The notes below the pieces were generated by a model, which worked only from the letters and a program-made list of their open reading frames with translations, was not told the DNA's origin and did no database searches. Shown here in pieces: positions 1-64,000 of a DNA stretch of 64,000 bases. Origin of the DNA: Baekduia alba (GTDB lineage Bacteria; Actinomycetota; Thermoleophilia; Solirubrobacterales; Solirubrobacteraceae). Position 1 is the stretch's first letter, and the number at the start of each line of letters is the position of its first letter. Made by a program: the position numbers and the translations under genes. The stretch lies in assembly GCF_028416635.1 (NCBI RefSeq), contig NZ_CP114013.1, positions 3,348,001-3,412,000 of the forward strand. Direction: 5' to 3'.

Positions 1-258
1 GCGCGCGCCGCGCATCGCCCAGCCGAGCGCGAGCGCGCAGCCGGGCGGGACGAGCAGCAGCGCGACCCACGTCAGGACGTCCGCGGTGTTCGGGATCTCG
101 TTGATCGCGACGATCACCACGACGATGCACAGCGGCAGCACCAGCGCCCACCAGCCGCCGCGGAAGCGCTGCAGCAGGCGCGGCACGCCCGCGGCGGGCA
201 GCGCCACGCACGCCGCCTGCGCGGTCGTGAGCACCATGTTGTCGGCCTCGAACCACAT
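1..258 (-). CDS. partial membrane protein, cut by the left edge
   Basis: The first 86 codons of a minus-strand gene are visible and it runs off the left edge. From ATG at 258 the product begins MWFEADNMVLTTAQ and has at least two hydrophobic stretches (about residues 31-47 and 55-75) separated by INEIPNTADVL, so it is an integral membrane protein. The start is supported by a TACGGT hexamer 12 nt upstream. It is divergent from the kinase gene starting at 327. The visible part is too short to name a family. Confidence 0.6.
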   Translation of the reverse strand, partial: MWFEADNMVLTTAQAACVALPAAGVPRLLQRFRGGWWALVLPLCIVVVIVAINEIPNTADVLTWVALLLVPPGCALALGWAMRGAR

Positions 259-270
259 CCGTGGGGATCG

Positions 271-276
271 ACCGTA
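271..276 (-). promoter_or_regulatory. putative -10 element of the edge membrane gene
   Basis: TACGGT on the minus strand ends 12 nt before the ATG at 258. It matches the TAnnnT hexamer found just upstream of most first genes in this window. I see no clear -35 box. Confidence 0.35.
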
Positions 277-310
277 CTGGCGGTGCCGGGACGGCGCTGG
301 GCCAGATCGT

Positions 311-316
311 TACCGT
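311..316 (+). promoter_or_regulatory. putative -10 element, leaderless, HipA-like kinase
   Basis: TACCGT lies 10 nt before the ATG at 327. The spacing would place transcription initiation close to the start codon. It also favours this ATG over an upstream in-frame GTG at 261. Confidence 0.45.
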
Positions 317-326
317 CCGCGCTCGG

Positions 327-1112
327 ATGCCCGAACCAGCGACCGCCGACCTGCGCACCGTGCGCGCCACGCGCTACGTCACGCCGCTGCGCGAGGGCGG
401 CTCGATGCCCGGCCTCGTGGAGGCCGACGACGACGGGCTGTACGTCGTCAAGTTCCGCGGCGCCGGGCAGGGCCTGAAGGCGCTGATCGCCGAGGTCGTC
501 GTGGGCGAGGTCGCGCGGGCGATCGGCCTGCGCGTGCCGGAGATCGTGGTCGTCGACGTCGATCCGCTGCTCGCCGCGGCCGAGCCGGATCCCGAGATCC
601 AGCAGCTGGTCGCGGCCAGCGGCGGGACCAACGCGGCGCTGGACTTCCTGCCCGGCGCGCTGCCCTTCTCCCCCGCCGCGCCGGTCGGCGTGACGCCGGA
701 GCTCGCGGCCGAGGTGGTGTGGTTGGACGCCCTGTGCGCGAACGTCGACCGCACGCCGCGCAACCCCAACATGTTGATCTGGCACCGGGACCTGTGGCTG
801 ATCGACCACGGCGCGGCGCTGTACCGCCACCACGCGCCGACGTGGCCGGACGGCGCGTCGGGCGCCGGCTTCCCGCTCGTCGAGGACCACGTGCTGCTGC
901 CGTTCGCGGGCTCGATCGTGGAGGCCGGCGAGCGCCTGGCGCCGCGGCTGGACCGCGCGACGCTGGAGCGGGTCGTCCGCGACGTCCCCGACGACTGGCT
1001 CGGCGACGACGCGCCGCTGGCGCGCGCGATCTACGTGACCTACTTCGAGGAGCGCCTCGCGGCCGCGCAGTTCGCCACCGAGGCCGAGGAGGCGCGCCGT
1101 GCCGCCGCGTGA
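327..1112 (+). CDS. HipA-like (HipA_2-type) kinase-fold protein
   Basis: A protein of about 261 aa with the features of the small HipA-like kinase family. VVKFRGAGQGLKALIAEVVV near the N terminus fits the ATP-binding lysine strand. ANVDRTPRNPNML resembles the catalytic loop (Asp, then Asn), and LIDHGAALY occupies the place of the metal-binding DFG. It lacks the N-terminal subdomain of classical HipA toxins, and no HipB-like antitoxin gene is adjacent. Its stop overlaps the next gene by 14 nt, so the two are probably co-translated. The HipA-like kinase plus DUF3037 pairing is a recurrent arrangement as far as I recall. Substrate and role are unknown. An in-frame GTG at 261 would add 22 residues but lies upstream of the promoter hexamer. 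Confidence 0.8.
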   Translation: MPEPATADLRTVRATRYVTPLREGGSMPGLVEADDDGLYVVKFRGAGQGLKALIAEVVVGEVARAIGLRVPEIVVVDVDPLLAAAEPDPEIQQLVAASGGTNAALDFLPGALPFSPAAPVGVTPELAAEVVWLDALCANVDRTPRNPNMLIWHRDLWLIDHGAALYRHHAPTWPDGASGAGFPLVEDHVLLPFAGSIVEAGERLAPRLDRATLERVVRDVPDDWLGDDAPLARAIYVTYFEERLAAAQFATEAEEARRAAA

Positions 1113-1488
1113 GGACGACGCGTTCCAGTACGCGATCTGGCGCGTCGTGCCGTCGGTCGAGCGCGGCGAGGCGCTCAACGTCGGCGTCGTCGTCTACTGC
1201 CGCCGCCGCCAGTTCTTGGCGGCCCGGGTGCTCGTCGACGACGACCGCCTGCGCTCGCTCTCCCCCGACCTGGACGTCGAGGCCGTCCGGACGCACCTCG
1301 ACGGCATGGTCCGCGTCGCCGACGGCGACCCGGCCGGCGGCGCGCTCGCCGCGCTGCCGCAGTCCGACCGCTTCGGCTGGCTGACCGCGGCCTCCTCGAC
1401 CATCGTCCAACCCTCACCGATCCACACCGGCCTGTGCGCCGACCCTACGGCGATCCTGGACCGTCTGCTCGCGCGTCTCGTCGCGTGA
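1099..1488 (+). CDS. DUF3037 family protein
   Basis: A 129-aa protein starting at GTG 1099 inside the end of the HipA-like kinase gene. The N terminus (FQYAIWRVVPSVERGEALNV followed by VVVYC) is characteristic of DUF3037: a Tyr/Arg-rich strand, E-x-x-N-V-G, then a beta strand. Function is not established. Tight coupling suggests it works with the kinase-fold protein as partner, substrate or regulator (inference). Its last 44 nt overlap antisense with the end of the convergent potassium-channel gene. Confidence 0.8.
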   Translation: MPPREDDAFQYAIWRVVPSVERGEALNVGVVVYCRRRQFLAARVLVDDDRLRSLSPDLDVEAVRTHLDGMVRVADGDPAGGALAALPQSDRFGWLTAASSTIVQPSPIHTGLCADPTAILDRLLARLVA

Positions 1489-2125
1489 GGTTGCCGACCA
1501 GCAGCGCGACGACGACGACGAGGTAGATCTGGCCGATCAGGACCTCGAGGACGGCGAGGGCGCGGCCGACCTCGTTGCTCGGCGTGAAGTCGCCGAAGCC
1601 GGTCGTGGTCAGCGAGACGAAGGAGTAGTAGATGCGCTCGCCCGAGGTGCCGTCGGTGCCCTGGGCGAAGTAGTAGCCGTCGCCGACGGCGGCGACCGCG
1701 CCGATCAGGTCCGAGAACGCCATCCCGGCCAGCAGGTACATCGCCAGGCCGCCGGCGACGGCCTGGACCGTCACGCCGGTGGTTCGGACGAGCGCGACGA
1801 CGCCGATCGCCAACGTGGTGATCATCGCGCCGGCCAGCGCGCAGCTGAGGCCGAGCACGATCCAGGTCGAGAGCGTCGCGCCGGCGGCCGAGATCACGCC
1901 GACGAAGGCGGCGGCGACGCCGATCGTCGTGAGGACGCGGCTGCGCGTGTCGCGCGCCGCGACCGTCACCATCACGAGCAGCAGCGCCTGCAGGACGAGC
2001 GCGAAGCCGCGGCCGAGGTCGTTGTCGGGCAGCGCGATCATCGCGACGACCACGATGGCGGTCGCCAGCAGCACGCGCCCGTAGCGGTGCGTCGCAGCCT
2101 GGTCCAGCGACCGCAGCAGAGGCAT
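1445..2125 (-). CDS. two-pore-segment potassium channel family protein
   Basis: A 226-aa membrane protein. About four hydrophobic segments come first, then a pore region with the selectivity filter TTGFGDFTP (T175-D179 region) and a last transmembrane helix (ALAVLEVLIGQIYLVVVVAL). This is the ion-channel (Ion_trans_2) signature, with Phe replacing the usual Tyr of GYGD, a common variant. There is no C-terminal RCK or nucleotide-binding domain; the protein ends shortly after the last helix. ATG at 2125 is preceded by a modest purine-rich stretch. It is convergent with, and overlaps by 44 nt, the DUF3037 gene. Role: passive K+ flux across the cell membrane. Confidence 0.88.
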   Translation of the reverse strand: MPLLRSLDQAATHRYGRVLLATAIVVVAMIALPDNDLGRGFALVLQALLLVMVTVAARDTRSRVLTTIGVAAAFVGVISAAGATLSTWIVLGLSCALAGAMITTLAIGVVALVRTTGVTVQAVAGGLAMYLLAGMAFSDLIGAVAAVGDGYYFAQGTDGTSGERIYYSFVSLTTTGFGDFTPSNEVGRALAVLEVLIGQIYLVVVVALLVGNLTRRDARADGPGSP

Positions 2126-2217
2126 GTCCCTGCGGCGTTCGACGCCGGCCGGGACGCTCCTGCGCCGCGCCCCACTCCCAGTGCAGGCGCGACGCAGGAG
2201 GTGTCCGCTCCCCGCCC

Positions 2218-3606
2218 CTAGCGCGACGCCGGCGCGATCGCGTGGTTCGCGTGGATCGTGTCGCGCGAGTCGTACTTCGCCTTGACCGCCCGCAGGGCGG
2301 CGAACGCGTCGGCGTCGAACGCCTGGCTGACGTCCGCGGGGCGCTCGGCGAAGTTGAGGTAGATGCGCTCGTCGAGCACGTCGCCCAGCGCGGCCTTGCA
2401 CATCGCCAGGCGCGGCGGGATCGCGGCGCCCATCTCCGGCGTCATCGGCATGCCGACCGCGAAGAACACGTACGGCGCCGGCATCGTCGAACGGGCGCCG
2501 GCGTCGGCCGCGACGCGACCGAGGGCGCCGCCGAGGTGGCGCAGCTCGACGGCCAGCAGCGGGCTGCCGGAGTCGTGACCGGCGACGTCGACCAGCGCGT
2601 CGATCGCCTCCGGCGTCAAGTCCTTCAACATCGCGTGGTCGCCCATGCCCGGCACCGGCTGCTCGGGATCCATGTGCAGGTGGCTCAGCGCGGCCGGCGG
2701 GGCCATGGCGAACATGTCGATCTCCGGCTCCAGCGCGCGCAGCGGCGCCAGGACCTCGTTGGCGTAGGCGTCGCTGCCGAGCACGGCGCCGTCGACGCAC
2801 ACGAACTTCCGGCCGCGCACGATCTCCGGGATGTCCGGCAGCGGCGGGACCTGGAGGATGCGGATCGACGTCGTGGCCGACTCGGGCGCGTCGAGCGTCC
2901 ACCGGTGCCACGCGTGGAAGACCTCACGCGCGCGCTCCCAGGGCCACAGCATCGCGCCGGCCACGAGCTCGGGCACGGCGATCAGCCGCAGCTCCATGTG
3001 CGTGATGATCGCCGGCGAGCCGGTGCCGCCGCGCAGCGCCCAGAACAGCTCCGGGTGGTGCTCGGCGTCGACGTGCAGCTCCTCCCCGTCGCCGGTGACG
3101 ACGTCGAAGGACAGGACCGAGTTGCAGCACAACCCGAACGCGCGGGCCAGCCAGCCGATGCCGCCGCCGAGCGTGTAGCCCACGAGGCCGACGTCGGGCG
3201 AGGACCCGGCGAGCGCGGCGAGGCCCAGCTCGGACGCGGGGGCGGTGAGGTCGCCGCACAGCGCGCCGGCCTCGACACGGGCGCTGCGGCCCTCGAAGTC
3301 GATCTGCACGCCGCGCATCAGGCGCGTGTTGAGCAGGATCGACGCGTCGACGCCGGTGCGGGCCGACGCGTTGTGGCCCGTGCCCTGCGGCGCGACGCGC
3401 AGGCCGTGATGGCGGGCGAAGCGGACGAGCGCGGCGACGTCCTGGGCGGTGCGCGGCTCGGCGACGAGCACCGGGCGCTGGTCGACCACGAGGTTCCAGG
3501 CGGCACGCGCCTCGTCGTAGCCGGCGTCGCCGGGAGCGTGCAGCTCGCCGGCGAAGGACGGACGGAGGGTGTCCAGCTCGAGGGCGGGGCGGGCAGAGGT
3601 GATCAC
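2218..3606 (-). CDS. FAD-binding oxidoreductase, berberine-bridge-enzyme type
   Basis: A 462-aa flavoprotein. Residues about 40-210 form the FAD-binding PCMH fold, with VAPQGTGHNA and the glycine-rich GYTLGGGIGWLARAFG loop. The C terminus (IYLNF ... YDSRDTIHANHAI) matches the BBE domain, where related enzymes end in YDP-x-x-x-F. The motif around the FAD suggests mono-covalent or non-covalent attachment; no convincing second Cys tether is present. It probably oxidises a small alcohol, sugar or secondary metabolite, but the substrate cannot be read from sequence. It starts at GTG 3606, is preceded on the same strand by a TetR gene 146 nt away, and is followed by the K+ channel. Confidence 0.88.
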   Translation of the reverse strand: MITSARPALELDTLRPSFAGELHAPGDAGYDEARAAWNLVVDQRPVLVAEPRTAQDVAALVRFARHHGLRVAPQGTGHNASARTGVDASILLNTRLMRGVQIDFEGRSARVEAGALCGDLTAPASELGLAALAGSSPDVGLVGYTLGGGIGWLARAFGLCCNSVLSFDVVTGDGEELHVDAEHHPELFWALRGGTGSPAIITHMELRLIAVPELVAGAMLWPWERAREVFHAWHRWTLDAPESATTSIRILQVPPLPDIPEIVRGRKFVCVDGAVLGSDAYANEVLAPLRALEPEIDMFAMAPPAALSHLHMDPEQPVPGMGDHAMLKDLTPEAIDALVDVAGHDSGSPLLAVELRHLGGALGRVAADAGARSTMPAPYVFFAVGMPMTPEMGAAIPPRLAMCKAALGDVLDERIYLNFAERPADVSQAFDADAFAALRAVKAKYDSRDTIHANHAIAPASR

Positions 3607-3752
3607 GGTGGGGAGAGCTCCGAGGAGAGGGGACTACGGGTCGACCGCCATCCTGGAGGTCGCGCGCCCGCCGCACATCAGGGAAGTCCCCCAACCTCGG
3701 GTGCGGGTGCCACGAGTGCGGTTGTCCGTACCCGGACGCGAGACGTGGGCGT

Positions 3753-4370
3753 CTACTGCGCCGCGGCGCGGCGCTCCTGCAGCGCCGCGATGCCGCCGCG
3801 CAGGAACGCGAAGGCGTCGTCGAGCTGAGCGAGGCCCTCGGCGTCGACGCTCTTCTTGTGCTCGCTCTTGTCCTCGGGCTGCATCGCCATCAACGCGGCG
3901 ACGGCGGCCGCGGCCACGAGCTTGGGCTGGAGGTCGCCGGGCGCGTCGCCGAGGTCGACGGCCACGCTCTCGGCCACGAGCTGCTCGAAGCGCCCCATGA
4001 TGTGGCGCTGGTGCGAGGCGACGGCCTCGTTGTCGCAGATCAGCCGATGGCGCACGGCCTCGCGCCCGTCCTGCTCCTGCACGTCGGCGATGAGGTCGCC
4101 GATCCAGGCGCGCAGGGCCTCGAAGGTCGTCTCGCCGTCCTCGCGATCGCGCAGCCGCGCCGCGAGCCCGTCGAAGCTCGCGTCGAAGTCGCCGAAGACG
4201 ACGGCCTCCTTCGACGGGAAGTAGGCGAAGAACGTGCGCGGCGCGATGTCGGCGGCCTCCGCGATGTCGGCGACGGTCGTCGCCGAGTAGCCCCGCTCCT
4301 CGAACAGCCGGAACGCCGCGTCCTCGATGGCGCGCCGCGTCTGCTCCTTCTTGCGCTCACGGAGACCCAT
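3753..4370 (-). CDS. TetR/AcrR family transcriptional regulator
   Basis: A 205-aa repressor. The N-terminal helix-turn-helix is clear: RAIEDAAFRLFEERGYSATT, then VADIAEAADIAPRTFFAYFP, with the TetR-typical FxYFPSKE ending at about residue 55. The C-terminal ligand domain is variable, as usual. The ATG at 4370 is preferred over an upstream in-frame start at 4436 because a TAACAT -10-like hexamer lies between them. The gene is divergent from an MMPL exporter starting at 4487, the classic layout for a TetR protein controlling an efflux gene. An inverted repeat in the shared 116-nt spacer is a possible operator. Confidence 0.92.
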   Translation of the reverse strand: MGLRERKKEQTRRAIEDAAFRLFEERGYSATTVADIAEAADIAPRTFFAYFPSKEAVVFGDFDASFDGLAARLRDREDGETTFEALRAWIGDLIADVQEQDGREAVRHRLICDNEAVASHQRHIMGRFEQLVAESVAVDLGDAPGDLQPKLVAAAAVAALMAMQPEDKSEHKKSVDAEGLAQLDDAFAFLRGGIAALQERRAAAQ

Positions 4371-4380
4371 TGCGTGACAG

Positions 4381-4386
4381 ATGTTA
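4381..4386 (-). promoter_or_regulatory. putative -10 element of the TetR gene
   Basis: TAACAT on the minus strand ends 10 nt before the ATG at 4370. It fits the leaderless-promoter pattern of the window and lies in an AT-rich spacer. Confidence 0.4.
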
Positions 4387-4432
4387 CCCGCCACCCGCGC
4401 AGACTTGCACTGTGTGACGAGATGCACATCGC

Positions 4433-4451
4433 GCAATTCTGCATCGATTGC
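4433..4451. promoter_or_regulatory. possible TetR operator in divergent spacer
   Basis: GCAAT-N9-ATTGC is an inverted repeat inside the AT-rich spacer between the divergent TetR and MMPL genes. Overlapping TGCA-N5-TGCA symmetry adds to the dyad. The size and position suit a TetR dimer site, but the arms are short and no second copy is visible. Confidence 0.3.
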
Positions 4452-4486
4452 AAATCTGCGCTGACTGTGCTTACCTGGCCCGCGAC

Positions 4487-6634
4487 ATGCGACGCCTCGC
4501 CTCCTTCTCCCACGACCGCCGCCGCCTCGTCGCGTCCCTCTGGGTCGCGCTCATCCTCGTCGCCGGCGGCCTCGCCTCCGGCCTCGGCAGCGGCTACATC
4601 AACAACTTCACGCTCCCCGGCACCGAGTCCCAGAAGGCCCTCGACCTCCTCCGCGACCGCTTCCCCCAGCAGGCCGGCGACACGAGCCAGATCGTGTTCC
4701 ACGCAAAGAGCGGCTCGCTCGACGACGCCAAGAACAAGGCCGCCGTCGACGCCGTCGTCGCCAAGGTCGCCAAGCTGCCGTCGGTCACCGCGGCCGTCAG
4801 CCCCTACGAGAACGCCGCCGCGATCAGCCAGGACGGCAAGACCGCCTACGCGTCGCTGCTGTTCGACCAGCAGGCCGTCGACCTGGACAAGGCCGACACC
4901 CAGCACGTGATCGACACCGCCCGCGGTGGCGCGACCTCGACGCTGCAGGTCGAGCTGGGCGGCCAGGCCATCCAGATGGCCCAGCAGTCCGAGGCCGGCG
5001 CCGGCGAGCTGATCGGCATCGCGGTCGCGGTCGTCGTCCTGATCCTCGTGCTCGGCTCGTTGACCGCCATGGCGCTGCCGCTGGTGAGCGCGTTCGCCGC
5101 GATCGCCGCCGCGATGGGGCTCGTCTACGCGGCGACCGGCGCGTTCTCGATCGCCGACTTCGCCCCCACGCTGGCGGTGATGATCGCGCTCGGGGTCGGG
5201 ATCGACTACGCCCTGCTGGTCATCAACCGCTTCCGCGGGGAGCGGGCCGCCGGCGCCGACGTGCGCGAGGCGACCCTGACCGCGATGGACACGGCCGGCC
5301 GCTCGGTGCTCTTCGCCGGCACGACCGTCGTCATCGCGCTGCTCGGCATGCTGCTGCTGGGCGTCTCGTTCCTCAACGGCCCGGCCGTCGCGTCGGCCGC
5401 GGCGGTGGCGCTGACGATGCTGTCCTCGCTGACGCTGCTGCCCGCGCTGCTCGGCTTCCTCGGCCACCGTGTCAAGGCGCCGAAGACCGCCGCGGTCGAG
5501 GGCGTGGCCGAGCCGCGCGGCTGGGCGCGCTGGAGCGCGCTGATCCAGCGCCGGCCGGCCGCGTTCGCCGCGGGCGCGCTGATCGTGCTGCTGGTCGTCG
5601 CGTCACCGGTCACCGGGATGCGCCTGGGCAGCGGCGACGCGGGCAACGACAGCCCGTCGAAGACCACGCGCCAGGCCTATGACCTGCTCAGCCAGGGCTT
5701 CGGCCCCGGCTTCAACGGCCCGCTGCTGGTCGCCGCCGAGGTCGACAAGGCCAGGAGCGGGACCGCCGCGCTCAAGACGCTGCAGGCCAAGCTCGCCGCG
5801 ACCCCCGGCGTCGCCGCCGTCAGCCCGCCGACCCTCAACGGCAAGGGCGACGCCGCCACGCTCAGCGTCGTCCCGACGAGCAAGCCGCAGGACGCGGCGA
5901 CCAAGGACCTGCTGTCCAAGCTGCGCGACGACGTGGTGCCGAGCGTGACCCGCGGTGCGCCCGGCCTGCCCGCGGTGTCGATCGGCGGCGCGACCGCGTC
6001 GACCGTCGACTTCGGCGACGTGCTGTCCTCCAAGCTGCCGCTGTTCATCGGCGTCGTCATCGGCCTGTCGCTGCTGCTGCTGGCCGTCGTGTTCCGCTCG
6101 ATCGTGATCCCGGTCAAGGCCGCGGCGCTCAACCTGCTGAGCATCGGCGCCGCCCTGGGCGTCATCACCTTCATCTTCCAGGACGGCCACCTGGCCTCCC
6201 TGATCGGGGTGGAGACGACAGGCCCGATCGAGCCGTTCCTCCCCGTGATGCTGTTCGCCATCATCTTCGGGTTGTCCATGGACTACGAGGTCTTCCTCGT
6301 GACCCGGATGCACGAGGAGTGGGAGCACACCCAGGACGCCGGCTACGCCGTCCGCCACGGCCTCGCGCTGACCGGCAAGGTCGTCATGGCGGCGGCCATC
6401 ATCATGATCTCGGTCTTCGGCTCGTTCGTCCTGGGCGACGACCGCACGATCAAGCTCTTCGGCGTCGGCCTCGCCTCCGCCGTCCTGTTCGACGCGTTCG
6501 TGATCCGGCTGATCCTCGTGCCGGCCCTCATGCACCTGTTCGGCCGGGCCAGCTGGTGGATGCCGCCGGCGCTGGAACGTCGCCTCCCCCGCCTGTCGAT
6601 CGAAGGACCGCAGGTGGCGACCCAGGAGAGCTAG
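4487..6634 (+). CDS. MMPL/RND-family membrane transporter
   Basis: A 715-aa protein with the two-fold repeated MMPL architecture: TM1 at residues about 12-32, a large periplasmic domain, then a five-helix bundle (about 175-330); TM7 near 360-380, a second external domain, and a final bundle from about 525. Diagnostic motifs are GVGIDYALLVINRFRGE in the first half and FGLSMDYEVFLVTRMHEEW in the second. Such proteins use the proton motive force to export lipids or drugs. The first Met at 4448 would add 13 residues and overlap the candidate operator, so ATG 4487 is preferred. Regulation by the divergent TetR protein is likely. Confidence 0.9.
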   Translation: MRRLASFSHDRRRLVASLWVALILVAGGLASGLGSGYINNFTLPGTESQKALDLLRDRFPQQAGDTSQIVFHAKSGSLDDAKNKAAVDAVVAKVAKLPSVTAAVSPYENAAAISQDGKTAYASLLFDQQAVDLDKADTQHVIDTARGGATSTLQVELGGQAIQMAQQSEAGAGELIGIAVAVVVLILVLGSLTAMALPLVSAFAAIAAAMGLVYAATGAFSIADFAPTLAVMIALGVGIDYALLVINRFRGERAAGADVREATLTAMDTAGRSVLFAGTTVVIALLGMLLLGVSFLNGPAVASAAAVALTMLSSLTLLPALLGFLGHRVKAPKTAAVEGVAEPRGWARWSALIQRRPAAFAAGALIVLLVVASPVTGMRLGSGDAGNDSPSKTTRQAYDLLSQGFGPGFNGPLLVAAEVDKARSGTAALKTLQAKLAATPGVAAVSPPTLNGKGDAATLSVVPTSKPQDAATKDLLSKLRDDVVPSVTRGAPGLPAVSIGGATASTVDFGDVLSSKLPLFIGVVIGLSLLLLAVVFRSIVIPVKAAALNLLSIGAALGVITFIFQDGHLASLIGVETTGPIEPFLPVMLFAIIFGLSMDYEVFLVTRMHEEWEHTQDAGYAVRHGLALTGKVVMAAAIIMISVFGSFVLGDDRTIKLFGVGLASAVLFDAFVIRLILVPALMHLFGRASWWMPPALERRLPRLSIEGPQVATQES

Positions 6635-6675
6635 ACCCCTCTCCGCTCCGCGGGGACGGCTGACACGACGCGAAC

Positions 6676-6691
6676 TTGACGTTCACGTCAA
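6676..6691. promoter_or_regulatory. perfect 16-bp MerR-type operator palindrome
   Basis: TTGACGT-TC-ACGTCAA is a perfect inverted repeat with 7-bp arms. It overlaps the expected -35 position (TTCACG, 17 nt before TAGCAT) of the MFS-merR operon. MerR-family regulators bind such dyads between promoter elements, and the downstream co-transcribed gene encodes a MerR protein, so autoregulation is likely. Confidence 0.65.
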
Positions 6692-6704
6692 ATGCTGGTT
6701 CGGG

Positions 6705-6710
6705 TAGCAT
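6705..6710 (+). promoter_or_regulatory. putative -10 element of the MFS-merR operon
   Basis: TAGCAT lies 9 nt before ATG 6720, with TTCACG 17 nt upstream as a possible -35 inside the palindrome. The mRNA would start essentially at the initiation codon. Confidence 0.5.
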
Positions 6711-6719
6711 CGAACCGGT

Positions 6720-8198
6720 ATGTCAGCCGCCCCCTCCCCGCAGACCGCCCGCAAGCGCCGCATCGGCGTCGACGCCGACCACGAGCACTACAAGTGGTGG
6801 GCTCTCAGCTGCACCAGCCTCGGCATGCTGCTGGCCACGATCAACTCCGGCACGCTGGTGATCGCGCTGCCCGACCTGGAGCAGGCGCTCGGCGTCGACC
6901 TCCTCACGCTGGTCTGGGTGATCCTCGCGTTCATGATCGCCTCGACGGTGCTGGTCCTGACCTTCGGGCGGCTGTCGGACCTCTTCGGCCGCAAACGGGC
7001 GTTCGTGCTCGGCTTCGCGGTGTTCACGGTGGCCTCGCTCGGCGCCGGCTTCGCCAGCGGCGGCACCGACCTGATCCTCTGGCGCATCGTCCAGGGCGTC
7101 GGCGGCGCGCTGCTCTTCGCCAACGCGAGCGCGCTGGTCACCGACGCGTTCCCGCGCGAGCAGCTCGGCGTCGCGATGGGCACCAACGTGATGGTCGCCG
7201 GCATCGGCCTCGTCCTCGGCCCGGTCCTCGGCGGCGCGCTCGTCGAGATCTCCTGGCACTGGGTGTTCTGGTTCAACGTGCCGTTCGGGATCGCCGGGAC
7301 GCTGTGGGCCTGGACGATCCTGCAGGAGCTCGTCCGCCCCGAGGTCGACCGCCGCTTCGACTGGTGGGGCACGCTGACGTTCGTCGTCGGGTTGACCGGG
7401 TTGACCTACGGGATCTCGCGCGGCGGCATCGTCGCGTGGAACGACGCCAATACGATCGTCGCGCTCGTGCTCGCCGTCGTGCTGCTGCCCGCCTTCGTCC
7501 TGATCGAGCTGCGCGTCCCGTCCCCGATGCTCGACATGTCGCTCTTCCGCGACCGCGGCTTCGCGTCGGCGACGGGCGCCGCCTTCCTCAACGGCCTGTC
7601 GCGCTTCGCGCTGACGTTCGTGTTCGTCCTGTACTTCCAGGGCGCGCTCGGCGACGACCCGATCCTCGCCGGCGTCAAGCTCGCGCCGCTCGCGCTCGGG
7701 ATGCTGATCGCCTCGCCGCTGGCCGGCGCCTACGCCGACCGGCACGGCGCGCGCATGCTCGCGGCGCTGGGCATGGTCGTCGTGGCGGTCAGCCTGATCG
7801 GGATGACGACGCTCGGGACCGGGACGGCCTACTGGATCCCCGCGTTCTGGCTGTTGTTGAACGGGTTGGGCTCCGGCATGTTCAACTCGCCCAACACGGC
7901 GGCGATGATGGGCTCGGTGCCCGTCCACCGGCGCGGCATCGCCGGCGGCACGCGGATGATGCTGCAGAACACGGGCTCGGTCCTGTCGATCGCGTTCGTC
8001 CTGGGCATCATCACCGCGGCGGTCCCGACCAAGGTCCTGCTGTCGATCTTCTCCGGCGTGAGCGACGGGCTGGGCGACGACGCGCTCAAGCCGTTCATCC
8101 ACAACATGCACACCGCGCTGTGGGTGCTGGCCGGCACCGCGGTGCTCGGCGCCGGCGTGTCGCTGCTGCGTCCCAAGACGACCAACGCGCCGGCATGA
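6720..8198 (+). CDS. MFS transporter, DHA2 (14-TM) drug-exporter type
   Basis: A 492-aa major facilitator. Motif A appears as TFGRLSDLFGRKRAF in the TM2-3 loop. Motif C-like GIGLVLGPVLGGALVE lies in TM5, as expected for antiporters. About 14 hydrophobic segments are spaced over the length, matching the DHA2 family (EmrB/QacA type). Predicted role: proton-coupled export of hydrophobic or cationic compounds. The stop overlaps the start of the MerR gene (ATGA), indicating one translationally coupled operon in which the regulator senses or controls exporter substrates. Confidence 0.9.
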   Translation: MSAAPSPQTARKRRIGVDADHEHYKWWALSCTSLGMLLATINSGTLVIALPDLEQALGVDLLTLVWVILAFMIASTVLVLTFGRLSDLFGRKRAFVLGFAVFTVASLGAGFASGGTDLILWRIVQGVGGALLFANASALVTDAFPREQLGVAMGTNVMVAGIGLVLGPVLGGALVEISWHWVFWFNVPFGIAGTLWAWTILQELVRPEVDRRFDWWGTLTFVVGLTGLTYGISRGGIVAWNDANTIVALVLAVVLLPAFVLIELRVPSPMLDMSLFRDRGFASATGAAFLNGLSRFALTFVFVLYFQGALGDDPILAGVKLAPLALGMLIASPLAGAYADRHGARMLAALGMVVVAVSLIGMTTLGTGTAYWIPAFWLLLNGLGSGMFNSPNTAAMMGSVPVHRRGIAGGTRMMLQNTGSVLSIAFVLGIITAAVPTKVLLSIFSGVSDGLGDDALKPFIHNMHTALWVLAGTAVLGAGVSLLRPKTTNAPA

Positions 8199-8638
8199 GC
8201 GCCGCCCAGACCGTCCTGCGCATCGGCGAGGTCGCCAAGCGGCTGGGGATCACGACCCGCACGATCCGCTACTACGAGGAGCTCGGCCTGCTCGAAGGCC
8301 CGGACCAGGACCGGGCCGCCGGCCAGCACCGGACCTACACCGAGAGCGACGTCGAGCGGCTGCGCAAGGCCGTGCAGCTCAAGGCGCTGCTCGGCGTCTC
8401 GCTCGAGGAGCTCAAGGCGCTGATGGAGGCCGAGGACGACCGCGACGCACGCCGCGACGAGTTCCGCGCGCCGGGCACCTCGAAGCGCCGCCGCCGCGAG
8501 ATCCTCGACCAGTCCGCCCGCAACGTCGGCCGCCAGCTGGAGCTGCTCGCCGCCCGCCGCTCCGAGTTCGACCGTCTCGAAGCCGAGCTGATCGCGCGCC
8601 GCGCGCTGATCGACCAGCGCATCGCGGAGCTCGGGTAG
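8195..8638 (+). CDS. MerR family transcriptional regulator
   Basis: A 147-aa protein with a textbook MerR N terminus: RIGEVAKRLGITTRTIRYYE followed by ELGLLEG, and the second-wing arginine region RTYTESDVERL. After the winged helix comes a long coiled coil (about residues 75-145) typical of the dimerisation helix. No cluster of metal-binding cysteines is present, so a metal sensor is unlikely; an organic effector is more probable. It starts at 8195 within the MFS stop codon (ATGA). The 16-bp palindrome at 6676-6691 upstream of the operon is its probable target. Confidence 0.93.
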   Translation: MSAAQTVLRIGEVAKRLGITTRTIRYYEELGLLEGPDQDRAAGQHRTYTESDVERLRKAVQLKALLGVSLEELKALMEAEDDRDARRDEFRAPGTSKRRRREILDQSARNVGRQLELLAARRSEFDRLEAELIARRALIDQRIAELG

Positions 8639-8646
8639 CACGACGC

Positions 8647-8652
8647 TACTGT
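8647..8652 (+). promoter_or_regulatory. putative -10 element, DUF427 gene
   Basis: TACTGT ends 8 nt before ATG 8661, fitting the leaderless pattern. Confidence 0.4.
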
Positions 8653-8660
8653 CGTGAGGC

Positions 8661-9446
8661 ATGAGCCTCACGCAAGCGCCCGGACCGCTCGCCGGCCGCC
8701 CCGGCAACACCAACTACGCGATCGACGGGCCGCAGCACAAGCTGCTCGCGACGCCCGTCCCGCGTCGGGTGCGCGGTGAGCTCGACGGCCAGGTCGTCGT
8801 CGACACCGACAACGCGTTCCTGCTGCACGAGACGGGCCTGAAGCCGCAGCTCTACGTGCCGCTGGCCGACGTCGCCGGGGACGCGCTCACGCGCACCGAC
8901 CTCTCGACGCACTGCCCGTTCAAGGGCGACGCGAGCTACCGCACGGTCACGGTCGGCGACCGCGTCGCCGAGAACGCGCTGTGGGTCTACGACGAGCCGC
9001 TGGCGCCGGCGTCCTGGCTGGAGGGCTACGCGGGCGTGTACCTGGAGCGCTTCGACCGCTGGCTCGACGAGGACGACGTCGTCACCGCGTTCCCGGACCC
9101 CTACCACCGCGTCGACGTCCGGTCGACGAGCGCGACGGTCGAGGTCCGCGCGCGCGGCGAGGTCGTGGCGACCACGAGCCGCGCGCTCGTGCTGTCGGAG
9201 ACCGCGCTGCCCAACCGCTACTACCTCCCGCGCGAGGACGTGCGCGCCGAGCTGCGCGGCCCGACCGACACCTCCACCTTCTGCCCGTACAAGGGCACCG
9301 CGACGTACTGGACGCTCGTCCTGGCCGACGGCGGCGAGCTGCCCGACGCGGTCTGGAGCTACGAGGAGCCGTTCCCCGAGTGCACGCCGGTCGGCGGCTA
9401 CGTCTCGTTCTGGGGCGACGACGTCGAGGTGCTCGCGACGCGGTGA
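8661..9446 (+). CDS. tandem DUF427 domain protein
   Basis: A 261-aa protein with two DUF427 domains, residues about 30-120 and 150-250. Each has the family hallmarks: LYVPLADV / YYLPREDV, then THCPFKGDASYRTV / TFCPYKGTATYWTL, and a closing W-x-Y-xEP (LWVYDEPL / VWSYEEPF). Many homologues have one domain of about 95 aa; the fused form is also known. Function is not established. It forms a single-gene unit with its own promoter hexamer and is followed by a two-component system on the same strand. Confidence 0.88.
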   Translation: MSLTQAPGPLAGRPGNTNYAIDGPQHKLLATPVPRRVRGELDGQVVVDTDNAFLLHETGLKPQLYVPLADVAGDALTRTDLSTHCPFKGDASYRTVTVGDRVAENALWVYDEPLAPASWLEGYAGVYLERFDRWLDEDDVVTAFPDPYHRVDVRSTSATVEVRARGEVVATTSRALVLSETALPNRYYLPREDVRAELRGPTDTSTFCPYKGTATYWTLVLADGGELPDAVWSYEEPFPECTPVGGYVSFWGDDVEVLATR

Positions 9447-9461
9447 CGCCGTGACCTCCGC

Positions 9462-10679
9462 GTGACCACGTTCATGCGGCCTTCAGGTGGACCTGAGAGG
9501 GTCGGCGTCGTGACCGTCAGGCGACGCGACCTCAGGCCGCTGCGCACCTTGCGCGACCATCGCTGGTTCGCGCTGCTGACGATGACCCGCGTGGTGGGCG
9601 CGATGCTCGCGATCGCGCTGCTGCTCGCGCATCGCGTCACGCACCACGACCCGTACCTGGCGGCGATCACGCTGGTCTGGACGCCGATCAGCCTCGCCGT
9701 GCTGCGCCAGACCCAGGACTGGCGCTGGGCGCCGGCGATCTGGGCGCTCGACGCCCTGGCCGCGTTCGCGCTCATCCTCGCCGGCGGCGACTGGCGCAGC
9801 CCGTTCTACGTGTACGCCTTGACGACGCTCATCCTGCCGGCGACCGCGCTGGCCTGGCGCACCGCGTTCCTCTGGGGCATCGCGTTCTCCGGGCTCTACG
9901 GCGGCGTCGCGCTGCTCACCGAGAAGCTGCCGGCCGACACGCTGGAGAACACGATCCGGCTGGAGACGCTGGCCACGCACCTGTTCGTGCCGGTCGTGGT
10001 CACCACGACGCTCGCGTACTCGAGCCTGCTGCTGGACCGCCTGCGCACGGCGCGCGGGGAGTCCGAGCGCCTCGCGCTCCAGGCCGAGCGCCAGCGCATC
10101 GCGTGGGAGCTCCACGACTCCGCCAAGCAGCGCGTCCACGCCGCGCACCTGATGCTCAGCGCGCTCGACACGCGCGTCGCCGACGCGTCCAGCCGCGAGC
10201 TGCTGGACGGCGCGCTGGCCGAGCTGCGCGGCGCGACCGCCGACATGGAGACCAGCGTCGCCGAGCTGCGCGCCCCGCTCGACGGCCGTCCGGTCGACGA
10301 GCTGCTGCGTGAGCGCGCGGCGGAGCTGTCGCGCGGCGGCGTCGCGACGATCGACGTCGCCGGCCGCCTGCCCTCGCTGCCGCCGCTCGTCGCCGCCCAC
10401 ACCTACCGGATCGCCGCGGAGGCGCTCACCAACGCGGTGCGCCACGCCGGCAGCTCCGCCATCACCGTCACCCTCGCCAGCGCCCCGGAGGCGGTCACGC
10501 TCGTGATCGCCGACGACGGCGTCGGCATGCCGGCCCGGCCGCGCCCCGGCGGCCACGGCCTGCGCTCGATGCACGGACGCGCCGAGACGATCGGTGCCCA
10601 ACTGGACATCGGTCCCGGACCCGGAGGGCGCGGCACCGCCGTCGCCCTCGCTCTCCCCCACCCCGGAGGTACCCCATGA
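9462..10679 (+). CDS. NarL-type sensor histidine kinase
   Basis: A kinase of about 405 aa. The N terminus has five to six hydrophobic segments (about residues 35-190) and no recognisable extracellular sensor domain. The HisKA_3 phospho-acceptor box is RQRIAWELHDSAKQRVHAAH, with His in ELHDS. It is followed by an HATPase with N-box ALTNAVRHA, G1 DDGVGMP and G2 GGHGLRSM. The response regulator follows with a 4-nt ATGA overlap, so the two form a cognate pair. GTG 9462 is the first start; GTG 9510 (VTVRRRDLRPL) after a GAGAGG stretch is an equally plausible alternative. The signal sensed is unknown. Confidence 0.88.
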   Translation: MTTFMRPSGGPERVGVVTVRRRDLRPLRTLRDHRWFALLTMTRVVGAMLAIALLLAHRVTHHDPYLAAITLVWTPISLAVLRQTQDWRWAPAIWALDALAAFALILAGGDWRSPFYVYALTTLILPATALAWRTAFLWGIAFSGLYGGVALLTEKLPADTLENTIRLETLATHLFVPVVVTTTLAYSSLLLDRLRTARGESERLALQAERQRIAWELHDSAKQRVHAAHLMLSALDTRVADASSRELLDGALAELRGATADMETSVAELRAPLDGRPVDELLRERAAELSRGGVATIDVAGRLPSLPPLVAAHTYRIAAEALTNAVRHAGSSAITVTLASAPEAVTLVIADDGVGMPARPRPGGHGLRSMHGRAETIGAQLDIGPGPGGRGTAVALALPHPGGTP

Positions 10680-11245
10680 TCCGCCTGCTCATCGTCGACG
10701 ACCATCCCGCCATGCGCGCCGGGCTGACCGCGGTCCTGCGGGCGGAGCCGGGGATCATCCCGCTGGGCACGGCGTCGTCGGAGGAGGACCTCGGGGCGAT
10801 GCTGACGCGGACGCGGCCCGACGTCGTGCTGTTGGACTACCACCTGCCCGGCGCCGACGGGCTCAAGCTCTGCCGCCGGCTCAAGCGCGACGTGCCATCG
10901 CCGGCGGTCCTGTTGTACTCCGCCTACGCCGACAGCGCGATGGTCGTCCCGGCGATCCTCGCGGGCGCCAACGGGTTGTTGAACAAGTCGGCCCCGGCGC
11001 CAGAGCTGTTCGACGCGCTGCGGGCCGTGGCGCGCGGCGACCGCGTCCTGCCACCGGTGCCGCGCGAGCTGATGGAGGCCGCGGGCCACCGCGTCGAGCC
11101 GGGAGACCTGCCGATCCTGGCGATGATGGTCGACGGGACGCCGATCGCCGAGGTCGCCGACGCGATGCGCCAGCCGGTGCGCGACGTCGCACGCCGCGTG
11201 GACGCGATGATCGAGCGGCTGCGCGTGGAGATCGCAGCGGTCTAG
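10676..11245 (+). CDS. response regulator, NarL-like, with weak C-terminal HTH
   Basis: A 189-aa protein. Residues 1-120 are a receiver domain: acidic pocket VDDHP, phospho-acceptor Asp in VVLLDYHLPG, conserved Ser in LLYSAYADS, Lys in LLNKSAPAPEL. The C terminus (about 140-185: LPILAMMVDGTPIAEVADAM then RQPVRDVARRV) has the spacing of a LuxR/GerE helix-turn-helix, but many usual residues (the SNKEIA and TVKxH motifs) are missing. It may bind an atypical site or act by protein contact. It is coupled to the upstream kinase by ATGA overlap. Confidence 0.87.
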   Translation: MIRLLIVDDHPAMRAGLTAVLRAEPGIIPLGTASSEEDLGAMLTRTRPDVVLLDYHLPGADGLKLCRRLKRDVPSPAVLLYSAYADSAMVVPAILAGANGLLNKSAPAPELFDALRAVARGDRVLPPVPRELMEAAGHRVEPGDLPILAMMVDGTPIAEVADAMRQPVRDVARRVDAMIERLRVEIAAV

Positions 11246-11293
11246 GCACCTCCGACGACTGGGCACTCCAGGCGCAGGACAGCCGGCAGCGGT

Positions 11294-11953
11294 CTAGGGC
11301 GCGCAGCGGTAGACGACGCGCAGGCGGGCGCGCAGCTCGGCCACACGTGCGTCGAGGCGCGTCACGCGCGCCCGGCGGCCGGCGCTCCTGCGGCGCTTGA
11401 GGGCCGCGCGCGCCGCCGCGAGCTCCTTGGTCGCGGACGTCAGCGCCGTGCGGTTGGCGGTGCAGACGGTCTGCGTGACGGTGACCGCCGACGGGTCGCC
11501 GTACTCGACGCCGAACGCGCACAGGTACGTCGCGCAGTCGCGGTAGGACTGCCACCAGTAGGTCCCGGGCTCGGTCGGCAGCAGGCCGCGCTCGGCGTCG
11601 TCGGGCGCGGCGGTGCACAGCCCCGGCTGGCCGTCGACCTCGACGGCGTCGCGCCGGTCGACGCGGTTGGGCCCGAGCAGCAGGCCGTCGAACCCGATGT
11701 CCTTGGCCTTGGCGAGGATGACGTGGTAGCCGGTGCCGCGGCTGTCGACGACGTCGTCGTAGGCGGTCGGGTGGTACGGCGGGCAGGTGAAGGCCACCGT
11801 GATGCCGGCGGTCGCGTCGGCGACCGTCGCGCCGTCGACCGGCGTGCGCGGCTCGGTCGGTAGGTCGTCGCGCCGCGCGCCCGCGACGGGCGGCAGCAAC
11901 GCCAGGCAGAGCAGCGCCGCGACCGACGCCTCGGTGACCCTCCGAGCCCACAC
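11294..11953 (-). CDS. secreted Cys-containing protein of unknown function
   Basis: A 219-aa protein with a signal peptide (Arg-rich start, hydrophobic ASVAALLCLALLPPVAG, cleavage likely after about residue 26). Six or more cysteines in the mature part (FTCPPYHP, GLCTAA, DCATYLCAFG, TVCTANR, YRCAP) suggest disulfides outside the cell. A Trp/Tyr-rich centre (GTYWWQSYRDCATY) resembles a small Ig-like or fibronectin-like module, and residues about 165-210 are a basic helical region. I do not recognise a family. GTG 11953 is supported by a TAGGGT hexamer 6 nt upstream. Its 3' end faces the response regulator gene. Confidence 0.72.
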   Translation of the reverse strand: MWARRVTEASVAALLCLALLPPVAGARRDDLPTEPRTPVDGATVADATAGITVAFTCPPYHPTAYDDVVDSRGTGYHVILAKAKDIGFDGLLLGPNRVDRRDAVEVDGQPGLCTAAPDDAERGLLPTEPGTYWWQSYRDCATYLCAFGVEYGDPSAVTVTQTVCTANRTALTSATKELAAARAALKRRRSAGRRARVTRLDARVAELRARLRVVYRCAP

Positions 11954-11959
11954 GCGCCG

Positions 11960-11965
11960 ACCCTA
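11960..11965 (-). promoter_or_regulatory. putative -10 element, secreted Cys protein
   Basis: TAGGGT on the minus strand, 6 nt before GTG 11953. An identical TAGGGT serves the divergent TetR gene at 12020-12025. Confidence 0.4.
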
Positions 11966-12019
11966 CAGCGGCACTGGGCCCCGCGAACGCGATCGGCGCC
12001 GGGCACCGGTGAGGAACGC

Positions 12020-12025
12020 TAGGGT
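12020..12025 (+). promoter_or_regulatory. putative -10 element, second TetR gene
   Basis: TAGGGT ends 7 nt before ATG 12033. This short-leader spacing favours 12033 over a distant in-frame start at 11787. Confidence 0.42.
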
Positions 12026-12032
12026 GCCTGAC

Positions 12033-12668
12033 ATGGAGCAGGCGAGCACGACCTCGCGCTTCGTCCAGGCGCTGCGCGAGGACGCCGGCGGCGCCGAGCG
12101 GGCGCGCCTGATCGCCGCGATGGCCGAGGCGCTCACGACGCGCCCGCTGGCCGCGGTGACGGCCGACGACGTCATCCGCCGCGCCGGCCTGCCGCGCGCG
12201 GTGTTCTTCCAGCACTTCGCCGACGTCGAGGACTGCTTCCTGGCGACCTACGAGGCCAGCGCGGCGCTGCTGCGCGCCCAGACGACGGCCGCCGTGCTCG
12301 GCGGCGTCGGGCGCCCCTACGAGGAGCGGATCGCGCTCGGGGTCCGCGCCTACCTGGAGACGCTGGCCGCCGAGCCGGGCCTCGCGCGCGCGTTCCTGCG
12401 CGACGTCACCGCCGCCGGGCCCGAGGCGCTGCGCCGGCGCCGCGCGGTCAACGAGCGCTTCGCCGCGATGATCCACGTCCTCGCCGAGCAGCACGCCGAC
12501 GAGCTGCCCGACGGCTACGCCGTGCACCCCGACATGGCGCGCGAGCTGGTCGAGGCGCTCGAGGAGCTGGTCCTGCTCTCGATCGCCGACGACCGCGCGC
12601 AGGACCTGCCGCGGCTGACCGACACGGCGACGCGGATGATCCACGCGGCGCTCGTCGTCGGCGAGTGA
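12033..12668 (+). CDS. TetR/AcrR family transcriptional regulator
   Basis: A 211-aa TetR-type regulator. The HTH spans residues about 23-65 (AMAEALTTRPLAAVTADDVI, RRAGLPRAVFFQHFADVEDC). FFQHFADVEDC is the FxxHFxxxEx signature and shows a slightly divergent recognition helix. The C-terminal domain is helical, with a conserved acidic run (ELVEALEELVLLSIADD) like that of many actinobacterial TetR proteins. It is divergent from the secreted Cys protein (80-nt spacer), a plausible target, and convergent with an AI-2E permease gene only 10 nt away. Confidence 0.88.
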   Translation: MEQASTTSRFVQALREDAGGAERARLIAAMAEALTTRPLAAVTADDVIRRAGLPRAVFFQHFADVEDCFLATYEASAALLRAQTTAAVLGGVGRPYEERIALGVRAYLETLAAEPGLARAFLRDVTAAGPEALRRRRAVNERFAAMIHVLAEQHADELPDGYAVHPDMARELVEALEELVLLSIADDRAQDLPRLTDTATRMIHAALVVGE

Positions 12669-12678
12669 GCGCGCCCCG

Positions 12679-13830
12679 CTACGCCGCGGCCGGTGGTCGC
12701 GCCGGCGGCATCGGCGCGTCGCCCTCCAGGCGGCGCACCCACAGCTCCCGGACGATGACGATCGTGGCCGAGATGATCGGGACCGCGACGATCAGGCCGA
12801 CGAAGCCGAGCAGCTGGCCGACCAGCACGACGCCGATGAGCACGACCGCGGGATGCAGCTTGACCGCCCGCGACATGACCATCGGGATGATGATGTTGCC
12901 CTCGACCTGCTGGACGACGAGGTAGACGCCGAGCGTGATCAGCGCGGTCGTCGGCCCGCGCTCGGCCAAGGCGTACAACACGGGTGGCACGCCGCCGGCG
13001 ACCGAGCCGAAGTACGGGACGACGACGCACAGCGCCGACAGCACGCTGAACGCGAAGGCGTAGTCCAATCCGACGAGCGTCAACCCGATGTACAGCAGCA
13101 GGCCGGTCACCAGCATGTCGGCGACGACGCCGTACTGCCAGCCGATCCAGGTCGAGCGGATCTCGGCCAGCGCGTCGGTCACCCAGCCGCGGCGGTCGGG
13201 CGGGAACAGCCGGACCGCGCCGTCGACCAGCGGCCCCGGGTTGACGGCCATGTAGAACGCGCCGACGACGACCACGATGATCGCGCCCACGGCACCGGCG
13301 ACCGAGAGGCCGACGGTCGCGATCGGGCCCAGCAGCGACTGCGGCTTGTCGAGGACGTCCTGGAGCGAGCGCTGGAGGCTGTCCCCCGTGCTCGCGCTGT
13401 GCTTGGCGCCGAGCTTCTCGCCCAGCTGGTCGATGATCTGCGGCAGCTGGTCGGCGAGGCGCTGGAGCTCGTCGACGAACGGCGGGATCGCCACGACGAG
13501 CACTCCGACGACGACCGCGACCATCGCGACGAGCGCGACCAGCGCCCCGAGCGCGCGCGGCACGCCGTGGCGCTGCAGCCGCGAGGCCGCCGCCTCGAGC
13601 GGCAGCGACAACACGATCGTGATGATCACCAGCACGAACAGCGACGCGAGCTGGCTGAAGAGCAGGTAGCCGCCGACGAGCGACGCGGCGAGCAGCACGG
13701 CGCGCACCGCATCGGAGGAGCGCGTCGCCGACGCCGGGCCGCCGACGCGGTGCGGCGTGCCCTCGGCCGGCGTGGTCGTCGTCCGTCCGGGCGGCATCCG
13801 GGGACCGAGTATTGGCGTGTCGGAAGCCAC
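12679..13830 (-). CDS. AI-2E family transporter (YtrI/PerM-type permease)
   Basis: A 383-aa protein with a Pro/Thr-rich N-terminal segment of about 45 residues, then eight or so hydrophobic helices. Family signatures include IPPFVDELQRLADQLPQIID in the periplasmic helical domain, VVPYFGSVAGGVPPVLYAL, VVQQVEGNIIIPMVMSRAV (the Q-x-E-x-N-x-x-x-P motif) and GQLLGFVGLIVAVPI. Family members export autoinducer-like or other small solutes, or act as Na+/H+ antiporters; the substrate is open. GTG 13830 is chosen because AAGGAGG lies 5 nt upstream; frames extending to 13926 lack such a site. It is one of the few starts here with a strong Shine-Dalgarno sequence. Confidence 0.88.
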   Translation of the reverse strand: MASDTPILGPRMPPGRTTTTPAEGTPHRVGGPASATRSSDAVRAVLLAASLVGGYLLFSQLASLFVLVIITIVLSLPLEAAASRLQRHGVPRALGALVALVAMVAVVVGVLVVAIPPFVDELQRLADQLPQIIDQLGEKLGAKHSASTGDSLQRSLQDVLDKPQSLLGPIATVGLSVAGAVGAIIVVVVGAFYMAVNPGPLVDGAVRLFPPDRRGWVTDALAEIRSTWIGWQYGVVADMLVTGLLLYIGLTLVGLDYAFAFSVLSALCVVVPYFGSVAGGVPPVLYALAERGPTTALITLGVYLVVQQVEGNIIIPMVMSRAVKLHPAVVLIGVVLVGQLLGFVGLIVAVPIISATIVIVRELWVRRLEGDAPMPPARPPAAA

Positions 13831-13881
13831 GCCATCCTCCTTCCCGCGGTGACGTGCGGGCATGCGCGACGCCACGGCGGC

Positions 13882-13887
13882 TACGGT
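13882..13887 (+). promoter_or_regulatory. putative -10 element, small membrane protein
   Basis: TACGGT ends 8 nt before ATG 13896 in the spacer divergent from the AI-2E permease gene. Confidence 0.4.
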
Positions 13888-13895
13888 CTGGCGCG

Positions 13896-14156
13896 ATGCG
13901 CTCCGTCGTCGCCTTCTACCGCGCACGCCCGCTCGTCGGCGTCGTCGTCTTCACCATCGGCCTCGCGATCGCGGTCGCCACGGCCGCGCTCCACGACGGC
14001 GGCGGGCTGATCCTGCCCGTGGCGTTCTGCGCGGTGATGGGGCTGGTCGTGGGGTCGGTGCTGGCCGTGGGCCAGCGGCGGCGGGGTGCGTCGGAGGGTG
14101 AGGGCGAGGGCGCCGCCGCGGAGGACGGGACGGACCCGCGGGAGAGCGGGTTTTAG
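13896..14156 (+). CDS. small two-TM membrane protein, unknown function
   Basis: An 86-aa protein: short basic start (MRSVVAFYRARP), two hydrophobic helices (LVGVVVFTIGLAIAVATAAL and LILPVAFCAVMGLVVGSVLA) joined by a short HDGGG turn, then a charged cytoplasmic tail (QRRRGASEGEGEG ... DGTDP). No family recognised. The promoter hexamer at 13882 and clean codon usage support it as a real gene. Its 3' end enters the long inverted repeat region. Confidence 0.62.
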   Translation: MRSVVAFYRARPLVGVVVFTIGLAIAVATAALHDGGGLILPVAFCAVMGLVVGSVLAVGQRRRGASEGEGEGAAAEDGTDPRESGF

Positions 14157-14170
14157 GCGCTGTTGGTCTG

Positions 14171-14555
14171 CAGTGCGGCGCGTTGGTCGTGTTGCGAGGC
14201 GTGGTGCGTCCGTCATCAAGGGCGTGCGAGTGTGGAGGCGGCGCTCCGTGCGGTGGGTGTGGCTCGACCTCGCGGCGGCGCGAGGGGCGAGTTCGGGGGC
14301 GAATCGTCGGGTCGGCGGCAGATTGGGGTTCTCTACGAACGCAAAAGCGCCGTTGACCGAGGTCAACGGTGTTCAGGTGTCCTATTCGGCCGCCTAAACA
14401 CCGTCGACCTCCCGCGAGCCGACCCTTCGACCCCGAATTGCCCGCCCCGAAGCACGACCAGCGACGGCCACACCGCAGCGGTGGCGCCGCCACAGCGCCT
14501 TCACGCCCTTGATGAGGACGCACCATGCCACGCAGCCCACGAGCGCCCCGCACTG
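14171..14555. repeat. long imperfect inverted repeat in convergent spacer
   Basis: Between the small membrane protein and the TAP-like hydrolase lies a pair of related sequences in opposite orientation: left arm 14171-14373, right arm 14397-14555. Both outer ends begin CAGTGCGG, both contain TGGTGCGTCC(G)TCATCAAGGGCGTG, and both inner ends are GTC(A/G)ACGGTGTT. The first 55 nt agree at roughly 80 percent by eye; the left arm has an extra segment around 14330-14360. The central loop is 14374-14396. No supported gene lies in this stretch of about 420 nt. It could be a degenerate mobile-element pair or a large bidirectional termination structure. Confidence 0.7.
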
Positions 14556-14575
14556 GGCGCCACCGGCGCCCGCGC

Positions 14576-16537
14576 CTACCCCGCCGCGCGCCGCCGCAGC
14601 GCCGCCAGCTGGCGGCGCACCGTCGCCGCGCCCGGCAGCTTCACGCGCGCGGGCACGCGCCCGCGGCCGACCGACGCCGCCGCCGACGCGCCCCCGCTCC
14701 GCGGCGGCGCGTAGCGCACGGGCCGCCCGCCCAGCGTCCCCGTCACCACGCCCTTGGTCGTGATCCGCAGCGTGCCGTCCAGCGTCCCCGGTCCGTCGAC
14801 CGTCACGCGGCCCGCGTCGCCGTCGGCATCGGCGCGCAGCGTGCCGTCGAGCCGGACGCCCGGCACCAGCGAGTAGCCGTGCAGCCGCAGCCGCGATCCG
14901 TCGCCCGAGGCCGCGAAGCGCCCGGCGCGCAGCCCGCCGCCCTGGATCTTCGCGTAGCCGGCGTAGAGCGTCTGCAGCGCCGAGATCTGCGCGTCGACAA
15001 GCGTGTCGAGCGTGGCGTACAACAACCGGCCGCGGTCGCCCGTGACGCTGGCCGGCCTGCGGTAGGCCGCGATCGACGGCGCCGGCCGCGCCAGGACCGT
15101 GACCGCGTTGTCCTTGCCCGCGCACGGCGTCCCGACCGGCTGACCGTCGGCGAAGCGCTTCAGCGCCCGCGCCGCGCAGCCGGTGATGTCGGAGTCCAGG
15201 ACGTCGTGACCGGTGCCGGTGACCGTCAGCAGCTGCCCGTGCGGCAGCAGCGGGAGCAGCTCCTTGGCGTTCTCCAGCGGCGTGCGCGTGTCGAGCCGGC
15301 CGCTGAGCAGCAGCGCCGGGACGTCGGGCAGCGGCGCGGTCGACGGGCCGGCGGGCGTGTCGCCCTGCGGCCAGCGCAGGCAGTCGTGGGCGACCGACGT
15401 GTCGGTGACCGCCAGGCGGCTGAACGGCGCGAACGCGCTGTCGGGCACGCCGTCGACGCCGTGCTGCCACAGGCCCCAGCGGTCGCCGATCGGCGTCTGC
15501 AGCGTATAGGGCAGCTTCACGTCGGCGCACGTCGTGGCCACGTTGAGCGTGGAGCTGAACTCGCTCGCCGGCGTGAACGGCCCCTGCGCGTAGCGGCGCA
15601 GGCGCAGCAGCGGCGCGGCGTCCCCGTGACCGGCCGCGGCGATCGCGCCCGGGAACGCCGCCTGCAGGAACGGGTTGAGGTCGCCCGACATGATCATCAA
15701 CAACAGCTCGGACTCGTCGTGCACCGCCGTCATGTGCGCCGCGCCGTGCAGGTCGGGGACCTTCCCGCGCAGCGGGAAGGCCGCCAACCGGCGCGCCAGC
15801 GTGCCGAGGTCGGCGACCGGGTCGGCGGTGGCCGCGCGGCAGCGGCCGTCCGCGCACTGCTCGGCGAGCACCCGCGGCAGCCGCTCGAAGGTGTCCAGGA
15901 AGTAGCCGTCGATGCCGTCGGGCCCGATGACCGAGTCGAGGATCAGGCCGTCGGTGCTCGCCGGGAACTGCCGCGCGTACTGCACGGCGACGTAGGTGCC
16001 GTAGCTGACGCCCATCAGCTCGAGCTTCGGCGCGCCGATCGCCTGCCGGACCGCGTCGACGTCCTGGGCGCTGTCGGTCGTGGAGAAGAACTGGCGCTTG
16101 GGTCCCAGCGCGTTGGCGCACGACGCGACGACCCGGGTGTTGACGACGTCCAGTGTCCCCAGGGCCTGCAGCGGCGCGCACGTCAGCGCGCCCGACTGGC
16201 CGGTGCCGCGCTGGTCGAGCAGCACCAGGCGGCGGTGCGCGAGCGCTGGCGCCAGCGAGGAGCGGAACGAGTCGGCGAACGCGACCGACGGCTGGCCCGG
16301 GCCGCCCGACAGCGCCAGCAGGAAGCCGCTGGCGCCCTTGCGCGGCGCCTCGACCGCGACGGCCAGCCTGACGGTCCCGGGAACCCGCCCGGAGCGGTCG
16401 AGCGGCACCGTCACCGACCCGCACCGGAAGTTGGTAGTTCCCGGGCAGCGGTGCGTCTCCAGCGCCGGCGCGGATGGCGCGGCGCCCGCCAGGAGCACGA
16501 CGGTCGCGATGAGCACGGGAAGAACGCGGCGCAGCAT
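14576..16537 (-). CDS. secreted alpha/beta hydrolase, tripeptidyl-aminopeptidase (TAP) like
   Basis: A 653-aa exported hydrolase. Signal peptide MLRRVLPVLIATVVLLAGAA. The alpha/beta-hydrolase core contains the oxyanion motif LSGGPGQPS, the LDQRGTGQSG loop and nucleophile elbow GVSYGTYVA (Ser). A C-terminal TAP-like block includes LLLSGRLDTRTPLENA (Asp) and TGTGHDVLDS (His), completing the catalytic triad. After about residue 470 there is an extra domain of about 180 aa ending in a basic tail. It probably cleaves short peptides or esters outside the cell. ATG 16537 is chosen from the TACGGT hexamer 9 nt upstream. Confidence 0.88.
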   Translation of the reverse strand: MLRRVLPVLIATVVLLAGAAPSAPALETHRCPGTTNFRCGSVTVPLDRSGRVPGTVRLAVAVEAPRKGASGFLLALSGGPGQPSVAFADSFRSSLAPALAHRRLVLLDQRGTGQSGALTCAPLQALGTLDVVNTRVVASCANALGPKRQFFSTTDSAQDVDAVRQAIGAPKLELMGVSYGTYVAVQYARQFPASTDGLILDSVIGPDGIDGYFLDTFERLPRVLAEQCADGRCRAATADPVADLGTLARRLAAFPLRGKVPDLHGAAHMTAVHDESELLLMIMSGDLNPFLQAAFPGAIAAAGHGDAAPLLRLRRYAQGPFTPASEFSSTLNVATTCADVKLPYTLQTPIGDRWGLWQHGVDGVPDSAFAPFSRLAVTDTSVAHDCLRWPQGDTPAGPSTAPLPDVPALLLSGRLDTRTPLENAKELLPLLPHGQLLTVTGTGHDVLDSDITGCAARALKRFADGQPVGTPCAGKDNAVTVLARPAPSIAAYRRPASVTGDRGRLLYATLDTLVDAQISALQTLYAGYAKIQGGGLRAGRFAASGDGSRLRLHGYSLVPGVRLDGTLRADADGDAGRVTVDGPGTLDGTLRITTKGVVTGTLGGRPVRYAPPRSGGASAAASVGRGRVPARVKLPGAATVRRQLAALRRRAAG

Positions 16538-16546
16538 CGAGCGCGC

Positions 16547-16552
16547 ACCGTA
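16547..16552 (-). promoter_or_regulatory. putative -10 element, TAP-like hydrolase
   Basis: TACGGT on the minus strand, 9 nt before ATG 16537; it excludes the longer frame starting at 16597. Confidence 0.42.
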
Positions 16553-16654
16553 CTGGCTGCGACCGGTGAGGATCGACGGTCCGCTCCCGGAACCCATCCT
16601 CGCGCCCAGGTTCTTGGACGAACGGACGATTCAAGGTACGCCCCCCGTTGGTCG

Positions 16655-16882
16655 ATGCGGACCCTGATGACCGACGACGGCTTCGCGGTGCGTTGCACCA
16701 ACTGCGCGTTCACCTGGAACACGCCGGCGATGGCCGAGGGCCTCCGCGTCCTCGGCGCCTGCCCGAAGTGCAAGGGCGCGCTCGAGTTCCGCGACGACGC
16801 GGTCACGCCCGCGCCGGCCGAGACGCGCGACGCCGACGTCTCCGCCGCCCCGCACATGGTGCTGGGCATCCCGCGGATCTGA
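16655..16882 (+). CDS. small zinc-ribbon protein
   Basis: A 75-aa protein with two CxxC knuckles, CTNC and CPKC, spaced about 20 residues apart (positions 14-17 and 36-39). The pattern predicts a single Zn ribbon. WNTPAMAEGLRVLGACPKCK links the knuckles. The tail is Ala/Pro/Asp-rich and probably flexible. ATG 16655 is the first start; ATG 16667 is possible. No partner is evident; it sits alone between the divergent hydrolase and a tandem-repeat tract that begins within its last codons. Confidence 0.68.
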   Translation: MRTLMTDDGFAVRCTNCAFTWNTPAMAEGLRVLGACPKCKGALEFRDDAVTPAPAETRDADVSAAPHMVLGIPRI

Positions 16883-17052
16883 CGCCGACGGCCCCAACCG
16901 CCTTCGCGCCGGGTTGCCCCGCATCACCGCGGATCTGACGCCGACGGCCCCAACCGCCTCCGCGGCGGGTTGCCCCGCATCACCGCGGATCTGACGCCGA
17001 CGGCCCCAACCGCCTCCGCGGCGGGTTGCCCCGCATCACCGCGCCTCTGACC
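16871..17052 (+). repeat. three and a quarter tandem copies of a 56-bp unit
   Basis: Units start at 16871, 16927 and 16983, with a partial fourth at 17039. Copies two and three are identical and copy one differs at a few bases. Each contains CAACCGCC-TCCGC-GGCGGGTTG, an imperfect hairpin. The first copy covers the stop codon (TGA 16880-16882) of the zinc-ribbon gene, so the unit carries a stop codon plus a hairpin. The remaining spacer to 17136 contains only the next promoter. Units are contiguous with no spacers, so this is not a CRISPR array. Confidence 0.9.
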
Positions 17053-17122
17053 GGCGCCTAAGCGCTCCCTAAAGGCGACGCGCCCAGGACCGCCCGGTGC
17101 TGGACTTCGCCCCCGCCGCCAT

Positions 17123-17128
17123 TACCCT
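17123..17128 (+). promoter_or_regulatory. putative -10 element, FtsH-like operon
   Basis: TACCCT ends 8 nt before ATG 17137. Confidence 0.42.
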
Positions 17129-17136
17129 CTCGGCCT

Positions 17137-19556
<2,420 letters not shown>

Positions 19557-19560
<4 letters not shown>

Positions 19561-20663
19561 CCGACGAGCGCGACGACATCGAGCCCGACACGGAGGGCGA
19601 GAAGGAGCAGCGGCGCCCGGACCCGCGCCTACGGCCGCCGGACCCCGCCGGCACGCAGCCCCAGTGGGATCCGCAGGAGCTGCTGCCCAAGGAGCAGCCG
19701 CTGGCCGCCGCGGGCCGCCTGTGGGCGCCGCCCGACGCGGGCGACGACGAGCGCGAGCCCGAGGCCGAGCGCGTGGTCGCGGCCTCCGCCGTCGCCGACG
19801 CGCCCGCCGCACCCGCGGCAGCGCCCGTCGCCGAGGCCCCCGCCGCCCCCGACCACGACGCGCCCAGGTACTCGCGCTACTCCGGCCGGTTCCAGTTCCT
19901 GCTCGGCGCGCTGCTGGCGATCGGGGCCGCGGCGATCGTGCTGCTCGTCGCCGCGCTGGCCAGCGACGACCAGAAGTCCAACACCATCACCTTGAGCACC
20001 GGTCCCACGTGGTCGGCCTGGCACCCGACCGGCAGCACCGGCTCGGACTCGGCCCAGCAGATCGCCGAGCACGTCGGCCACCAGTACCGGCTGCCCAACG
20101 GCCAGCAGCTCGTCGCCGTCACCGGCGGCCCGCTGCAGATCGCCGGGCTGCCGGTCACGATCGCGATCCAGCGGCCGGTCTCCCAGGGCGGCGACATCGA
20201 CTTCGTCGAAGGCACCGGCGTCCTGTACCGCTTGTGCGGCGTGGGCGCCACCGACTGCCGCATCGCGTACGGCAAGCCGTCGGTCAACCGCGCGCTGCTG
20301 CTGCGCCGCGAGGCGCTCGAGCTGGCGCTGTACTCGTTCCGCTACCTCGGCGTGACCGAGACGGTGGTGCTGCTGCCGCCGTCGGTGAAGGTCGCCAAGG
20401 ACAAGGCCGGCAAGGTCACCACGACCAAGGCCGATCCCACGGCGCTGCTGTTCCGCCGCGAGACGCCCGGCGTCAGCAGCGCGGTGGCGCACCCGCTCAA
20501 CGCGACGCTGTCGACCAAGACGCCGTCGGTGAACGGGGTCGCGCGCTCGCCCGACGCCGGCACGGTCAGCTCGCTCACGGGCCCCAACATCTTCACCTTC
20601 CGCTTCCAGGAGTCCAACCAGGACGCGCGGGCGTTCCTGGTGCTCAACACGCCGACGGGCTGA
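19557..20663 (+). CDS. single-pass membrane protein coupled to the FtsH-like protease
   Basis: A 368-aa protein beginning at TTG 19557, which overlaps the protease stop codon in TTTTGA. Residues 1-100 are acidic, Pro/Ala-rich and probably disordered. One transmembrane helix follows (FLLGALLAIGAAAIVLLVAA, about 118-138), and the rest (about 140-368) is predicted outside, with two nearby cysteines in YRLCGVGATDCRIAYGK. The external domain has regular strand-like segments (ITLSTGPTWSAW, QLVAVTGGPLQIAGLPV). No family recognised. The topology and coupling suggest an accessory or adaptor of the protease (inference). The TTG start is unusual, but no better in-frame start fits. Confidence 0.72.
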
Positions 20664-20669
20664 GCGCGC

Positions 20670-21068
20670 GTGGCCGGCCGTTCGTCGCAGGAGCGCGCCG
20701 CGCTGACGTCCGCCAAGGCGCGGCTCGACCGCCTGGACCTCTACCCGCGGCCGGTGCGGCTGCGACCCACGGTGCGGATCCTCAGCACGCCGTGGCTGTT
20801 CCGGCTGCCGTGGTTCTCGCGCTTCGACGGCTACACGATGTGGGACCTCGTCCTGCTGCGCGCGCCGCTGGCGCGGGCGTCGGCGGACCTCGTCTGCCAC
20901 GAGCTGTGCCACGTCTGGCAGATGCAGCACAAGCCGCTCGCGATGCCGCTGAGCTACCTCTACCGCGGCTACGCCTCCAACCCGTATGAGTTGGAGGCGC
21001 GCCGCGCGGTAGAGGTGACTGCGGAAGCCTCGCCCAGCGGCTCGGTTTCCGGGCGCGAGCTCGCCTAG
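20670..21068 (+). CDS. small HExxH putative metallopeptidase-like protein
   Basis: A 132-aa protein from GTG 20670, 6 nt after the previous gene. The centre contains HELCHVWQMQ, an HExxH zinc motif, and 25-30 residues later NPYELEARR, which could supply a glutamate third ligand as in gluzincin-like small proteins. No signal peptide. The last 14 residues (EASPSGSVSGRELA) are encoded by the hairpin repeat at 21022-21082 and are probably not part of the fold. As third gene behind the FtsH-like protease it may belong to the same proteolytic system. Catalytic activity is not shown by sequence alone. Confidence 0.7.
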   Translation: MAGRSSQERAALTSAKARLDRLDLYPRPVRLRPTVRILSTPWLFRLPWFSRFDGYTMWDLVLLRAPLARASADLVCHELCHVWQMQHKPLAMPLSYLYRGYASNPYELEARRAVEVTAEASPSGSVSGRELA

Positions 21069-21082
21069 CGGCTCGCTCGCAC
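21022..21082 (+). repeat. hairpin repeat family, two copies (locus A)
   Basis: Copy A1: arm CGGAAGCC (21022-21029), apex TCGCCCAGCGGCTC, arm GGTTTCCG (21044-21051). Copy A2: arm GCGCGAGC (21053-21060), apex TCGCCTAGCGGCTC, arm GCTCGCAC (21075-21082). The apices are nearly the same, whereas the arms differ between copies yet remain complementary. The A2 apex contains the TAG stop of the upstream gene. Confidence 0.8.
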
Positions 21083-21098
21083 GCTGGTGGGATCCTTC

Positions 21099-22547
21099 TC
21101 AGCAGCTGGGCTGCCAGGTGGCGGTCACGCCCTGGGCCTGCCAGGCGTCGGCCGCCGCCGTGGCGTCGGCGCCGACGTCGCCGGCCGCCGACACGAACGC
21201 CGCGCGGGCGTCGGCGAACGTGGCCTGCGGCGTCAGGTAGCTGGTCTGCGCGCGGTAGCGGACCTGCTCGGCGCCGGAGCGCCCGATCGTGTCCACCAGG
21301 TTGGCGTACACCTTGTTCGGGATGCCGCTGTTGGTGTGCACGCCGCCCTCGTCGGAGCTGGTGCACACGTACTGCGACGCCGTCGCCGGCTGCCCGTAGG
21401 CGGCCGGGTTGCGCATGTCGCGGATCGCGCCGATCGGCAGGTCCTCGCCCATCGTGCTGTCGCCGGGGTCGACGTCCCAGCCGGCCATGTCGGAGATCGC
21501 CTCGTTCAGCGCGCCCGACTGGTCCTGGTACTCGAGGCCGGCGGTGCGCTCGGTCACCGCGTGCGTCAGCTCGTGCGCGGTGACGTCGTCGACCGCGAAG
21601 CCGTCGCCGTAGACCATCTCCGCCCCGTCCCAGAACGCGTTCTCGTAGCCGACGCCGTAGTGGACGAAGCTGACCAGCTCCGCCCCGGCGCCGTCGTAGG
21701 AGTCGCGGCCGAAGGCCGAGTTGTAGTAGTCGTACGTCGCACCCGTGTTGTTGTAGGCGTTGTCGACGTCCGCGTTGCCCGTCGCGCCCTGGCCCTCGCT
21801 GCGGGCCAGCGAGCCGGTGCTCGTGCTGCCGTTGGCGTTGTAGACCGTGCGGTTCTTGGCGTTCTCCAGCCGGTTGAGCGTGTCGACCGTCGCGCCGCTC
21901 TTGGCGTCCGTGACGACGAGCTTGCGCAGCGGTTGGGTCGTCGAGCGCACGTCGGTCACGTAGGCCAGCGTCGCCGGCTTGGCGCCGAACGGCACGCCGG
22001 TGTACATCACCAGGCGCGGCGCGGCGTTGATCGCGGCGTCCGGGACGCCGGCCGTGGCCAGGCTCTTGGCCTGGTCGGCGGTGATCGCGGCCGTGCCCGC
22101 GCTGGTCGGCGCGGTGCTCGACACCGACGACGCGATCGACTTCATGGTGGTGTTGCCCTGCGCGATCCGGACGAGCACGCGCCCGTCGTAGACCGGCACG
22201 GCACCGGCGACCTGGTCGTAGACGACCGTCGTGCCGTCCTCGTCGCTCTTGCTCGCGACCTGCTCGAGCTGAGCCCCGCTGCGCAACCCCAACATGGAGG
22301 CGTAGCGCTCGACCGCGGCCCGCGCCACGGTCGTGGCCCCAGCGCCGGACTGGGCGCCGAGGGTGCTGGCCTTGACGTCGCCGACCGCCGTCGAGACGGC
22401 GCCGTCGGCGTTGCGGACCAGCGTCTGCGTGCCCGCCGCATCGCCGGCGAACCGCGTAGTCGATGTGGTGGCAGCCCCTGCCGAGGCCGCGAGGAGCGCG
22501 CTGAGCGCGCAGCCGAGCCCGAGGGCCCGGAGGAATCGGTCTCTCAT
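21099..22547 (-). CDS. secreted M4 (thermolysin-family) metallopeptidase
   Basis: A 482-aa preproprotein. Signal peptide ending ASAGA-A (about residue 25); FTP/PepSY-type propeptide to about 190; then the catalytic domain with HELTH (H325-H329), the third zinc ligand in GALNEAISD, and the active-site His in DEGGVHTNSGIPNKV. The order and spacing are those of thermolysin. Length is typical, but it lacks C-terminal PPC or other binding domains and ends in a lone Cys (WQPSC). It hydrolyses proteins outside the cell after autoprocessing. A small Cys-rich gene lies 17 nt upstream on the same strand. Confidence 0.95.
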   Translation of the reverse strand: MRDRFLRALGLGCALSALLAASAGAATTSTTRFAGDAAGTQTLVRNADGAVSTAVGDVKASTLGAQSGAGATTVARAAVERYASMLGLRSGAQLEQVASKSDEDGTTVVYDQVAGAVPVYDGRVLVRIAQGNTTMKSIASSVSSTAPTSAGTAAITADQAKSLATAGVPDAAINAAPRLVMYTGVPFGAKPATLAYVTDVRSTTQPLRKLVVTDAKSGATVDTLNRLENAKNRTVYNANGSTSTGSLARSEGQGATGNADVDNAYNNTGATYDYYNSAFGRDSYDGAGAELVSFVHYGVGYENAFWDGAEMVYGDGFAVDDVTAHELTHAVTERTAGLEYQDQSGALNEAISDMAGWDVDPGDSTMGEDLPIGAIRDMRNPAAYGQPATASQYVCTSSDEGGVHTNSGIPNKVYANLVDTIGRSGAEQVRYRAQTSYLTPQATFADARAAFVSAAGDVGADATAAADAWQAQGVTATWQPSC

Positions 22548-22564
22548 GGAACGCTTTCATTGCC

Positions 22565-22759
22565 TCACCGTGGGGGCTGAACCCCGGCGTTGTCCGATGA
22601 CGCGTCGAACCGCGGGCAGCGCTCGACGGGCATCCGCGGGTACTTCGGCCAAGCGGGATCCCGCAGTCCCAGTTGGCACATCGAGAACACGGAGCCTCGC
22701 CCACTCTTGACGAGCTTCTGGTGGGCGCAGCGGTCGCAGAGGCCGAATCGGGTCGTCAT
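22565..22759 (-). CDS. small Cys-rich conserved protein
   Basis: A 64-aa protein beginning MTTRFGLCDRCAHQKLV. CxxC at residues 8-11, a third Cys in FSMCQLGLRDP and a fourth in PVERCPRF form a likely zinc-binding or redox site. RGSVFSMCQ followed by PAWPKYPRMP resembles a family of very small proteins of high-GC Gram-positives that I recall only as hypothetical. ATG 22759 is chosen because upstream in-frame codons (to 22858) run through the next gene's promoter. Function unknown. Confidence 0.68.
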   Translation of the reverse strand: MTTRFGLCDRCAHQKLVKSGRGSVFSMCQLGLRDPAWPKYPRMPVERCPRFDASSDNAGVQPPR

Positions 22760-22836
22760 GGACGATCGGCAGGATGCCACGGCCCGTACTCGGACCGGGC
22801 GCGCGCGGCGCTGAGCGTGTTCGTTTCCTGTGCAAC

Positions 22837-22842
22837 TACACT
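22837..22842 (+). promoter_or_regulatory. putative -10 element, ABC exporter operon
   Basis: TACACT ends 8 nt before the TTG start at 22851, supporting that unusual start codon. Confidence 0.42.
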
Positions 22843-22850
22843 GAAGCGCC

Positions 22851-24629
22851 TTGGCCATCTTCCGCAGACTCCTCGGCTTCCTGGCGCCCTACCGGCGCGG
22901 CGTCGTGCTGTCCGGGTTGCTGGCCGGTGCGGCGATGATCATGACCGTGCTGATCCCGTGGCTCACGGGCAGCGCGATCGACCACATCCGCAGCGGCGAC
23001 TCCAGCGACCTCAATCGCATCGGCATCCTGATCGGCCTCGCCGGCCTGGCCCGGCTCCTGCTGACCGTCGGGCGCCGCTTGGTCGCCGGCCGCGTGTCGC
23101 TCGGCGTCGAGTACGACCTGCGCCAGCGGCTGTACTCGCACCTGCTCTCGCTCGAGCTCGGCTTCTTCGACCGCCAGCAGACCGGCCAGCTGATGTCGCG
23201 CGCGACCGTCGACCTCGCGGCCGTCCGGTTCTTCCTCGGCTACGGCCTCGTCTTCATCATGCAGGCGGGGCTGACGATCGTGCTCGCCGCGATCGCGATG
23301 CTGCTCGTCGACCCGCTGCTGGCCGTGATCTCGCTCGCGCCGGTGCCGTTCGTGGTGCTGATCGCCTCGCGCTACGGGCGCCGGGCGCGCCCCGCCCAGC
23401 AGGCCGTGCAGCAGCGGATCGCGGAGCTGACCGCCGACGCCGAGGAGTCGATCGGCGGCGTGCGCGTCGTGAAGGCCTTCGCGCGCGAGGACCGCCAGCT
23501 CGAGCGCTTCGCCGGCTCCACCGCGCGCGTCTTCGACCAGGAGATGATCGCGACCCGGCTGTCGGCCTACTACCAGCCGCTGATCGGCTTCCTCCCCCAG
23601 ATCGGCCTCGCCTGCGTGCTGCTGATCGGCGGGCGCCGCGTCATCGCCGGGAACATGACGCTCGGCGACTTCACCGCGTTCTACGCCTACCTGCTGATGC
23701 TGCTGATCCCGATGCGCCAGCTCGGGATGACGCTGGGCCTGGCCCAGCGCGCGACCGCCTCGGGCGCGCGGCTGTTCCAGATCCTCGATCGCGAGCCGGC
23801 GATCACGGCGCCGCCGGACGCCGAGCCGCTGCCCGCGGGCAACGGCCACGTCGAGCTGCGTGGCGTCTCGTTCGCCTACGAGAGCGCCCAGGGCCCGTCG
23901 CTGCGCGACGTCTCGCTCGACGTCCCGGCCGGGACGACCGTCGCGCTGGTCGGCGCGACCGGCTCGGGCAAGACGACGCTCGTCCAGCTGCTGGGCCGCC
24001 TGTACGACGTCGACGCGGGCGCGATCCTGATCGATGGCGCGGACGTGCGCGACGTCGACCCGGTGCAGCTGCACCACGCGCTGGCGGTCGTCGACGACGC
24101 GCCGTTCCTCTTCTCCACCACCATCGCCGACAACATCGCCTACGCGCGCGGCGGCGCCGACGCCGTGGCGCGCGAGGACATCGAGCTGGCCGCGCGGCGC
24201 GCGCAGGCCGACGGCTTCATCAGCGCGCTGCCCGACGGCTACGACACCCGCGTCGGCGAGCGCGGGCTCACGCTCTCCGGCGGCCAGCGCCAGCGCGTCG
24301 CGATCGCCCGCGCGCTGCTGGCCGACCCGCGGATCCTGGTCCTCGACGACGCCACCTCGGCGGTCGACGCCTCGACCGAGCAGCAGATCAAGGAGGCGCT
24401 GCGCGAGGTGATGGCCGGGCGCACGACGTTCGTCATCGCCCACCGCCTGTCGACGATCGCGCTGGCCGACGTCATCGTCGTCGTCGAGGACGGCGAGATC
24501 GTCGCGCAGGGCACGCACGACGAGCTGCTCGAGGTCTCAGCGCTCTACGCCGAGATCGTGGAGAAGGGCCTCCCCGACCAGGTCTTCCTCAACCAGAACG
24601 ACCCCGAGCGCGAGGTGGCGGGCCTGTGA
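22851..24629 (+). CDS. ABC exporter half-transporter with degenerate catalytic site
   Basis: A 592-aa TMD-NBD fusion starting at TTG 22851. Six transmembrane helices span residues about 15-310. The NBD has Walker [10 protein letters not shown] (about 368-376), signature LSGGQRQR, Walker [12 protein letters not shown] and H-loop AHRLS. The residue after the Walker B Asp is Asp500, where the catalytic Glu is expected. This is the hallmark of the inactive-site subunit of heterodimeric exporters such as TM287/288 or BmrCD. The partner gene follows at 24682. Predicted role: export of lipids or drugs. Confidence 0.93.
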
Positions 24630-24667
24630 GCGCGGGAGCCTCGCCCAGAGGGCTCGCTCGCGCGCTC
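24628..24667 (+). repeat. hairpin repeat family (locus B)
   Basis: Arm GAGCGCGGGAGC (24628-24639), apex CTCGCCCAGAGGGCTC, arm GCTCGCGCGCTC (24656-24667); 11 of 12 arm positions pair. It starts in the stop codon of the first ABC gene and ends 14 nt before the second, so it lies inside the operon mRNA. Confidence 0.8.
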
Positions 24668-24681
24668 GTGGAGGCATCTTC

Positions 24682-26508
24682 GTGAGAGCCGAGCAGGCCG
24701 AGGGCCTGAGCCGCCGCGACGACCTGCGCCGTCGCCTGCGCGCCACCAGCGGCCGCGGCCGCAAGCTGCGCGGGATCGTCGAGCTGCTGCGCCCCTACCG
24801 CTCGCGCACCGCGCTGATGATGGTGGCCTTGGTCGTCGGCACCGCCGCGGCGCTCGCCCCCGCGCCGCTGGCCAAGTCGGCCATCGACCGCGGCATCACC
24901 CAGGGCGACACGGCCGCGCTGACGGTCATCGTGATCCTGTTCGTCATCAGCGCGCTGATCGTGTGGGGCACGTCCTACGTGCAGACCTACCTGACCAACT
25001 GGGTCGGCCAGCGCGCGCTGCAGGACCTGCGCCTGGACATCTTCCGCCACCTCCAGGAGATGCCGGTCAGCTTCTACGAGCGCCGCCCGGCGGGCGTGCT
25101 GATCTCGCGGTTGACCAACGACGTCGAGGCGCTGGAGCAGATGGTCACCGACGCGGTGACGACGCTGTTCCAGGCGACGCTGACGCTCGTCGGGTCGATC
25201 GTGATCCTGCTCGTCTTCGACGTCGAGCTCGCGCTGCTCACGTTCATCATCTTCCCGATCATGGCCGTCGGCTCGTTCGCGTTCCGGCTCGCCTCGGCCG
25301 ACGCGTTCGGCCGCACACGCGAGACCATCGGCGCGCTGACCGCCTACCTGCAGGAGTCGCTGTCGGGCATCCGCGTGTTGAAGTCCTTTGCGCAGGAGCC
25401 GCGGCACACCGGGCGCTTCGCGGCGCTCAACGCCGAGAACCGCGCGGCGAACATGACCACGGTCAACCTCAACGCCGCGTACTTCCCGGCGGTCGAGTGG
25501 GTGTCCTCGGTCGCGACGGTCGGCATCCTGCTCTACGGCGGCCACCAGGTGCTCGACGGCGACGTGACCGTCGGCGTGCTCGTCGGCTTCATCGCGGCGC
25601 TCAACGGGTTCTTCGACCCGATCTCGCAGCTGTCGCAGGTCTACACGACCTACCAGTCCGGCATGGCCGCGCTGGACAAGATCTTCAACCTGCTCGACGA
25701 GCAGCCCGACCTCGTCGACAAGCCGGGCGCGGTCGAGCTGCCGCGGCCGCTGCGCGGCGACGTCTCCTTCGAGGACGTCACGTTCGCCTACTCGACCGCG
25801 GAGGGCACGAAGACCGCGCTGGAGGACGTCACGCTGCACGTCCCGCCGGGGCAGACCGTCGCGCTGGTCGGCGCGACGGGCGCCGGCAAGTCGACCTTCG
25901 CCAAGCTCGCGGCGCGGTTCTACGACCCGACGAGCGGCGCGATCAAGGTCGACGGCCACGACGTGCGCGACGTCACGATGCAGTCGCTGCGCTCGCAGAT
26001 GGGCATCGTGCCGCAGGAGGGCTTCCTGTTCAGCGGGACGTTGCGCGACAACATCGCGTTCGGCCTCGCCGAGGGCAAGGCGGTGGACGACGCCGACCTG
26101 GAGCGCGCGTGCCGCGCGGTCGGCGCCTGGGACTTCATGATGCGGTTGGAGCACGGGCTCGACACGCAGATCGGCGAGCGCGGCGTCCAGCTGTCGGCCG
26201 GCCAGCGCCAGCTCGTGGCCTTCGCCCGCGCGCTGGTCGCCGACCCGCGGATCCTCGTGCTCGACGAGGCGACGTCGAACGTCGACCTGCGCACCGAGAC
26301 GATCATCGAGGACGGTTTGCGCCGCCTGCTGTCCGGCCGCACCGCGATCGTGATCGCGCACCGCCTGTCGACGATCCGCCAGGCCGGGCGCATCGTCGTG
26401 CTCGAGGGCGGGCGGATCGTCGAGTCCGGCACCCACGACGAGCTGCTGGCCGCCGAGGGGCGCTACTGGCGGCTGTACCGCGACTGGGCCGAGCAGGCCG
26501 CGGCCTAG
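24682..26508 (+). CDS. ABC exporter half-transporter, catalytic partner
   Basis: A 608-aa TMD-NBD protein from GTG 24682. A basic N-terminal segment of about 35 residues is followed by six transmembrane helices and an NBD: Walker A GATGAGKST, Q-loop VPQEGFL, signature LSAGQRQLVAF, Walker B LVLDEATSNVD with canonical Glu529, H-loop AHRLS. Its signature departs from LSGGQ, whereas the partner has the normal signature but lacks the Glu. Paired head to tail, one ATP site would be fully canonical and the other doubly degenerate, as known for heterodimeric exporters. Its TAG stop shares the CTAG with the convergent MazF-like gene. Confidence 0.93.
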   Translation: MRAEQAEGLSRRDDLRRRLRATSGRGRKLRGIVELLRPYRSRTALMMVALVVGTAAALAPAPLAKSAIDRGITQGDTAALTVIVILFVISALIVWGTSYVQTYLTNWVGQRALQDLRLDIFRHLQEMPVSFYERRPAGVLISRLTNDVEALEQMVTDAVTTLFQATLTLVGSIVILLVFDVELALLTFIIFPIMAVGSFAFRLASADAFGRTRETIGALTAYLQESLSGIRVLKSFAQEPRHTGRFAALNAENRAANMTTVNLNAAYFPAVEWVSSVATVGILLYGGHQVLDGDVTVGVLVGFIAALNGFFDPISQLSQVYTTYQSGMAALDKIFNLLDEQPDLVDKPGAVELPRPLRGDVSFEDVTFAYSTAEGTKTALEDVTLHVPPGQTVALVGATGAGKSTFAKLAARFYDPTSGAIKVDGHDVRDVTMQSLRSQMGIVPQEGFLFSGTLRDNIAFGLAEGKAVDDADLERACRAVGAWDFMMRLEHGLDTQIGERGVQLSAGQRQLVAFARALVADPRILVLDEATSNVDLRTETIIEDGLRRLLSGRTAIVIAHRLSTIRQAGRIVVLEGGRIVESGTHDELLAAEGRYWRLYRDWAEQAAA

Positions 26509-26903
26509 CGGCGTCCGTCGAAGTAGGACGCCTGCTGGAAGCGCATGCCGGCGACGACCTGATCGACGCGACGGTCCGAGACCGCGCCCAGGTACTCGCC
26601 GAGGTCATCCTTCTCGATCGACGACACCTGCGACACGACCACGACGCTCTGCTTGGGCAGATCTCCCTCTCCGGCGTCGAGCAGCACGTTCCCCGGCTCG
26701 TTCGCTCGCTTCAGGTTCGACGTCAGCGCGCAGACGATCACGGTGTGCACGCGAGAGCGGTTGAACACGTCGTCCTGGACCACCAGATGCGGATGGGCGA
26801 CCCCAGGCACCGACCCGGCAGAGGCACTCGCGCCGACCCAGTAGATGCCGCCTCGGACCACCGCTCGAGCCCCACCGGAGGTCCGTGAATCAGCGCCGTT
26901 CAT
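26505..26903 (-). CDS. PemK/MazF-like protein without an adjacent antitoxin
   Basis: A 132-aa protein with the MazF/PemK fold order: RGGIYWVGA strand, HPHLVVQDDVFN, TVIVCALTSNLKRA, GNVLLDAGEGDLPKQS, VVSQVSSIEKDDL and a C-terminal helix. The Thr of the catalytic pair seems conserved (ALTS). The position of the catalytic Arg in B. subtilis MazF (RPVLVIQND) is occupied by His here. MazF proteins are ribosome-independent endoribonucleases; this subfamily may act differently. No antitoxin-like gene adjoins it: the upstream neighbour is the 214-aa unknown gene, 73 nt away. ATG 26903 chosen; ATG 26915 is possible. Confidence 0.8.
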   Translation of the reverse strand: MNGADSRTSGGARAVVRGGIYWVGASASAGSVPGVAHPHLVVQDDVFNRSRVHTVIVCALTSNLKRANEPGNVLLDAGEGDLPKQSVVVVSQVSSIEKDDLGEYLGAVSDRRVDQVVAGMRFQQASYFDGRR

Positions 26904-26976
26904 GCGCGCCAGCACGCTACAGCAGGCGACCCGGAGCCAACGAGCACCGCGTCCACGTCAGCTCTGAACGCCGTTC

Positions 26977-27621
26977 TCAGCGGCCGAAGAGCCTGCGCTT
27001 GGCCTTGGGCTTCTGGCCCGCGCCGGGATCGAAGCCCGGGGGCGCCTTGGAGACGCGGCCGACCGACGGGCCCTGAGACGGGGACGACGCCGAGGCCGCC
27101 GGCGCGCCCATGGTCGCCGACCGCGCCGCGGACGGCGCGCCGCTGCCGATCTGTCGGCGGCCCGACGTGCCGTCGCCCAGCGCGGAACGGCGCGTGTCGA
27201 TCATGTGCGAGGCGTCCTCGTCGACCTTGGCCAGCAGGTCTTCGCGCTCGCGCCGCGCCTTCTCGGGGTTGAGCAGGCGGCGGTCGGTGGGCCGCAGCTC
27301 GGCGTCGGTCGCGGCCGGGAGGTGGCGGACCTTCGCGCGCAACGCGGAGTGGCGGACCGCCAGCGCCGCCCGCATCTGCGCGTCGCCGGCGTCGAACGCC
27401 CAGCCGTGGAAGCCGACCCACACGACGCCCGCGCCCTCCTGGCGCAGCGCCGACCGCGGCGCCGCGAAGCGGAAGTGCTGCGCGAACGCGAACGCCTCCC
27501 GCTCGTCGTGGAAGCGCAGGCGGAAGCCGACGAAGACGTCGACGAACTGGCGGCCGACCTCGCCACCGCGCTCGCGCATGGCGGGCAGCAACGACGGATC
27601 GGCAGAGGGGAGCTCGTGCAC
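26977..27621 (-). CDS. conserved hypothetical protein, basic C-terminal tail
   Basis: A protein of about 214 aa. Residues 15-120 look folded, with aromatic strands VDVFVGFRLRF and VVWVGFHGWAFD and a helix rich in Ala/Arg. The rest is low-complexity Ser/Pro/Gly ending in a strongly basic KPKAKRRLFGR. No signal peptide or membrane segment. I do not recognise a domain. GTG 27621 follows AAGGGAG closely; ATG 27579 (MRERGG) is an alternative. The basic tail might contact nucleic acid or membrane (inference). Confidence 0.55.
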   Translation of the reverse strand: MHELPSADPSLLPAMRERGGEVGRQFVDVFVGFRLRFHDEREAFAFAQHFRFAAPRSALRQEGAGVVWVGFHGWAFDAGDAQMRAALAVRHSALRAKVRHLPAATDAELRPTDRRLLNPEKARREREDLLAKVDEDASHMIDTRRSALGDGTSGRRQIGSGAPSAARSATMGAPAASASSPSQGPSVGRVSKAPPGFDPGAGQKPKAKRRLFGR

Positions 27622-27743
27622 GGGCTCCCTTGGAATCGGCAGCCGCACGGACAACCTGAACGCACGTGTCGCCCCTTGCACGACGTGACGATCCGCGTGA
27701 TCCTCTGCACACCACTCCCGACTCCGCACCGGAGCGAGCCACC

Positions 27744-27884
27744 ATGGCGCAGGTCGACATGATCGTCCTCGCGCTCCTCGTGGCGTTCGCGGCCTTCTCG
27801 GTCCGCAACGGAACCTGGTGCGCCTCGGACCGGTGCGACGACCGCTCGCAGTTCCCAGGCCCGTACGCCAACCGCCGCCACTGA
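27744..27884 (+). CDS. 46-aa putative membrane peptide
   Basis: A short frame from ATG 27744 preceded by GGAG 7 nt upstream: MAQVDMIVLALLVAFAAFSV, then a Cys/Arg/Asp-rich tail (NGTWCASDRCDDRSQFPGPY). One N-terminal hydrophobic helix fits a small membrane protein. It stands alone between divergent neighbours. Evidence is limited to composition, the start context and lack of overlap. Confidence 0.42.
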   Translation: MAQVDMIVLALLVAFAAFSVRNGTWCASDRCDDRSQFPGPYANRRH

Positions 27885-27918
27885 CCGAGCGCCGTCCGCA
27901 CCGCCGGGCATCGTTTCC

Positions 27919-28173
27919 GTGGTGCTCCCGAACGGCTGGCAGACCTGCGACTCCACGGCCGTCGAGGCGTTCCGGTTCGATCGCGAGCGCAGCATCCTGC
28001 ACCTGCTCTTCGTCGAGGGTCGCGTCGTCTACGACTACCCCTGCACACCGGCGCTGTTCGAGAACTTCCTCCGCGCGCCGTCCAAGGGCCGCTTCGTGAA
28101 CGAGACGCTGCGCCCCTACGCGCAGCTGCGAGGGTCGTCGCCACGCCCACGACGCCTCACGAGCTGGTCGTGA
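27919..28173 (+). CDS. KTSC domain protein
   Basis: An 84-aa protein. WQTCDSTAVEAFRFDRERSI, LHLLFVEGRVVYDY and ALFENFLRAPSKGRFVNETL match the KTSC family: Ser-Thr/Ser-x-Val start, aromatic strand, Y-x-Y, and the Lys-Gly near the end that gives the family its name. KTSC occurs alone or beside RNA-related domains; its function is not established. GTG 27919 or 27922 may be the start. It is a single gene, tail to tail with the tRNA gene. Confidence 0.78.
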   Translation: MVLPNGWQTCDSTAVEAFRFDRERSILHLLFVEGRVVYDYPCTPALFENFLRAPSKGRFVNETLRPYAQLRGSSPRPRRLTSWS

Positions 28174-28216
28174 GGCGGCGGCGGAGGCAGCGGCGGCCGC
28201 GCGGCGCCCAGGAACG

Positions 28217-28243
28217 CGAAAACCCCCGCAGATGCAGGGGTTC
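28217..28243 (-). terminator. Rho-independent terminator after tRNA-Gln
   Basis: On the minus strand AACCCCTGCA-TC-TGCGGGGGTTTT forms an eight-pair stem (one G-U) followed by a T run. It lies about 10 nt beyond the tRNA 3' end and is one of very few canonical intrinsic terminators visible here. Confidence 0.85.
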
Positions 28244-28251
28244 TCTCGAAG

Positions 28252-28323
28252 CTCCGGGACAGGGACTCGAACCCCAAATTCGACATCCAGAGTGTCGCGT
28301 GTTGCCAATTACACCATCCCGGA
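28252..28323 (-). tRNA. tRNA-Gln (anticodon CUG)
   Basis: A 72-nt cloverleaf on the minus strand. Acceptor TCCGGGA pairs with TCCCGGA; D stem GTGT/ACAC with loop AATTGGCA; anticodon stem CGACA/TGTCG with loop CTCTGGA, giving anticodon CTG; T loop TTCGAGT. The discriminator base is G, and CCA is not encoded. The anticodon reads CAG, the dominant Gln codon in this DNA. It has its own -10-like TATCCT upstream and an intrinsic terminator downstream. Confidence 0.97.
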
Positions 28324-28333
28324 AGGCCCCAGC

Positions 28334-28339
28334 AGGATA
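28334..28339 (-). promoter_or_regulatory. putative -10 element of the tRNA gene
   Basis: TATCCT on the minus strand ends 10 nt before the first tRNA base; the -35 region is GC-rich and not obvious. Confidence 0.4.
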
Positions 28340-28376
28340 GCAGTGGGCCGGAGCGCGCCGCCCCGCGGCACGGGGG

Positions 28377-29051
28377 CTAGGCCGCGTCGAGCGTCCCCGG
28401 CGCGAACTGCGCCGTGATCGCGTCCTCGAGGCCCGGATCGAGGACGAGGAGCACCTCGTCGCCGGCCTCGATGGTCGTGTCGGCCTTCGGGACGAAGCCG
28501 CGGCCGGCGCGCAAGAGGGAGATGATCAGCGCGCCGTCGGGCAGGTGCATGTCCTGCACCGCGCGGCCCGCGGCGGGTGAGCTGTCGGTCACCTCGACCT
28601 CGATGATCTCCAGCTGCTCGTCGCGGAGGTCGAGCAGGTGGACGAGGCCGTAGGACGGGACCTCGTGCTCGATCAGGCGCAGGATCAGGTCGGTCGCGCT
28701 GACGGCGGGCTGGATCCCGAGCAGCTCGAACCAGGAGCGGTTGCGCGGGTTGTTGACGCGGGCGATGATGCGCTCGCAGAGGTACTTCTCCTTGGCCATC
28801 TGGCAGATGAGGAGGTTGTCCTCGTCGTCGCCGGTCACGGCGATGGCCAGGTCGGCGCGCTGGATGCCCGCGCGCTCCAGGACCCACAGCTCGGTCGCGT
28901 CGCCGTACTGGACGGCGTGCTCGAGCTCCTGCTCGATGGTCAGGTAGCGCGTGCGCTCGCTTTCGATGAGCGTCACCTCGTTGCCCTTGGCGATGAGCTC
29001 GCGGGCGAGGTTCCAGCCCACCTTGCCGCCGCCGGCGATGATCACGTACAT
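28377..29051 (-). CDS. RCK (TrkA-type) regulatory protein, RCK_N plus RCK_C
   Basis: A 224-aa cytosolic protein. The Rossmann RCK_N domain begins MYVIIAGGGKVGWNLAREL (GxGxxG) with acidic LIESE after beta-2 and covers residues 1-120. RCK_C follows (about 140-220: IIEVEVTDSSPAAGRAVQDM ... GDEVLLVLDP). TrkA/KtrA proteins form octameric rings that gate K+ transporters in response to NAD(H), ATP or c-di-AMP. No TrkH/KtrB membrane subunit is in the window; the next genes are a second RCK_N protein and two APC permeases. An AGGAG lies 8 nt before ATG 29051, just after the upstream stop. Confidence 0.92.
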   Translation of the reverse strand: MYVIIAGGGKVGWNLARELIAKGNEVTLIESERTRYLTIEQELEHAVQYGDATELWVLERAGIQRADLAIAVTGDDEDNLLICQMAKEKYLCERIIARVNNPRNRSWFELLGIQPAVSATDLILRLIEHEVPSYGLVHLLDLRDEQLEIIEVEVTDSSPAAGRAVQDMHLPDGALIISLLRAGRGFVPKADTTIEAGDEVLLVLDPGLEDAITAQFAPGTLDAA

Positions 29052-29063
29052 GCTGAAGCTCCT

Positions 29064-29489
29064 CTAGCCGATCGCGCCGAGCGCCGAGGTGAACATCTCG
29101 ATCGCGTGCTGCGTCGGGCAGATCGTGTGCAGACCCTGCTCGCGGTACCAGGCGGCTCGCGCTGGATCCATGACCCGGACGATCACCTTCTCGACCTCGT
29201 AGTGCTTCTGGGCGATCTGCGAGATCGTGAGGTTGGTGTTGTCGCCGTCGGTCGAGGCGATGAAGACGTCGGCCTCGTGGATGCCGGCCTCGGTCAACGC
29301 GTCGACCTCCATGCCGTGCCCGACCGTGAAGCGGCCGCCGGCCTCCTCCCACGTGCGGTCCATCCCCACTTCGAGGCGCTCGTGCGAGAGCGGGTCCTCG
29401 TCGAGGACGGAGACGGTGTGACCCGCGGCCAACGCGGACCGAGCTACGGAGGAGCCGACGCGTCCCGCGCCGACGATGAGGATGAACAT
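29064..29489 (-). CDS. RCK_N (TrkA-N) domain protein, single-domain
   Basis: A 141-aa protein starting MFILIVGAGRVGSSVARSAL. The GAGRVG nucleotide-binding loop and acidic VLDEDP define a TrkA-N Rossmann domain. It ends after that domain, so it lacks RCK_C, unlike its neighbour. Two such subunits, one full and one truncated, could form a mixed gating ring. ATG 29489 is selected over 29501 because TAATGT lies 8 nt upstream. It is followed 12 nt later by the two-domain RCK gene. Confidence 0.9.
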   Translation of the reverse strand: MFILIVGAGRVGSSVARSALAAGHTVSVLDEDPLSHERLEVGMDRTWEEAGGRFTVGHGMEVDALTEAGIHEADVFIASTDGDNTNLTISQIAQKHYEVEKVIVRVMDPARAAWYREQGLHTICPTQHAIEMFTSALGAIG

Positions 29490-29497
29490 CGCTGCGA

Positions 29498-29503
29498 ACA
29501 TTA
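29498..29503 (-). promoter_or_regulatory. putative -10 element, RCK gene pair
   Basis: TAATGT on the minus strand, 8 nt before ATG 29489. It overlaps the alternative ATG at 29501, which would therefore not be transcribed. Confidence 0.45.
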
Positions 29504-29549
29504 CCCAGAGGACTGGCGATCAGACCTCCGACCCTCGGGCAGGCCGCCG

Positions 29550-31559
29550 CTAGGGCGCCGGCGGGCGCTCGCGCAGCGGCGGCGCGGCGCTGATGCTCTG
29601 GTCGGTCGCCGTCGCGGGCGTCGGGTGCTGCTCGGAGTCGATGGCGGCGGCGACGCCGACGTCGCTGGACGGCGGCGCGGTCAGGATGACCTCGCAGCCG
29701 GCCTTGGACACCACGTACTTGGTGGCGTCCCCCACGAAGTTGTCCATCGGCCCGCCGCGGCCGCCCAGCAGCGCGCCGCCGCGGATCCGCGACGGCTCCT
29801 CGGCCGCCATGACGATCGCCTGGACGCCGCGCCTGCGCGCCTCGTCGACGATCGCCGCGCCGGCCCGTCGCGCGCGCACGGTCGCGGTCGCGACCTCGAC
29901 GCCCTCGTACTCCTCCCCCACGGCCTTCGCGCGCCGCAGCGCCGCCCGCGCGCGCTCGAGCTGGGTGTCGGGCAGCCGCGCGTCGATCGGCAGCGCCATC
30001 GGGACCTCGAAGATCCACAGCGCCTCGATCGTCGAGCCCGCGTGGTCCAGGCCCGGATCGGTCTCCTCGCCGGCGAGGCGGCCCGCGGTCTGGATCATGT
30101 CGTCGTCCAGCGGCGTGCCGGTCAGCGGCACGAGGATCGAGCCGTACTGCAGCTCGTCGCGCTCGAGCTTCAGCGCCGCCTCCGGGACCTGCACGCGCTT
30201 GAGGATCGACTTGCCCTGCGTCCGCCGGTACGTGACGTAGGTCACCAGGCCGAAGGCCATCCAGCCGAACCCGACGTAGCGGGCGCCCGCGTGGGTGATG
30301 ACGACGCTGATCCACGCCGCCGCGCTCAGCACCGCGCCGACGACCGCCGGCAGCGGCAGCGAGCCGCCGCGGAAGGGCACCGAGAGCGGGACGCTGTAGA
30401 AGCGCTCGCGGTCGGGCTCGCGGTAGCGCAGCGAGATGATCGACAGGTGCGCGATCGTCAGCCCCAGCAGCGCGCCGAACGCGTAGATGCCGACGAGGAA
30501 GTCGAGGTCCTCGGGCATGATCAGCGCGCCCGCGATCACCGCGGCGATGATGATCAGGACGAACGGCGTGGACCGCGTCGGGTGCAGCCGCCCCAGCGCG
30601 CTGGGGATCTGGCGGTTGCGCGACAGCGAGTAGGCCAGCCGCGACAACCCCAACATCGCCGAGTTGGCGGCGGCGATCAGCGTCGCGGTCGCCGCGATCG
30701 CGATCGTGTACTTGAAGAAGTCCGACAGCCATTGCGTGTCGAACGCCTCGGCGATGCCGAGCACCGGCGCCTCGAGGTAGTAGCGCGACAGGCCGGTCGC
30801 GTTGCCGGCGACCGGGAACGCCGTCATCGCCACGAGGCCGATGCCGACGTAGACCACGATCACGACCAGCGACGCGCTGCCGATCAGGCGCTTCAACGAC
30901 GCCCGGCTCGCCGTGACCTCGCCGCTGAGCCCCGCCGCGGACTCCAGCCCGGTGAAGACGACGGTCGCCACGCCGAGGGCGAAGATGACGTCGCTCCACT
31001 TCGGGTAGACGCCGAGCTGGATCGGGTTGACCAGGTTGTCCCAGTTGAAGAACGTCGCCAGGCCGACGACGATCAGCAGCAGCTGCAGCCCGATGTCGGC
31101 GATGACCAGCGCGCCGATGCGGTTGACGCGCGTCTTGGAGAAGCCGCGGATGTTGCGCGCCGCGACGTAGAGGACGATCCCCAGCGCGAGGATCACCTCG
31201 GTCGACCCGTGCCCGAGGTCGCCCCAGAAGGCGGCCATGTAGTTCGTCGCCGAGAACGCGGTGACCGCGATCAGGATGATGTAGTCGAGCAGGATCGCCC
31301 AGCCGGCGATGAAGCTCACCAGCTCGTTGAAGCCGTAGCGGGCGAAGACCGTCGACCCGGCGCGCTCCGGGTGCAGCGACGCACCCTCGACGTAGGTCAT
31401 CGCCGCCAGCGCGAAGAACAGGCCGGCGATGAGGAAGACCAGCGGCGTGAGCCCGAGGGCGTGGTCGGCGACGACGCCGAGCGAGAAGTAGATCGACGAC
31501 GCGACCGCCGTGTAGATGATCGCGAACAGCGCCGGCTGGCCGAGCCCCTTGCCGAGCAC
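29550..31559 (-). CDS. APC-superfamily permease fused to a universal-stress-like domain
   Basis: A 669-aa protein. Residues about 1-450 form a 12-helix APC permease (ALFAIIYTAVASSIYFSLG and SAAGLSGEVTASRASLKRL, with an ESAAGLSGE motif in the TM6-7 region). The C terminus (about 475-640) is a cytosolic Usp-like domain (YGSILVPLTGTPLDDDMIQT ... AIVMAAEEPSRIRGGALLGG). The fusion suggests nucleotide or c-di-NMP control of transport. It starts at GTG 31559 immediately after the stop of a small membrane gene (TAGGTG). With the RCK genes downstream on the same strand, it may transport K+ or a regulated amino acid; the substrate is open. Confidence 0.85.
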   Translation of the reverse strand: MLGKGLGQPALFAIIYTAVASSIYFSLGVVADHALGLTPLVFLIAGLFFALAAMTYVEGASLHPERAGSTVFARYGFNELVSFIAGWAILLDYIILIAVTAFSATNYMAAFWGDLGHGSTEVILALGIVLYVAARNIRGFSKTRVNRIGALVIADIGLQLLLIVVGLATFFNWDNLVNPIQLGVYPKWSDVIFALGVATVVFTGLESAAGLSGEVTASRASLKRLIGSASLVVIVVYVGIGLVAMTAFPVAGNATGLSRYYLEAPVLGIAEAFDTQWLSDFFKYTIAIAATATLIAAANSAMLGLSRLAYSLSRNRQIPSALGRLHPTRSTPFVLIIIAAVIAGALIMPEDLDFLVGIYAFGALLGLTIAHLSIISLRYREPDRERFYSVPLSVPFRGGSLPLPAVVGAVLSAAAWISVVITHAGARYVGFGWMAFGLVTYVTYRRTQGKSILKRVQVPEAALKLERDELQYGSILVPLTGTPLDDDMIQTAGRLAGEETDPGLDHAGSTIEALWIFEVPMALPIDARLPDTQLERARAALRRAKAVGEEYEGVEVATATVRARRAGAAIVDEARRRGVQAIVMAAEEPSRIRGGALLGGRGGPMDNFVGDATKYVVSKAGCEVILTAPPSSDVGVAAAIDSEQHPTPATATDQSISAAPPLRERPPAP

Positions 31560-31781
31560 CTAGCGCTCCCCGCGGCGGGCGGCGCCGCGGCGCGCGAGCA
31601 TCCCGTTGAGGTACAGCCGGCCGAGCCCGGCGGCGATGAACAGCACGCCGAGCAGCAGCCCGATCGCGATCGCGCCGCCGCCGGCCACCAGCGTGCGGAC
31701 GATCATCGCGACCCCGATCAGCACGAGGATCGCCGACAGGACGACCGTGGTCTGCCGATGCAGATCGCGGGGCTCGGGCAT
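31560..31781 (-). CDS. 73-aa two-TM protein between the APC permeases
   Basis: A small protein MPEPRDLHRQTTVV with two hydrophobic helices (VLSAILVLIGVAMIVRTLVA and GAIAIGLLLGVLFIAAGLGR) and a basic end. ATG 31781 is supported by TAGCCT 9 nt upstream; GTG 31790 is the alternative. Its stop abuts the start of the 669-aa permease, so it is co-translated and may be a small accessory subunit (inference). Confidence 0.68.
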   Translation of the reverse strand: MPEPRDLHRQTTVVLSAILVLIGVAMIVRTLVAGGGAIAIGLLLGVLFIAAGLGRLYLNGMLARRGAARRGER

Positions 31782-31790
31782 CTGGGGCAC

Positions 31791-31796
31791 AGGCTA
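31791..31796 (-). promoter_or_regulatory. putative -10 element, small TM-APC operon
   Basis: TAGCCT on the minus strand, 9 nt before ATG 31781 and immediately upstream of the other permease's stop. Confidence 0.42.
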
Positions 31797-31801
31797 CGCC
31801 G

Positions 31802-33712
31802 CTAGGCGGCGAGGCCCACCGGACGGCGCGGCGGCTTGTTGGCCGGGTCGGACTGGATGATCACGCGGCACGGGCGCTCGGCGAGCACCGTCTCCAACGT
31901 CTTGCCGAAGAGCGTCCCTCCGCTGCGCGGCGGCAGCGGCGCGACGATCGCCTGGGCGCGCAGCTCGCGCGCCTCCAGGACGATCATCCGCCCCGCCTGG
32001 CCCGGGCGCACCTTCTCGATGTGGCCGGTCACCCGGCGCCCGCCCTGCAGGCGCGCCTGCTCGATGATGGACTCGGCGGCGGCCTCGGCCTCCGGCATCG
32101 ACGCGCTGATCGGCGAGGACTGCGGGACCGCGACGTAGACCAGGATGTGGATCCCGCGCCGGCGGCGGGCGGCGAGCTTGGCGGCGGTGGAGATCGTGCC
32201 CTTCGAGTAGGGCTGCGTGGCGTCGAGGACGACCAGCACCGACTCGTACTCGGCCTCGTGCTCGACGACCGGGCGCTGGATGGCGACCTTGGTCGTCGTC
32301 GTCAGGTCCAGGCCCTGGCGGTGGCGGTAGATCGGGTAGATGCACATGCCGAGCGTGAGCCAGCCGATGCCGGCCAGCGCGACGTCGACGTGCAGCGCGG
32401 TGACGACGATGAACGCCAGCAGCGTCCCGAGGCCCCCGAAGACCGCGAACAGCGGCAGCGAGCGCCCGCCGCTCAGCGCGATGTTGCCCGGGCCGCGCCA
32501 GGGCCGGCGCGCCTCGGGCTGGCTCAGCCGCAGGCGGATGACCGCGAAGTGCGCGATCGTGAACGACAACATGGCGCCGAAGGCGTACATGTTTCCCAGG
32601 AAGTCCGCCTTGCCCGGGATCACGGCGATGCAGGCGATCGCGCCGAAGATGATGATGCCGATGTAGGGCGTGCCGTACTTGGGGTGCAGCTGGCGCAGCC
32701 GGTCGGGGACCTGGCGGTGGATGCCCATCGAGTACACCAACCGCGAGACGCCGATGATCCCCGCGTTGGACGCGATCAGCAGGATCGTCGCGGCCAGGAT
32801 GCCGACGTACAGCTCGGCCGGGCCCTGCAGGAACCCGAGGTCGAAGTGCTTGACGACCCCGAGCACCGGGTCGCCGGAGAAGCCGCCCTCGCTCTCGGGC
32901 AGGCCGAGCTGGGTGGTGTACCGGCCGTCGGGGCCCTGGGTGACCGGCAGCGCCGACAGCGCGACCATCGGCAGCAGCGAGTAGATCGCGAACACGGCGA
33001 TCACCACGCGGTTGATCGCCGCCGGGATCGTCTTCTCCTCGTCCTTGGCCTCCTCGGCCATGTTCGAGATCGTCTCGATGCCGGTGTAGGCGATCATGCC
33101 GACCGGGATCGCGATGAAGAAGTCCTTCCACGTCGGCGCGATGCCCCAGTGCACGTTGTCGACCAGGACCTGGGGCTTGAACACCAGGAACAGGCCGACG
33201 GCGACCAGCAGCAGCTGCGTCAGGAAGTCGACGACCGCGAGGCCGATGTTGACGCCCGCGGACTCCTTGACGCCGCGCACGTTGACGGCCGACAGCAGGG
33301 CGATCAGCCCGATGGCGAAGACGACGTCGCCCGGCCCGTGGCGCAGCTCAGCCCAGAACAGGCCGCCGAGGTAGTGCGGGACGAAGAACGCGCTGATCGC
33401 GATCGTGATCGTGTAGTTGAGCATCTGCGCCCAGGCGGCGAAGAAGCTCCACAGCTCGTTGAACGCGTGGCGCGCGAACGACGACGAGCCGCCAGCCTCC
33501 GGGTACATCGCCGTGGCCTCGGCGTAGGTGGCGGCCGTCAGGTAGAAGATGAAGCCGGTGATGATGAACACCACCGGCGTGAGCCCGAGCGCGAAGCTCG
33601 CGACGAGGCCCAACGCGTAATAGATCGACGAGCCCACGTTGCCGTAGGCGGTCGAGAAGAGCGCGTTGACCCCTAGGACGCGCTGCAGGCCATGAAGTCG
33701 GCGTTCGGCCAT
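31802..33712 (-). CDS. second APC permease with C-terminal Usp-like domain
   Basis: A 636-aa paralogue-like relative of the 669-aa permease, with the same layout. The APC core begins VLGVNALFSTAYGNVGSSIY and contains IAYTGIETISNMAEEAKDEE, the TM6 region typical of amino-acid permeases. The Usp-like tail carries YESVLVVLDATQPYSKGTIS, LEARELRAQAIVAP and SGGTLFGKTLETVLAERPCR, the last resembling the Usp ATP loop GxxxGS. Substrate unknown. ATG 33712 (MAERRLHGLQRV) is chosen; the TACACT hexamer is 12 nt upstream. A start at 33757 would precede that hexamer. Confidence 0.86.
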   Translation of the reverse strand: MAERRLHGLQRVLGVNALFSTAYGNVGSSIYYALGLVASFALGLTPVVFIITGFIFYLTAATYAEATAMYPEAGGSSSFARHAFNELWSFFAAWAQMLNYTITIAISAFFVPHYLGGLFWAELRHGPGDVVFAIGLIALLSAVNVRGVKESAGVNIGLAVVDFLTQLLLVAVGLFLVFKPQVLVDNVHWGIAPTWKDFFIAIPVGMIAYTGIETISNMAEEAKDEEKTIPAAINRVVIAVFAIYSLLPMVALSALPVTQGPDGRYTTQLGLPESEGGFSGDPVLGVVKHFDLGFLQGPAELYVGILAATILLIASNAGIIGVSRLVYSMGIHRQVPDRLRQLHPKYGTPYIGIIIFGAIACIAVIPGKADFLGNMYAFGAMLSFTIAHFAVIRLRLSQPEARRPWRGPGNIALSGGRSLPLFAVFGGLGTLLAFIVVTALHVDVALAGIGWLTLGMCIYPIYRHRQGLDLTTTTKVAIQRPVVEHEAEYESVLVVLDATQPYSKGTISTAAKLAARRRRGIHILVYVAVPQSSPISASMPEAEAAAESIIEQARLQGGRRVTGHIEKVRPGQAGRMIVLEARELRAQAIVAPLPPRSGGTLFGKTLETVLAERPCRVIIQSDPANKPPRRPVGLAA

Positions 33713-33724
33713 CGAGCGCAGCGC

Positions 33725-33730
33725 AGTGTA
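33725..33730 (-). promoter_or_regulatory. putative -10 element, second APC permease
   Basis: TACACT on the minus strand, 12 nt before ATG 33712; longer spacing than most. Confidence 0.35.
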
Positions 33731-33806
33731 AGCGCGGGGACGGTCACGAGGCGCCACGCCCGGCCGTGGCGCCGCCCGTCAGCCGCCCAGGCCCGTCGCG
33801 GCGCCC

Positions 33807-34195
33807 TCAGGCGTCGAGGCGGAAGCGGCCGACCAGGCGGTCCAGCTCCGACAGCGAGACGCGTGCGCTCGTAGGCCTCCAGCGACGCGTGCGTGTCGGC
33901 GAGCACCTCTTCGAGGGTGCGCGGCGACGTCCTCGGAGCGCAGCTGCCGCAGGGCGGTGACCAGGCCGCCGTGCGGGCGGACCAGCCGGCGCGTGATCAA
34001 CACGACCGCCGCGCCGAGCAGCGGCAGGGCGACGGGTCGGTGACGACGCGCTGGCCGCTGCGGCCGCGCACGATCGCCCCGAGCTGCTTGGACACGGCCT
34101 GTGCCCACGAGCTGCGTGGCCGGCTCCGCCAGGAACGCGCCCTGGGCGCCGACCAGGACGCCGTAGCCGGAGTCGAGCACGTTGATGTGGTGACC
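33807..34195 (-). pseudogene. chemoreceptor (MCP) remnant with several frameshifts
   Basis: Read on the minus strand with frame changes, this stretch yields VLDSGYGVLVGAQGAFLAEP (end of a Cache-like sensor), VSKQLGAIVRGRSGQRVVTD, ALPLLGAAVVLITRRLVRPH (TM plus start of HAMP), GLVTALRQLRSEDVAA, TLEEVLADTHASLEAYERTR, and SLSELDRLVGRFRLDA before a stop. The last piece resembles the extreme C terminus of methyl-accepting chemotaxis proteins. At least three frameshifts occur, and the whole signalling helical hairpin between HAMP and the C terminus is missing. No other chemotaxis gene is in the window. It explains the roughly 550-nt gap between the APC permease and hppA. Confidence 0.75.
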
Positions 34196-34220
34196 TCGGC
34201 CTGGGCTCCGATCCCGTCCC

Positions 34221-34255
34221 GGGGTGCGGCTGCGCCAGCGGCGCGGCCGCACCCC
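34221..34255 (-). terminator. strong hairpin after hppA
   Basis: GGGGTGCGGC pairs with GCCGCACCCC; inside, after one mismatch, GCGCC pairs with GGCGC around an AGC loop. It starts 9 nt past the hppA stop. There is no T run on either strand, so it would act as an mRNA 3' stabiliser or a U-less terminator. Confidence 0.6.
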
Positions 34256-34263
34256 GGCGGGGC

Positions 34264-36342
<2,079 letters not shown>

Positions 36343-36417
36343 CGCAGTTTCTCCAAGGTCTGGTTGAAGGGCCTTGGTGCGCGCTACGACGGACGCCGGC
36401 CCCTGGACAGCGGCGCC

Positions 36418-36423
36418 ATCCTA
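36418..36423 (-). promoter_or_regulatory. putative -10 element of hppA
   Basis: TAGGAT on the minus strand, 75 nt before the TTG start. The resulting leader of about 70 nt carries the Shine-Dalgarno sequence, making hppA an exception to the leaderless pattern. Confidence 0.4.
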
Positions 36424-36485
36424 AACAGACCGACCGATGGAAGTGTGCGATTCGTCGCTAATCGGGTGGATCGAGGTCCACCGGG

Positions 36486-36929
36486 CTACTGCCCGGGGAC
36501 CCAGAGCCGACCGCTGGACTGGGCCGGGCCGGCCCCGCCCTGGTCGGGCTGCTGCGGCGGGTCCTGGCCCGCGCCGCCCTGCGGTGCGCCGCCCTCCGGC
36601 GGCGTTCCGCCGGCCAACTGCGCGTAGGCCATCTGCAACTGGGACAAGGCCTCGCGGATCGCGGTGGCGTCCGGACCGAGCTGGTCCTCGATGAGGCCGA
36701 CCAGGGCGCGGGCGCCCTCGATCGACAGGCGCAGCTGCTCGGGGTCGCGCTCGTCCTCGGTGCCGGGCGCGAGGCCGGCGCGGCGGCCGCCCAGGTTCAC
36801 CAGGGTGACGATGGTCTGCACGATGACGTCCTCGACGCGCAGCGTGCGGAGCTGCTCCTCGAGCTGCTGCTCATAGGCGGCGCGCAGCTCCTCTTCGGAC
36901 ATCTGCGGCGGCTGCTGCTGGTCGCTCAT
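36486..36929 (-). CDS. DUF1844-like hypothetical protein
   Basis: A 147-aa soluble protein. The N-terminal half is helical (MSEEELRAAYEQQLEEQLRT, VEDVIVQTIVTLVNLGGRRA), and a second helical unit (LRLSIEGARALVGLIEDQLG ... LSQLQMAYAQL) recalls DUF1844 proteins. The C terminus is Gly/Pro/Gln-rich and probably disordered. It is the last gene of the long minus-strand operon; its ATG overlaps the stop of the ligase gene (ATGA). Function unknown. Confidence 0.7.
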   Translation of the reverse strand: MSDQQQPPQMSEEELRAAYEQQLEEQLRTLRVEDVIVQTIVTLVNLGGRRAGLAPGTEDERDPEQLRLSIEGARALVGLIEDQLGPDATAIREALSQLQMAYAQLAGGTPPEGGAPQGGAGQDPPQQPDQGGAGPAQSSGRLWVPGQ

Positions 36930-38089
36930 CTCGTGGGAACCTCCTGGGCGTAGGACTGCCGGGTCTCCTGCACGGAGGTCGCGTAGACCTCCTCCATCGG
37001 TGCGCCGGCGGCGATCGCGCGGCGCTGGCGCTGCGCGCCGTTGAGCTGGGGAAGCGCCGGCTCGATCCCGAGCTCGGCACGCATCGGTGCCGTCCAGGAA
37101 AGCAGGTCGGCGACGGCGGCCGGCGCGGGCCGCTCCTCGAAGGTCGTGAAGTCGATCAGGTGCCCGTCCATGCCGAAGCGGATCGCCCGCCAGAAGTTCT
37201 CCTCGACGATGCGGCGCTCGAGGTCGGCGGCGCCGATCGGGCTCGGCCGGCCCTCGTCCTCGTCGCGCGCCGCCTGGGCCACGCAGGCCACGATCAGGGC
37301 CGCCAGGGCGTCGGACTCCTGCGCGGTGACCTGGGCGTCGGCGATCCGCACCTCGACGGTGCCGAAGGAGAAGTGCGGGCGCACCGACCACCAGACCTGC
37401 GTGTACTCGACGATCGAGTTGGTGGCGACGAGGAAGTCGATGTACTTGGCGTACGTCGCCCAGTCGCCGTAGTAGTCCGGGATGCCGCAGCGCGGAAAGG
37501 ACTTGGTGAACGACTGCGAGCGCGCGGAGTGCAGCCCGGCGTCGCGGCCGTCGAGGTAGGGCGAGTTGGCGCTGACGGCCAGCAGCGTCGGCAGCACGGC
37601 GCGCAGGCGGTCGCAGACTGCGATCGCGCGGTCGGCGCCCCGGATGCCGACGTGGACGTGGAGCGAGAACGTGTTGTTGCGCCGCGCCACGTACTGCAGC
37701 CCGTCGACGACGCGGCGGTAGTGCTCGGTGTCGATGTTGTGCTGCTCGCGATAGTCGGCCCACGGGTGCGTGCCGGTCGCGCCGAGCCGGACGCCGCGCC
37801 GGGCCGCGAGGTCGAAGAGGCGGCGGCGGAAGTCGCGCTGGCGCGACTGGGCGTCCTGCAGCGTCTCCCCGCGCCCCGAGCGGATCTCGATCTCGGACGA
37901 GATCAGCTCGCCCGCGATCGACCCGGCCAGCGGGGCGTCGCCCGCGGTGGCCGCGTCGCGCAGCTCCTCGAAGCGCGGGACCATGTCCAGCGTGTCGGCG
38001 TCGAGGATCGCGAACTCCTCTTCGAGGCCGACCGTCCAGTCGGACGACGCCGCGAAGGCCTCCGCGGCGCGATCGGTGTCCAGGCTCAT
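36926..38089 (-). CDS. carboxylate-amine ligase, glutamate-cysteine ligase type 2 (YbdK-like)
   Basis: A 387-aa enzyme of the GCS2 family. Key motifs are VGLEEEFAILD at the start (metal-binding glutamates), ELISSEIEIRSG, RNNTFSLHVHVG (the HVHVG signature), and the C-terminal NFWRAIRFGMDG followed by LIDF. Family members join an amino group to a gamma-carboxylate using ATP; E. coli YbdK has weak gamma-glutamyl-cysteine ligase activity. It lies 11 nt after rex, downstream of glutaredoxin, which suggests a thiol or redox role, but the true substrates cannot be read. Confidence 0.9.
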   Translation of the reverse strand: MSLDTDRAAEAFAASSDWTVGLEEEFAILDADTLDMVPRFEELRDAATAGDAPLAGSIAGELISSEIEIRSGRGETLQDAQSRQRDFRRRLFDLAARRGVRLGATGTHPWADYREQHNIDTEHYRRVVDGLQYVARRNNTFSLHVHVGIRGADRAIAVCDRLRAVLPTLLAVSANSPYLDGRDAGLHSARSQSFTKSFPRCGIPDYYGDWATYAKYIDFLVATNSIVEYTQVWWSVRPHFSFGTVEVRIADAQVTAQESDALAALIVACVAQAARDEDEGRPSPIGAADLERRIVEENFWRAIRFGMDGHLIDFTTFEERPAPAAVADLLSWTAPMRAELGIEPALPQLNGAQRQRRAIAAGAPMEEVYATSVQETRQSYAQEVPTR

Positions 38090-38100
38090 GGTGGGTGGAC

Positions 38101-38790
38101 CTAGGTGAGGTAGAAGTAGAGCGCGTAGAGGAGGTCGACCGCGGGGCTCGAGGTGTGCACCGTGACCTCCGGAGGGACGCGCAGCAGCGACTCGGAGTAG
38201 TTGAAGATGATCTTCACGCCGGCCTTCACGAGCTGCTCGGCGAGGCCCTGCGCCGCGGCGCTGGGAACGGCCAGCACGCCGACGACGATGTCCTCGTCCT
38301 CGACGATCTGGGCGAGGTTCTTGACGTCGCGCACCTCGAGGGCGCCGACGTTCATCCCGACCTTCTCGGCGTCGGCGTCGAAGATCGCCACGACGCGGAA
38401 GCCGTGGTCGGCGAAGACGTCGGACGAGGCGATGGCGCGGCCGAGGTGCCCCGCGCCGAAGAGGGCGATGTTGTGCTGGCCGGCGGTGCGCAGGATCTTG
38501 CGGATCTGCGACACGAGGCCGTCGACGTTGTAGCCGACCCCGCGCTTGCCGAACTTGCCGAAGCCGGAGAGGTCGCGGCGGATCTGCGTCGAGTTGACCT
38601 GGGTGAACGCGGAGAGCTCCTGGGAGGAGATCGTCTCCTTGCCCTCCTTCTTGGCCTTGGTCAGCACCTGGAGGTAGCGGGCCAGGCGGGCAGCCACGCC
38701 GAGCGACAGCCGCTCGGGCATGCCGGGGTCCGGCGCCGCTCCGTTGGGGCGCTCCGTGCCGCGTCCGTTGGCCAGATCGCCGACGCTCAT
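38101..38790 (-). CDS. rex: redox-sensing transcriptional repressor Rex
   Basis: A 229-aa protein. The winged helix (about residues 30-95) includes ISSQELSAFTQVNSTQIRRD then LSGFGKFGKRGVGYNVDGL, the Rex DNA-binding signature. The Rossmann domain has IALFGAGHLGRAIA (GxGxxG) and FDADAEKVG, for NADH/NAD+ sensing. The C-terminal swapped helix ends LLYALYFYLT. Rex represses respiration and fermentation genes until NADH rises. Its start overlaps the glutaredoxin stop (ATGA). No ROP-type operator (TTGTGAN6TCACAA) was noticed in the window. Confidence 0.96.
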   Translation of the reverse strand: MSVGDLANGRGTERPNGAAPDPGMPERLSLGVAARLARYLQVLTKAKKEGKETISSQELSAFTQVNSTQIRRDLSGFGKFGKRGVGYNVDGLVSQIRKILRTAGQHNIALFGAGHLGRAIASSDVFADHGFRVVAIFDADAEKVGMNVGALEVRDVKNLAQIVEDEDIVVGVLAVPSAAAQGLAEQLVKAGVKIIFNYSESLLRVPPEVTVHTSSPAVDLLYALYFYLT

Positions 38791-39035
38791 CCGTCGCCAA
38801 CTGTACCGAGGCGGCCCCTGAGAACGGCCTCGTCGACGAAGAAGTCGAACAGGTGCTCACCGTCGAGCACGACGACCGGGATGCGCTCCAGGTAGCGGCG
38901 GTGCAGCTCGTCGTCGGCCTCGATGTCGATGTCGTTGAGCTCGAAGCCGAGCTCGACCTGCAGCGCGACCAGCCGCGCGCGGGCGTCGTCGCAGAGGTGG
39001 CAGCCGTCGCGGCCGTAGAGGTCGACCGTCGGCAT
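38787..39035 (-). CDS. glutaredoxin-family protein
   Basis: An 82-aa thioredoxin-fold protein: VDLYGRDGCHLCDDARARL gives the active site CHLC near residue 12, followed by the cis-Pro in ERIPVVVLDG. It belongs to the short glutaredoxin/DUF836 group. The second Cys suggests a dithiol mechanism. It precedes rex with a 4-nt overlap, linking it to redox sensing. Confidence 0.9.
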   Translation of the reverse strand: MPTVDLYGRDGCHLCDDARARLVALQVELGFELNDIDIEADDELHRRYLERIPVVVLDGEHLFDFFVDEAVLRGRLGTVGDG

Positions 39036-39041
39036 GGCCCG

Positions 39042-39121
39042 CTACAGGGCCCGCTGCCCGGTCGCGGCCACGACCGGGGATCGGCGTGCCGGGTTCACAG
39101 AGCCCTCTGACCGGTTGCGTG
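39042..39121 (-). repeat. duplicated tsaD 3' end
   Basis: The tsaD tail codes ATGQRAL-stop (39095-39115 region). The same peptide in another frame, ATGQRAL-stop, lies 53 nt downstream at about 39042-39065. Over 21 nt there are four differences, all at synonymous positions. It fills most of the tsaD-glutaredoxin spacer. Confidence 0.6.
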
Positions 39122-40180
39122 CACCTCGAGCCCGAGGTAGTCGGGGAAGGCGACGGGCGCGACGTAGCGGGCGGCGCTGGCGATCATCGCGGCGTTGTCG
39201 GTGCACAGCGCGCGCGGCGGGATCTTGACGGTCGGCGCCAGCGCGCTCAGGCGCTCGCGGAGCGGGCCGTTGGCGGCGACGCCGCCGCCGATCGCGAGGC
39301 GGTCCAGGCCGGTGTCGCGCAGCGCGCGCTGCACGCGCTGGGCGAGCTGCTCGACGATCGCGCGCTGGTAGGCCGCGGCGAGGTCGGCGCGGCGCGCCTG
39401 CGCCTCGGCCTCGCCCAGGTCGCGGACCTTGTAGAGCAGCGCGGTCTTCAGGCCGGCGAACGAGAAGTCCAGGCCGGTGAGGTTCTTGGAGGTCGGGAAG
39501 GCGTAGGCCTCGGGGTCGCCGTCGCGCGCGAGCTTCTCCAGGTGCGGGCCGCCGGGGAACGGCAGGCCGAGCAGGCGGGCGCCCTTGTCGATGGCCTCGC
39601 CGGCCGCGTCGTCGAGCGTCTGACCGAGCACGGTGAAGCCGGCGTGGTCGTCGACGCGGGCCAGGAACGTGTGACCGCCGCTGGCGATCAGGCACAGGAA
39701 CGGCGGCTCGAGCGGCTCCGCGCCGTCGGTGTGGAGGAAGTTCGCCGCGACGTGGCCCTGCAGGTGGTCGACCGGCGCGAGCGGGATCTGGCGGCTCGCC
39801 GCGATGCCCTTGGCGGTCGCGACGCCGACGAGCAGCGCGCCGACCAGGCCGGGGCCCGCGGTGACCGCGACGAGGTCGACGTCGTCGAGCGTCGCGCCGG
39901 CCTGGCGCAGCGCGTCGTCGACGACCGGCGTGGCCAGCTCCAGGTGATGGCGCGACGCGACCTCGGGCACGACGCCGCCGTAGCGGTCGTGCACGCCCTG
40001 GGAGGAGATGACGTTGGCGCAGATCTCGCCGTCGCCGGTGACGACCGCGGCGCAGGTGTCGTCGCAGGACGTCTCGATCGCGAGGATGACGGAGCCTCGC
40101 CCTGCGGGCTCGTCCCGGGGCGGCTGCTCGCCCGGAGGGCTCGCCTCCGCGACCCGGGGCGGGAGAGCGCGATCGCTCAT
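39095..40180 (-). CDS. tsaD: tRNA N6-adenosine threonylcarbamoyltransferase TsaD
   Basis: A 361-aa enzyme that transfers threonylcarbamoyl to A37 of ANN-decoding tRNAs with TsaB and TsaE. Motifs: VILAIETSCDDTC at residue 31, the metal-binding HLQGH, SGGHT, GLPFPGGPHLEKLA, AIGGGVAANG and CTDNAAMIA (third ligand Asp). The catalytic part normally starts at residue 1-3, but here about 28 extra residues (EASPPGEQPPRDEPAGRG region) are encoded by two hairpin repeats. No alternative start exists between them and the core, so the extension is translated. Start ATG 40180 overlaps the rimI stop. Confidence 0.96.
   Translation of the reverse strand: MSDRALPPRVAEASPPGEQPPRDEPAGRGSVILAIETSCDDTCAAVVTGDGEICANVISSQGVHDRYGGVVPEVASRHHLELATPVVDDALRQAGATLDDVDLVAVTAGPGLVGALLVGVATAKGIAASRQIPLAPVDHLQGHVAANFLHTDGAEPLEPPFLCLIASGGHTFLARVDDHAGFTVLGQTLDDAAGEAIDKGARLLGLPFPGGPHLEKLARDGDPEAYAFPTSKNLTGLDFSFAGLKTALLYKVRDLGEAEAQARRADLAAAYQRAIVEQLAQRVQRALRDTGLDRLAIGGGVAANGPLRERLSALAPTVKIPPRALCTDNAAMIASAARYVAPVAFPDYLGLEVHATGQRAL
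40090..40150 (-). repeat. hairpin repeat family, two copies inside tsaD 5' end (locus C)
   Basis: C1: arm CGGAGC (40090-40095), apex CTCGCCCTGCGGGCTC, arm GTCCCG (40112-40117). C2: arm GCGGCTGC (40120-40127), apex TCGCCCGGAGGGCTC, arm GCCTCCGC (40143-40150), six of eight pairs. Given in plus-strand letters. Both lie within the translated N-terminal extension of TsaD. Confidence 0.72.
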
Positions 40181-40728
40181 ACGACCCGCTTGAGCGGGTC
40201 GACCGCGTTGGGGATGTCCTCGAGCGTGCCGCGCAGCGTGGCGGGCGTGCGCCACATGATCACGGCGTCCTCGCCGTTGTCCTGGTAGTAGCGGCGGCGC
40301 AGGCCGGCGGCGCGGAAGCCCTGGTGCTGGTAGAGGGCGATGGCGCCGGCGTTGGACGTGCGGACCTCGAGCGTGAAGCGCGGATCGGGCTCCTCGACGC
40401 GCTCGAACAGCGCCGCCAGCAGGCCGGTGGCGACGCCCTGGCGCCGGTGGTCGGGCGACGCCGACACGTTCATGATGTGCCAGACGGTGTCGTAGCGCGA
40501 GCAGATGCAGTAGCCGACGATCGCGCCCTCGGCGTCGGTCGCCGCGAGGCAGATCCCGGACGGCTTGGACAGCTCCAGCACGAACATCGCCAGCGACCAC
40601 GGGGTCGGGTAGGAGCGGCGCTCGATCGCGATGACCTGCGGGAGGTCGGCGTAGGTGAGGCGCCGGATGGCGGGCGGTGCGGGCAGGGTCGTCGTCAACG
40701 CGGTCGGTCTACCGTCGGGGCACGGCAT
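40177..40728 (-). CDS. rimI: ribosomal protein S18 alanine N-acetyltransferase RimI
   Basis: A 183-aa GNAT acetyltransferase. Core: RRLTYADLPQVIAIERRSYP, acetyl-CoA loop SPDHRRQGVATGLL (Q/RxxGxG/A), TLEVRTSNAGAIALYQHQGF and a final YYQDNGEDAVIMW, all diagnostic of RimI. It would acetylate the N terminus of S18. The gene overlaps tsaB by 20 nt and tsaD by 4 nt; the tsaB-rimI-tsaD order is widespread. The first 20 residues are an extension; TTG 40695 is an alternative start. Confidence 0.92.
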   Translation of the reverse strand: MPCPDGRPTALTTTLPAPPAIRRLTYADLPQVIAIERRSYPTPWSLAMFVLELSKPSGICLAATDAEGAIVGYCICSRYDTVWHIMNVSASPDHRRQGVATGLLAALFERVEEPDPRFTLEVRTSNAGAIALYQHQGFRAAGLRRRYYQDNGEDAVIMWRTPATLRGTLEDIPNAVDPLKRVV

Positions 40729-41389
40729 CCGGGGCGCGGACGTACTCCGGGACGAGGGCGTCGCGCGACACCGGTGGGGCCTCGGCGGCGAGCCGGCACA
40801 GGGGTCCGGCGCTCACCCGGTGCAGGTCTGCATCGTCCGGTGCGACCGCGACGCCCACCGCCTCGAGCTCCGCCCTGAAGCGTACCGCCCCGTCGCCCGC
40901 GGCCGACCAGGATCCGGCGTGCAGCCGCGGGACGGTCGCCAGGCGCTCCGGGCCCCAGGCGGCGGGCGCCAGGATCTCGGTGCCGCGCGCGTCGTAGGCG
41001 GCGACGAACGCCTCGCCGCGGCGGGCGTCGAGGATGGCGAGGACGTTGGGTCGCCCCCGGCCCTGGGCGGCACCGAGGGCGATGGCCTGGAGCGTCGAGA
41101 TCGCGGCGGTCTCGACGTCGAGGCCCTGCGCCAGCGCGCGGGCGGTCGCGACGCCGATCCGGATGCCCGTGAACGTGCCCGGGCCGACGCCCGCGCCGAT
41201 GCGCGTGACGTCGCTCCAGGCGACGCCGGCCTCGGTCAGCGCGGCGTGCGCGAGCGGGAGCAGCTGCTGGGTGTGGCCGGGCCGCTCGCCGGGATCCGGG
41301 TCGTGGCGCCGCTGGGCCAGGAGCGTGCCATCGGGCCGCGCGACGCCGACGACGGTCGCGGGGGTCGCGGTGTCGAGCGCCAGGATCAT
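40709..41389 (-). CDS. tsaB: tRNA threonylcarbamoyladenosine biosynthesis protein TsaB
   Basis: A 226-aa ASKHA-fold protein. MILALDTATPATVVGVARPD opens the first lobe, and GPGTFTGIRIGVATARALAQ is the TsaB signature. LAILDARRGEAFVAAYDA follows. It is the non-catalytic partner of TsaD in t6A synthesis. ATG 41389 gives the conventional N terminus; it overlaps the tsaE stop by 4 nt. One hairpin repeat spans the tsaE-tsaB junction. Confidence 0.94.
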   Translation of the reverse strand: MILALDTATPATVVGVARPDGTLLAQRRHDPDPGERPGHTQQLLPLAHAALTEAGVAWSDVTRIGAGVGPGTFTGIRIGVATARALAQGLDVETAAISTLQAIALGAAQGRGRPNVLAILDARRGEAFVAAYDARGTEILAPAAWGPERLATVPRLHAGSWSAAGDGAVRFRAELEAVGVAVAPDDADLHRVSAGPLCRLAAEAPPVSRDALVPEYVRAPDAVPRR

Positions 41390-41892
41390 GGCGAAGCCTC
41401 GCCCTGCGGGCTCGTCTCGCTTGCGGTGCTTGCCTGGGGGCTGGCACGCGCAGGCCTCGTGACCGTGATCGTCCGGGTGTCGCCGCCGGCGTGCGCCAGC
41501 GTCACCTTCGCGGCGATGCGCTCCAGCTGCGGCTCGGCGATCTCCGGCCACTCGACGAACGCGATCGCGTCCGGCGTCAGGTAGTCGTCGAGTAGCGCAG
41601 GATCCTCGTCGGCGAGGCCGCCGAGGCGGTGCAGGTCGAGGTGGGCGATCGGGGCGCGGCCGGGGTGGGTGGGCTCGTATCGGCGTCCGATCGTGAACGT
41701 CGGGCTCGTGACCGGCCCGTCGAAGCCGAGCGCGCGGGCGGCGCCGCGCACGAACGTCGTCTTCCCCGCCCCCATCTCGCCCTCCAGCAGGACGACGTCA
41801 CCCGGCGCCAGCGTCGCCGCCAGCGCGGCGCCCGCGGCCTCGGTCTCGGCCGCGCTCGCTGTCGTCGCCCGGGTGTCGCTAGAACCGCTCAG
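41386..41892 (-). CDS. tsaE: tRNA threonylcarbamoyladenosine biosynthesis ATPase TsaE, unusual start
   Basis: A P-loop protein: LAPGDVVLLEGEMGAGKTTF (Walker A), TSPTFTIGRRY, HLDLHRLGG and AFVEWPEIAE, all TsaE signatures. The conserved frame clearly continues upstream of the only in-frame ATG, which is in Walker A itself (41775). No ATG, GTG or TTG precedes it there. A CTG at 41892 would give MSGSSDTRATTASAAETEAA, close to normal length (about 168 aa), overlapping the LPxTG gene end by 14 nt. The last 21 residues (after TITVTRP) are a non-conserved tail encoded partly by a hairpin repeat. TsaE drives the TsaD-TsaB cycle. Confidence 0.85.
   Translation of the reverse strand: MSGSSDTRATTASAAETEAAGAALAATLAPGDVVLLEGEMGAGKTTFVRGAARALGFDGPVTSPTFTIGRRYEPTHPGRAPIAHLDLHRLGGLADEDPALLDDYLTPDAIAFVEWPEIAEPQLERIAAKVTLAHAGGDTRTITVTRPARASPQASTASETSPQGEASP
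41390..41421 (-). repeat. hairpin repeat family at tsaE-tsaB junction (locus D)
   Basis: In plus-strand letters: arm GGCGAAGC (41390-41397), apex CTCGCCCTGCGGGCTC, arm GTCTCGCT (41414-41421), seven of eight positions pairing with two wobbles. The apex is identical to copy C1. It encodes the last residues of TsaE. Confidence 0.72.
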
Positions 41893-42325
41893 GAGCGTTG
41901 CGCAACCGCAGGCCGACGCCGACCAGCACGAGCACGACGCCGGCGAGCACGAGGACGCGGGCGTCGAGGCCCGTGTTCGGCAGCGTGCCGGTCGCGGCGG
42001 GCGCGGTGGTGGACGTGGACGTGGCGCCCGGCGTGGCCCCGGCGGTGCCCGAGCCGCTGCTCGACGAGCCGGAGCCCGAGGTCTGCGGGGCCTGGGTCAG
42101 CGGCGCGGAGTCGCCGGAGCCGGAGTTCGAGTTGCCCGAGCCCGAGTTCGAGTTGCCCGACCCCGAGCTGGAGTCGTCGTTGCCGAACGGGTCCGAGTAC
42201 TGCTGATCGCCCGCCCCGCCGGACTGCGCGAAGGCGGTCGAGACTTGGAACCCGCCCGCCCCCGCACCGACGCCCAAGAGGGCGACGGCGAGCAGCACGA
42301 CGATCCGGCGGCAAACGGACGGCAC
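41879..42325 (-). CDS. LPxTG-type cell-wall-anchored Ser/Gly-rich protein
   Basis: A 148-aa protein. Signal peptide (RRIVVLLAVALLGVGAGAGG, cleaved near STAFA), then a Ser/Gly/Asn low-complexity region with GSGNSNSGSGNSNSGSG repeats, a Thr/Ala/Pro-rich stretch, and a C-terminal sorting signal: LPNTG (about 115-119), hydrophobic helix VLVLAGVVLVLVGVG and basic tail. A class E/D-like sortase would attach it to peptidoglycan; no sortase gene is in the window. GTG 42325 is chosen because TAGACT lies 8 nt upstream. It heads the tsaE-tsaB-rimI-tsaD operon, overlapping tsaE. Confidence 0.8.
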   Translation of the reverse strand: MPSVCRRIVVLLAVALLGVGAGAGGFQVSTAFAQSGGAGDQQYSDPFGNDDSSSGSGNSNSGSGNSNSGSGDSAPLTQAPQTSGSGSSSSGSGTAGATPGATSTSTTAPAATGTLPNTGLDARVLVLAGVVLVLVGVGLRLRNAPERF

Positions 42326-42333
42326 GCGGCCAC

Positions 42334-42339
42334 AGTCTA
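42334..42339 (-). promoter_or_regulatory. putative -10 element of the tsa-rex operon
   Basis: TAGACT on the minus strand, 8 nt before GTG 42325. It is the only promoter-like hexamer found ahead of the nine-gene minus-strand run ending at 36486. Confidence 0.42.
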
Positions 42340-42379
42340 AGGACATCGCGGACGGGCTCCGTTCTGCCCCATGAACAGG

Positions 42380-42385
42380 TACCTT
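42380..42385 (+). promoter_or_regulatory. putative -10 element, glycosyltransferase-flippase gene
   Basis: TACCTT ends 10 nt before GTG 42396. Confidence 0.42.
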
Positions 42386-42395
42386 TGCGGCCCTC

Positions 42396-44798
42396 GTGCC
42401 CCACGCCGAGAACCCACGCCACATCCTGCTCTTGACGGACCGCGACTGGACGCACCCGCAAGGGGGCGGCACCGGCACGAACCTGTACGGCCAGGTGTCG
42501 CGCTGGATCGCCTGGGGCCACCGGGTCACGGTCATCGCCGGCTCCTACCCCGGCGCCGAGCCGATCTCCCGTCCCGCCGAGGGGCTGGAGATCCACCGCA
42601 TGGGCGGCCGGATGACGGTCTTCCCGCGCGCCGCGCTCGCGTCGCTGCGCGGCGTCGGTCGGGACGCGGACGTCGTCCTGGAGGTCGTCAACGGCATTGC
42701 CTTCTTCACGCCGCTGTGGTGGTGGCTGCGCGCGCCGCGCGTGACGCTGGTCCACCATGTCCACCAGGATCACTACGTCGCCGAGATGGGCAAGCGCGGC
42801 CGGCTGGCGGCCCTGCTCGCCGAGCGCCTGCCGCTCGCGACGTTCTACCGCCACCACCCGTTCCTGACGATCTCGGACTCCGCGCGCCGCGACATGGTGG
42901 CCTTGGGGATCCCGGTCGAGCAGATCCACGTCGCCTACCTCGGCGTCGAGGCCGACTCGTTCGTCGCGACCGCGCGCGACGAGACGCCGACGCTGCTGTA
43001 CCTGGGCCGGATCAAGCAGTACAAGCGGCTCGAGATCCTGCTCGACGTCCTCGAGGGGATCCCGGACGCGCGGCTGGAGATCGCCGGCGACGGCGACCAC
43101 CGGCCGGTGTTGGAGGAGGAGATCGACCGCCGCGGCCTGCACGACCGCGTGACGCTGCACGGCTTCGTGACCGAGGAGGAGAAGCGCGACCTCTACGCGC
43201 GGGCGTGGGTCAACCTCACCGCGTCCTCGGCCGAGGGCTGGTGCCTGACGGTCATGGAGGCCGCGGGCGCCGGGACGCCGAGCGCGGCGATGGCCGTCGG
43301 CGGCCTGCCCGAGTCGATCGTCGACGAGCAGACCGGGCTGCTGGCGCGGGAGCCCGAGGAGCTGGCCGCGAAGGTCGCCGCGCTCGTCGAGGACCCGGTC
43401 CGGCGCGACGAGCTGGGCGATGCGGCGCGGGCGCGGGCCCGCGGCTTCACGTGGGACGGGACCGCGGAGGCCAACCTGGCCGTGCTGGACCGCGTCGCCG
43501 ACGAGCGCCGGTCGCGGCTGCGCGACGCCCTGCGGCGGTCGGAGACCGGCGCGGCCGCCGGCCTGGCGCTGGCCACGTTGATGAACAACGCGATCCAGCT
43601 GATCTTCGTCGTGCTGTTCACGCGCCTGCTCGGCGCCGACGACTACGGCGCGCTGGCCGCGATCGTCTCCGGGTTCATCATCCTCATGGTCGGCGGGCAG
43701 TCGGTCCAGGTCGCGGCGGCGCGTGAGGCGACGCTGGGGCACCTCGGCGCCGACGGGCGCATGCGCGCGACGCTGGAGCGCTGGACGCGGCAGCTCGTGG
43801 TGGCGACCGTCGTGCTGGCGATCTTCGGCGCCGCGATCCGCCAGCCGCTGGCCGACGTGCTCGGCGTGTCCGAGCATCCCTGGGCCGTGGCCGGGCTGCC
43901 GGCGACGGGCTCGCTGTGGCTGTTGCTGTCGTTGCAACGCGGCGTGCTGCAGGGGTTGCGGATGTACGGCCAGGTCGGGATCTCGATCATCGGCGAGGCG
44001 CTGGGCCGGATCGTCTTCGCGGTCGCCCTCTTCGCGGTCGGGCTGGGCATCACGGGCGCCTACCTGGGCAACCCGGTCGCGTTCATCGCGGTCTCGTTCT
44101 GGCTGTCGCGGGTGCTGGCCAAGCGGCTGGGCCCGGCCGAGCAGGCCACCGACGCCGGGGCCGGCGCCGGCGTGGGCGCGTCCCGGCCGCTGCTCGGCCT
44201 GGTCGGCGACAACTGGATCCCGATCGTCGGCCTGCTGCTGCTCGCCGCGCTGCAGAACGTGGACGTGATCGTCGGCCGCCACCAGTTCAGCGGCGACTCG
44301 TCGGGCTCCTACGCGGCGGCGGCGGTCGCGGCCAAGTCCGTCGTGTGGGTCGCGATCGGCGTCGGCCTGCAACTGCTGCCCGAGGCGACGCGCCGCGCGG
44401 CCGCGGGCCTGGATCCGCGCCCGGCGCTGCTGCGCGCGCTCGCGGTGCTGGCGGCGGTGGCGACGCCCGCGCTGATCATCTTCGCGCTCGTCCCCCACTT
44501 CCTGATGAAGGTCGCGTTCGGGCCGGACCTGACGCTCGCGTCCGACGCGCTGCCGGTCCTCGGCGTCGCGATGACGCTGCTGGCCGTCGCCTACCTCACC
44601 GTGCAGTACATGGTGGCCTTGGGGGAGCTGAAGTTCGTGTGGGTGCTCGGCGTCGTCGCGATCATCGAGCCGTTCCTGCTCACGGCGGGCGACTTCACGC
44701 TGCTGTCCTACGCCACGGTCGTCCTCGGCCTGCAGCTCGTCGCGGCCAGCGCCGTGCTGGCGCTCGGGCTGCGCACGCGCAGGCCGGTCACGGCGTAG
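42396..44798 (+). CDS. GT4 glycosyltransferase fused to a MOP-type flippase
   Basis: An 800-aa two-part protein from GTG 42396. Residues 1-375 are a GT-B, family-4-like glycosyltransferase: GGGTGTNLYGQVSRW, LLYLGRIKQYKRLEILLDVL and the EGWCLTVME (E-x7-E) nucleotide-sugar site. From about 386 a polytopic membrane half (about 12-14 helices; MNNAIQLIFVVLFTRLLGAD onward) resembles the oligosaccharide flippases of the MOP/Wzx superfamily. A continuous frame joins them without a stop. One polypeptide could add the last sugar and flip the lipid-linked glycan. It stands alone, facing the methyltransferase gene. Confidence 0.88.
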   Translation: MPHAENPRHILLLTDRDWTHPQGGGTGTNLYGQVSRWIAWGHRVTVIAGSYPGAEPISRPAEGLEIHRMGGRMTVFPRAALASLRGVGRDADVVLEVVNGIAFFTPLWWWLRAPRVTLVHHVHQDHYVAEMGKRGRLAALLAERLPLATFYRHHPFLTISDSARRDMVALGIPVEQIHVAYLGVEADSFVATARDETPTLLYLGRIKQYKRLEILLDVLEGIPDARLEIAGDGDHRPVLEEEIDRRGLHDRVTLHGFVTEEEKRDLYARAWVNLTASSAEGWCLTVMEAAGAGTPSAAMAVGGLPESIVDEQTGLLAREPEELAAKVAALVEDPVRRDELGDAARARARGFTWDGTAEANLAVLDRVADERRSRLRDALRRSETGAAAGLALATLMNNAIQLIFVVLFTRLLGADDYGALAAIVSGFIILMVGGQSVQVAAAREATLGHLGADGRMRATLERWTRQLVVATVVLAIFGAAIRQPLADVLGVSEHPWAVAGLPATGSLWLLLSLQRGVLQGLRMYGQVGISIIGEALGRIVFAVALFAVGLGITGAYLGNPVAFIAVSFWLSRVLAKRLGPAEQATDAGAGAGVGASRPLLGLVGDNWIPIVGLLLLAALQNVDVIVGRHQFSGDSSGSYAAAAVAAKSVVWVAIGVGLQLLPEATRRAAAGLDPRPALLRALAVLAAVATPALIIFALVPHFLMKVAFGPDLTLASDALPVLGVAMTLLAVAYLTVQYMVALGELKFVWVLGVVAIIEPFLLTAGDFTLLSYATVVLGLQLVAASAVLALGLRTRRPVTA

Positions 44799-44848
44799 CG
44801 CCGAGCGCTTTCCTGGTGCCGACGACGGGCAGGTGAGCCCGGCGGGCG

Positions 44849-45592
44849 CTAGACCCGGCGGACGCGGATCACGCAGTTCCAGGCCACCAGCTCGCGCAGG
44901 CCCGGGACCTTCATGATGGGCTTGGCCCAGGGCCAGTAGCGCGGCACAACGTCGGTGATCTCGAGGTGCGGGTGGCTCCGCACGAGGCGCAGCGTCGCGC
45001 CGATGTGGCAGGCCCAGAGCGTCTCGCCGTAGGCGTGCTTCTCGGGCTTGCCGTGGCGCTTCTCGTAGAGGCGCGGGCCAAGCGTCGGGCCGAGGTAGTG
45101 GTAGGGCGCCATCAGGTGCCCGCCCCACGGCGAGTACCAGTTCGTCCACGAGACGTAAGCCCAGCCGCCGGGCTTCAGCACGCGCTCGATCTCGGCGACG
45201 ATCGGCTCGGCCGACGGCGTGTGCTCGAGCATGTTGGAGCAGAACACGCCGTCGATGGAGCCGTCGTCGAGCGGCAGGTTCCCGGCGTCGCCGAGGACGT
45301 AGCCCTCCGGCGGCGCGCCGCCGAGCTCCAGCTCGTCGGTCGAGTTGTCAATTGGGATGACCTGCGCCCCGCGGCCGCGGAACGCGTCGGTGTAGTAGCC
45401 GGGGCCGCAGCCGAGGTCGGCGATCGTCTGGCCGGCGAGCGGGCCGTGATGGGCGTCGAGGTCGTCGACGGCGTAGGCCGCGAGCAGGCGGTAGAACGGC
45501 TCCGGCTCGGCGCGCTCGTTGCGCCACAGGCGCCACAGGGTCCGGAAGCGCTCGGGGCCCCGGGGCAGGTCGACGGCGGTGGCGGCGCTCAC
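44849..45592 (-). CDS. class I SAM-dependent methyltransferase
   Basis: A 247-aa enzyme. SAM motif I IADLGCGPGYYTDAF, motif II VIPIDNS, post-motif LGDAGNLPLDDGSIDGVFCS and the helix VLKPGGWAYVSW. It has a long C-terminal half with aromatic motifs (WYSPWGGHLMAPYHYLG) suggestive of a lipid or glycan-lipid substrate. GTG 45592 overlaps the stop of the AftD-like gene (GTGA), so the two are co-translated and it likely methylates a product or precursor of the same glycan. Confidence 0.9.
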   Translation of the reverse strand: MSAATAVDLPRGPERFRTLWRLWRNERAEPEPFYRLLAAYAVDDLDAHHGPLAGQTIADLGCGPGYYTDAFRGRGAQVIPIDNSTDELELGGAPPEGYVLGDAGNLPLDDGSIDGVFCSNMLEHTPSAEPIVAEIERVLKPGGWAYVSWTNWYSPWGGHLMAPYHYLGPTLGPRLYEKRHGKPEKHAYGETLWACHIGATLRLVRSHPHLEITDVVPRYWPWAKPIMKVPGLRELVAWNCVIRVRRV

Positions 45593-48500
45593 GGCGCAGA
45601 CGGTAGGGGATCGCGATCGTCGGCCGCGGGCTCGGCGGCGCGGTGCGGCGGCGGTGGCGCCGGCTTCGCGGCGAGCGTCCGCCAGAGGATCACGGCGATC
45701 AGCAGCAGGCCGGCGAGCGTCAGCCAGTGGCCGGCGATGCGGTCGAGCGGGTACTTGGTGGAGTTGGCCTTGAGGTGATGGTCGCCCTGGGCCAGGCCGA
45801 CGGCGACGTAGACCGCCGGGACGCCGACGATCAGCAGCGCCGCGGCGACCTTCGCCAGCAGCGCGTCCGGCAGCCCGCGCCACAGGATCAGGACGAGCGC
45901 CGGCCCGGCGACGACGCCGGCGCGCAGCCCGAAGCCGAGCGCGAGGGCGAGCGCGAACGGGATCGCGAGGGCGACGGCGCGGCCGAAGGGCAGCGGCCGC
46001 GGCGCGGCCGGAAGCGGCAGCGGCGCGACCACGGCGGGCGCGGCGACAGGGCGCCGCCGCCGGGCGCGGAGCGTGAGCGCGATCAGCAGCGCCAGGAGCG
46101 CGAGGCACGCGAGCAGCGAGACGATCAACGACGCGTTGGCGGCCTTCTGCAGCCCATAGGTGAACGCCACGGCGTGGCAGCCGGCGTCGATCGGCCACGC
46201 GTTCGCGTAGCCCTGCATAGGCCGGGGCGCGCCGAGGTCGCGGCCGTCGCAGGTCGCCTTCCAGTGCGCGTCGTAGGAGGAGCCGAGGACGAGCCAGGAC
46301 GGGCCGGTCGCCGCGACCTGGACGCCGTCGCGACCGTCGGCGTGGCCGGTGCCGGCGTCGACGACGCGGCCGCCGCCGGCGGTCGCCACCGGCCGGAGGG
46401 CGGCGGAGGCGAGGCGGACGCCGTCGACGCGCAGCCGGCCGTCGGCGCCCCGCAGCGTGGTCTGGCCGGCGGGAAGCGCGAGGGGCGCGCAGCCCGCGAG
46501 GCGCAGCGGCCGGCCGGCGTCGAGCGCCGCGCGGTCGACGCGCCCGCCGAAGACGACGGTCTGGCCACCGGCGCGCAGCGTCGCCGTGCCGCACGGCACC
46601 GCGACCGCGCCGCGCCGCGCCGGGCTGACCGGCGCCGTGCCCGCGCCGCGGATCTCGCCGATGCCGACCGCGCGCCGGTTGCGGTCCCGCGCGGGCGTGC
46701 CGGCCGGGAAGCGCGCGGCGAGGACGTCGAGGCGGAACGTGGTGCCGCGCGCCGGTGCCGCCAGCCCGACGGTGCCGTCGGCGGCGACGCCGGCCGTGAC
46801 CGGCGGGCCGCCGTCGACCGTCAGCGCGACCTTCGTCGGCCGCCGCACCCGCACGCCGGGCCGGTCGAGCGTCAGCGTCCGGACGGTGACCGGCTTCGCC
46901 GTGCGCCAGGAGACCCACGCCGGCCGCCCCGGGATCCACTGCCCGAGCCAGTCGCGCCCGCCGGCGCCGTCGAAGGCGCCCGAGGCGCGGTAGCGGCCGA
47001 GGCCCTGGAACCGCGCCGCGGAGTCGGCGCCGCGCAGCCGCACGCCGGCGCCCGCCGCGGCGCCCCCGTACAGCCCGCCGACCAGCGTGTCGATCGTGTG
47101 GTCCGGCGTCCGCGGGTCGATGCTGGTCCAGGCGTCGGCCCGGTAGGACCGCGCGACCGGAGGCGCGACGATGCGGCGCAGCGTGCGCTCCGGATCCTGG
47201 GTGTCGCGCAGCTGGCCGGCGCCGCGCTCGCCGACGTAGCGGCCCTGCTCGTAGGGCACGTCGGCGGTCGTGCGATCCAGGATGTAGGTCAACGCGTTGT
47301 GCGACAGGTCGGTCCCGGCGAGCGCGCTCTCGATGTCGGTCGGCGTTCGCAGCGACTCGGTCGCGGCCACGCCCGGGATCCGGAGCTCGCGGATGCCGCC
47401 CGCGCCGGCGTTGCCGCGGTGGGGCCGGGTGACGTCGGCGAGGTGGACGACGAGCGACCGCACGCCCTTCAACCCCACGTCCAACCGGTTCCACCCCGCC
47501 TCGACCGCGAAACGCCGGCCGTTGACGTCGACCGACTTCACGCGCCCGCGGCTGTCGCCGTAGGGCATCAGGTCGATCGAGCCCACGTCCCGCGGGCGGT
47601 CGAACGTGACGGTCAGCGTCGGGCGCACCGGCACGAGCTGGCGGTCGGCGATCCAGGCGGTCGACGGGTCGCCGTCGAGCGCCGCGAACGGCCGCTGGTC
47701 GGGCAGCTGCGTGACCTGCGGCGACGCGGGCGCGCTGACGTCCTTGACGCCGCCGCCCAGCACGGCCACGGTCTCGCGCCCCGCCGCGCCCGGGTCCGAC
47801 GCGCTGCCGAACGGATCGAGGACCGTCCCGTCCTTCGAGACGTCGTCGCCCGCGGTGAGCGTCGGCCCGACCTGCCCGCGCGAGCGCGCCGCGACGAACG
47901 CCCGCCGGCGGTTGCCGTCGCTGACGACGAACGACGCGCCCGCCCGCGCCGCGGCCCGCACGCCCGCCGCGCTCAGGTCCGGCGCGTAGGCCAGTGGCCT
48001 GCCGGGATCCAGCGCGCCGAACGACGCCAGGCCCGCGACGCCGCCCGACGCGCCGTCGACGACCGTCAGGGGCCCGCGCGGCAGCACCCGGACGGTGCCG
48101 CCCGTCGGCCGCTCGATGCGCCGCAGCTGCGGCACGCGGACGTCCGGCGCCACGCCCGACGCGGCGCTGCGCGCCGTCACCTCCGGCCCGTAGCCCACGC
48201 CCTGCCCGAGCCCCGCCAGCGTCCGCGCGGCATCGCCCGCCGGCATCTCGCCGCTGTAGGCCCGCGCCCCGTCGGCGGCGATCACGACGTCGCCGACGCC
48301 CATCAGGTCCAGCAGCGGCGCGAGCTGCCCGGGCCGCAGCCGCTCCTGCGTCACCAGCGAGTCGACCCCGAACTGGAGGTCCGACGAGCGCCGGTCGGCG
48401 AACGGGATGATCCACCGCTCCGACACGGGGTGCTTGGTCAACGCCGGCAGGACCGGGTCGACCGTCCCGCCCCACTTGTAGAACGCGAACAGCTGGCCCG

Positions 48501-49872
48501 GGAAGACGGCGGCGCGCGTCGCGTCCGGCCGCGCGTCCAGGTCGGCCGCCAGCGCGCGGTAGGACGACGGCAGCGTGAAGCGCAGCTGCCCCTCGGCGGC
48601 GCGCCCCGTCACCAGCGGCCAGCACGACACCACCAGCAACGCCACACCGACGCCGACGACGGCGGCGCGCGCCCGCGCGCCGCCCCAGCGCGCCCAGGCG
48701 TACGCGAACGCCGCACCGCCCAGCCCGGCCAGCCCGAGCGCCGTCAGGGCCCCTGCCTTGTAGGTCGTGCGCAGGAACTGCACGAGGTTGACGTGGTAGT
48801 AGACGCCGGTGACGACGCGCCGCATCGGCGTGCCCTCCGGCCAGCCGGCGGTCATCACCACCAACCCGACCAAGGCCAACAACAAGAAGAACGGCGCGTA
48901 CCGCCAGCGCCGCGTCGCGACGAACGCGCTCAGCGACAGCGCCGGCGTGACGAGGCCCGCGACGACCACCGGCAGCACCAGCAGCAGCACCGGTCCGGAG
49001 CCCTGGTACGGGCGCAGCGCGCCGCCGAAGCCGGTCCCGACGTAGGTCCCCCAGAACCCCATCAGCCGCACGGACTCCGACAGCGACGTCGTCCCCCAGA
49101 TCGTGCCGGGCTGCTCGGTGAAGGCCAGGAAGTCGGGCGCGGCGCGCGAGCTCAGCGCCAGCGGCACGACCCACCACAGGTTCGCGACGATCGCCACCGG
49201 CGCCAGCCGCAGCACGAACGGCAGCACCGCGCGGCGCGGCACGCCGCCGATCCAGACGTCGTAGATCAACAACAACGCCGGACCGAGCAGGACCCAGCCG
49301 GTCAGCCCGGCGTTGACGCCGCCGCCCGCCGACGTCAGCACGAGCGCGAACGCCGCCGGCCACTTCCAGCCGCGCGGCTCCCGCAGCCCGCGGTGCACGC
49401 ACAGCAGCAGCCACGGCAGCGAGGCATAGGCCAACAGCGCGATCGACTGGCGCGCGAAATAGACGGTCACATAGGGGTTGACCACGAACAGGACCGCGGC
49501 CGCGGCGTGCACCGCGCCGCGGGGGCGCTCGTCGCCGAGCAACGCGTCCAACAACCGCACGACGCCCCAGCCGGCCAGCGCCAGCAGCGTCCCGAGCCAC
49601 AGCCGGTGCACGATCCACGTCGGGACGCCGACCAGGTCGCCCAGCGCGAACCAGGGCGCCATCGGCCACGCGTAGCCCGCGTACTGCCCCGCCCACACGT
49701 GCCCGAGGTCCGTCGTCGGGTTCCACAACGACAGGACGTCGCCCAGGAACCGGGTCGGATCCAGGTACAGGTTGACCTTCGTGTCGGCCACCAGCTCGCC
49801 CGGACGCTGGAGCAGCGCGACCACGTACGCGAGGACGGTGACCGCGAGGGGGATGGCCCGGCGGCTCCGCAT
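45589..49872 (-). CDS. AftD-like alpha-(1-3)-arabinofuranosyltransferase (DUF3367)
   Basis: A 1427-aa membrane giant. The N-terminal GT-C part has about 11 helices and motifs LVADTKVNLYLDPTRFLGD and NPYVTVYFARQSIALLAYAS, with GVYYHVNLVQFLRTTYKAG typical of DUF3367/AftD. Residues about 640-1250 are external, with discoidin-like strands (DGDPSTAWIADRQLVPVRPT). The C terminus has further helices and a Pro-rich tail. In mycobacteria AftD adds arabinofuranose to arabinan; here the acceptor is unknown. The start is moved to ATG 49872 because TACCCT lies 10 nt upstream; the ATG at 49896 precedes it. Confidence 0.88.
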   Translation of the reverse strand: MRSRRAIPLAVTVLAYVVALLQRPGELVADTKVNLYLDPTRFLGDVLSLWNPTTDLGHVWAGQYAGYAWPMAPWFALGDLVGVPTWIVHRLWLGTLLALAGWGVVRLLDALLGDERPRGAVHAAAAVLFVVNPYVTVYFARQSIALLAYASLPWLLLCVHRGLREPRGWKWPAAFALVLTSAGGGVNAGLTGWVLLGPALLLIYDVWIGGVPRRAVLPFVLRLAPVAIVANLWWVVPLALSSRAAPDFLAFTEQPGTIWGTTSLSESVRLMGFWGTYVGTGFGGALRPYQGSGPVLLLVLPVVVAGLVTPALSLSAFVATRRWRYAPFFLLLALVGLVVMTAGWPEGTPMRRVVTGVYYHVNLVQFLRTTYKAGALTALGLAGLGGAAFAYAWARWGGARARAAVVGVGVALLVVSCWPLVTGRAAEGQLRFTLPSSYRALAADLDARPDATRAAVFPGQLFAFYKWGGTVDPVLPALTKHPVSERWIIPFADRRSSDLQFGVDSLVTQERLRPGQLAPLLDLMGVGDVVIAADGARAYSGEMPAGDAARTLAGLGQGVGYGPEVTARSAASGVAPDVRVPQLRRIERPTGGTVRVLPRGPLTVVDGASGGVAGLASFGALDPGRPLAYAPDLSAAGVRAAARAGASFVVSDGNRRRAFVAARSRGQVGPTLTAGDDVSKDGTVLDPFGSASDPGAAGRETVAVLGGGVKDVSAPASPQVTQLPDQRPFAALDGDPSTAWIADRQLVPVRPTLTVTFDRPRDVGSIDLMPYGDSRGRVKSVDVNGRRFAVEAGWNRLDVGLKGVRSLVVHLADVTRPHRGNAGAGGIRELRIPGVAATESLRTPTDIESALAGTDLSHNALTYILDRTTADVPYEQGRYVGERGAGQLRDTQDPERTLRRIVAPPVARSYRADAWTSIDPRTPDHTIDTLVGGLYGGAAAGAGVRLRGADSAARFQGLGRYRASGAFDGAGGRDWLGQWIPGRPAWVSWRTAKPVTVRTLTLDRPGVRVRRPTKVALTVDGGPPVTAGVAADGTVGLAAPARGTTFRLDVLAARFPAGTPARDRNRRAVGIGEIRGAGTAPVSPARRGAVAVPCGTATLRAGGQTVVFGGRVDRAALDAGRPLRLAGCAPLALPAGQTTLRGADGRLRVDGVRLASAALRPVATAGGGRVVDAGTGHADGRDGVQVAATGPSWLVLGSSYDAHWKATCDGRDLGAPRPMQGYANAWPIDAGCHAVAFTYGLQKAANASLIVSLLACLALLALLIALTLRARRRRPVAAPAVVAPLPLPAAPRPLPFGRAVALAIPFALALALGFGLRAGVVAGPALVLILWRGLPDALLAKVAAALLIVGVPAVYVAVGLAQGDHHLKANSTKYPLDRIAGHWLTLAGLLLIAVILWRTLAAKPAPPPPHRAAEPAADDRDPLPSAP

Positions 49873-49882
49873 GCGGCGTCGA

Positions 49883-49888
49883 AGGGTA
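49883..49888 (-). promoter_or_regulatory. putative -10 element, aftD-like gene
   Basis: TACCCT on the minus strand, 10 nt before ATG 49872. It shares its TA with the plus-strand TACGCT at 49887-49892. Confidence 0.45.
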
Positions 49889-49892
49889 CGCT
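49887..49892 (+). promoter_or_regulatory. putative -10 element, Wzy-like ligase gene
   Basis: TACGCT ends 9 nt before ATG 49902. The central TA is used in both orientations, forming a bidirectional promoter. Confidence 0.45.
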
Positions 49893-49901
49893 GCACCGCC
49901 G

Positions 49902-51371
49902 ATGCGCCCGCCCCTCCCCTCCGCCCGGCCGGCTGCGGGCCTGGCGCTGGCCGGCCTCGCCGCGCCGACCGTCCTGGCCTTCTTCAAGGGCGGCTACTTC
50001 GAGAACGCGCGCGACGCCGCGCTGGTCGGCGTCGGCATCCTGCTGGCGCTCACGGCCCTGGTCGTCCCGCGCGAGCACCTGCTGCCCCGCAACCGCCATG
50101 CGCGCCTGGCCCTCGCCGGGTTCGCCGGCCTGGCGCTCTGGACCGCGCTGAGCGCGTCCTGGGCCCCGCTGAACGACGCCGCCTGGGCGACGTTCGAGCG
50201 CGACGCGCTCTACCTCGGCGCGCTCGTCGCCGCCACCGCGCTGCTGCGCCGCGACACCGGCGCCGCGCGCCTCGTCGAGCCCGTCCTGATGCTCGGCGCG
50301 CTGGTGGTCGTCGGCTACGGCCTGCTCGGCCGGCTGCTCCCGGACATCGTCCACGCGGCCCCGTCGATCTCGGCCGGCGGCCGCCTGGACCAGCCGTTGA
50401 CCTACTGGAACGCGATGGGCGCGCTCGGCGCCGTCGGGCTCGTGCTCGCGGCGCGGATCGCCGGCGACGCCGCGACGCGCTCGCCCGCGCTGCGCGCCGC
50501 CGCCGCCGCGGCCGCCGTCCCGCTGACCGTCGCGATCTACCTCACGTTCTCGCGCGGCGCGCTGGCCGCCACCGCGGCCGGGCTGGTCGTGCTGCTCGCG
50601 TTCGTCCCGTCCTACACGCAGCTGCGCGCGATCGCGATCACCGTCGAGGCCGGCATCATCGGCTGCGCGATCGCGGCGGCCTCGCCGGCCGTCCGGACGC
50701 TGCACGGCAGCCACCCGGCGCTCCAGGGCGCGTTCGTGCTCGTCGCGCTGCTCGCCGTGATGGCGCTCGCCGCCGGCGTGCAGCGCTGGGCGGCCGTCGT
50801 CGAGGGCGAGCGCCGCACCCGCATGGGCCGGATCCCGCTGCCGCGCCACCACGGCTGGGTCGCCGCGTTCCTGGTCGCCGCGATGCTCGTCGTCCCGGTC
50901 GCGGTCGCCGCCGGCGGCGACACGCCGTCGAGCACCGACCCGCGCTTCGGCGCCTCCACGAGCCGCCTCGCGTCCGCCGACTCGCCTCGCTACCACTACT
51001 GGAAGGTCGCGGTCGACGCGTTCGCCGACGCGCCGGTCAAGGGCATCGGCGCCGGCGGCTTCGCGGTCCGCTGGCTCGAGGACCGGCCGGTGCTCCAGCC
51101 CGCGCGCGACGCGCACTCCCTCGAGATCGAGACGCTCGCCGAGCTCGGCGCGGTCGGCGGCCTGCTGCTCGCGCTGCTGGGCGCCGGCGTCGTCCTCTCA
51201 GCCCGCGACGTGATCCGCCGCGAGGGCACCGCGCTGATCGCCGGCCCCGCGGCCGCGCTGGCGGCCTACGCCTTCCACGCGTCGATCGACTGGGACTGGG
51301 AGATGCCGGCGTTGACGCTGGTCGGCGTCGCGCTCGCGGGCGCGCTGCTCGCGGCGTCCGACGACGCCTGA
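49902..51371 (+). CDS. O-antigen ligase/polymerase (Wzy_C) family protein
   Basis: A 489-aa protein with about 12 hydrophobic segments. The conserved periplasmic loop contains RYHYWKVAVDAFADAPVKGI and GAGGFAVRWLEDRPVLQPAR, then DAHSLEIETLAELG; the paired Arg and the H-S-x-x-x-E motif are the Wzy_C/WaaL signature. It would polymerise or ligate lipid-linked glycans at the outer face of the membrane. It is divergent from the AftD-like gene by 29 nt, so the two are probably co-regulated. Its last 106 nt overlap antisense with the convergent glycosyltransferase gene. Confidence 0.88.
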   Translation: MRPPLPSARPAAGLALAGLAAPTVLAFFKGGYFENARDAALVGVGILLALTALVVPREHLLPRNRHARLALAGFAGLALWTALSASWAPLNDAAWATFERDALYLGALVAATALLRRDTGAARLVEPVLMLGALVVVGYGLLGRLLPDIVHAAPSISAGGRLDQPLTYWNAMGALGAVGLVLAARIAGDAATRSPALRAAAAAAAVPLTVAIYLTFSRGALAATAAGLVVLLAFVPSYTQLRAIAITVEAGIIGCAIAAASPAVRTLHGSHPALQGAFVLVALLAVMALAAGVQRWAAVVEGERRTRMGRIPLPRHHGWVAAFLVAAMLVVPVAVAAGGDTPSSTDPRFGASTSRLASADSPRYHYWKVAVDAFADAPVKGIGAGGFAVRWLEDRPVLQPARDAHSLEIETLAELGAVGGLLLALLGAGVVLSARDVIRREGTALIAGPAAALAAYAFHASIDWDWEMPALTLVGVALAGALLAASDDA

Positions 51372-52603
51372 CGCCCCGAGCGCCGCGCCGCGACCCGCGT
51401 CCACAGCGCGTCGAGCGCCACGGCGCTCAGCACCACCAGCGCCGGCTCGAAGGCCACGCGGAAGCGCGTGGAGCCGTACACCGCGGCGCCCATGATCAAG
51501 ATGAGGAAGAACGGCGCGCCGAGGATGAACAGCGGCTGGCGACGCCGGCGCAGGACCAGGGCGCCCGCCAGCCCCAGCGGCAGCATCGCCCAGAACATGT
51601 AGACGCCGAGCCACTGCACGCGGTGGTCGCGTCCCTCGCCCGACGCGAGGTACACGCCCTGGCGCGGTCGGTAGACGTCGAACTGGCGGCCCAGCCGCGC
51701 GGCCACGACGACCGGGATCCGGCCGGCGTGGTCCTTGGCGTAGTCGACCCCGCGCTTGCGCCAGACTCGTGAGTACTCGGACTCGTCGCCCGGCGCCCGC
51801 CGGCCGAAGCACGAGAACGCCCACGACCCGATCAGGTCGCCGTAGTAGGAGCGCTCGCAGTTGGCGCCGACGAACACGTTGTCGCCGTTGGTCGAGATCA
51901 GGACCGGGTGCTCGAACGTCGCGAGGTTGCGGATCGTCCACGGCGCCAGGACGACGAGGAACGCGGCGCCGATGACCAGCGCGGCGCGCAGCCGATCCGG
52001 CCAGGCGCGGACGGCGTGCAGGATCAGCGGCAGCACGAGCACGAGCAGCAGCCCGAGCGCCTCGCCGCGGGTCAGGGCGGCGAGCGCGACCAGCGCGCCG
52101 ACCGCCAGCCCCCAGCGCACCGACGGCGCCCGCAGGTAGCGGTAGGACGCCAACAACGCGAGCGTGACGAGCAGGACGTACTCGGTCTCGCTCATGATCG
52201 CGCCGTCGATGACCCACAGCAGCGGGTACACGGCGGCCAGCCCCGCGGCGATCAGCCCCGCGCGCGCGCCGGCCACCGTCCGGCCCAGGACGCCGAGCGC
52301 GACGACCGTGCCGGTGCCGATCACGCCCATCGCGGCGCGCTGGATCGTCGTGCTGCCGCCGCCCAGCAGGTCCAGGAAGGCCAGGACGACGATGTGCAGC
52401 GGCGGATGCTCGGCGGTCGGCTGGTTCTCGAACGGCCGGATGAAGCCCTGGCCGTCGGCCAGGTGCTGGGCGTCCATGTGGAAGGTCAGCGCGTCGCCGA
52501 CGACCGGGTACTTGCGGTGCGCGACCGCGTAGGCCAGCCGGATGAGCAGCCCCACCAGCGCGATCAGGGCGAGCCGCGTCTCGAACTTCTCGGGCAGGCG
52601 CAT
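51266..52603 (-). CDS. GT39-like membrane glycosyltransferase (GT-C)
   Basis: A 445-aa protein with about ten helices. Early acidic motif GDALTFHMDAQHLADGQGFI followed by PTAEHPPLHIVVLAFLDLLG fits the first external loop of dolichol/polyprenol-phosphate-dependent GT-C enzymes (PMT/ArnT clan). LAALTRGEALGLLLVLVLPL and LAPWTIRNLATFEHPVLIST are typical. The final ~35 residues (Ser/Ala-rich) are encoded antisense to the Wzy-like gene. ATG 52603 is supported by TAGGCT 10 nt upstream. The sugar donor is unknown. Confidence 0.86.
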   Translation of the reverse strand: MRLPEKFETRLALIALVGLLIRLAYAVAHRKYPVVGDALTFHMDAQHLADGQGFIRPFENQPTAEHPPLHIVVLAFLDLLGGGSTTIQRAAMGVIGTGTVVALGVLGRTVAGARAGLIAAGLAAVYPLLWVIDGAIMSETEYVLLVTLALLASYRYLRAPSVRWGLAVGALVALAALTRGEALGLLLVLVLPLILHAVRAWPDRLRAALVIGAAFLVVLAPWTIRNLATFEHPVLISTNGDNVFVGANCERSYYGDLIGSWAFSCFGRRAPGDESEYSRVWRKRGVDYAKDHAGRIPVVVAARLGRQFDVYRPRQGVYLASGEGRDHRVQWLGVYMFWAMLPLGLAGALVLRRRRQPLFILGAPFFLILIMGAAVYGSTRFRVAFEPALVVLSAVALDALWTRVAARRSGRQASSDAASSAPASATPTSVNAGISQSQSIDAWKA

Positions 52604-52613
52604 CCGGGGCCAC

Positions 52614-52619
52614 AGCCTA
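52614..52619 (-). promoter_or_regulatory. putative -10 element, GT39-like gene
   Basis: TAGGCT on the minus strand, 10 nt before ATG 52603. Confidence 0.42.
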
Positions 52620-52639
52620 CGGACGACGGCGACAGCGCG

Positions 52640-52645
52640 TACAGT
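52640..52645 (+). promoter_or_regulatory. putative -10 element, acyltransferase gene
   Basis: TACAGT ends 9 nt before ATG 52655. Confidence 0.42.
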
Positions 52646-52654
52646 CCCGGCGGC

Positions 52655-53920
52655 ATGCCGGACCCGCAGGACCCTGCCGTCGAGCCCGCTGTCGCACCGC
52701 CGCCGGGCAACCCGCGCTTCGCACCGATCGACGGCCTGCGCGCGGTCGCCGCGTGCGCGGTCGTCCTGACCCACACGGCGTTCCTGTCGGGCTTCAACGG
52801 CCACGGCTTCCCGGGCCAGATCACCGCCCGCCTGGACGTCGGCGTCGCGCTGTTCTTCGTGATCTCCGGCTTCCTGCTCTACCGGCCGTTCGTCGCGGCG
52901 CGCTACCGCGGCCGGTCGGGGCCGGCGATCCGCCGCTACGCGCGGCGCCGCGTCATCCGCATCGTGCCGGCCTACTGGCTGGCGCTCACGGTCCTGGCGA
53001 TCTGGCCCGGCCTGCCGCTGGTCTTCAGCGACCACTGGTGGGTCTACTACTTCTTCCTGCAGAACCTGCACGTCGACTGGTCGATCGGCGGCATCGGCGC
53101 GGTCTGGTCGCTGTGCGTCGAGGTCCAGTTCTACATCTTGCTCCCGTTCTACGCCCTGCTGCTCAACCGGGCGCTGGGGCGCCTGCCGGTCCGGTCGCAG
53201 ATGGGCTTCGAGACCACGTTCCTCGCGCTGCTGGCCACCGCGTCGATCCTGATCCGGGCCGCCGCGTTCCAGGACAAGACGCCGGACACGATCTCCCAGA
53301 CGATCGTCGGCACGTTCTTCTGGTTCACGCTCGGGATGGGCATGGCCGTCGCCAGCGCGCGCTGGCACGACGTGCCGGTGGCGGAGCGCCCGCGCCCGCT
53401 GCGCGTCGTCGCCCGGCGCCCGCTGATCCCGTGGGCGATCGCGGCCGCGCTGCTCGTCGCGGTCAGCCAGATCGGGATGCCGACGCTGTCGCTGGCGACC
53501 TACACGATGCGCGACTGGATCCTCGGGCACATCCTGTACGGGTTGCTCGCGTTCTTCTTCGCGCTGCCGATCATGCTCGGCGTCGACGGCCGCGGCGGCG
53601 TGCCCGAGCGGCTGCTGACCCTGCGCCCGATCGCGTGGCTCGGGCTGATCTCCTATGGGATCTTCCTCTGGCACCACCCGCTGACCGGCAAGTTCCGCGG
53701 CGTCCAGGACTGGTCGACGCACGGCAGCGCGCTGATCTACACGCTGTCGGTCTTCGGCGTGGCCGTGGCCGCCGCGACGCTGAGCTACTACCTGCTCGAG
53801 CGGCCGTTGTTGAAGTTCAAGGACCCGCGCCCGCGGCGCTCCCAGGACCCCGGCGGCCGCGGCGACGGCTCAGGAGCTGCGGCGGAAGCTGAGCGGGTCG
53901 AGCTGGCGCGCGCGGGCTAG
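52655..53920 (+). CDS. acyltransferase family 3 (OafA/YrhL type) membrane protein
   Basis: A 421-aa protein. The start of the domain, FAPIDGLRAVAACAVVLTHT, carries the catalytic His, and DVGVALFFVISGFLLYRPFV with the RRYARRRVIRIVPAYW stretch is the Acyl_transf_3 signature. About ten helices follow, with no C-terminal SGNH domain; the end is a charged tail. It would O-acylate cell-surface sugars. Its final 51 nt overlap antisense with the next convergent gene. It lies among the envelope glycan genes. Confidence 0.92.
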   Translation: MPDPQDPAVEPAVAPPPGNPRFAPIDGLRAVAACAVVLTHTAFLSGFNGHGFPGQITARLDVGVALFFVISGFLLYRPFVAARYRGRSGPAIRRYARRRVIRIVPAYWLALTVLAIWPGLPLVFSDHWWVYYFFLQNLHVDWSIGGIGAVWSLCVEVQFYILLPFYALLLNRALGRLPVRSQMGFETTFLALLATASILIRAAAFQDKTPDTISQTIVGTFFWFTLGMGMAVASARWHDVPVAERPRPLRVVARRPLIPWAIAAALLVAVSQIGMPTLSLATYTMRDWILGHILYGLLAFFFALPIMLGVDGRGGVPERLLTLRPIAWLGLISYGIFLWHHPLTGKFRGVQDWSTHGSALIYTLSVFGVAVAAATLSYYLLERPLLKFKDPRPRRSQDPGGRGDGSGAAAEAERVELARAG

Positions 53921-54274
53921 CGCCCGCCGGTTGCCGGCCTGGTCGCCGTGCAGGCGCCGCACGGCCGCGACCGCCAGCCAGGAGTCCCGGCGCTCGGGCT
54001 CGCGCCGGACCGCCGCGGCGGCCAGCTCCGTGGCGGGCGCCGTGGCCTTGACGCGCACGAAGGCCGAGACCCCGTCGACGATCTGCTCGGCGCCGCGGCA
54101 GTGGTCGAGCAGCTCCCGCGCGACCTTCGGCGCATCGGTCACCGGCCGCTTGCGCGCACCGATGGCGAACGCGTCATGCCGGCCGGCGTCGCAGGCGTGG
54201 CGCTGATGCGTCCGGCCGAGCCCGAGGGCGATCAGCGCGACCGCGCCGACGAGGAGCACGAGGCGAACGACCAT
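53870..54274 (-). CDS. membrane-anchored hypothetical protein with TPR-like end
   Basis: A 134-aa protein: N-terminal hydrophobic anchor VVRLVLLVGAVALIALGLG, then a soluble part with two Cys (HACDAGRHDA, LDHCRGAEQ) and a C-terminal helical repeat (DSWLAVAAVRRLHGDQAGNR, ALARARQLDP) reminiscent of one TPR unit. TAGGAT lies 9 nt before ATG 54274. It overlaps the acyltransferase by 51 nt tail to tail. Function unknown. Confidence 0.65.
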   Translation of the reverse strand: MVVRLVLLVGAVALIALGLGRTHQRHACDAGRHDAFAIGARKRPVTDAPKVARELLDHCRGAEQIVDGVSAFVRVKATAPATELAAAAVRREPERRDSWLAVAAVRRLHGDQAGNRRALARARQLDPLSFRRSS

Positions 54275-54283
54275 CTGCGGCGG

Positions 54284-54289
54284 ATCCTA
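54284..54289 (-). promoter_or_regulatory. putative -10 element, TPR-like protein gene
   Basis: TAGGAT on the minus strand, 9 nt before ATG 54274, back to back with the map promoter. Confidence 0.4.
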
Positions 54290-54305
54290 GATGGTCGCCG
54301 TCTCG

Positions 54306-54311
54306 TAGCCT
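54306..54311 (+). promoter_or_regulatory. putative -10 element of map
   Basis: TAGCCT ends 8 nt before ATG 54320. Confidence 0.42.
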
Positions 54312-54319
54312 GTTGCGCC

Positions 54320-55057
54320 ATGTCCACCGACACGCCCGAGCAGCTCGAAGGCATGAAGGCGGCCGGCAGGGTCGTCGCGCAGACGATCCGGGAGCTGCGC
54401 AAGCTCGTCCGGCCCGGCGTCACGACGTTGGAGCTCGACCAGGCCGCGGGCCGGGTGTTCGCCGCGCATGGCGCCCAGTCCGGTCCGCAGTTGGACTACA
54501 ACTTCCCGGGCGTCATCTGCATCTCGGTCAACGACGAGGCCGTGCACGGCATCCCGAGCGGCCGGCGGCTGCGCGACGGCGACCTCGTCAAGCTCGACGT
54601 CACCGCCGAGCTCAACGGCTTCTACGCCGACGCGTGCCGGACGGTCGCGGTCGGCAAGGTCAAGCCGAGCGCGGTCAAGCTGATCGGCGCGGCCGAGTCC
54701 GGGCTCAAGCGCGGGCTGGCGGTGGCCACCGCGGGCGCGACCGTCAACGACATCGGCGTCGCGGTGCAGCACGAGATCGAGAAGCGCGGCTTCAGCGTGT
54801 GCGCCACGCTGACCGGTCACGGCATCGGCCGGCGCATCCACGAGGAGCCGACGGTCTTCAGCGTCGGCATGCCCGGCCCGTCGCCGACGCTGACCGAGGG
54901 CCTGGTCATCACGATCGAGCCGATCATCGCCGCCGGCGAGGGCGACGTCGTCGAGGACGGCGAGTGGATCGTCCGGACCGCCGACGGCTCGCTCTCCGCG
55001 CACGCCGAGCACACGATCGTCATCACCGACGGCGCCCCGCTGGTCCTGACCGCGTGA
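54320..55057 (+). CDS. map: type I methionine aminopeptidase
   Basis: A 245-aa enzyme with the pita-bread fold. ISVNDEAVHGIPSGRRLRDG carries the substrate-side His; VKLDVTAELNGFYADACRT supplies the first two metal-binding Asp residues; LTGHGIGRRIHEEP the metal His; ITIEPIIAAGEG the Glu; and SAHAEHTIVIT the final Glu. It removes N-terminal Met from nascent proteins. Length matches the short bacterial type I form without the SH3-binding extension. It is followed by a hairpin-repeat spacer and an ABC transporter operon. Confidence 0.96.
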   Translation: MSTDTPEQLEGMKAAGRVVAQTIRELRKLVRPGVTTLELDQAAGRVFAAHGAQSGPQLDYNFPGVICISVNDEAVHGIPSGRRLRDGDLVKLDVTAELNGFYADACRTVAVGKVKPSAVKLIGAAESGLKRGLAVATAGATVNDIGVAVQHEIEKRGFSVCATLTGHGIGRRIHEEPTVFSVGMPGPSPTLTEGLVITIEPIIAAGEGDVVEDGEWIVRTADGSLSAHAEHTIVITDGAPLVLTA

Positions 55058-55061
55058 GCGC

Positions 55062-55121
55062 GGAAGGCCTCGCCCAGGGGCTCGGCTTCCGGGCGGGAAC
55101 TCGCCAGGGGCTCGTTCCCGC
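55062..55121 (+). repeat. hairpin repeat family, two copies (locus E)
   Basis: E1: arm GGAAGGCC (55062-55069, one bulged G), apex TCGCCCAGGGGCTC, arm GGCTTCC (55084-55090). E2: arm GCGGGAAC (55093-55100), apex TCGCCAGGGGCTC, arm GTTCCCGC (55114-55121), all eight pairs perfect. The copies fill the spacer between map and the ABC ATPase gene. Confidence 0.82.
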
Positions 55122-55139
55122 GGCCCTGGCAGCGCCGAC

Positions 55140-55952
55140 GTGACGGCTCAGGCGCTCGCTGTCGCCGGCGTGCGCAAGCGCTACGGGCGCCACGAGGCGC
55201 TGCGCGGCGTCGACCTGGAGGTCGGCGAGGGCGAGCTGGTGGGGCTGCTCGGGCCCAACGGCGCGGGCAAGTCGACGCTGACGAAGATCGCGTGCGGCCT
55301 GGTGCGGCCCACGTCCGGCGACGTCGCGGTCACGCGTCCGTTCGGCTACCTCGCCGAGCTGTTCCGCTTCCCGGGCTGGTGCACCGCCGACGAGGTGCTG
55401 CTCCTGCACCAGCGGCTGACCGCGTCGGACGGCGGCGCGCGCGAGCGCGGCGAGCTGCTGGAGCTCGTCCGGCTCGAGGACGACGCGACCACGCGCGTCG
55501 AGGCCATGTCCAAGGGCATGCAGCAGCGCCTCGGGCTGGCGCAGGCGATGGTCGGCGGGCCGCGGCTGCTGCTGCTCGACGAGCCGACCAGCGCGCTGGA
55601 TCCCGGCGGGCGCCGGACGGTCCGCGACCTGCTGGAGGAGCTGCGCCGCCGCGGCGTCGCGGTCCTGCTCAACACGCACCTGCTGTCCGAGGTCGAGCAG
55701 GTCTGCGACCGCGTCGTGATCATCGACAAGGGGTTGGTCGTCGCCGCCGGGTCGCCCGCCGAGCTGGAGCGCGGCAGCGGCGTCGAGGTCGAGCTGGCCG
55801 GCGGCGTCCGCCGCTTCGACGGCGCCGCGCGCGAGGACGTGCCGCGGATCGTCGCCGAGCTCGTCGCGGCCGGCGAGGAGATCTACGGCGTCCACGTGCG
55901 CAGCTCGACGTTGGAGGACGTCTACCTCGACACGGTGGCCGACGCGCGATGA
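55140..55952 (+). CDS. ABC transporter ATP-binding protein
   Basis: A 270-aa ATPase from GTG 55140: Walker A GPNGAGKSTL, Q-loop region shortened, signature MSKGMQQRLGLA (S-K-G-M-Q in place of LSGGQ, usual for CcmA/DrrA-type proteins), Walker B LLLLDEPTSALDP and H-loop NTHLLSE. A C-terminal extension (about 200-270) is typical of the ABC-2 export class. Its partner permease follows with ATGA overlap. Substrate unknown. Confidence 0.92.
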   Translation: MTAQALAVAGVRKRYGRHEALRGVDLEVGEGELVGLLGPNGAGKSTLTKIACGLVRPTSGDVAVTRPFGYLAELFRFPGWCTADEVLLLHQRLTASDGGARERGELLELVRLEDDATTRVEAMSKGMQQRLGLAQAMVGGPRLLLLDEPTSALDPGGRRTVRDLLEELRRRGVAVLLNTHLLSEVEQVCDRVVIIDKGLVVAAGSPAELERGSGVEVELAGGVRRFDGAAREDVPRIVAELVAAGEEIYGVHVRSSTLEDVYLDTVADAR

Positions 55953-56809
55953 GCGCCGGCCGGATCTGGATCGTCGCGCGCCACGCGCTCCAGGAGGCGC
56001 TGCGCCGCCGCGTGCTGCTGGTGGTGATCGTGCTGACCGCCGTCTTCGGCGCGCTGTACGCCTGGGGCTGCAGCGAGCTGTTCCAGGACGTCGACCAGTT
56101 CCGCGACAACGACACCGGCCTGGACCCGACCGCGCTGGCGGGCTCGACGATCGTCGGCCTGGCGATGTTCGGCGGCCTGTTCCTCGGCGTCGTGCTCGCG
56201 ACGTTCCTGACCGCCGGCGCGGTGCGCGGCGACGCCGAGCGCGGATTGCTGCAGCCCTTGATCGTCCGGCCGCTGACGCGCACCGAGTACCTCGTCGGCC
56301 GCTTCCTGGCGGCGGCGAGCGTGAGCGCGCTGTACGTGTTGATCGTGTACTTCGGCGCGGTCGTGGTCACCGGGCTGATCGGCGACTGGTGGCCGGCGCA
56401 CGTGGTGGCGGTCGGGCTGCGGCTCGCCGGCGGCGCGGTCCTGATCGCCGGGCTGGCGCTGCTGGGCTCCGTGTTCCTGGGCGCGACCGCCAACGGGATC
56501 CTGTTGTTGATGACCTACGGGATGGGCCTGCTGGCGGGCCTGCTCGGGGCGATCGGCGACGCGATCCCGTCCCCCACGCTGCAGCACATCGCGTCGACCG
56601 CGTCGTGGGTCCTGCCCTTCGAGGCGCTCTACCGCGACGCGCTGCGGCTGCTGGTCCGCGACGTCCCGGGCGTGACCGGCGCGCTGGTCCAGCTCGGCCC
56701 GCTGGGCGGCTCGCACGACGCCGGCCCGCTGCTCGTGCCGTGGGCGATCGCGTACCTGCTCGGCGTGCTCGCGCTGGCGACGTTCGCGTTCGCCCGACGC
56801 GACGTGTGA
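55949..56809 (+). CDS. ABC-2 type transporter permease
   Basis: A 286-aa membrane protein with six helices. The start is typical for ABC-2 permeases (MSAGRIWIVARHALQEALRR: amphipathic, then TM1). A coupling-region motif RGDAERGLLQPLIVRPLTRT matches the family (ERG/E-x-G ... P-x-x-R). Together with the ATPase it would form a dimeric exporter. Coupled by ATGA to the upstream gene. Confidence 0.9.
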   Translation: MSAGRIWIVARHALQEALRRRVLLVVIVLTAVFGALYAWGCSELFQDVDQFRDNDTGLDPTALAGSTIVGLAMFGGLFLGVVLATFLTAGAVRGDAERGLLQPLIVRPLTRTEYLVGRFLAAASVSALYVLIVYFGAVVVTGLIGDWWPAHVVAVGLRLAGGAVLIAGLALLGSVFLGATANGILLLMTYGMGLLAGLLGAIGDAIPSPTLQHIASTASWVLPFEALYRDALRLLVRDVPGVTGALVQLGPLGGSHDAGPLLVPWAIAYLLGVLALATFAFARRDV

Positions 56810-56828
56810 CGCCGGCCGCCCAGGCGCG

Positions 56829-56834
56829 TAATGT
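56829..56834 (+). promoter_or_regulatory. putative -10 element, methyltransferase gene
   Basis: TAATGT ends 6 nt before ATG 56841. Confidence 0.4.
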
Positions 56835-56840
56835 CGCGCC

Positions 56841-57485
56841 ATGGATCTCCTGTCCCGGTTCCATAGCGGCGTCGCCCACCAGCTCAGCCACCCCGCCGGC
56901 CTCGCGGGGCGCGCGATCGGCCGGCGCCTGAACAAGGGCAACCGGCCCGCGGTCGCCCAGGCGGTCGCGGCGCTCGCGCCCTTCGAGGGCGCCACGGTCG
57001 CCGACGTCGGCTTTGGCGGCGGCGTCGGCCTGGAGCTGCTGCTGGCCTCCGACGCCGAGACCGTGCACGGCGTCGAGGTCTCGACCGAGATGCTGCGCGC
57101 GGCGCGCAAGCGCTTCGCGTTCGACATCGACGCCGAGCGCCTCGGGCTGGACGCCGGCTCGATGTCCGCGCTGCCGCTGCCCGACGCGACCCTCGACGGG
57201 CTCATCACGACCAACACCATCTACTTCATCGCCGACCTCGCCCCCGCCTTCGCGGAGCTGGCGCGCGTCCTGCGCCCGGGCGGCGTCGCGGTCCTCGGCC
57301 TCGGCGACCCGGAGAAGATGCGCAAGAGCAGCTTCACGCCCTACGGCTTCGTCATCCGCCCGGTCGAGGAGGTGGCCGCGGCGCTCGCGGCCGCCGGCCT
57401 GCCCGTGACCGACCACCAGCGCGTCGGCGACGACCCGGCCGCCTACCACCTGCTCGTCGCAACTTCCCCCGCCGCGCCCCGTTGA
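56841..57485 (+). CDS. class I SAM-dependent methyltransferase
   Basis: A 214-aa methyltransferase of the UbiE/Methyltransf_11 type: motif I VADVGFGGGVGLELLLASDA (D-x-G-x-G-x-G), acidic VHGVEVS after beta-2, ALPLPDATLDGLITTNTIYF and VLRPGGVAVLGLGD. The first 45 residues form a lid helix. Substrate not predictable. It is a single-gene unit with its own promoter hexamer. Confidence 0.9.
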   Translation: MDLLSRFHSGVAHQLSHPAGLAGRAIGRRLNKGNRPAVAQAVAALAPFEGATVADVGFGGGVGLELLLASDAETVHGVEVSTEMLRAARKRFAFDIDAERLGLDAGSMSALPLPDATLDGLITTNTIYFIADLAPAFAELARVLRPGGVAVLGLGDPEKMRKSSFTPYGFVIRPVEEVAAALAAAGLPVTDHQRVGDDPAAYHLLVATSPAAPR

Positions 57486-57517
57486 GGCGTGACGCTTGCG
57501 CCGTGACCGCCGCCGCG

Positions 57518-57523
57518 TAAGGT
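57518..57523 (+). promoter_or_regulatory. putative -10 element, YunG-like gene
   Basis: TAAGGT ends 7 nt before GTG 57531. Confidence 0.4.
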
Positions 57524-57530
57524 CCCGGCC

Positions 57531-57932
57531 GTGCCGCCGCCCACGCTGGCCGTCGTCGAGCAGGTGATCCGCGCGAGCTGGTCGCCCGCGAGCTGCGATC
57601 CCGTCGACCTGGCGGACTGGTCGCCCGCGAACCCGGCCCGCGGCCAGTGCGGCGTCACCGCGCTGGTCCTCCAGGACCACCTCGGCGGCGACCTGCTGAT
57701 GGCCGAGGTCCGTCACGCCGACGGCTCGCGCCAGGGCGTCCACTACTGGAACCGCCTGGACGACGGCGCGGAGCTCGACCTCACGCGCGAGCAGTTCCTC
57801 GCCGCCGAGGTCGTCCTCGAGCCGCGCGTGGTGCACCGCCCGCCCGACATCAGCGGCGGCCGCCTCTACGAGCAGTACACGCGGCTCGCGACGCGCGTGC
57901 GCGACGGCCTGGCGCGGGACGGCGGCGAGTGA
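57531..57932 (+). CDS. YunG-like protein
   Basis: A 133-aa protein from GTG 57531. NPARGQCGVTALVLQDHLGG and GVHYWNRLDDGAELDLTREQ match the YunG-like family, with the Cys in GQCG, the His in VHYWN and the Asp in ELDLT arranged as in a papain-like triad (inference). Biological role unknown. Its 3' end faces the M23 peptidase gene with a 16-nt gap. Confidence 0.75.
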   Translation: MPPPTLAVVEQVIRASWSPASCDPVDLADWSPANPARGQCGVTALVLQDHLGGDLLMAEVRHADGSRQGVHYWNRLDDGAELDLTREQFLAAEVVLEPRVVHRPPDISGGRLYEQYTRLATRVRDGLARDGGE

Positions 57933-57948
57933 CGTTCGCGGGCGACGC

Positions 57949-58809
57949 TCAGCCGACCGCGCCGCGGGGATCGATCGCGGCTCCGCGCAGGCGCAGCTCG
58001 AAGTGCAGGTGCGGGCCGGTGGCGCGTCCCGTCGCGCCGACGCGTCCGACGACCGTGCCGGCCGCGACGCACGCGCCCGGGCGCACGGCCAACGCGGACA
58101 GGTGCGCATACCACGAGGTCACGCCGAACCGGTGGGCCAGCACCACGAGGTTGCCGTAGCCGCCGGGGTCCCAGCCCGCGGAGGCGACGCAGCCCGCGCC
58201 GGCGGCAGCGACGGGCGCGCCGGTGTCGGCGACGTAGTCCAGCCCACTGTGGAACCGGCTCCCGCGCGGGCCGAAGCGATCGCCGACGGGCGCCGAGACC
58301 GGCGTGCGCAGCCGCAGCGGCGAGGTCGGCGGCGCGCGCCGCAGCGCCGCCAGCGTGCCCGGGCCGGCACGCCCGTCGACGGCCAGGCGCGCCCAGGCCT
58401 GGAAGCGGCGCAGCGCCGCCGCGCTGCGGGCGCCCAGGACGCCGTCGACCGCGCCCGACGGGAAGCCTGCGCGACCCAGCAGGAACTGCAGCTGCGCGAC
58501 GTCCCAGCCGCGCGTGTCGGCGCCGAGCGCCCGTGCGCCGAGCAACGGCCGCCCGCGCCAGCCCAGCGCACGCCGCGTCGCGGCGCCGGCCACGCCGTCG
58601 ACGACCAGTCGCGCGCGTCGCTGCAGGCGCAGGACCCCCGTTCGCGTCGCGGGCCCGGGCAGTCCGTCGACCGTGCCCGCGTAGAGCCCGCGCGCGAGCA
58701 GCGCGACCTGCAGGGCCGCCGTGCCGGAGCCGGCGGCCCGCGCCTGGCCGGGAGCGCCGAGCGCACCGAGGACCAGCGCCACAACCGCGAGACGACGCAC
58801 GCGGGGCAT
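57949..58809 (-). CDS. secreted M23 endopeptidase with two peptidoglycan-binding domains
   Basis: A 286-aa protein. Signal peptide (VRRLAVVALVLGALGAPGQA). Two PG_binding_1 modules follow (about 30-80: ARGLYAGTVDGLPGPATRTG; 95-155: LGRAGFPSGAVDGVLGARSA). A C-terminal M23 LytM domain has FHSGLDYVADTG (H-x3-D) and GPHLHFELR (H-x-H). All zinc ligands are present, so it is likely an active cell-wall hydrolase. A strong compound palindrome precedes the gene at 58816-58870. Confidence 0.94.
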   Translation of the reverse strand: MPRVRRLAVVALVLGALGAPGQARAAGSGTAALQVALLARGLYAGTVDGLPGPATRTGVLRLQRRARLVVDGVAGAATRRALGWRGRPLLGARALGADTRGWDVAQLQFLLGRAGFPSGAVDGVLGARSAAALRRFQAWARLAVDGRAGPGTLAALRRAPPTSPLRLRTPVSAPVGDRFGPRGSRFHSGLDYVADTGAPVAAAGAGCVASAGWDPGGYGNLVVLAHRFGVTSWYAHLSALAVRPGACVAAGTVVGRVGATGRATGPHLHFELRLRGAAIDPRGAVG

Positions 58810-58815
58810 CGGTGG

Positions 58816-58870
58816 GGCTTCGCCGCCGCGGTCCGGCTCCCCTGCCGTGCCTAGGCACGACGGCGAAGCC
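58816..58870. repeat. nested palindromes upstream of the M23 peptidase
   Basis: Outer arms GGCTTCGCCG (58816-58825) and CGGCGAAGCC (58861-58870) pair perfectly over 10 bp. Inside is a perfect 14-bp palindrome CGTGCCTAGGCACG (58846-58859). It lies between the stop of the 498-aa glycosyltransferase and the M23 start on the same strand. It could be a terminator, an operator or both. It does not belong to the CTCGCCC hairpin family. Confidence 0.7.
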
Positions 58871-58899
58871 TGGCGCCCCGCGACGCCGATGCGGCGCCG

Positions 58900-60396
58900 C
58901 TACACGCCCGGGCGCCGCGCCAGCAGCACGTAGTCGCCGTAGCGGCCGACGCGCGCGTAGTTGGCGTCGATGTAGTCGTCGAGCAGCGTCACGCCCGAGG
59001 ACTTGGCCGAGTCGTTGGCCTCGGTCGCCGTCGCGACCGGCGCGACCCAGCGGACGACCAGCGGCGTCCGGGTGCGCTCCAGGTCGTCGCGCATCTCGCG
59101 CTGGACCTTCGCGGTCGTCACGACGCCGGGCTGGACGACGTCGTAGCGCGTCGGGTTGCTGCGGTTCAGCAACGTGTACAACAACGTGTCGCCGACGCGG
59201 ACGCGGTCATAGCGCGGCGGCGCGCTGAGCAGGTCGGAGCCCGGCCGCGAGCGCTTGTTGACCGCGGCGGCGAGGTCCTCCAACGCGTGCGCGTCGGTCT
59301 GCGCCGTCCGGACGCCGTTGGCGTCGGCCAGGTCGATCCCGGCCATGTTGGTGCCGTCGGTCACCTTGCCGAGCATGCGGTCGGCGCCGTGCAGCGCGAT
59401 GACCGCCAGGCCCGCGCCGAGCACGACCTTCCAGGCCATCCGCGACTCCCTCGCGGCGCCCGCGGCCAGCGCGATCGCCAGGACCGCGGCGAGCGGCACG
59501 AGGTGGAACTCGTCCGTGCGCGCCAGCAGGTAGAGCAGGCCCACGACGAGCAGCGGGACCAGCGCGAGCCCGCGCCGCGCCGGGATCGACGCCACCGCCC
59601 AGAGCACGGTGAAGACCACCAACAACGCCGGGAAGTCGCGCTCGAGCACCTTGTTGGGGTCGGTGGTGCGCGGCGCGACCGGGAACGGCAGGCGCTGGAG
59701 GTGCTGCTTGGCGGCGAAGCCGAACGTCTGCGACAGGAAGTCGCCGGGCGCCACGACCAGGAAGGGCAGCATCCCCAACAGCGCGCCGCCGCCGAAGACC
59801 AGCCACAGCCGGCGCCCGCCGTGCTCGCGGCCGCCGAGCAGGAACGCGCCCAGGGCCGCCGCCACGCCGACCTCGGGCCGGAACAGGAACGCGACCGCCG
59901 CCAGCCCGCCGGCCAGGCCCGCATGCCGCCGGCCCGCCAGCAGCGCGCCGAACGCCAGCGCCACCGCCGGCGCCGTCGGCCCCGGCGTCAGCGGCCACGC
60001 CATCGCCGCGGCCACGCCCGCCCAGGCGGCCAGCGCCCAGCGGTCGTTGGTCGTCTCGCGCCGGACGAGCAGGTAGGCGAGGACCGCGGCCACGCCGGCG
60101 ATCACGGCGCGCACGATCCGCCAGACGACGAGCGAGTCGCCGAGCAGCGCCTGCAGCAGCGGCGCGCCCGGCAGGTAGTTGCACCAGAAGTCGCGGTAGG
60201 GCCACTCGCCCGACGCGATCCGGTGGCCCCACTGGAGCATCAGGCCCTCGTCGTGCGGGCCGGTCCCGGCGCGCAGGTCGATCGTCGCCCACGCGGTGGC
60301 CAGCAGGCCCAGGACGATGATCCGCAGGGGCGTGAGCTCCACGGTGACGCGGAAGAAGCCCTCGCGGGGTGGATGGTGCTCGCGCCGCGCCGCCAT
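58900..60396 (-). CDS. GT-C type membrane glycosyltransferase-like protein
   Basis: A 498-aa protein with about 10-11 helices. The first external loop TGPHDEGLMLQWGHRIASGE followed by WPYRDFWCNYLPGAPLLQAL fits the GT39/ArnT clan (acidic D-E pair and P-x-R-D-F). The C-terminal soluble part (about 385-498) has LLSAPPRYDRVRVGDTLLYT and GRYGDYVLLARRPG. ATG 60396 lies 5 nt after the upstream GT2 stop with a GGAG upstream, so the two are co-translated. The sugar donor is presumably polyprenyl-linked. Confidence 0.82.
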   Translation of the reverse strand: MAARREHHPPREGFFRVTVELTPLRIIVLGLLATAWATIDLRAGTGPHDEGLMLQWGHRIASGEWPYRDFWCNYLPGAPLLQALLGDSLVVWRIVRAVIAGVAAVLAYLLVRRETTNDRWALAAWAGVAAAMAWPLTPGPTAPAVALAFGALLAGRRHAGLAGGLAAVAFLFRPEVGVAAALGAFLLGGREHGGRRLWLVFGGGALLGMLPFLVVAPGDFLSQTFGFAAKQHLQRLPFPVAPRTTDPNKVLERDFPALLVVFTVLWAVASIPARRGLALVPLLVVGLLYLLARTDEFHLVPLAAVLAIALAAGAARESRMAWKVVLGAGLAVIALHGADRMLGKVTDGTNMAGIDLADANGVRTAQTDAHALEDLAAAVNKRSRPGSDLLSAPPRYDRVRVGDTLLYTLLNRSNPTRYDVVQPGVVTTAKVQREMRDDLERTRTPLVVRWVAPVATATEANDSAKSSGVTLLDDYIDANYARVGRYGDYVLLARRPGV

Positions 60397-60401
60397 CGCC
60401 T

Positions 60402-61388
60402 TCACTCCGCGGCTCCTGGATGGCCGCCCGCCGCGGGCCCGCGCCACGGGCGCCACGGGACCGCGCGCTCCATCGCGGCGCGCTGCGTCCCGCCGACCCC
60501 GTGGCGGGCGCGCCACACGTCGGGCAGCCGCGGCACCGCGTCGCGCAGCCCGCGCAGGTGCGAGCGCAGCGCGTTCGGCCCCCGGCGGGCCGCGTCGACC
60601 AGCCACGAGGCCTGCCGGTAGGCGACGTACGGCGCCCACTGGACCGGGAACCAGCGGACCGAGAGCAGCAGCGAGTTGCGCGCGACCCAGTAGCCGACCG
60701 GCGCGCCGCTGCCCGCGCCCGCGTGGCGCGCGACCGCCGGCTCGTAGCGGCACGTCCAACCGGCGAGCCGCAGGCGCAGCGCCAGGTCGACGTCCTCCAG
60801 GTACATGCCGTAGGACTCGTCGAAGCCGCCGACCTGCGCCACCGCGTCGCGCCGGTACAGCGCCGCGCCCGCGCACGCGCCCCAGATGTCGCCCGGGACG
60901 TCGAAGCGGCCGTCGTCGAGGCGTCCGCGCCCGCGCTGCTCGCAGACGCCGTCGCGCCGCAGCGTGTCCCCCGCGTCGTCGATCAGGCCGGCGTCGTCCA
61001 TCCCCACCATCTTGCACGCGACGGACCCCGCGTCGGGTGCGGCCTCCAACACCTCGGTCATGCGCGCCAGCCAGTCCGGGGCCAGCGCCACGTCGGTGTT
61101 GACCAGCGCGACCGCGTCGCAGTCGGCCACCGCGTCGAGCCCCGTGTTGACCGCGGCGGCGAACCCGCCGGAGCTCGCGCGCCCCACGACGACGACGTCG
61201 CCCTGGGCGCGGAGCCAATCGACCGACTCGTCGCGCGAGCCGTCGTCGACCACGACGATCCGGTCGGCCGGCCGCGTCTGCGCGCGCAGCGCGGCGAGCA
61301 GGCCGGGCAGCCAACGCCGCCCGTCCCGGTTGGGGACGACGACCGCGACCCGCAACCGCGCCCCCGGGGCGAGGTTCTCGGCGCTCAC
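60402..61388 (-). CDS. family 2 glycosyltransferase (GT-A)
   Basis: A 328-aa enzyme: VAVVVPNRDGRRWLPGLLAA, VVVDDGSRDESVDWL, metal site LVNTDVALAPDWL and the catalytic segment GGFDESYGMYLEDVDLALRL, as in rhamnosyl/galactofuranosyl-type GT2 proteins. The C-terminal ~70 residues are basic and may sit on the membrane. GTG 61388 (VSAENLAPGARLRV) is chosen; an in-frame start at 61436 would run through a hairpin repeat. It lies in a three-gene minus-strand group with a GT4 and a GT-C enzyme. Confidence 0.88.
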   Translation of the reverse strand: MSAENLAPGARLRVAVVVPNRDGRRWLPGLLAALRAQTRPADRIVVVDDGSRDESVDWLRAQGDVVVVGRASSGGFAAAVNTGLDAVADCDAVALVNTDVALAPDWLARMTEVLEAAPDAGSVACKMVGMDDAGLIDDAGDTLRRDGVCEQRGRGRLDDGRFDVPGDIWGACAGAALYRRDAVAQVGGFDESYGMYLEDVDLALRLRLAGWTCRYEPAVARHAGAGSGAPVGYWVARNSLLLSVRWFPVQWAPYVAYRQASWLVDAARRGPNALRSHLRGLRDAVPRLPDVWRARHGVGGTQRAAMERAVPWRPWRGPAAGGHPGAAE

Positions 61389-61433
61389 GCCAGCTGCCCC
61401 AGCGCCGTGCGTGCGAGCGCCACCGAGCACGCG

Positions 61434-61469
61434 CACGGAACCCGAGCCCTCCGGGCGAGCGGTTCCGCG
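61434..61469 (-). repeat. hairpin repeat family (locus F)
   Basis: On the minus strand: arm CGCGGAACC, apex GCTCGCCCGGAGGGCTCG, arm GGTTCCGTG; all nine positions pair, one as a wobble. The core matches copy C2. It lies between the GT4 stop (61471, upstream gene) and the GT2 start. Confidence 0.82.
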
Positions 61470-61470
61470 T

Positions 61471-62634
61471 TCACGCGGCGCGACGGCCGGCGAGCGCCAG
61501 CCCGCGCGCCGGGCGGTTGCGGTCGCCGCGCGGGCTGGGCCCGGCCGCGAGCGCCGCGTCGACGTTCGCCTGGATCTCCTGCGCGAACGCGGTCCTGCTG
61601 AAGCGCTGCGCGTTGGCGACGCACGCGGCGGGGTCGACCGACAGCGGGTCGAACGCGGCGACGGCCGCGGCCAGCGCCTCGGGCGTCGCGTCCTCGTAGA
61701 AGACGCCGGTCTCGCCCTCGCGCACCGACTCCGTCACGCCGCCCTCGTCCAGCGCGACCACCGGTCGCCCCGCGGCCTGGGCCTCGACGGCCGCGATCCC
61801 GAACTCCTCGGTCGCGGTGACGACCAGCGCGCGCGAGGTGGCGAGCAGGCGCGCGACCTCGGCGTCGCTGACGCGGCCCGTGAAGCGCACGTTGGACTCG
61901 GCCATCCGCTGCAGGCGCCGCGCGTCCGGCCCGTCGCCGATGACGACGAGCGGGCGCCCGAGCTGGTTGAACGCGCGGACCGCGAGGTCGATGCGCTTGT
62001 GCGGCATCAGCTCCGACAGGACGGCGTAGTGGTCGCCGACCGTGCCGGGCGCGAAGCGCTCGATCTCGACCGGCGGGTAGACGACGTCGGCCTCGCGCGT
62101 GAAGTACCGGGCGATGCGCCGGCGCGTGGTCTCGGAGTTCGCGACGTAGCGGTCGACGCGCTGCGCGGCGATCCAGTCCCACTGGCGCCAGCGTTGCAGC
62201 ACCGCGCCGAGCGCCGCGCGGACGACCGGACCGTGGGCCCGGAGGGTCGCCTCGCGCGCGTTCCAGGCGTAGCGGAACGGGTTGTGGCAGTAGCAGACGT
62301 GCACCGCGTCCTCGGACGGCAGCACGCCGTGCGCCCAGGCCGACGAGCTGCTGAGCACGAGGTCGTAGCCGGCGAGGTCCAGCGCCTCCATCGCGTACGG
62401 GTACAGGGGCAGCAGGCGCCGGAACGACGTGGCGTTGGGATGCAGCCGCTGCAGGAACGACGTGTGGACGTTGCGCTGCTCGAAGCGGCCCTCGGTCCCG
62501 ACCGGGTCGTACACGGCCGTGAAGATGTCGGCGTCCGGGAACTGCTCGCACAGCGCCAGGAACACCCGCTCGCCACCGCGGAGGTCGAGCAGGAAATCGT
62601 GGACCAAGGCAACCCGTGGGGACGACTGCTTCAT
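61471..62634 (-). CDS. family 4 glycosyltransferase (GT-B)
   Basis: A 387-aa enzyme: VALVHDFLLDLRGGERVFLA at the N terminus; VCYCHNPFRYAWN; YVANSETTRRRIARYF; LSELMPHKRIDLAVRAFNQL; and ATEEFGIAAVEAQAAGRPVV containing the E-x7-E donor site. It resembles polysaccharide-assembly mannosyltransferase-like proteins. ATG 62634 is supported by TAGACT 9 nt upstream; it heads the GT4-GT2-GT-C operon. The last ~20 residues (SPRGDRNRPARGLALAGRRA) are non-conserved. Confidence 0.92.
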   Translation of the reverse strand: MKQSSPRVALVHDFLLDLRGGERVFLALCEQFPDADIFTAVYDPVGTEGRFEQRNVHTSFLQRLHPNATSFRRLLPLYPYAMEALDLAGYDLVLSSSSAWAHGVLPSEDAVHVCYCHNPFRYAWNAREATLRAHGPVVRAALGAVLQRWRQWDWIAAQRVDRYVANSETTRRRIARYFTREADVVYPPVEIERFAPGTVGDHYAVLSELMPHKRIDLAVRAFNQLGRPLVVIGDGPDARRLQRMAESNVRFTGRVSDAEVARLLATSRALVVTATEEFGIAAVEAQAAGRPVVALDEGGVTESVREGETGVFYEDATPEALAAAVAAFDPLSVDPAACVANAQRFSRTAFAQEIQANVDAALAAGPSPRGDRNRPARGLALAGRRAA

Positions 62635-62643
62635 GCGCGGGCG

Positions 62644-62649
62644 AGTCTA
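62644..62649 (-). promoter_or_regulatory. putative -10 element, glycosyltransferase operon
   Basis: TAGACT on the minus strand, 9 nt before ATG 62634, in a locally AT-rich stretch. Confidence 0.45.
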
Positions 62650-62687
62650 GATGTTAAGGAGGCGGCGACCCGGTCAGAGCGTCCGAC

Positions 62688-63062
62688 TCAGCGGTCGAGC
62701 GCGACCGCGACGGCTGCGCTGAGGGCCGCCGAGATCCCCGCCACGACCGCGGTGGCCACGGGCGCCTCGCCCGGCAGCTCGCGGCGCGCCACCGTCGTGG
62801 CGACGATGTCCGACAGGTCGCCCACGATCGACGCCGCGAGGTACGGACGAACCGCCTCGCCGCGCAGCGTCGCGGCGATCGCGCCGGCGTGGATGGCCGT
62901 CTCGCGCACGCCGAGCGCCCGCAGCGGGACCTGCGTCGGGCCGGTCGCGGCGCTCGGGCCCAGCCAGCGGCGGGCCAGGCGCTCGGGGGCCGCGACGAGC
63001 CCGACGCCGTAGGCGACGCGCAGGCCGAGGACCGCGAGCGCGGCGCCGCGGGCGCGGGTCAT
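62688..63062 (-). CDS. small membrane protein coupled to the CFA-synthase-like gene
   Basis: A 124-aa protein with about four hydrophobic helices (ALAVLGLRVAYGVGLVAAPE, TAIHAGAIAATLRG, PYLAASIVGDLSDIVATTVA, ATAVVAGISAALSAAVAVAL). No family named with confidence. ATG 63062 overlaps the stop of the CFA-like gene (ATGA), so they form an operon; a role in lipid modification is possible but not shown. Confidence 0.72.
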   Translation of the reverse strand: MTRARGAALAVLGLRVAYGVGLVAAPERLARRWLGPSAATGPTQVPLRALGVRETAIHAGAIAATLRGEAVRPYLAASIVGDLSDIVATTVARRELPGEAPVATAVVAGISAALSAAVAVALDR

Positions 63063-64000
63063 GCCGTCACCGCTTCCAGCGCGGCGGGCGCCGGGACCGC
63101 AGGCTCCGGCCGCCAGTGCGGCTTGGCCAGCACGGTCTGGATCAGGCCGATCCGGCGCTCGGCGAAGCCGGCCTCGCAGTAGGCGAGGTACAGCCGCCAC
63201 AGGCGGCGGAAGCGCTCGTCGTAGCCCAAGGCCTCCAACTCGCTCGTCGCGCCGTCGAAGTTGACCCGCCACCGGTGGAGGGTCTCGGCGTAATGCGGCG
63301 TGAGGTCTTCGAGGTGGACGGCGTGCAGGTCGGTGTCGCGCGCGACGCAGCGGGCGATCACCTCGCGCGAGGGCAGGCAGCCGTTGGGGAAGATCAACGT
63401 GCGGATGAACGACCGGCTCGCGCGTTCCACCTTGTAGGCGCGGTCGTCCATGACGATCGCCTGCAGCAGCATCGCGCCGTCGGGCGCGAGGCGGTCGCTG
63501 CACACCGCGAAGAACGTGTCGAAGTCCTTCCAGCCCACGGCCTCGATCATCTCGATCGACACGAGCTTGTCGTACTGGCCGTCGAGGTCGCGGTAGTCGT
63601 CGAGCAGGACGGTCACGCGGTCTTCGAGGCCCCGCTCGCGCACGCGGGCCACGGCGTGGTCGTGCTGCTCGCGCGAGATCGTGGTCGTCGTCACGTGGCA
63701 GCCGCGGGTCGCCGCGGCGTGGACCGCGAAGCCGCCCCAGCCGGTCCCGATCTCCAGGACCCGGTCGTCGGGGCCGAGGTCGAGCTTGTCGCAGATGCGG
63801 TCCAGCTTGGCGACCGACGCCTCCTGCAGCGTCATCTGCGGGTGCGCGAAGACGGCGCTCGAGTACATCATGGTGGGGTCGAGCATCAGCCCGAAGAGCT
63901 CGTTGCCGAGGTCGTAGTGGGCTTCGATGTCCTTGCGGGCGCGGCGCGGCGTATTGCGGCGGAAGGCGGCGCGGGCGCGCTGGAACGGCTCGCGGATCGG
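63059..64000 (-). CDS. cyclopropane-fatty-acid synthase-like methyltransferase, partial
   Basis: The C-terminal 313 residues of a minus-strand gene that continues past the right edge. KDIEAHYDLGNELFGLMLDP, then YSSAVF, the SAM loop VLEIGTGWGGFAVHAA, VSIEMIEAVGWKDF and LIFPNGCLPS are hallmarks of CFA/mycolic-acid cyclopropane synthases. These enzymes methylate double bonds of membrane phospholipid acyl chains using SAM. The N-terminal part is missing. The in-frame ATG at 63886 is not the start, because the conserved sequence clearly extends upstream to base 64000. Confidence 0.95.
   Translation of the reverse strand, partial: PIREPFQRARAAFRRNTPRRARKDIEAHYDLGNELFGLMLDPTMMYSSAVFAHPQMTLQEASVAKLDRICDKLDLGPDDRVLEIGTGWGGFAVHAAATRGCHVTTTTISREQHDHAVARVRERGLEDRVTVLLDDYRDLDGQYDKLVSIEMIEAVGWKDFDTFFAVCSDRLAPDGAMLLQAIVMDDRAYKVERASRSFIRTLIFPNGCLPSREVIARCVARDTDLHAVHLEDLTPHYAETLHRWRVNFDGATSELEALGYDERFRRLWRLYLAYCEAGFAERRIGLIQTVLAKPHWRPEPAVPAPAALEAVTA

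What the first reader, a model, noticed from the sequence alone, without database searches (positions are those of the whole stretch)
21022..21082. Dispersed hairpin family with a conserved apex and covarying stems
Eight copies occur at six loci: 21022-21051, 21053-21082, 24628-24667, 40090-40117, 40120-40150, 41390-41421, 55062-55090, 55093-55121 and, in the other orientation, 61434-61469 (the last group counts nine hairpins if every tandem unit is counted separately). All share the core CTCGCCCnGnGGGCTCG. The flanking arms differ from copy to copy but stay complementary (for example CGGAAGCC/GGTTTCCG, GCGGGAAC/GTTCCCGC, CGCGGAACC/GGTTCCGTG). Compensatory change argues for selection on structure, in RNA or single-stranded DNA, not just copying. 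All lie at gene junctions, mostly inside operons, sometimes in tandem pairs. I know no named element with this pattern.
Basis: seen in the sequence. Interest (0 to 1): 0.78.

Follow-up and report, generated by a model that had tools for sequence, protein, structure and literature searches.

The report
Mobile double-hairpin repeat at gene junctions
The window carries a family of tiny (about 70 bp) two-hairpin DNA repeats that have been inserted between tightly packed genes, keep a fixed mismatch near the hairpin tip while the stem arms change in matching pairs, and appear to be an undescribed bacterial miniature mobile element whose moving enzyme is unknown.

Summary
The hairpins are real and far above chance (7 strict copies in the window, 0.03 per simulated sequence). 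The listed 'core' is exact in only 5 of 9; the constant part is C-TC-G/C-TC-G, a 2x2 internal loop (TC/TC, or tandem GA/GA on the other strand) below a short apical stem. Arms covary: 118 double-change cells against at most 59 with arms swapped between copies (61 elements). The real unit is a direct tandem of two hairpins, about 70 bp; single ones look like deletions between them. They are insertions: related genomes have empty sites, usually 4-nt overlapping stop/start (ATGA/GTGA) junctions, and filled sites keep the stop on the left and a start on the right, sometimes with an 8-19 bp direct repeat. Near-identical copies sit at unrelated loci. Both orientations relative to genes occur (18:13) and G.T pairs are no commoner than other mismatches, so structure is kept in DNA rather than RNA. 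Distribution is patchy: Solirubrobacterales plus a Nitriliruptorales MAG. No Rfam match; RAYT and reverse transcriptase do not track copy number. Best reading: a non-autonomous, REP-like, ssDNA-recognised double-hairpin element of a new lineage; the enzyme, and whether selection or template switching maintains the arms, remain open.

The parts
21020..21091 (+). double-hairpin element between convergent genes: hairpin 1 at 21022-21051, hairpin 2 at 21053-21082, conserved tail to about 21091
   Evidence: hairpin 2: 50.5 bits, E 1.1e-9; filled in G004 with different but complementary hairpin-1 arms, empty in G006
24628..24667 (+). single hairpin between two ABC transporter genes; looks like a hybrid of hairpin-1 left arm and hairpin-2 right arm left by deletion between the two cores
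   Evidence: (25.1 bits); absent from all five same-genus genomes compared
40090..40150 (+). double-hairpin element lying antisense and in frame inside the 5' end of tsaD (adds about 31 residues before the conserved ILAIET start)
   Evidence: empty in G006, G001, G005; filled in G003; TIGR03723 begins at residue 32
41390..41456 (+). hairpin 1 (41390-41421) plus degenerate hairpin 2 (41418-41456) at the tsaE/tsaB junction, antisense; tsaE frame reads through it
   Evidence: (empty in G006, G001, G005)
55060..55130 (+). double-hairpin element between an M24 peptidase gene and an ABC ATPase gene: hairpins 55062-55090 and 55093-55121 plus tail
   Evidence: G004 empty: GTGA overlap; G003 has a deletion hybrid; E 1.6e-8
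   Evidence: (hairpin 2: 31.1 bits, E 5.7e-5)

Best explanation
These are copies of a non-autonomous mobile DNA element of about 70 bp made of two directly repeated hairpins (arm1-CTCG-apex-CTCG-arm1', short linker, arm2-CTCGCC-YRGN-GGCTCG-arm2', tail GCGGCC). Shown: the structure, the arm covariation, presence/absence at orthologous sites, dispersal of near-identical copies to unrelated loci, and the gene-junction position. Inferred: a host or element enzyme recognises the folded single strand, most likely the GA strand, where C-GA-G/C-GA-G can stack as tandem sheared G.A pairs, by the fixed internal loop and apical loop rather than by arm sequence. It inserts at tight stop/start junctions, duplicating the ATGA/GTGA overlap so that both neighbouring genes survive. 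Arm complementarity is then maintained because only folding hairpins are mobilised, helped by template-switch copying of one arm from the other. The enzyme is unknown.
For: Two-hairpin unit in 12 genomes. Covariation: 24 of 53 core-selected hairpins with at least 7/8 arm pairs against 5.3, max 12, when swapped; covariation score 0.430 against 0.117 shuffled and at most 0.125 for slid registers. Insertion: empty sites at five window loci and six further loci. At 8 of 10 co-directional sites my reading of the alignments gives a 4-nt overlapping junction when empty, against 31% of co-directional junctions overlapping in the own genome (p 0.002). Flank direct repeats: CGTGGTGAACG, GCATCAGGCGG, TCATGCCG; permutation p 0.0015 in the best of the flank windows tried. 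Recent movement: copies 95-99% alike with unrelated flanks in G063 and G064. DNA level: 18 same against 13 opposite (p 0.47); G.T share of non-Watson-Crick cells 0.143 against 0.168 when swapped. Intergenic: 31 of 38 in 9% of sequence. Functional precedent: the E. coli REP stem mismatch is required by TnpA-REP (PMC8266576).
Against: No mobilising gene found. Flanking repeats are clear in a minority of copies, vary in length (8-19 bp), and the permutation test gives only p 0.03-0.2 in the other left-versus-tail window choices, so duplication is suggestive, not shown. Loss from an ancestral filled state was not excluded site by site, although empties usually outnumber filled copies. Gene starts come from a home-made caller. 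TC/TC conservation is partly built in, since copies were found by CTCG; Watson-Crick versions of hairpin 1 exist (5 of the partners found next to hairpin 2). G.A stacking is inference.
Confidence: 0.68

Rival explanations
1. An RNA element: a transcribed hairpin pair acting as terminator, processing site or protein-binding site in operon mRNAs, spread or kept by selection on RNA structure.
For: Covarying stems; location at gene junctions, mostly between co-directional genes; stable RNA folds.
Against: Orientation relative to genes is near random (18:13), including antisense insertion twice in the tsa operon; G.T/G.U cells are no commoner than other mismatches; no Rfam match; absent at most orthologous junctions of same-genus genomes.
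Confidence: 0.12
2. Neutral copies whose arms stay complementary only because DNA polymerase template switching repeatedly copies one arm from the other; no recognition of or selection on structure.
For: Template switching is known to homogenise inverted-repeat arms and create paired changes (PMC8794818, PMC8604942). At 21022 the left arm of G004 differs through a deletion and its right arm differs in a way that keeps 6 of 7 pairs. Some hairpin-1 copies have the TC/TC loop turned into Watson-Crick pairs.
Against: The TC/TC mismatch should be the first thing corrected, yet it stays in most copies; the apical loop is also conserved. Copies continue to spread, which needs recognition of something shared.
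Confidence: 0.12
3. A REP/BIME of the RAYT (TnpA-REP) system.
For: Small dispersed imperfect palindromes at gene junctions with a conserved stem mismatch, as in E. coli REPs (PMC8266576); one Y1_Tnp gene in the own genome.
Against: No GTAG or CGTC tag in the consensus; hairpins are in direct, not alternating, orientation; copy-rich G001, G003, G027 and G036 have no Y1_Tnp match, and G005 has three with no copies; none of the 20 Y1_Tnp loci held is flanked by a significant hairpin match.
Confidence: 0.08

Closest known systems
REP / BIME / REPIN sequences with RAYT transposases
   Same: 20-40 nt imperfect hairpins, dispersed at gene junctions, sometimes inside genes; conserved stem mismatch; thought to be mobilised as folded single-stranded DNA (PMC8266576, PMC3733652)
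   Different: no GTAG/CGTC tag; direct tandem instead of alternating orientation; arms fully variable with paired changes; no RAYT association; preference for overlapping stop/start junctions
Mitochondrial double-hairpin elements (Allomyces DHEs; repetitive hairpin-forming elements of sponges)
   Same: tandem of two hairpins, mobile, patchily distributed, movement enzyme unknown (as reviewed in PMC2800124)
   Different: mitochondrial, no reported sequence relation; no flanking duplication reported in Allomyces; the original DHE paper is not held here, so stem covariation could not be compared
Rickettsia palindromic elements and other in-frame insertable repeats
   Same: palindromic repeats that can sit in frame inside protein genes, as in the N-terminus of TsaD here
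   Different: different sequence and size; mostly junctional here; comparison rests on general knowledge and PMC3733652 only
Integron attC sites (mechanistic analogue only)
   Same: folded single-strand site recognised by unpaired features (named as analogue in PMC8266576)
   Different: no cassette genes seen, integron integrase association not tested; recalled likeness, not a test

Membership tests
REP/BIME with RAYT | short imperfect palindrome, dispersed, mostly extragenic | tested here: met
REP/BIME with RAYT | conserved unpaired GTAG or CGTC tag at the foot of the hairpin | tested here: not met
   alignments A4 and A5 and the flank information profile show none
REP/BIME with RAYT | cognate RAYT (Y1_Tnp) in the genome, often flanked by the repeats | tested here: not met
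   absent in several copy-rich genomes, present in a copy-free one; 20 Y1_Tnp loci without significant hairpin match
REP/BIME with RAYT | neighbouring units in alternating orientation | tested here: not met
   the two hairpins are direct repeats about 31 bp apart
Mitochondrial-type double-hairpin element | two adjacent hairpins as mobile unit | tested here: met
   presence/absence
Mitochondrial-type double-hairpin element | common descent with fungal or sponge elements | not tested
   no sequence of those elements compared
Structured cis-regulatory RNA | fixed strand relative to the regulated gene and tolerance of G.U pairs | tested here: not met
   18:13 orientation; G.T share not raised
Known Rfam family | score above a family's gathering threshold | tested here: not met
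MITE of a DDE transposon | terminal inverted repeats and fixed-length target duplication | tested here: inconclusive
   no clear terminal inverted repeats seen; flanking repeats 8-19 bp, significant only in aggregate

The most novel reading that the evidence does not exclude
A bacterial miniature element whose integration machinery reads a folded single strand by one fixed internal loop and builds its first stem partly from the target: in one class the left arm is the host's own ...CATGA stop/start junction, paired by an element-borne CATG.. arm, and insertion duplicates the junction so that both genes remain intact. That would be a new integration chemistry with pairing-guided target choice at overlapping gene junctions.
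Probability: 0.15. Interest if true: 0.85.

Novelty: new variant of a known kind. Interest (0 to 1): 0.6.

Why it matters
Small palindromic repeats that move without a known enzyme are a long-standing puzzle (CGTC REPs, mitochondrial double hairpins). This family offers a defined two-hairpin unit, a covariance model, tens of copies per genome, named cultured hosts (Conexibacter arvalis, Paraconexibacter antarcticus, Solirubrobacter phytolaccae) and filled/empty site pairs, so recognition, target choice and the cause of stem covariation become testable. It also shows that strong stem covariation with little G.T can mark a DNA element, a caution for covariation-based RNA discovery.

Tried and rejected
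RAYT/IS200-type mobiliser: no association. Group II intron or other reverse transcriptase as mobiliser: RVT_1 has no match in copy-rich G001 and G003 (G003 only 68% complete) and occurs in copy-free genomes. Phage origin: no match to the double-core pattern in viral contigs. Rfam: none at gathering; only chance-level hits at E above 1. Idea that arm1' is always an inverted copy of the target: fits 19301 (CGACATG/CATGTCG) and many CATGA-class copies, but in G064 arm1' is constant and does not follow host differences, so rejected as a general rule. The first flank-duplication test, which cut off the ATGA, was not significant; the repaired test gave p 0.0015 in its best window and weaker values in others. 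Hits of the double-core pattern in planctomycete, Glycomyces, Brachybacterium and similar records were inspected and mostly lack the arms, so they were not counted. One over-long query and one malformed reference failed.

Full report
WHAT IS THERE. The exact 17-mer core is in 5 of 9. With a criterion of core plus arms the window has 7 copies against 0.03 expected. The window is G000:C1:3348001-3412000 of a 5.86 Mb genome; the window is 73% GC. Same-genus genomes G003 and G004 correspond to MAGs labelled Conexibacter sp. (RYN_258, RYN_248, identified by matching hit lists), so the host lies in the Conexibacter/Solirubrobacterales area.

ANATOMY. Each hairpin is: variable outer stem of 6-8 bp, closing C-G, a 2x2 internal loop TC/TC (GA/GA on the opposite strand), apical stem (GCC/GGC most often, also CGC/GCG and GGCC/GGCC), and a 3-4 nt loop of YRGN type. 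The unit is two such hairpins in direct tandem, cores about 31 bp apart, with a conserved tail GCGGCC to about +16 after the second core and no conserved sequence before the first arm. Single copies at 24628 and, in G003, at 55062 look like deletions between the two cores. Some loci carry tandem arrays of whole units with 77-89 bp period.

COVARIATION. For hairpins chosen by core alone in the own genome, 24 of 53 have at least 7 of 8 arm pairs (one bulge allowed); swapping arms between copies gives 5.3, at most 12.2. For 61 two-hairpin elements from 12 genomes, hairpin 2 has 118 double-change cells against a maximum of 59 in 1000 swaps; hairpin 1 has 125 against 93. The tool's own count on 52 hairpin-2 copies gives a covariation score of 0.430 against 0.117 shuffled and at most 0.125 in slid registers. 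The apical-stem covariation of hairpin 1 is biased, because pairing there was a selection criterion. G.T makes up 0.143 of non-Watson-Crick cells, no more than after swapping (0.168): arms behave as Watson-Crick-only, as expected for DNA pairing. None of these controls removes relatedness among copies; R-scape with a tree was not run.

INSERTION. At window 24628, 40090, 41390 and 55062, at 21022 (G006), and at six more loci of the genome, same-genus genomes have sites without the element. At 55062, G004 reads ACCGCGTGAGCCCCCGCGCGCTC, with stop and start overlapping in GTGA; the window has the stop left and a GTGACG start right of the element. By my reading of these alignments, 8 of 10 co-directional sites are such overlaps when empty, while 31% of the genome's co-directional junctions overlap (p 0.002). 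Direct repeats flank several copies: CGTGGTGAACG (3511741), GCATCAGGCGG (2959823), TCATGCCG (1539922), GGAGGAGGTGCGATGAGCG/GGAGGAGGCACGATGAGCG (G065) and CTGGAAGGAGCGGCATGA/CTGGAGGGAGCAGCATGA (G064). In aggregate p is 0.0015 in one window choice and 0.03-0.2 in the other left-versus-tail windows tried, so target duplication is suggestive. Copies 95-99% alike at loci with unrelated flanks in G063 and G064 show recent dispersal.

CONTEXT. Of 38 elements in 1.49 Mb, 31 lie in called intergenic DNA, which is 9% of the sequence; of those with assignable orientation 18 run with and 13 against the genes (the tally of 17:8 covers the strictly intergenic ones, the rest I assigned by hand). In the tsaE-tsaB-rimI-tsaD operon two elements sit antisense; one lies in frame at the start of tsaD and adds about 31 residues. 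This argues against an RNA element with a fixed strand.

DISTRIBUTION. R1 hits (E up to 0.01): own 36, G001 15, G003 33, G004 10, G006 5, G005 0 in the genus; G027 25, G036 8, G017 7 in the family, most others 0-4; Solirubrobacter phytolaccae 34, a Conexibacter MAG (RYN_242) 47, Paraconexibacter antarcticus 15, a Nitriliruptorales MAG 12. In 396 Actinomycetota genomes only the own genome, that Nitriliruptorales MAG (inferred from identical contig positions) and one single weak match score at E up to 1e-4 with strict filters. Patchy occurrence within a genus fits a mobile element; the outlying MAG may mean transfer or a chimaeric bin.

MECHANISM. Most likely a folded single strand is recognised by the fixed internal loop, as the E. 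coli REP stem mismatch is by TnpA-REP (PMC8266576). The GA strand is the better candidate, because C-GA-G/C-GA-G can form tandem sheared G.A pairs (general knowledge, not tested here). Arm sequence is then free to drift as long as it pairs. Template switching (PMC8794818, PMC8604942) can supply paired changes. In the CATGA class the left arm contains the upstream gene's stop codon and pairs with an element-borne CATG.. arm, which may reflect target choice by pairing. The enzyme is not RAYT or reverse transcriptase by profile; G003 and G004 are incomplete genomes, so single absences there are weak, while G027 (99% complete, 25 copies) and G001 (95%, 15 copies) without Y1_Tnp are stronger.

VERDICT. 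A genuine, apparently undescribed family of double-hairpin miniature elements: a new variant of the REP-like kind, not a member of REP/RAYT by the features tested. 'Undescribed' rests on Rfam and on the open-access literature searched, not on an exhaustive search.

Noticed in passing
window 40090-40150, 41390-41456: Two insertions, in separate junctions and both antisense, in the tsaE-tsaB-rimI-tsaD operon; one extends TsaD by about 31 N-terminal residues and one is read through by tsaE.
   Followed up: partly
L398 (G003), junction orthologous to genome position 3511741: A different insertion of about 30 bp between 19-bp direct repeats (GCGGAGCTGCTGACGTGGT) at the same junction where the own genome and G001 carry the double hairpin; another mobile or slippage event at the same spot.
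   Followed up: no
L344, L345, L350, L351 (Conexibacter arvalis): A subclass of hairpin 1 with another internal loop (TGC or CGC opposite TT) and long arms that include the host GTGA or ATGAG junction.
   Followed up: no
L244 and L254 (RYN_263, RYN_252): Both carry a further inverted repeat, TTGGCAGTCTCTTCACGAGAGTGCCAGG, just upstream of the double hairpin, perhaps another dispersed repeat.
   Followed up: no
L229, L233, L236, L264, L267, L269 (Planctomycetales MAG clean336), L261: Unrelated dispersed repeat with hairpin CGGGAGG-CTCGC-CCTCCCG and unit GGCTCGCCGGGAGGCTCGCCCTCCCG.
   Followed up: no
own genome G000:C1:1466926-1467258 (L160): A lone Y1_Tnp (RAYT-like) gene with no hairpin of this family nearby; its own REPs, if any, were not sought.
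   Followed up: partly
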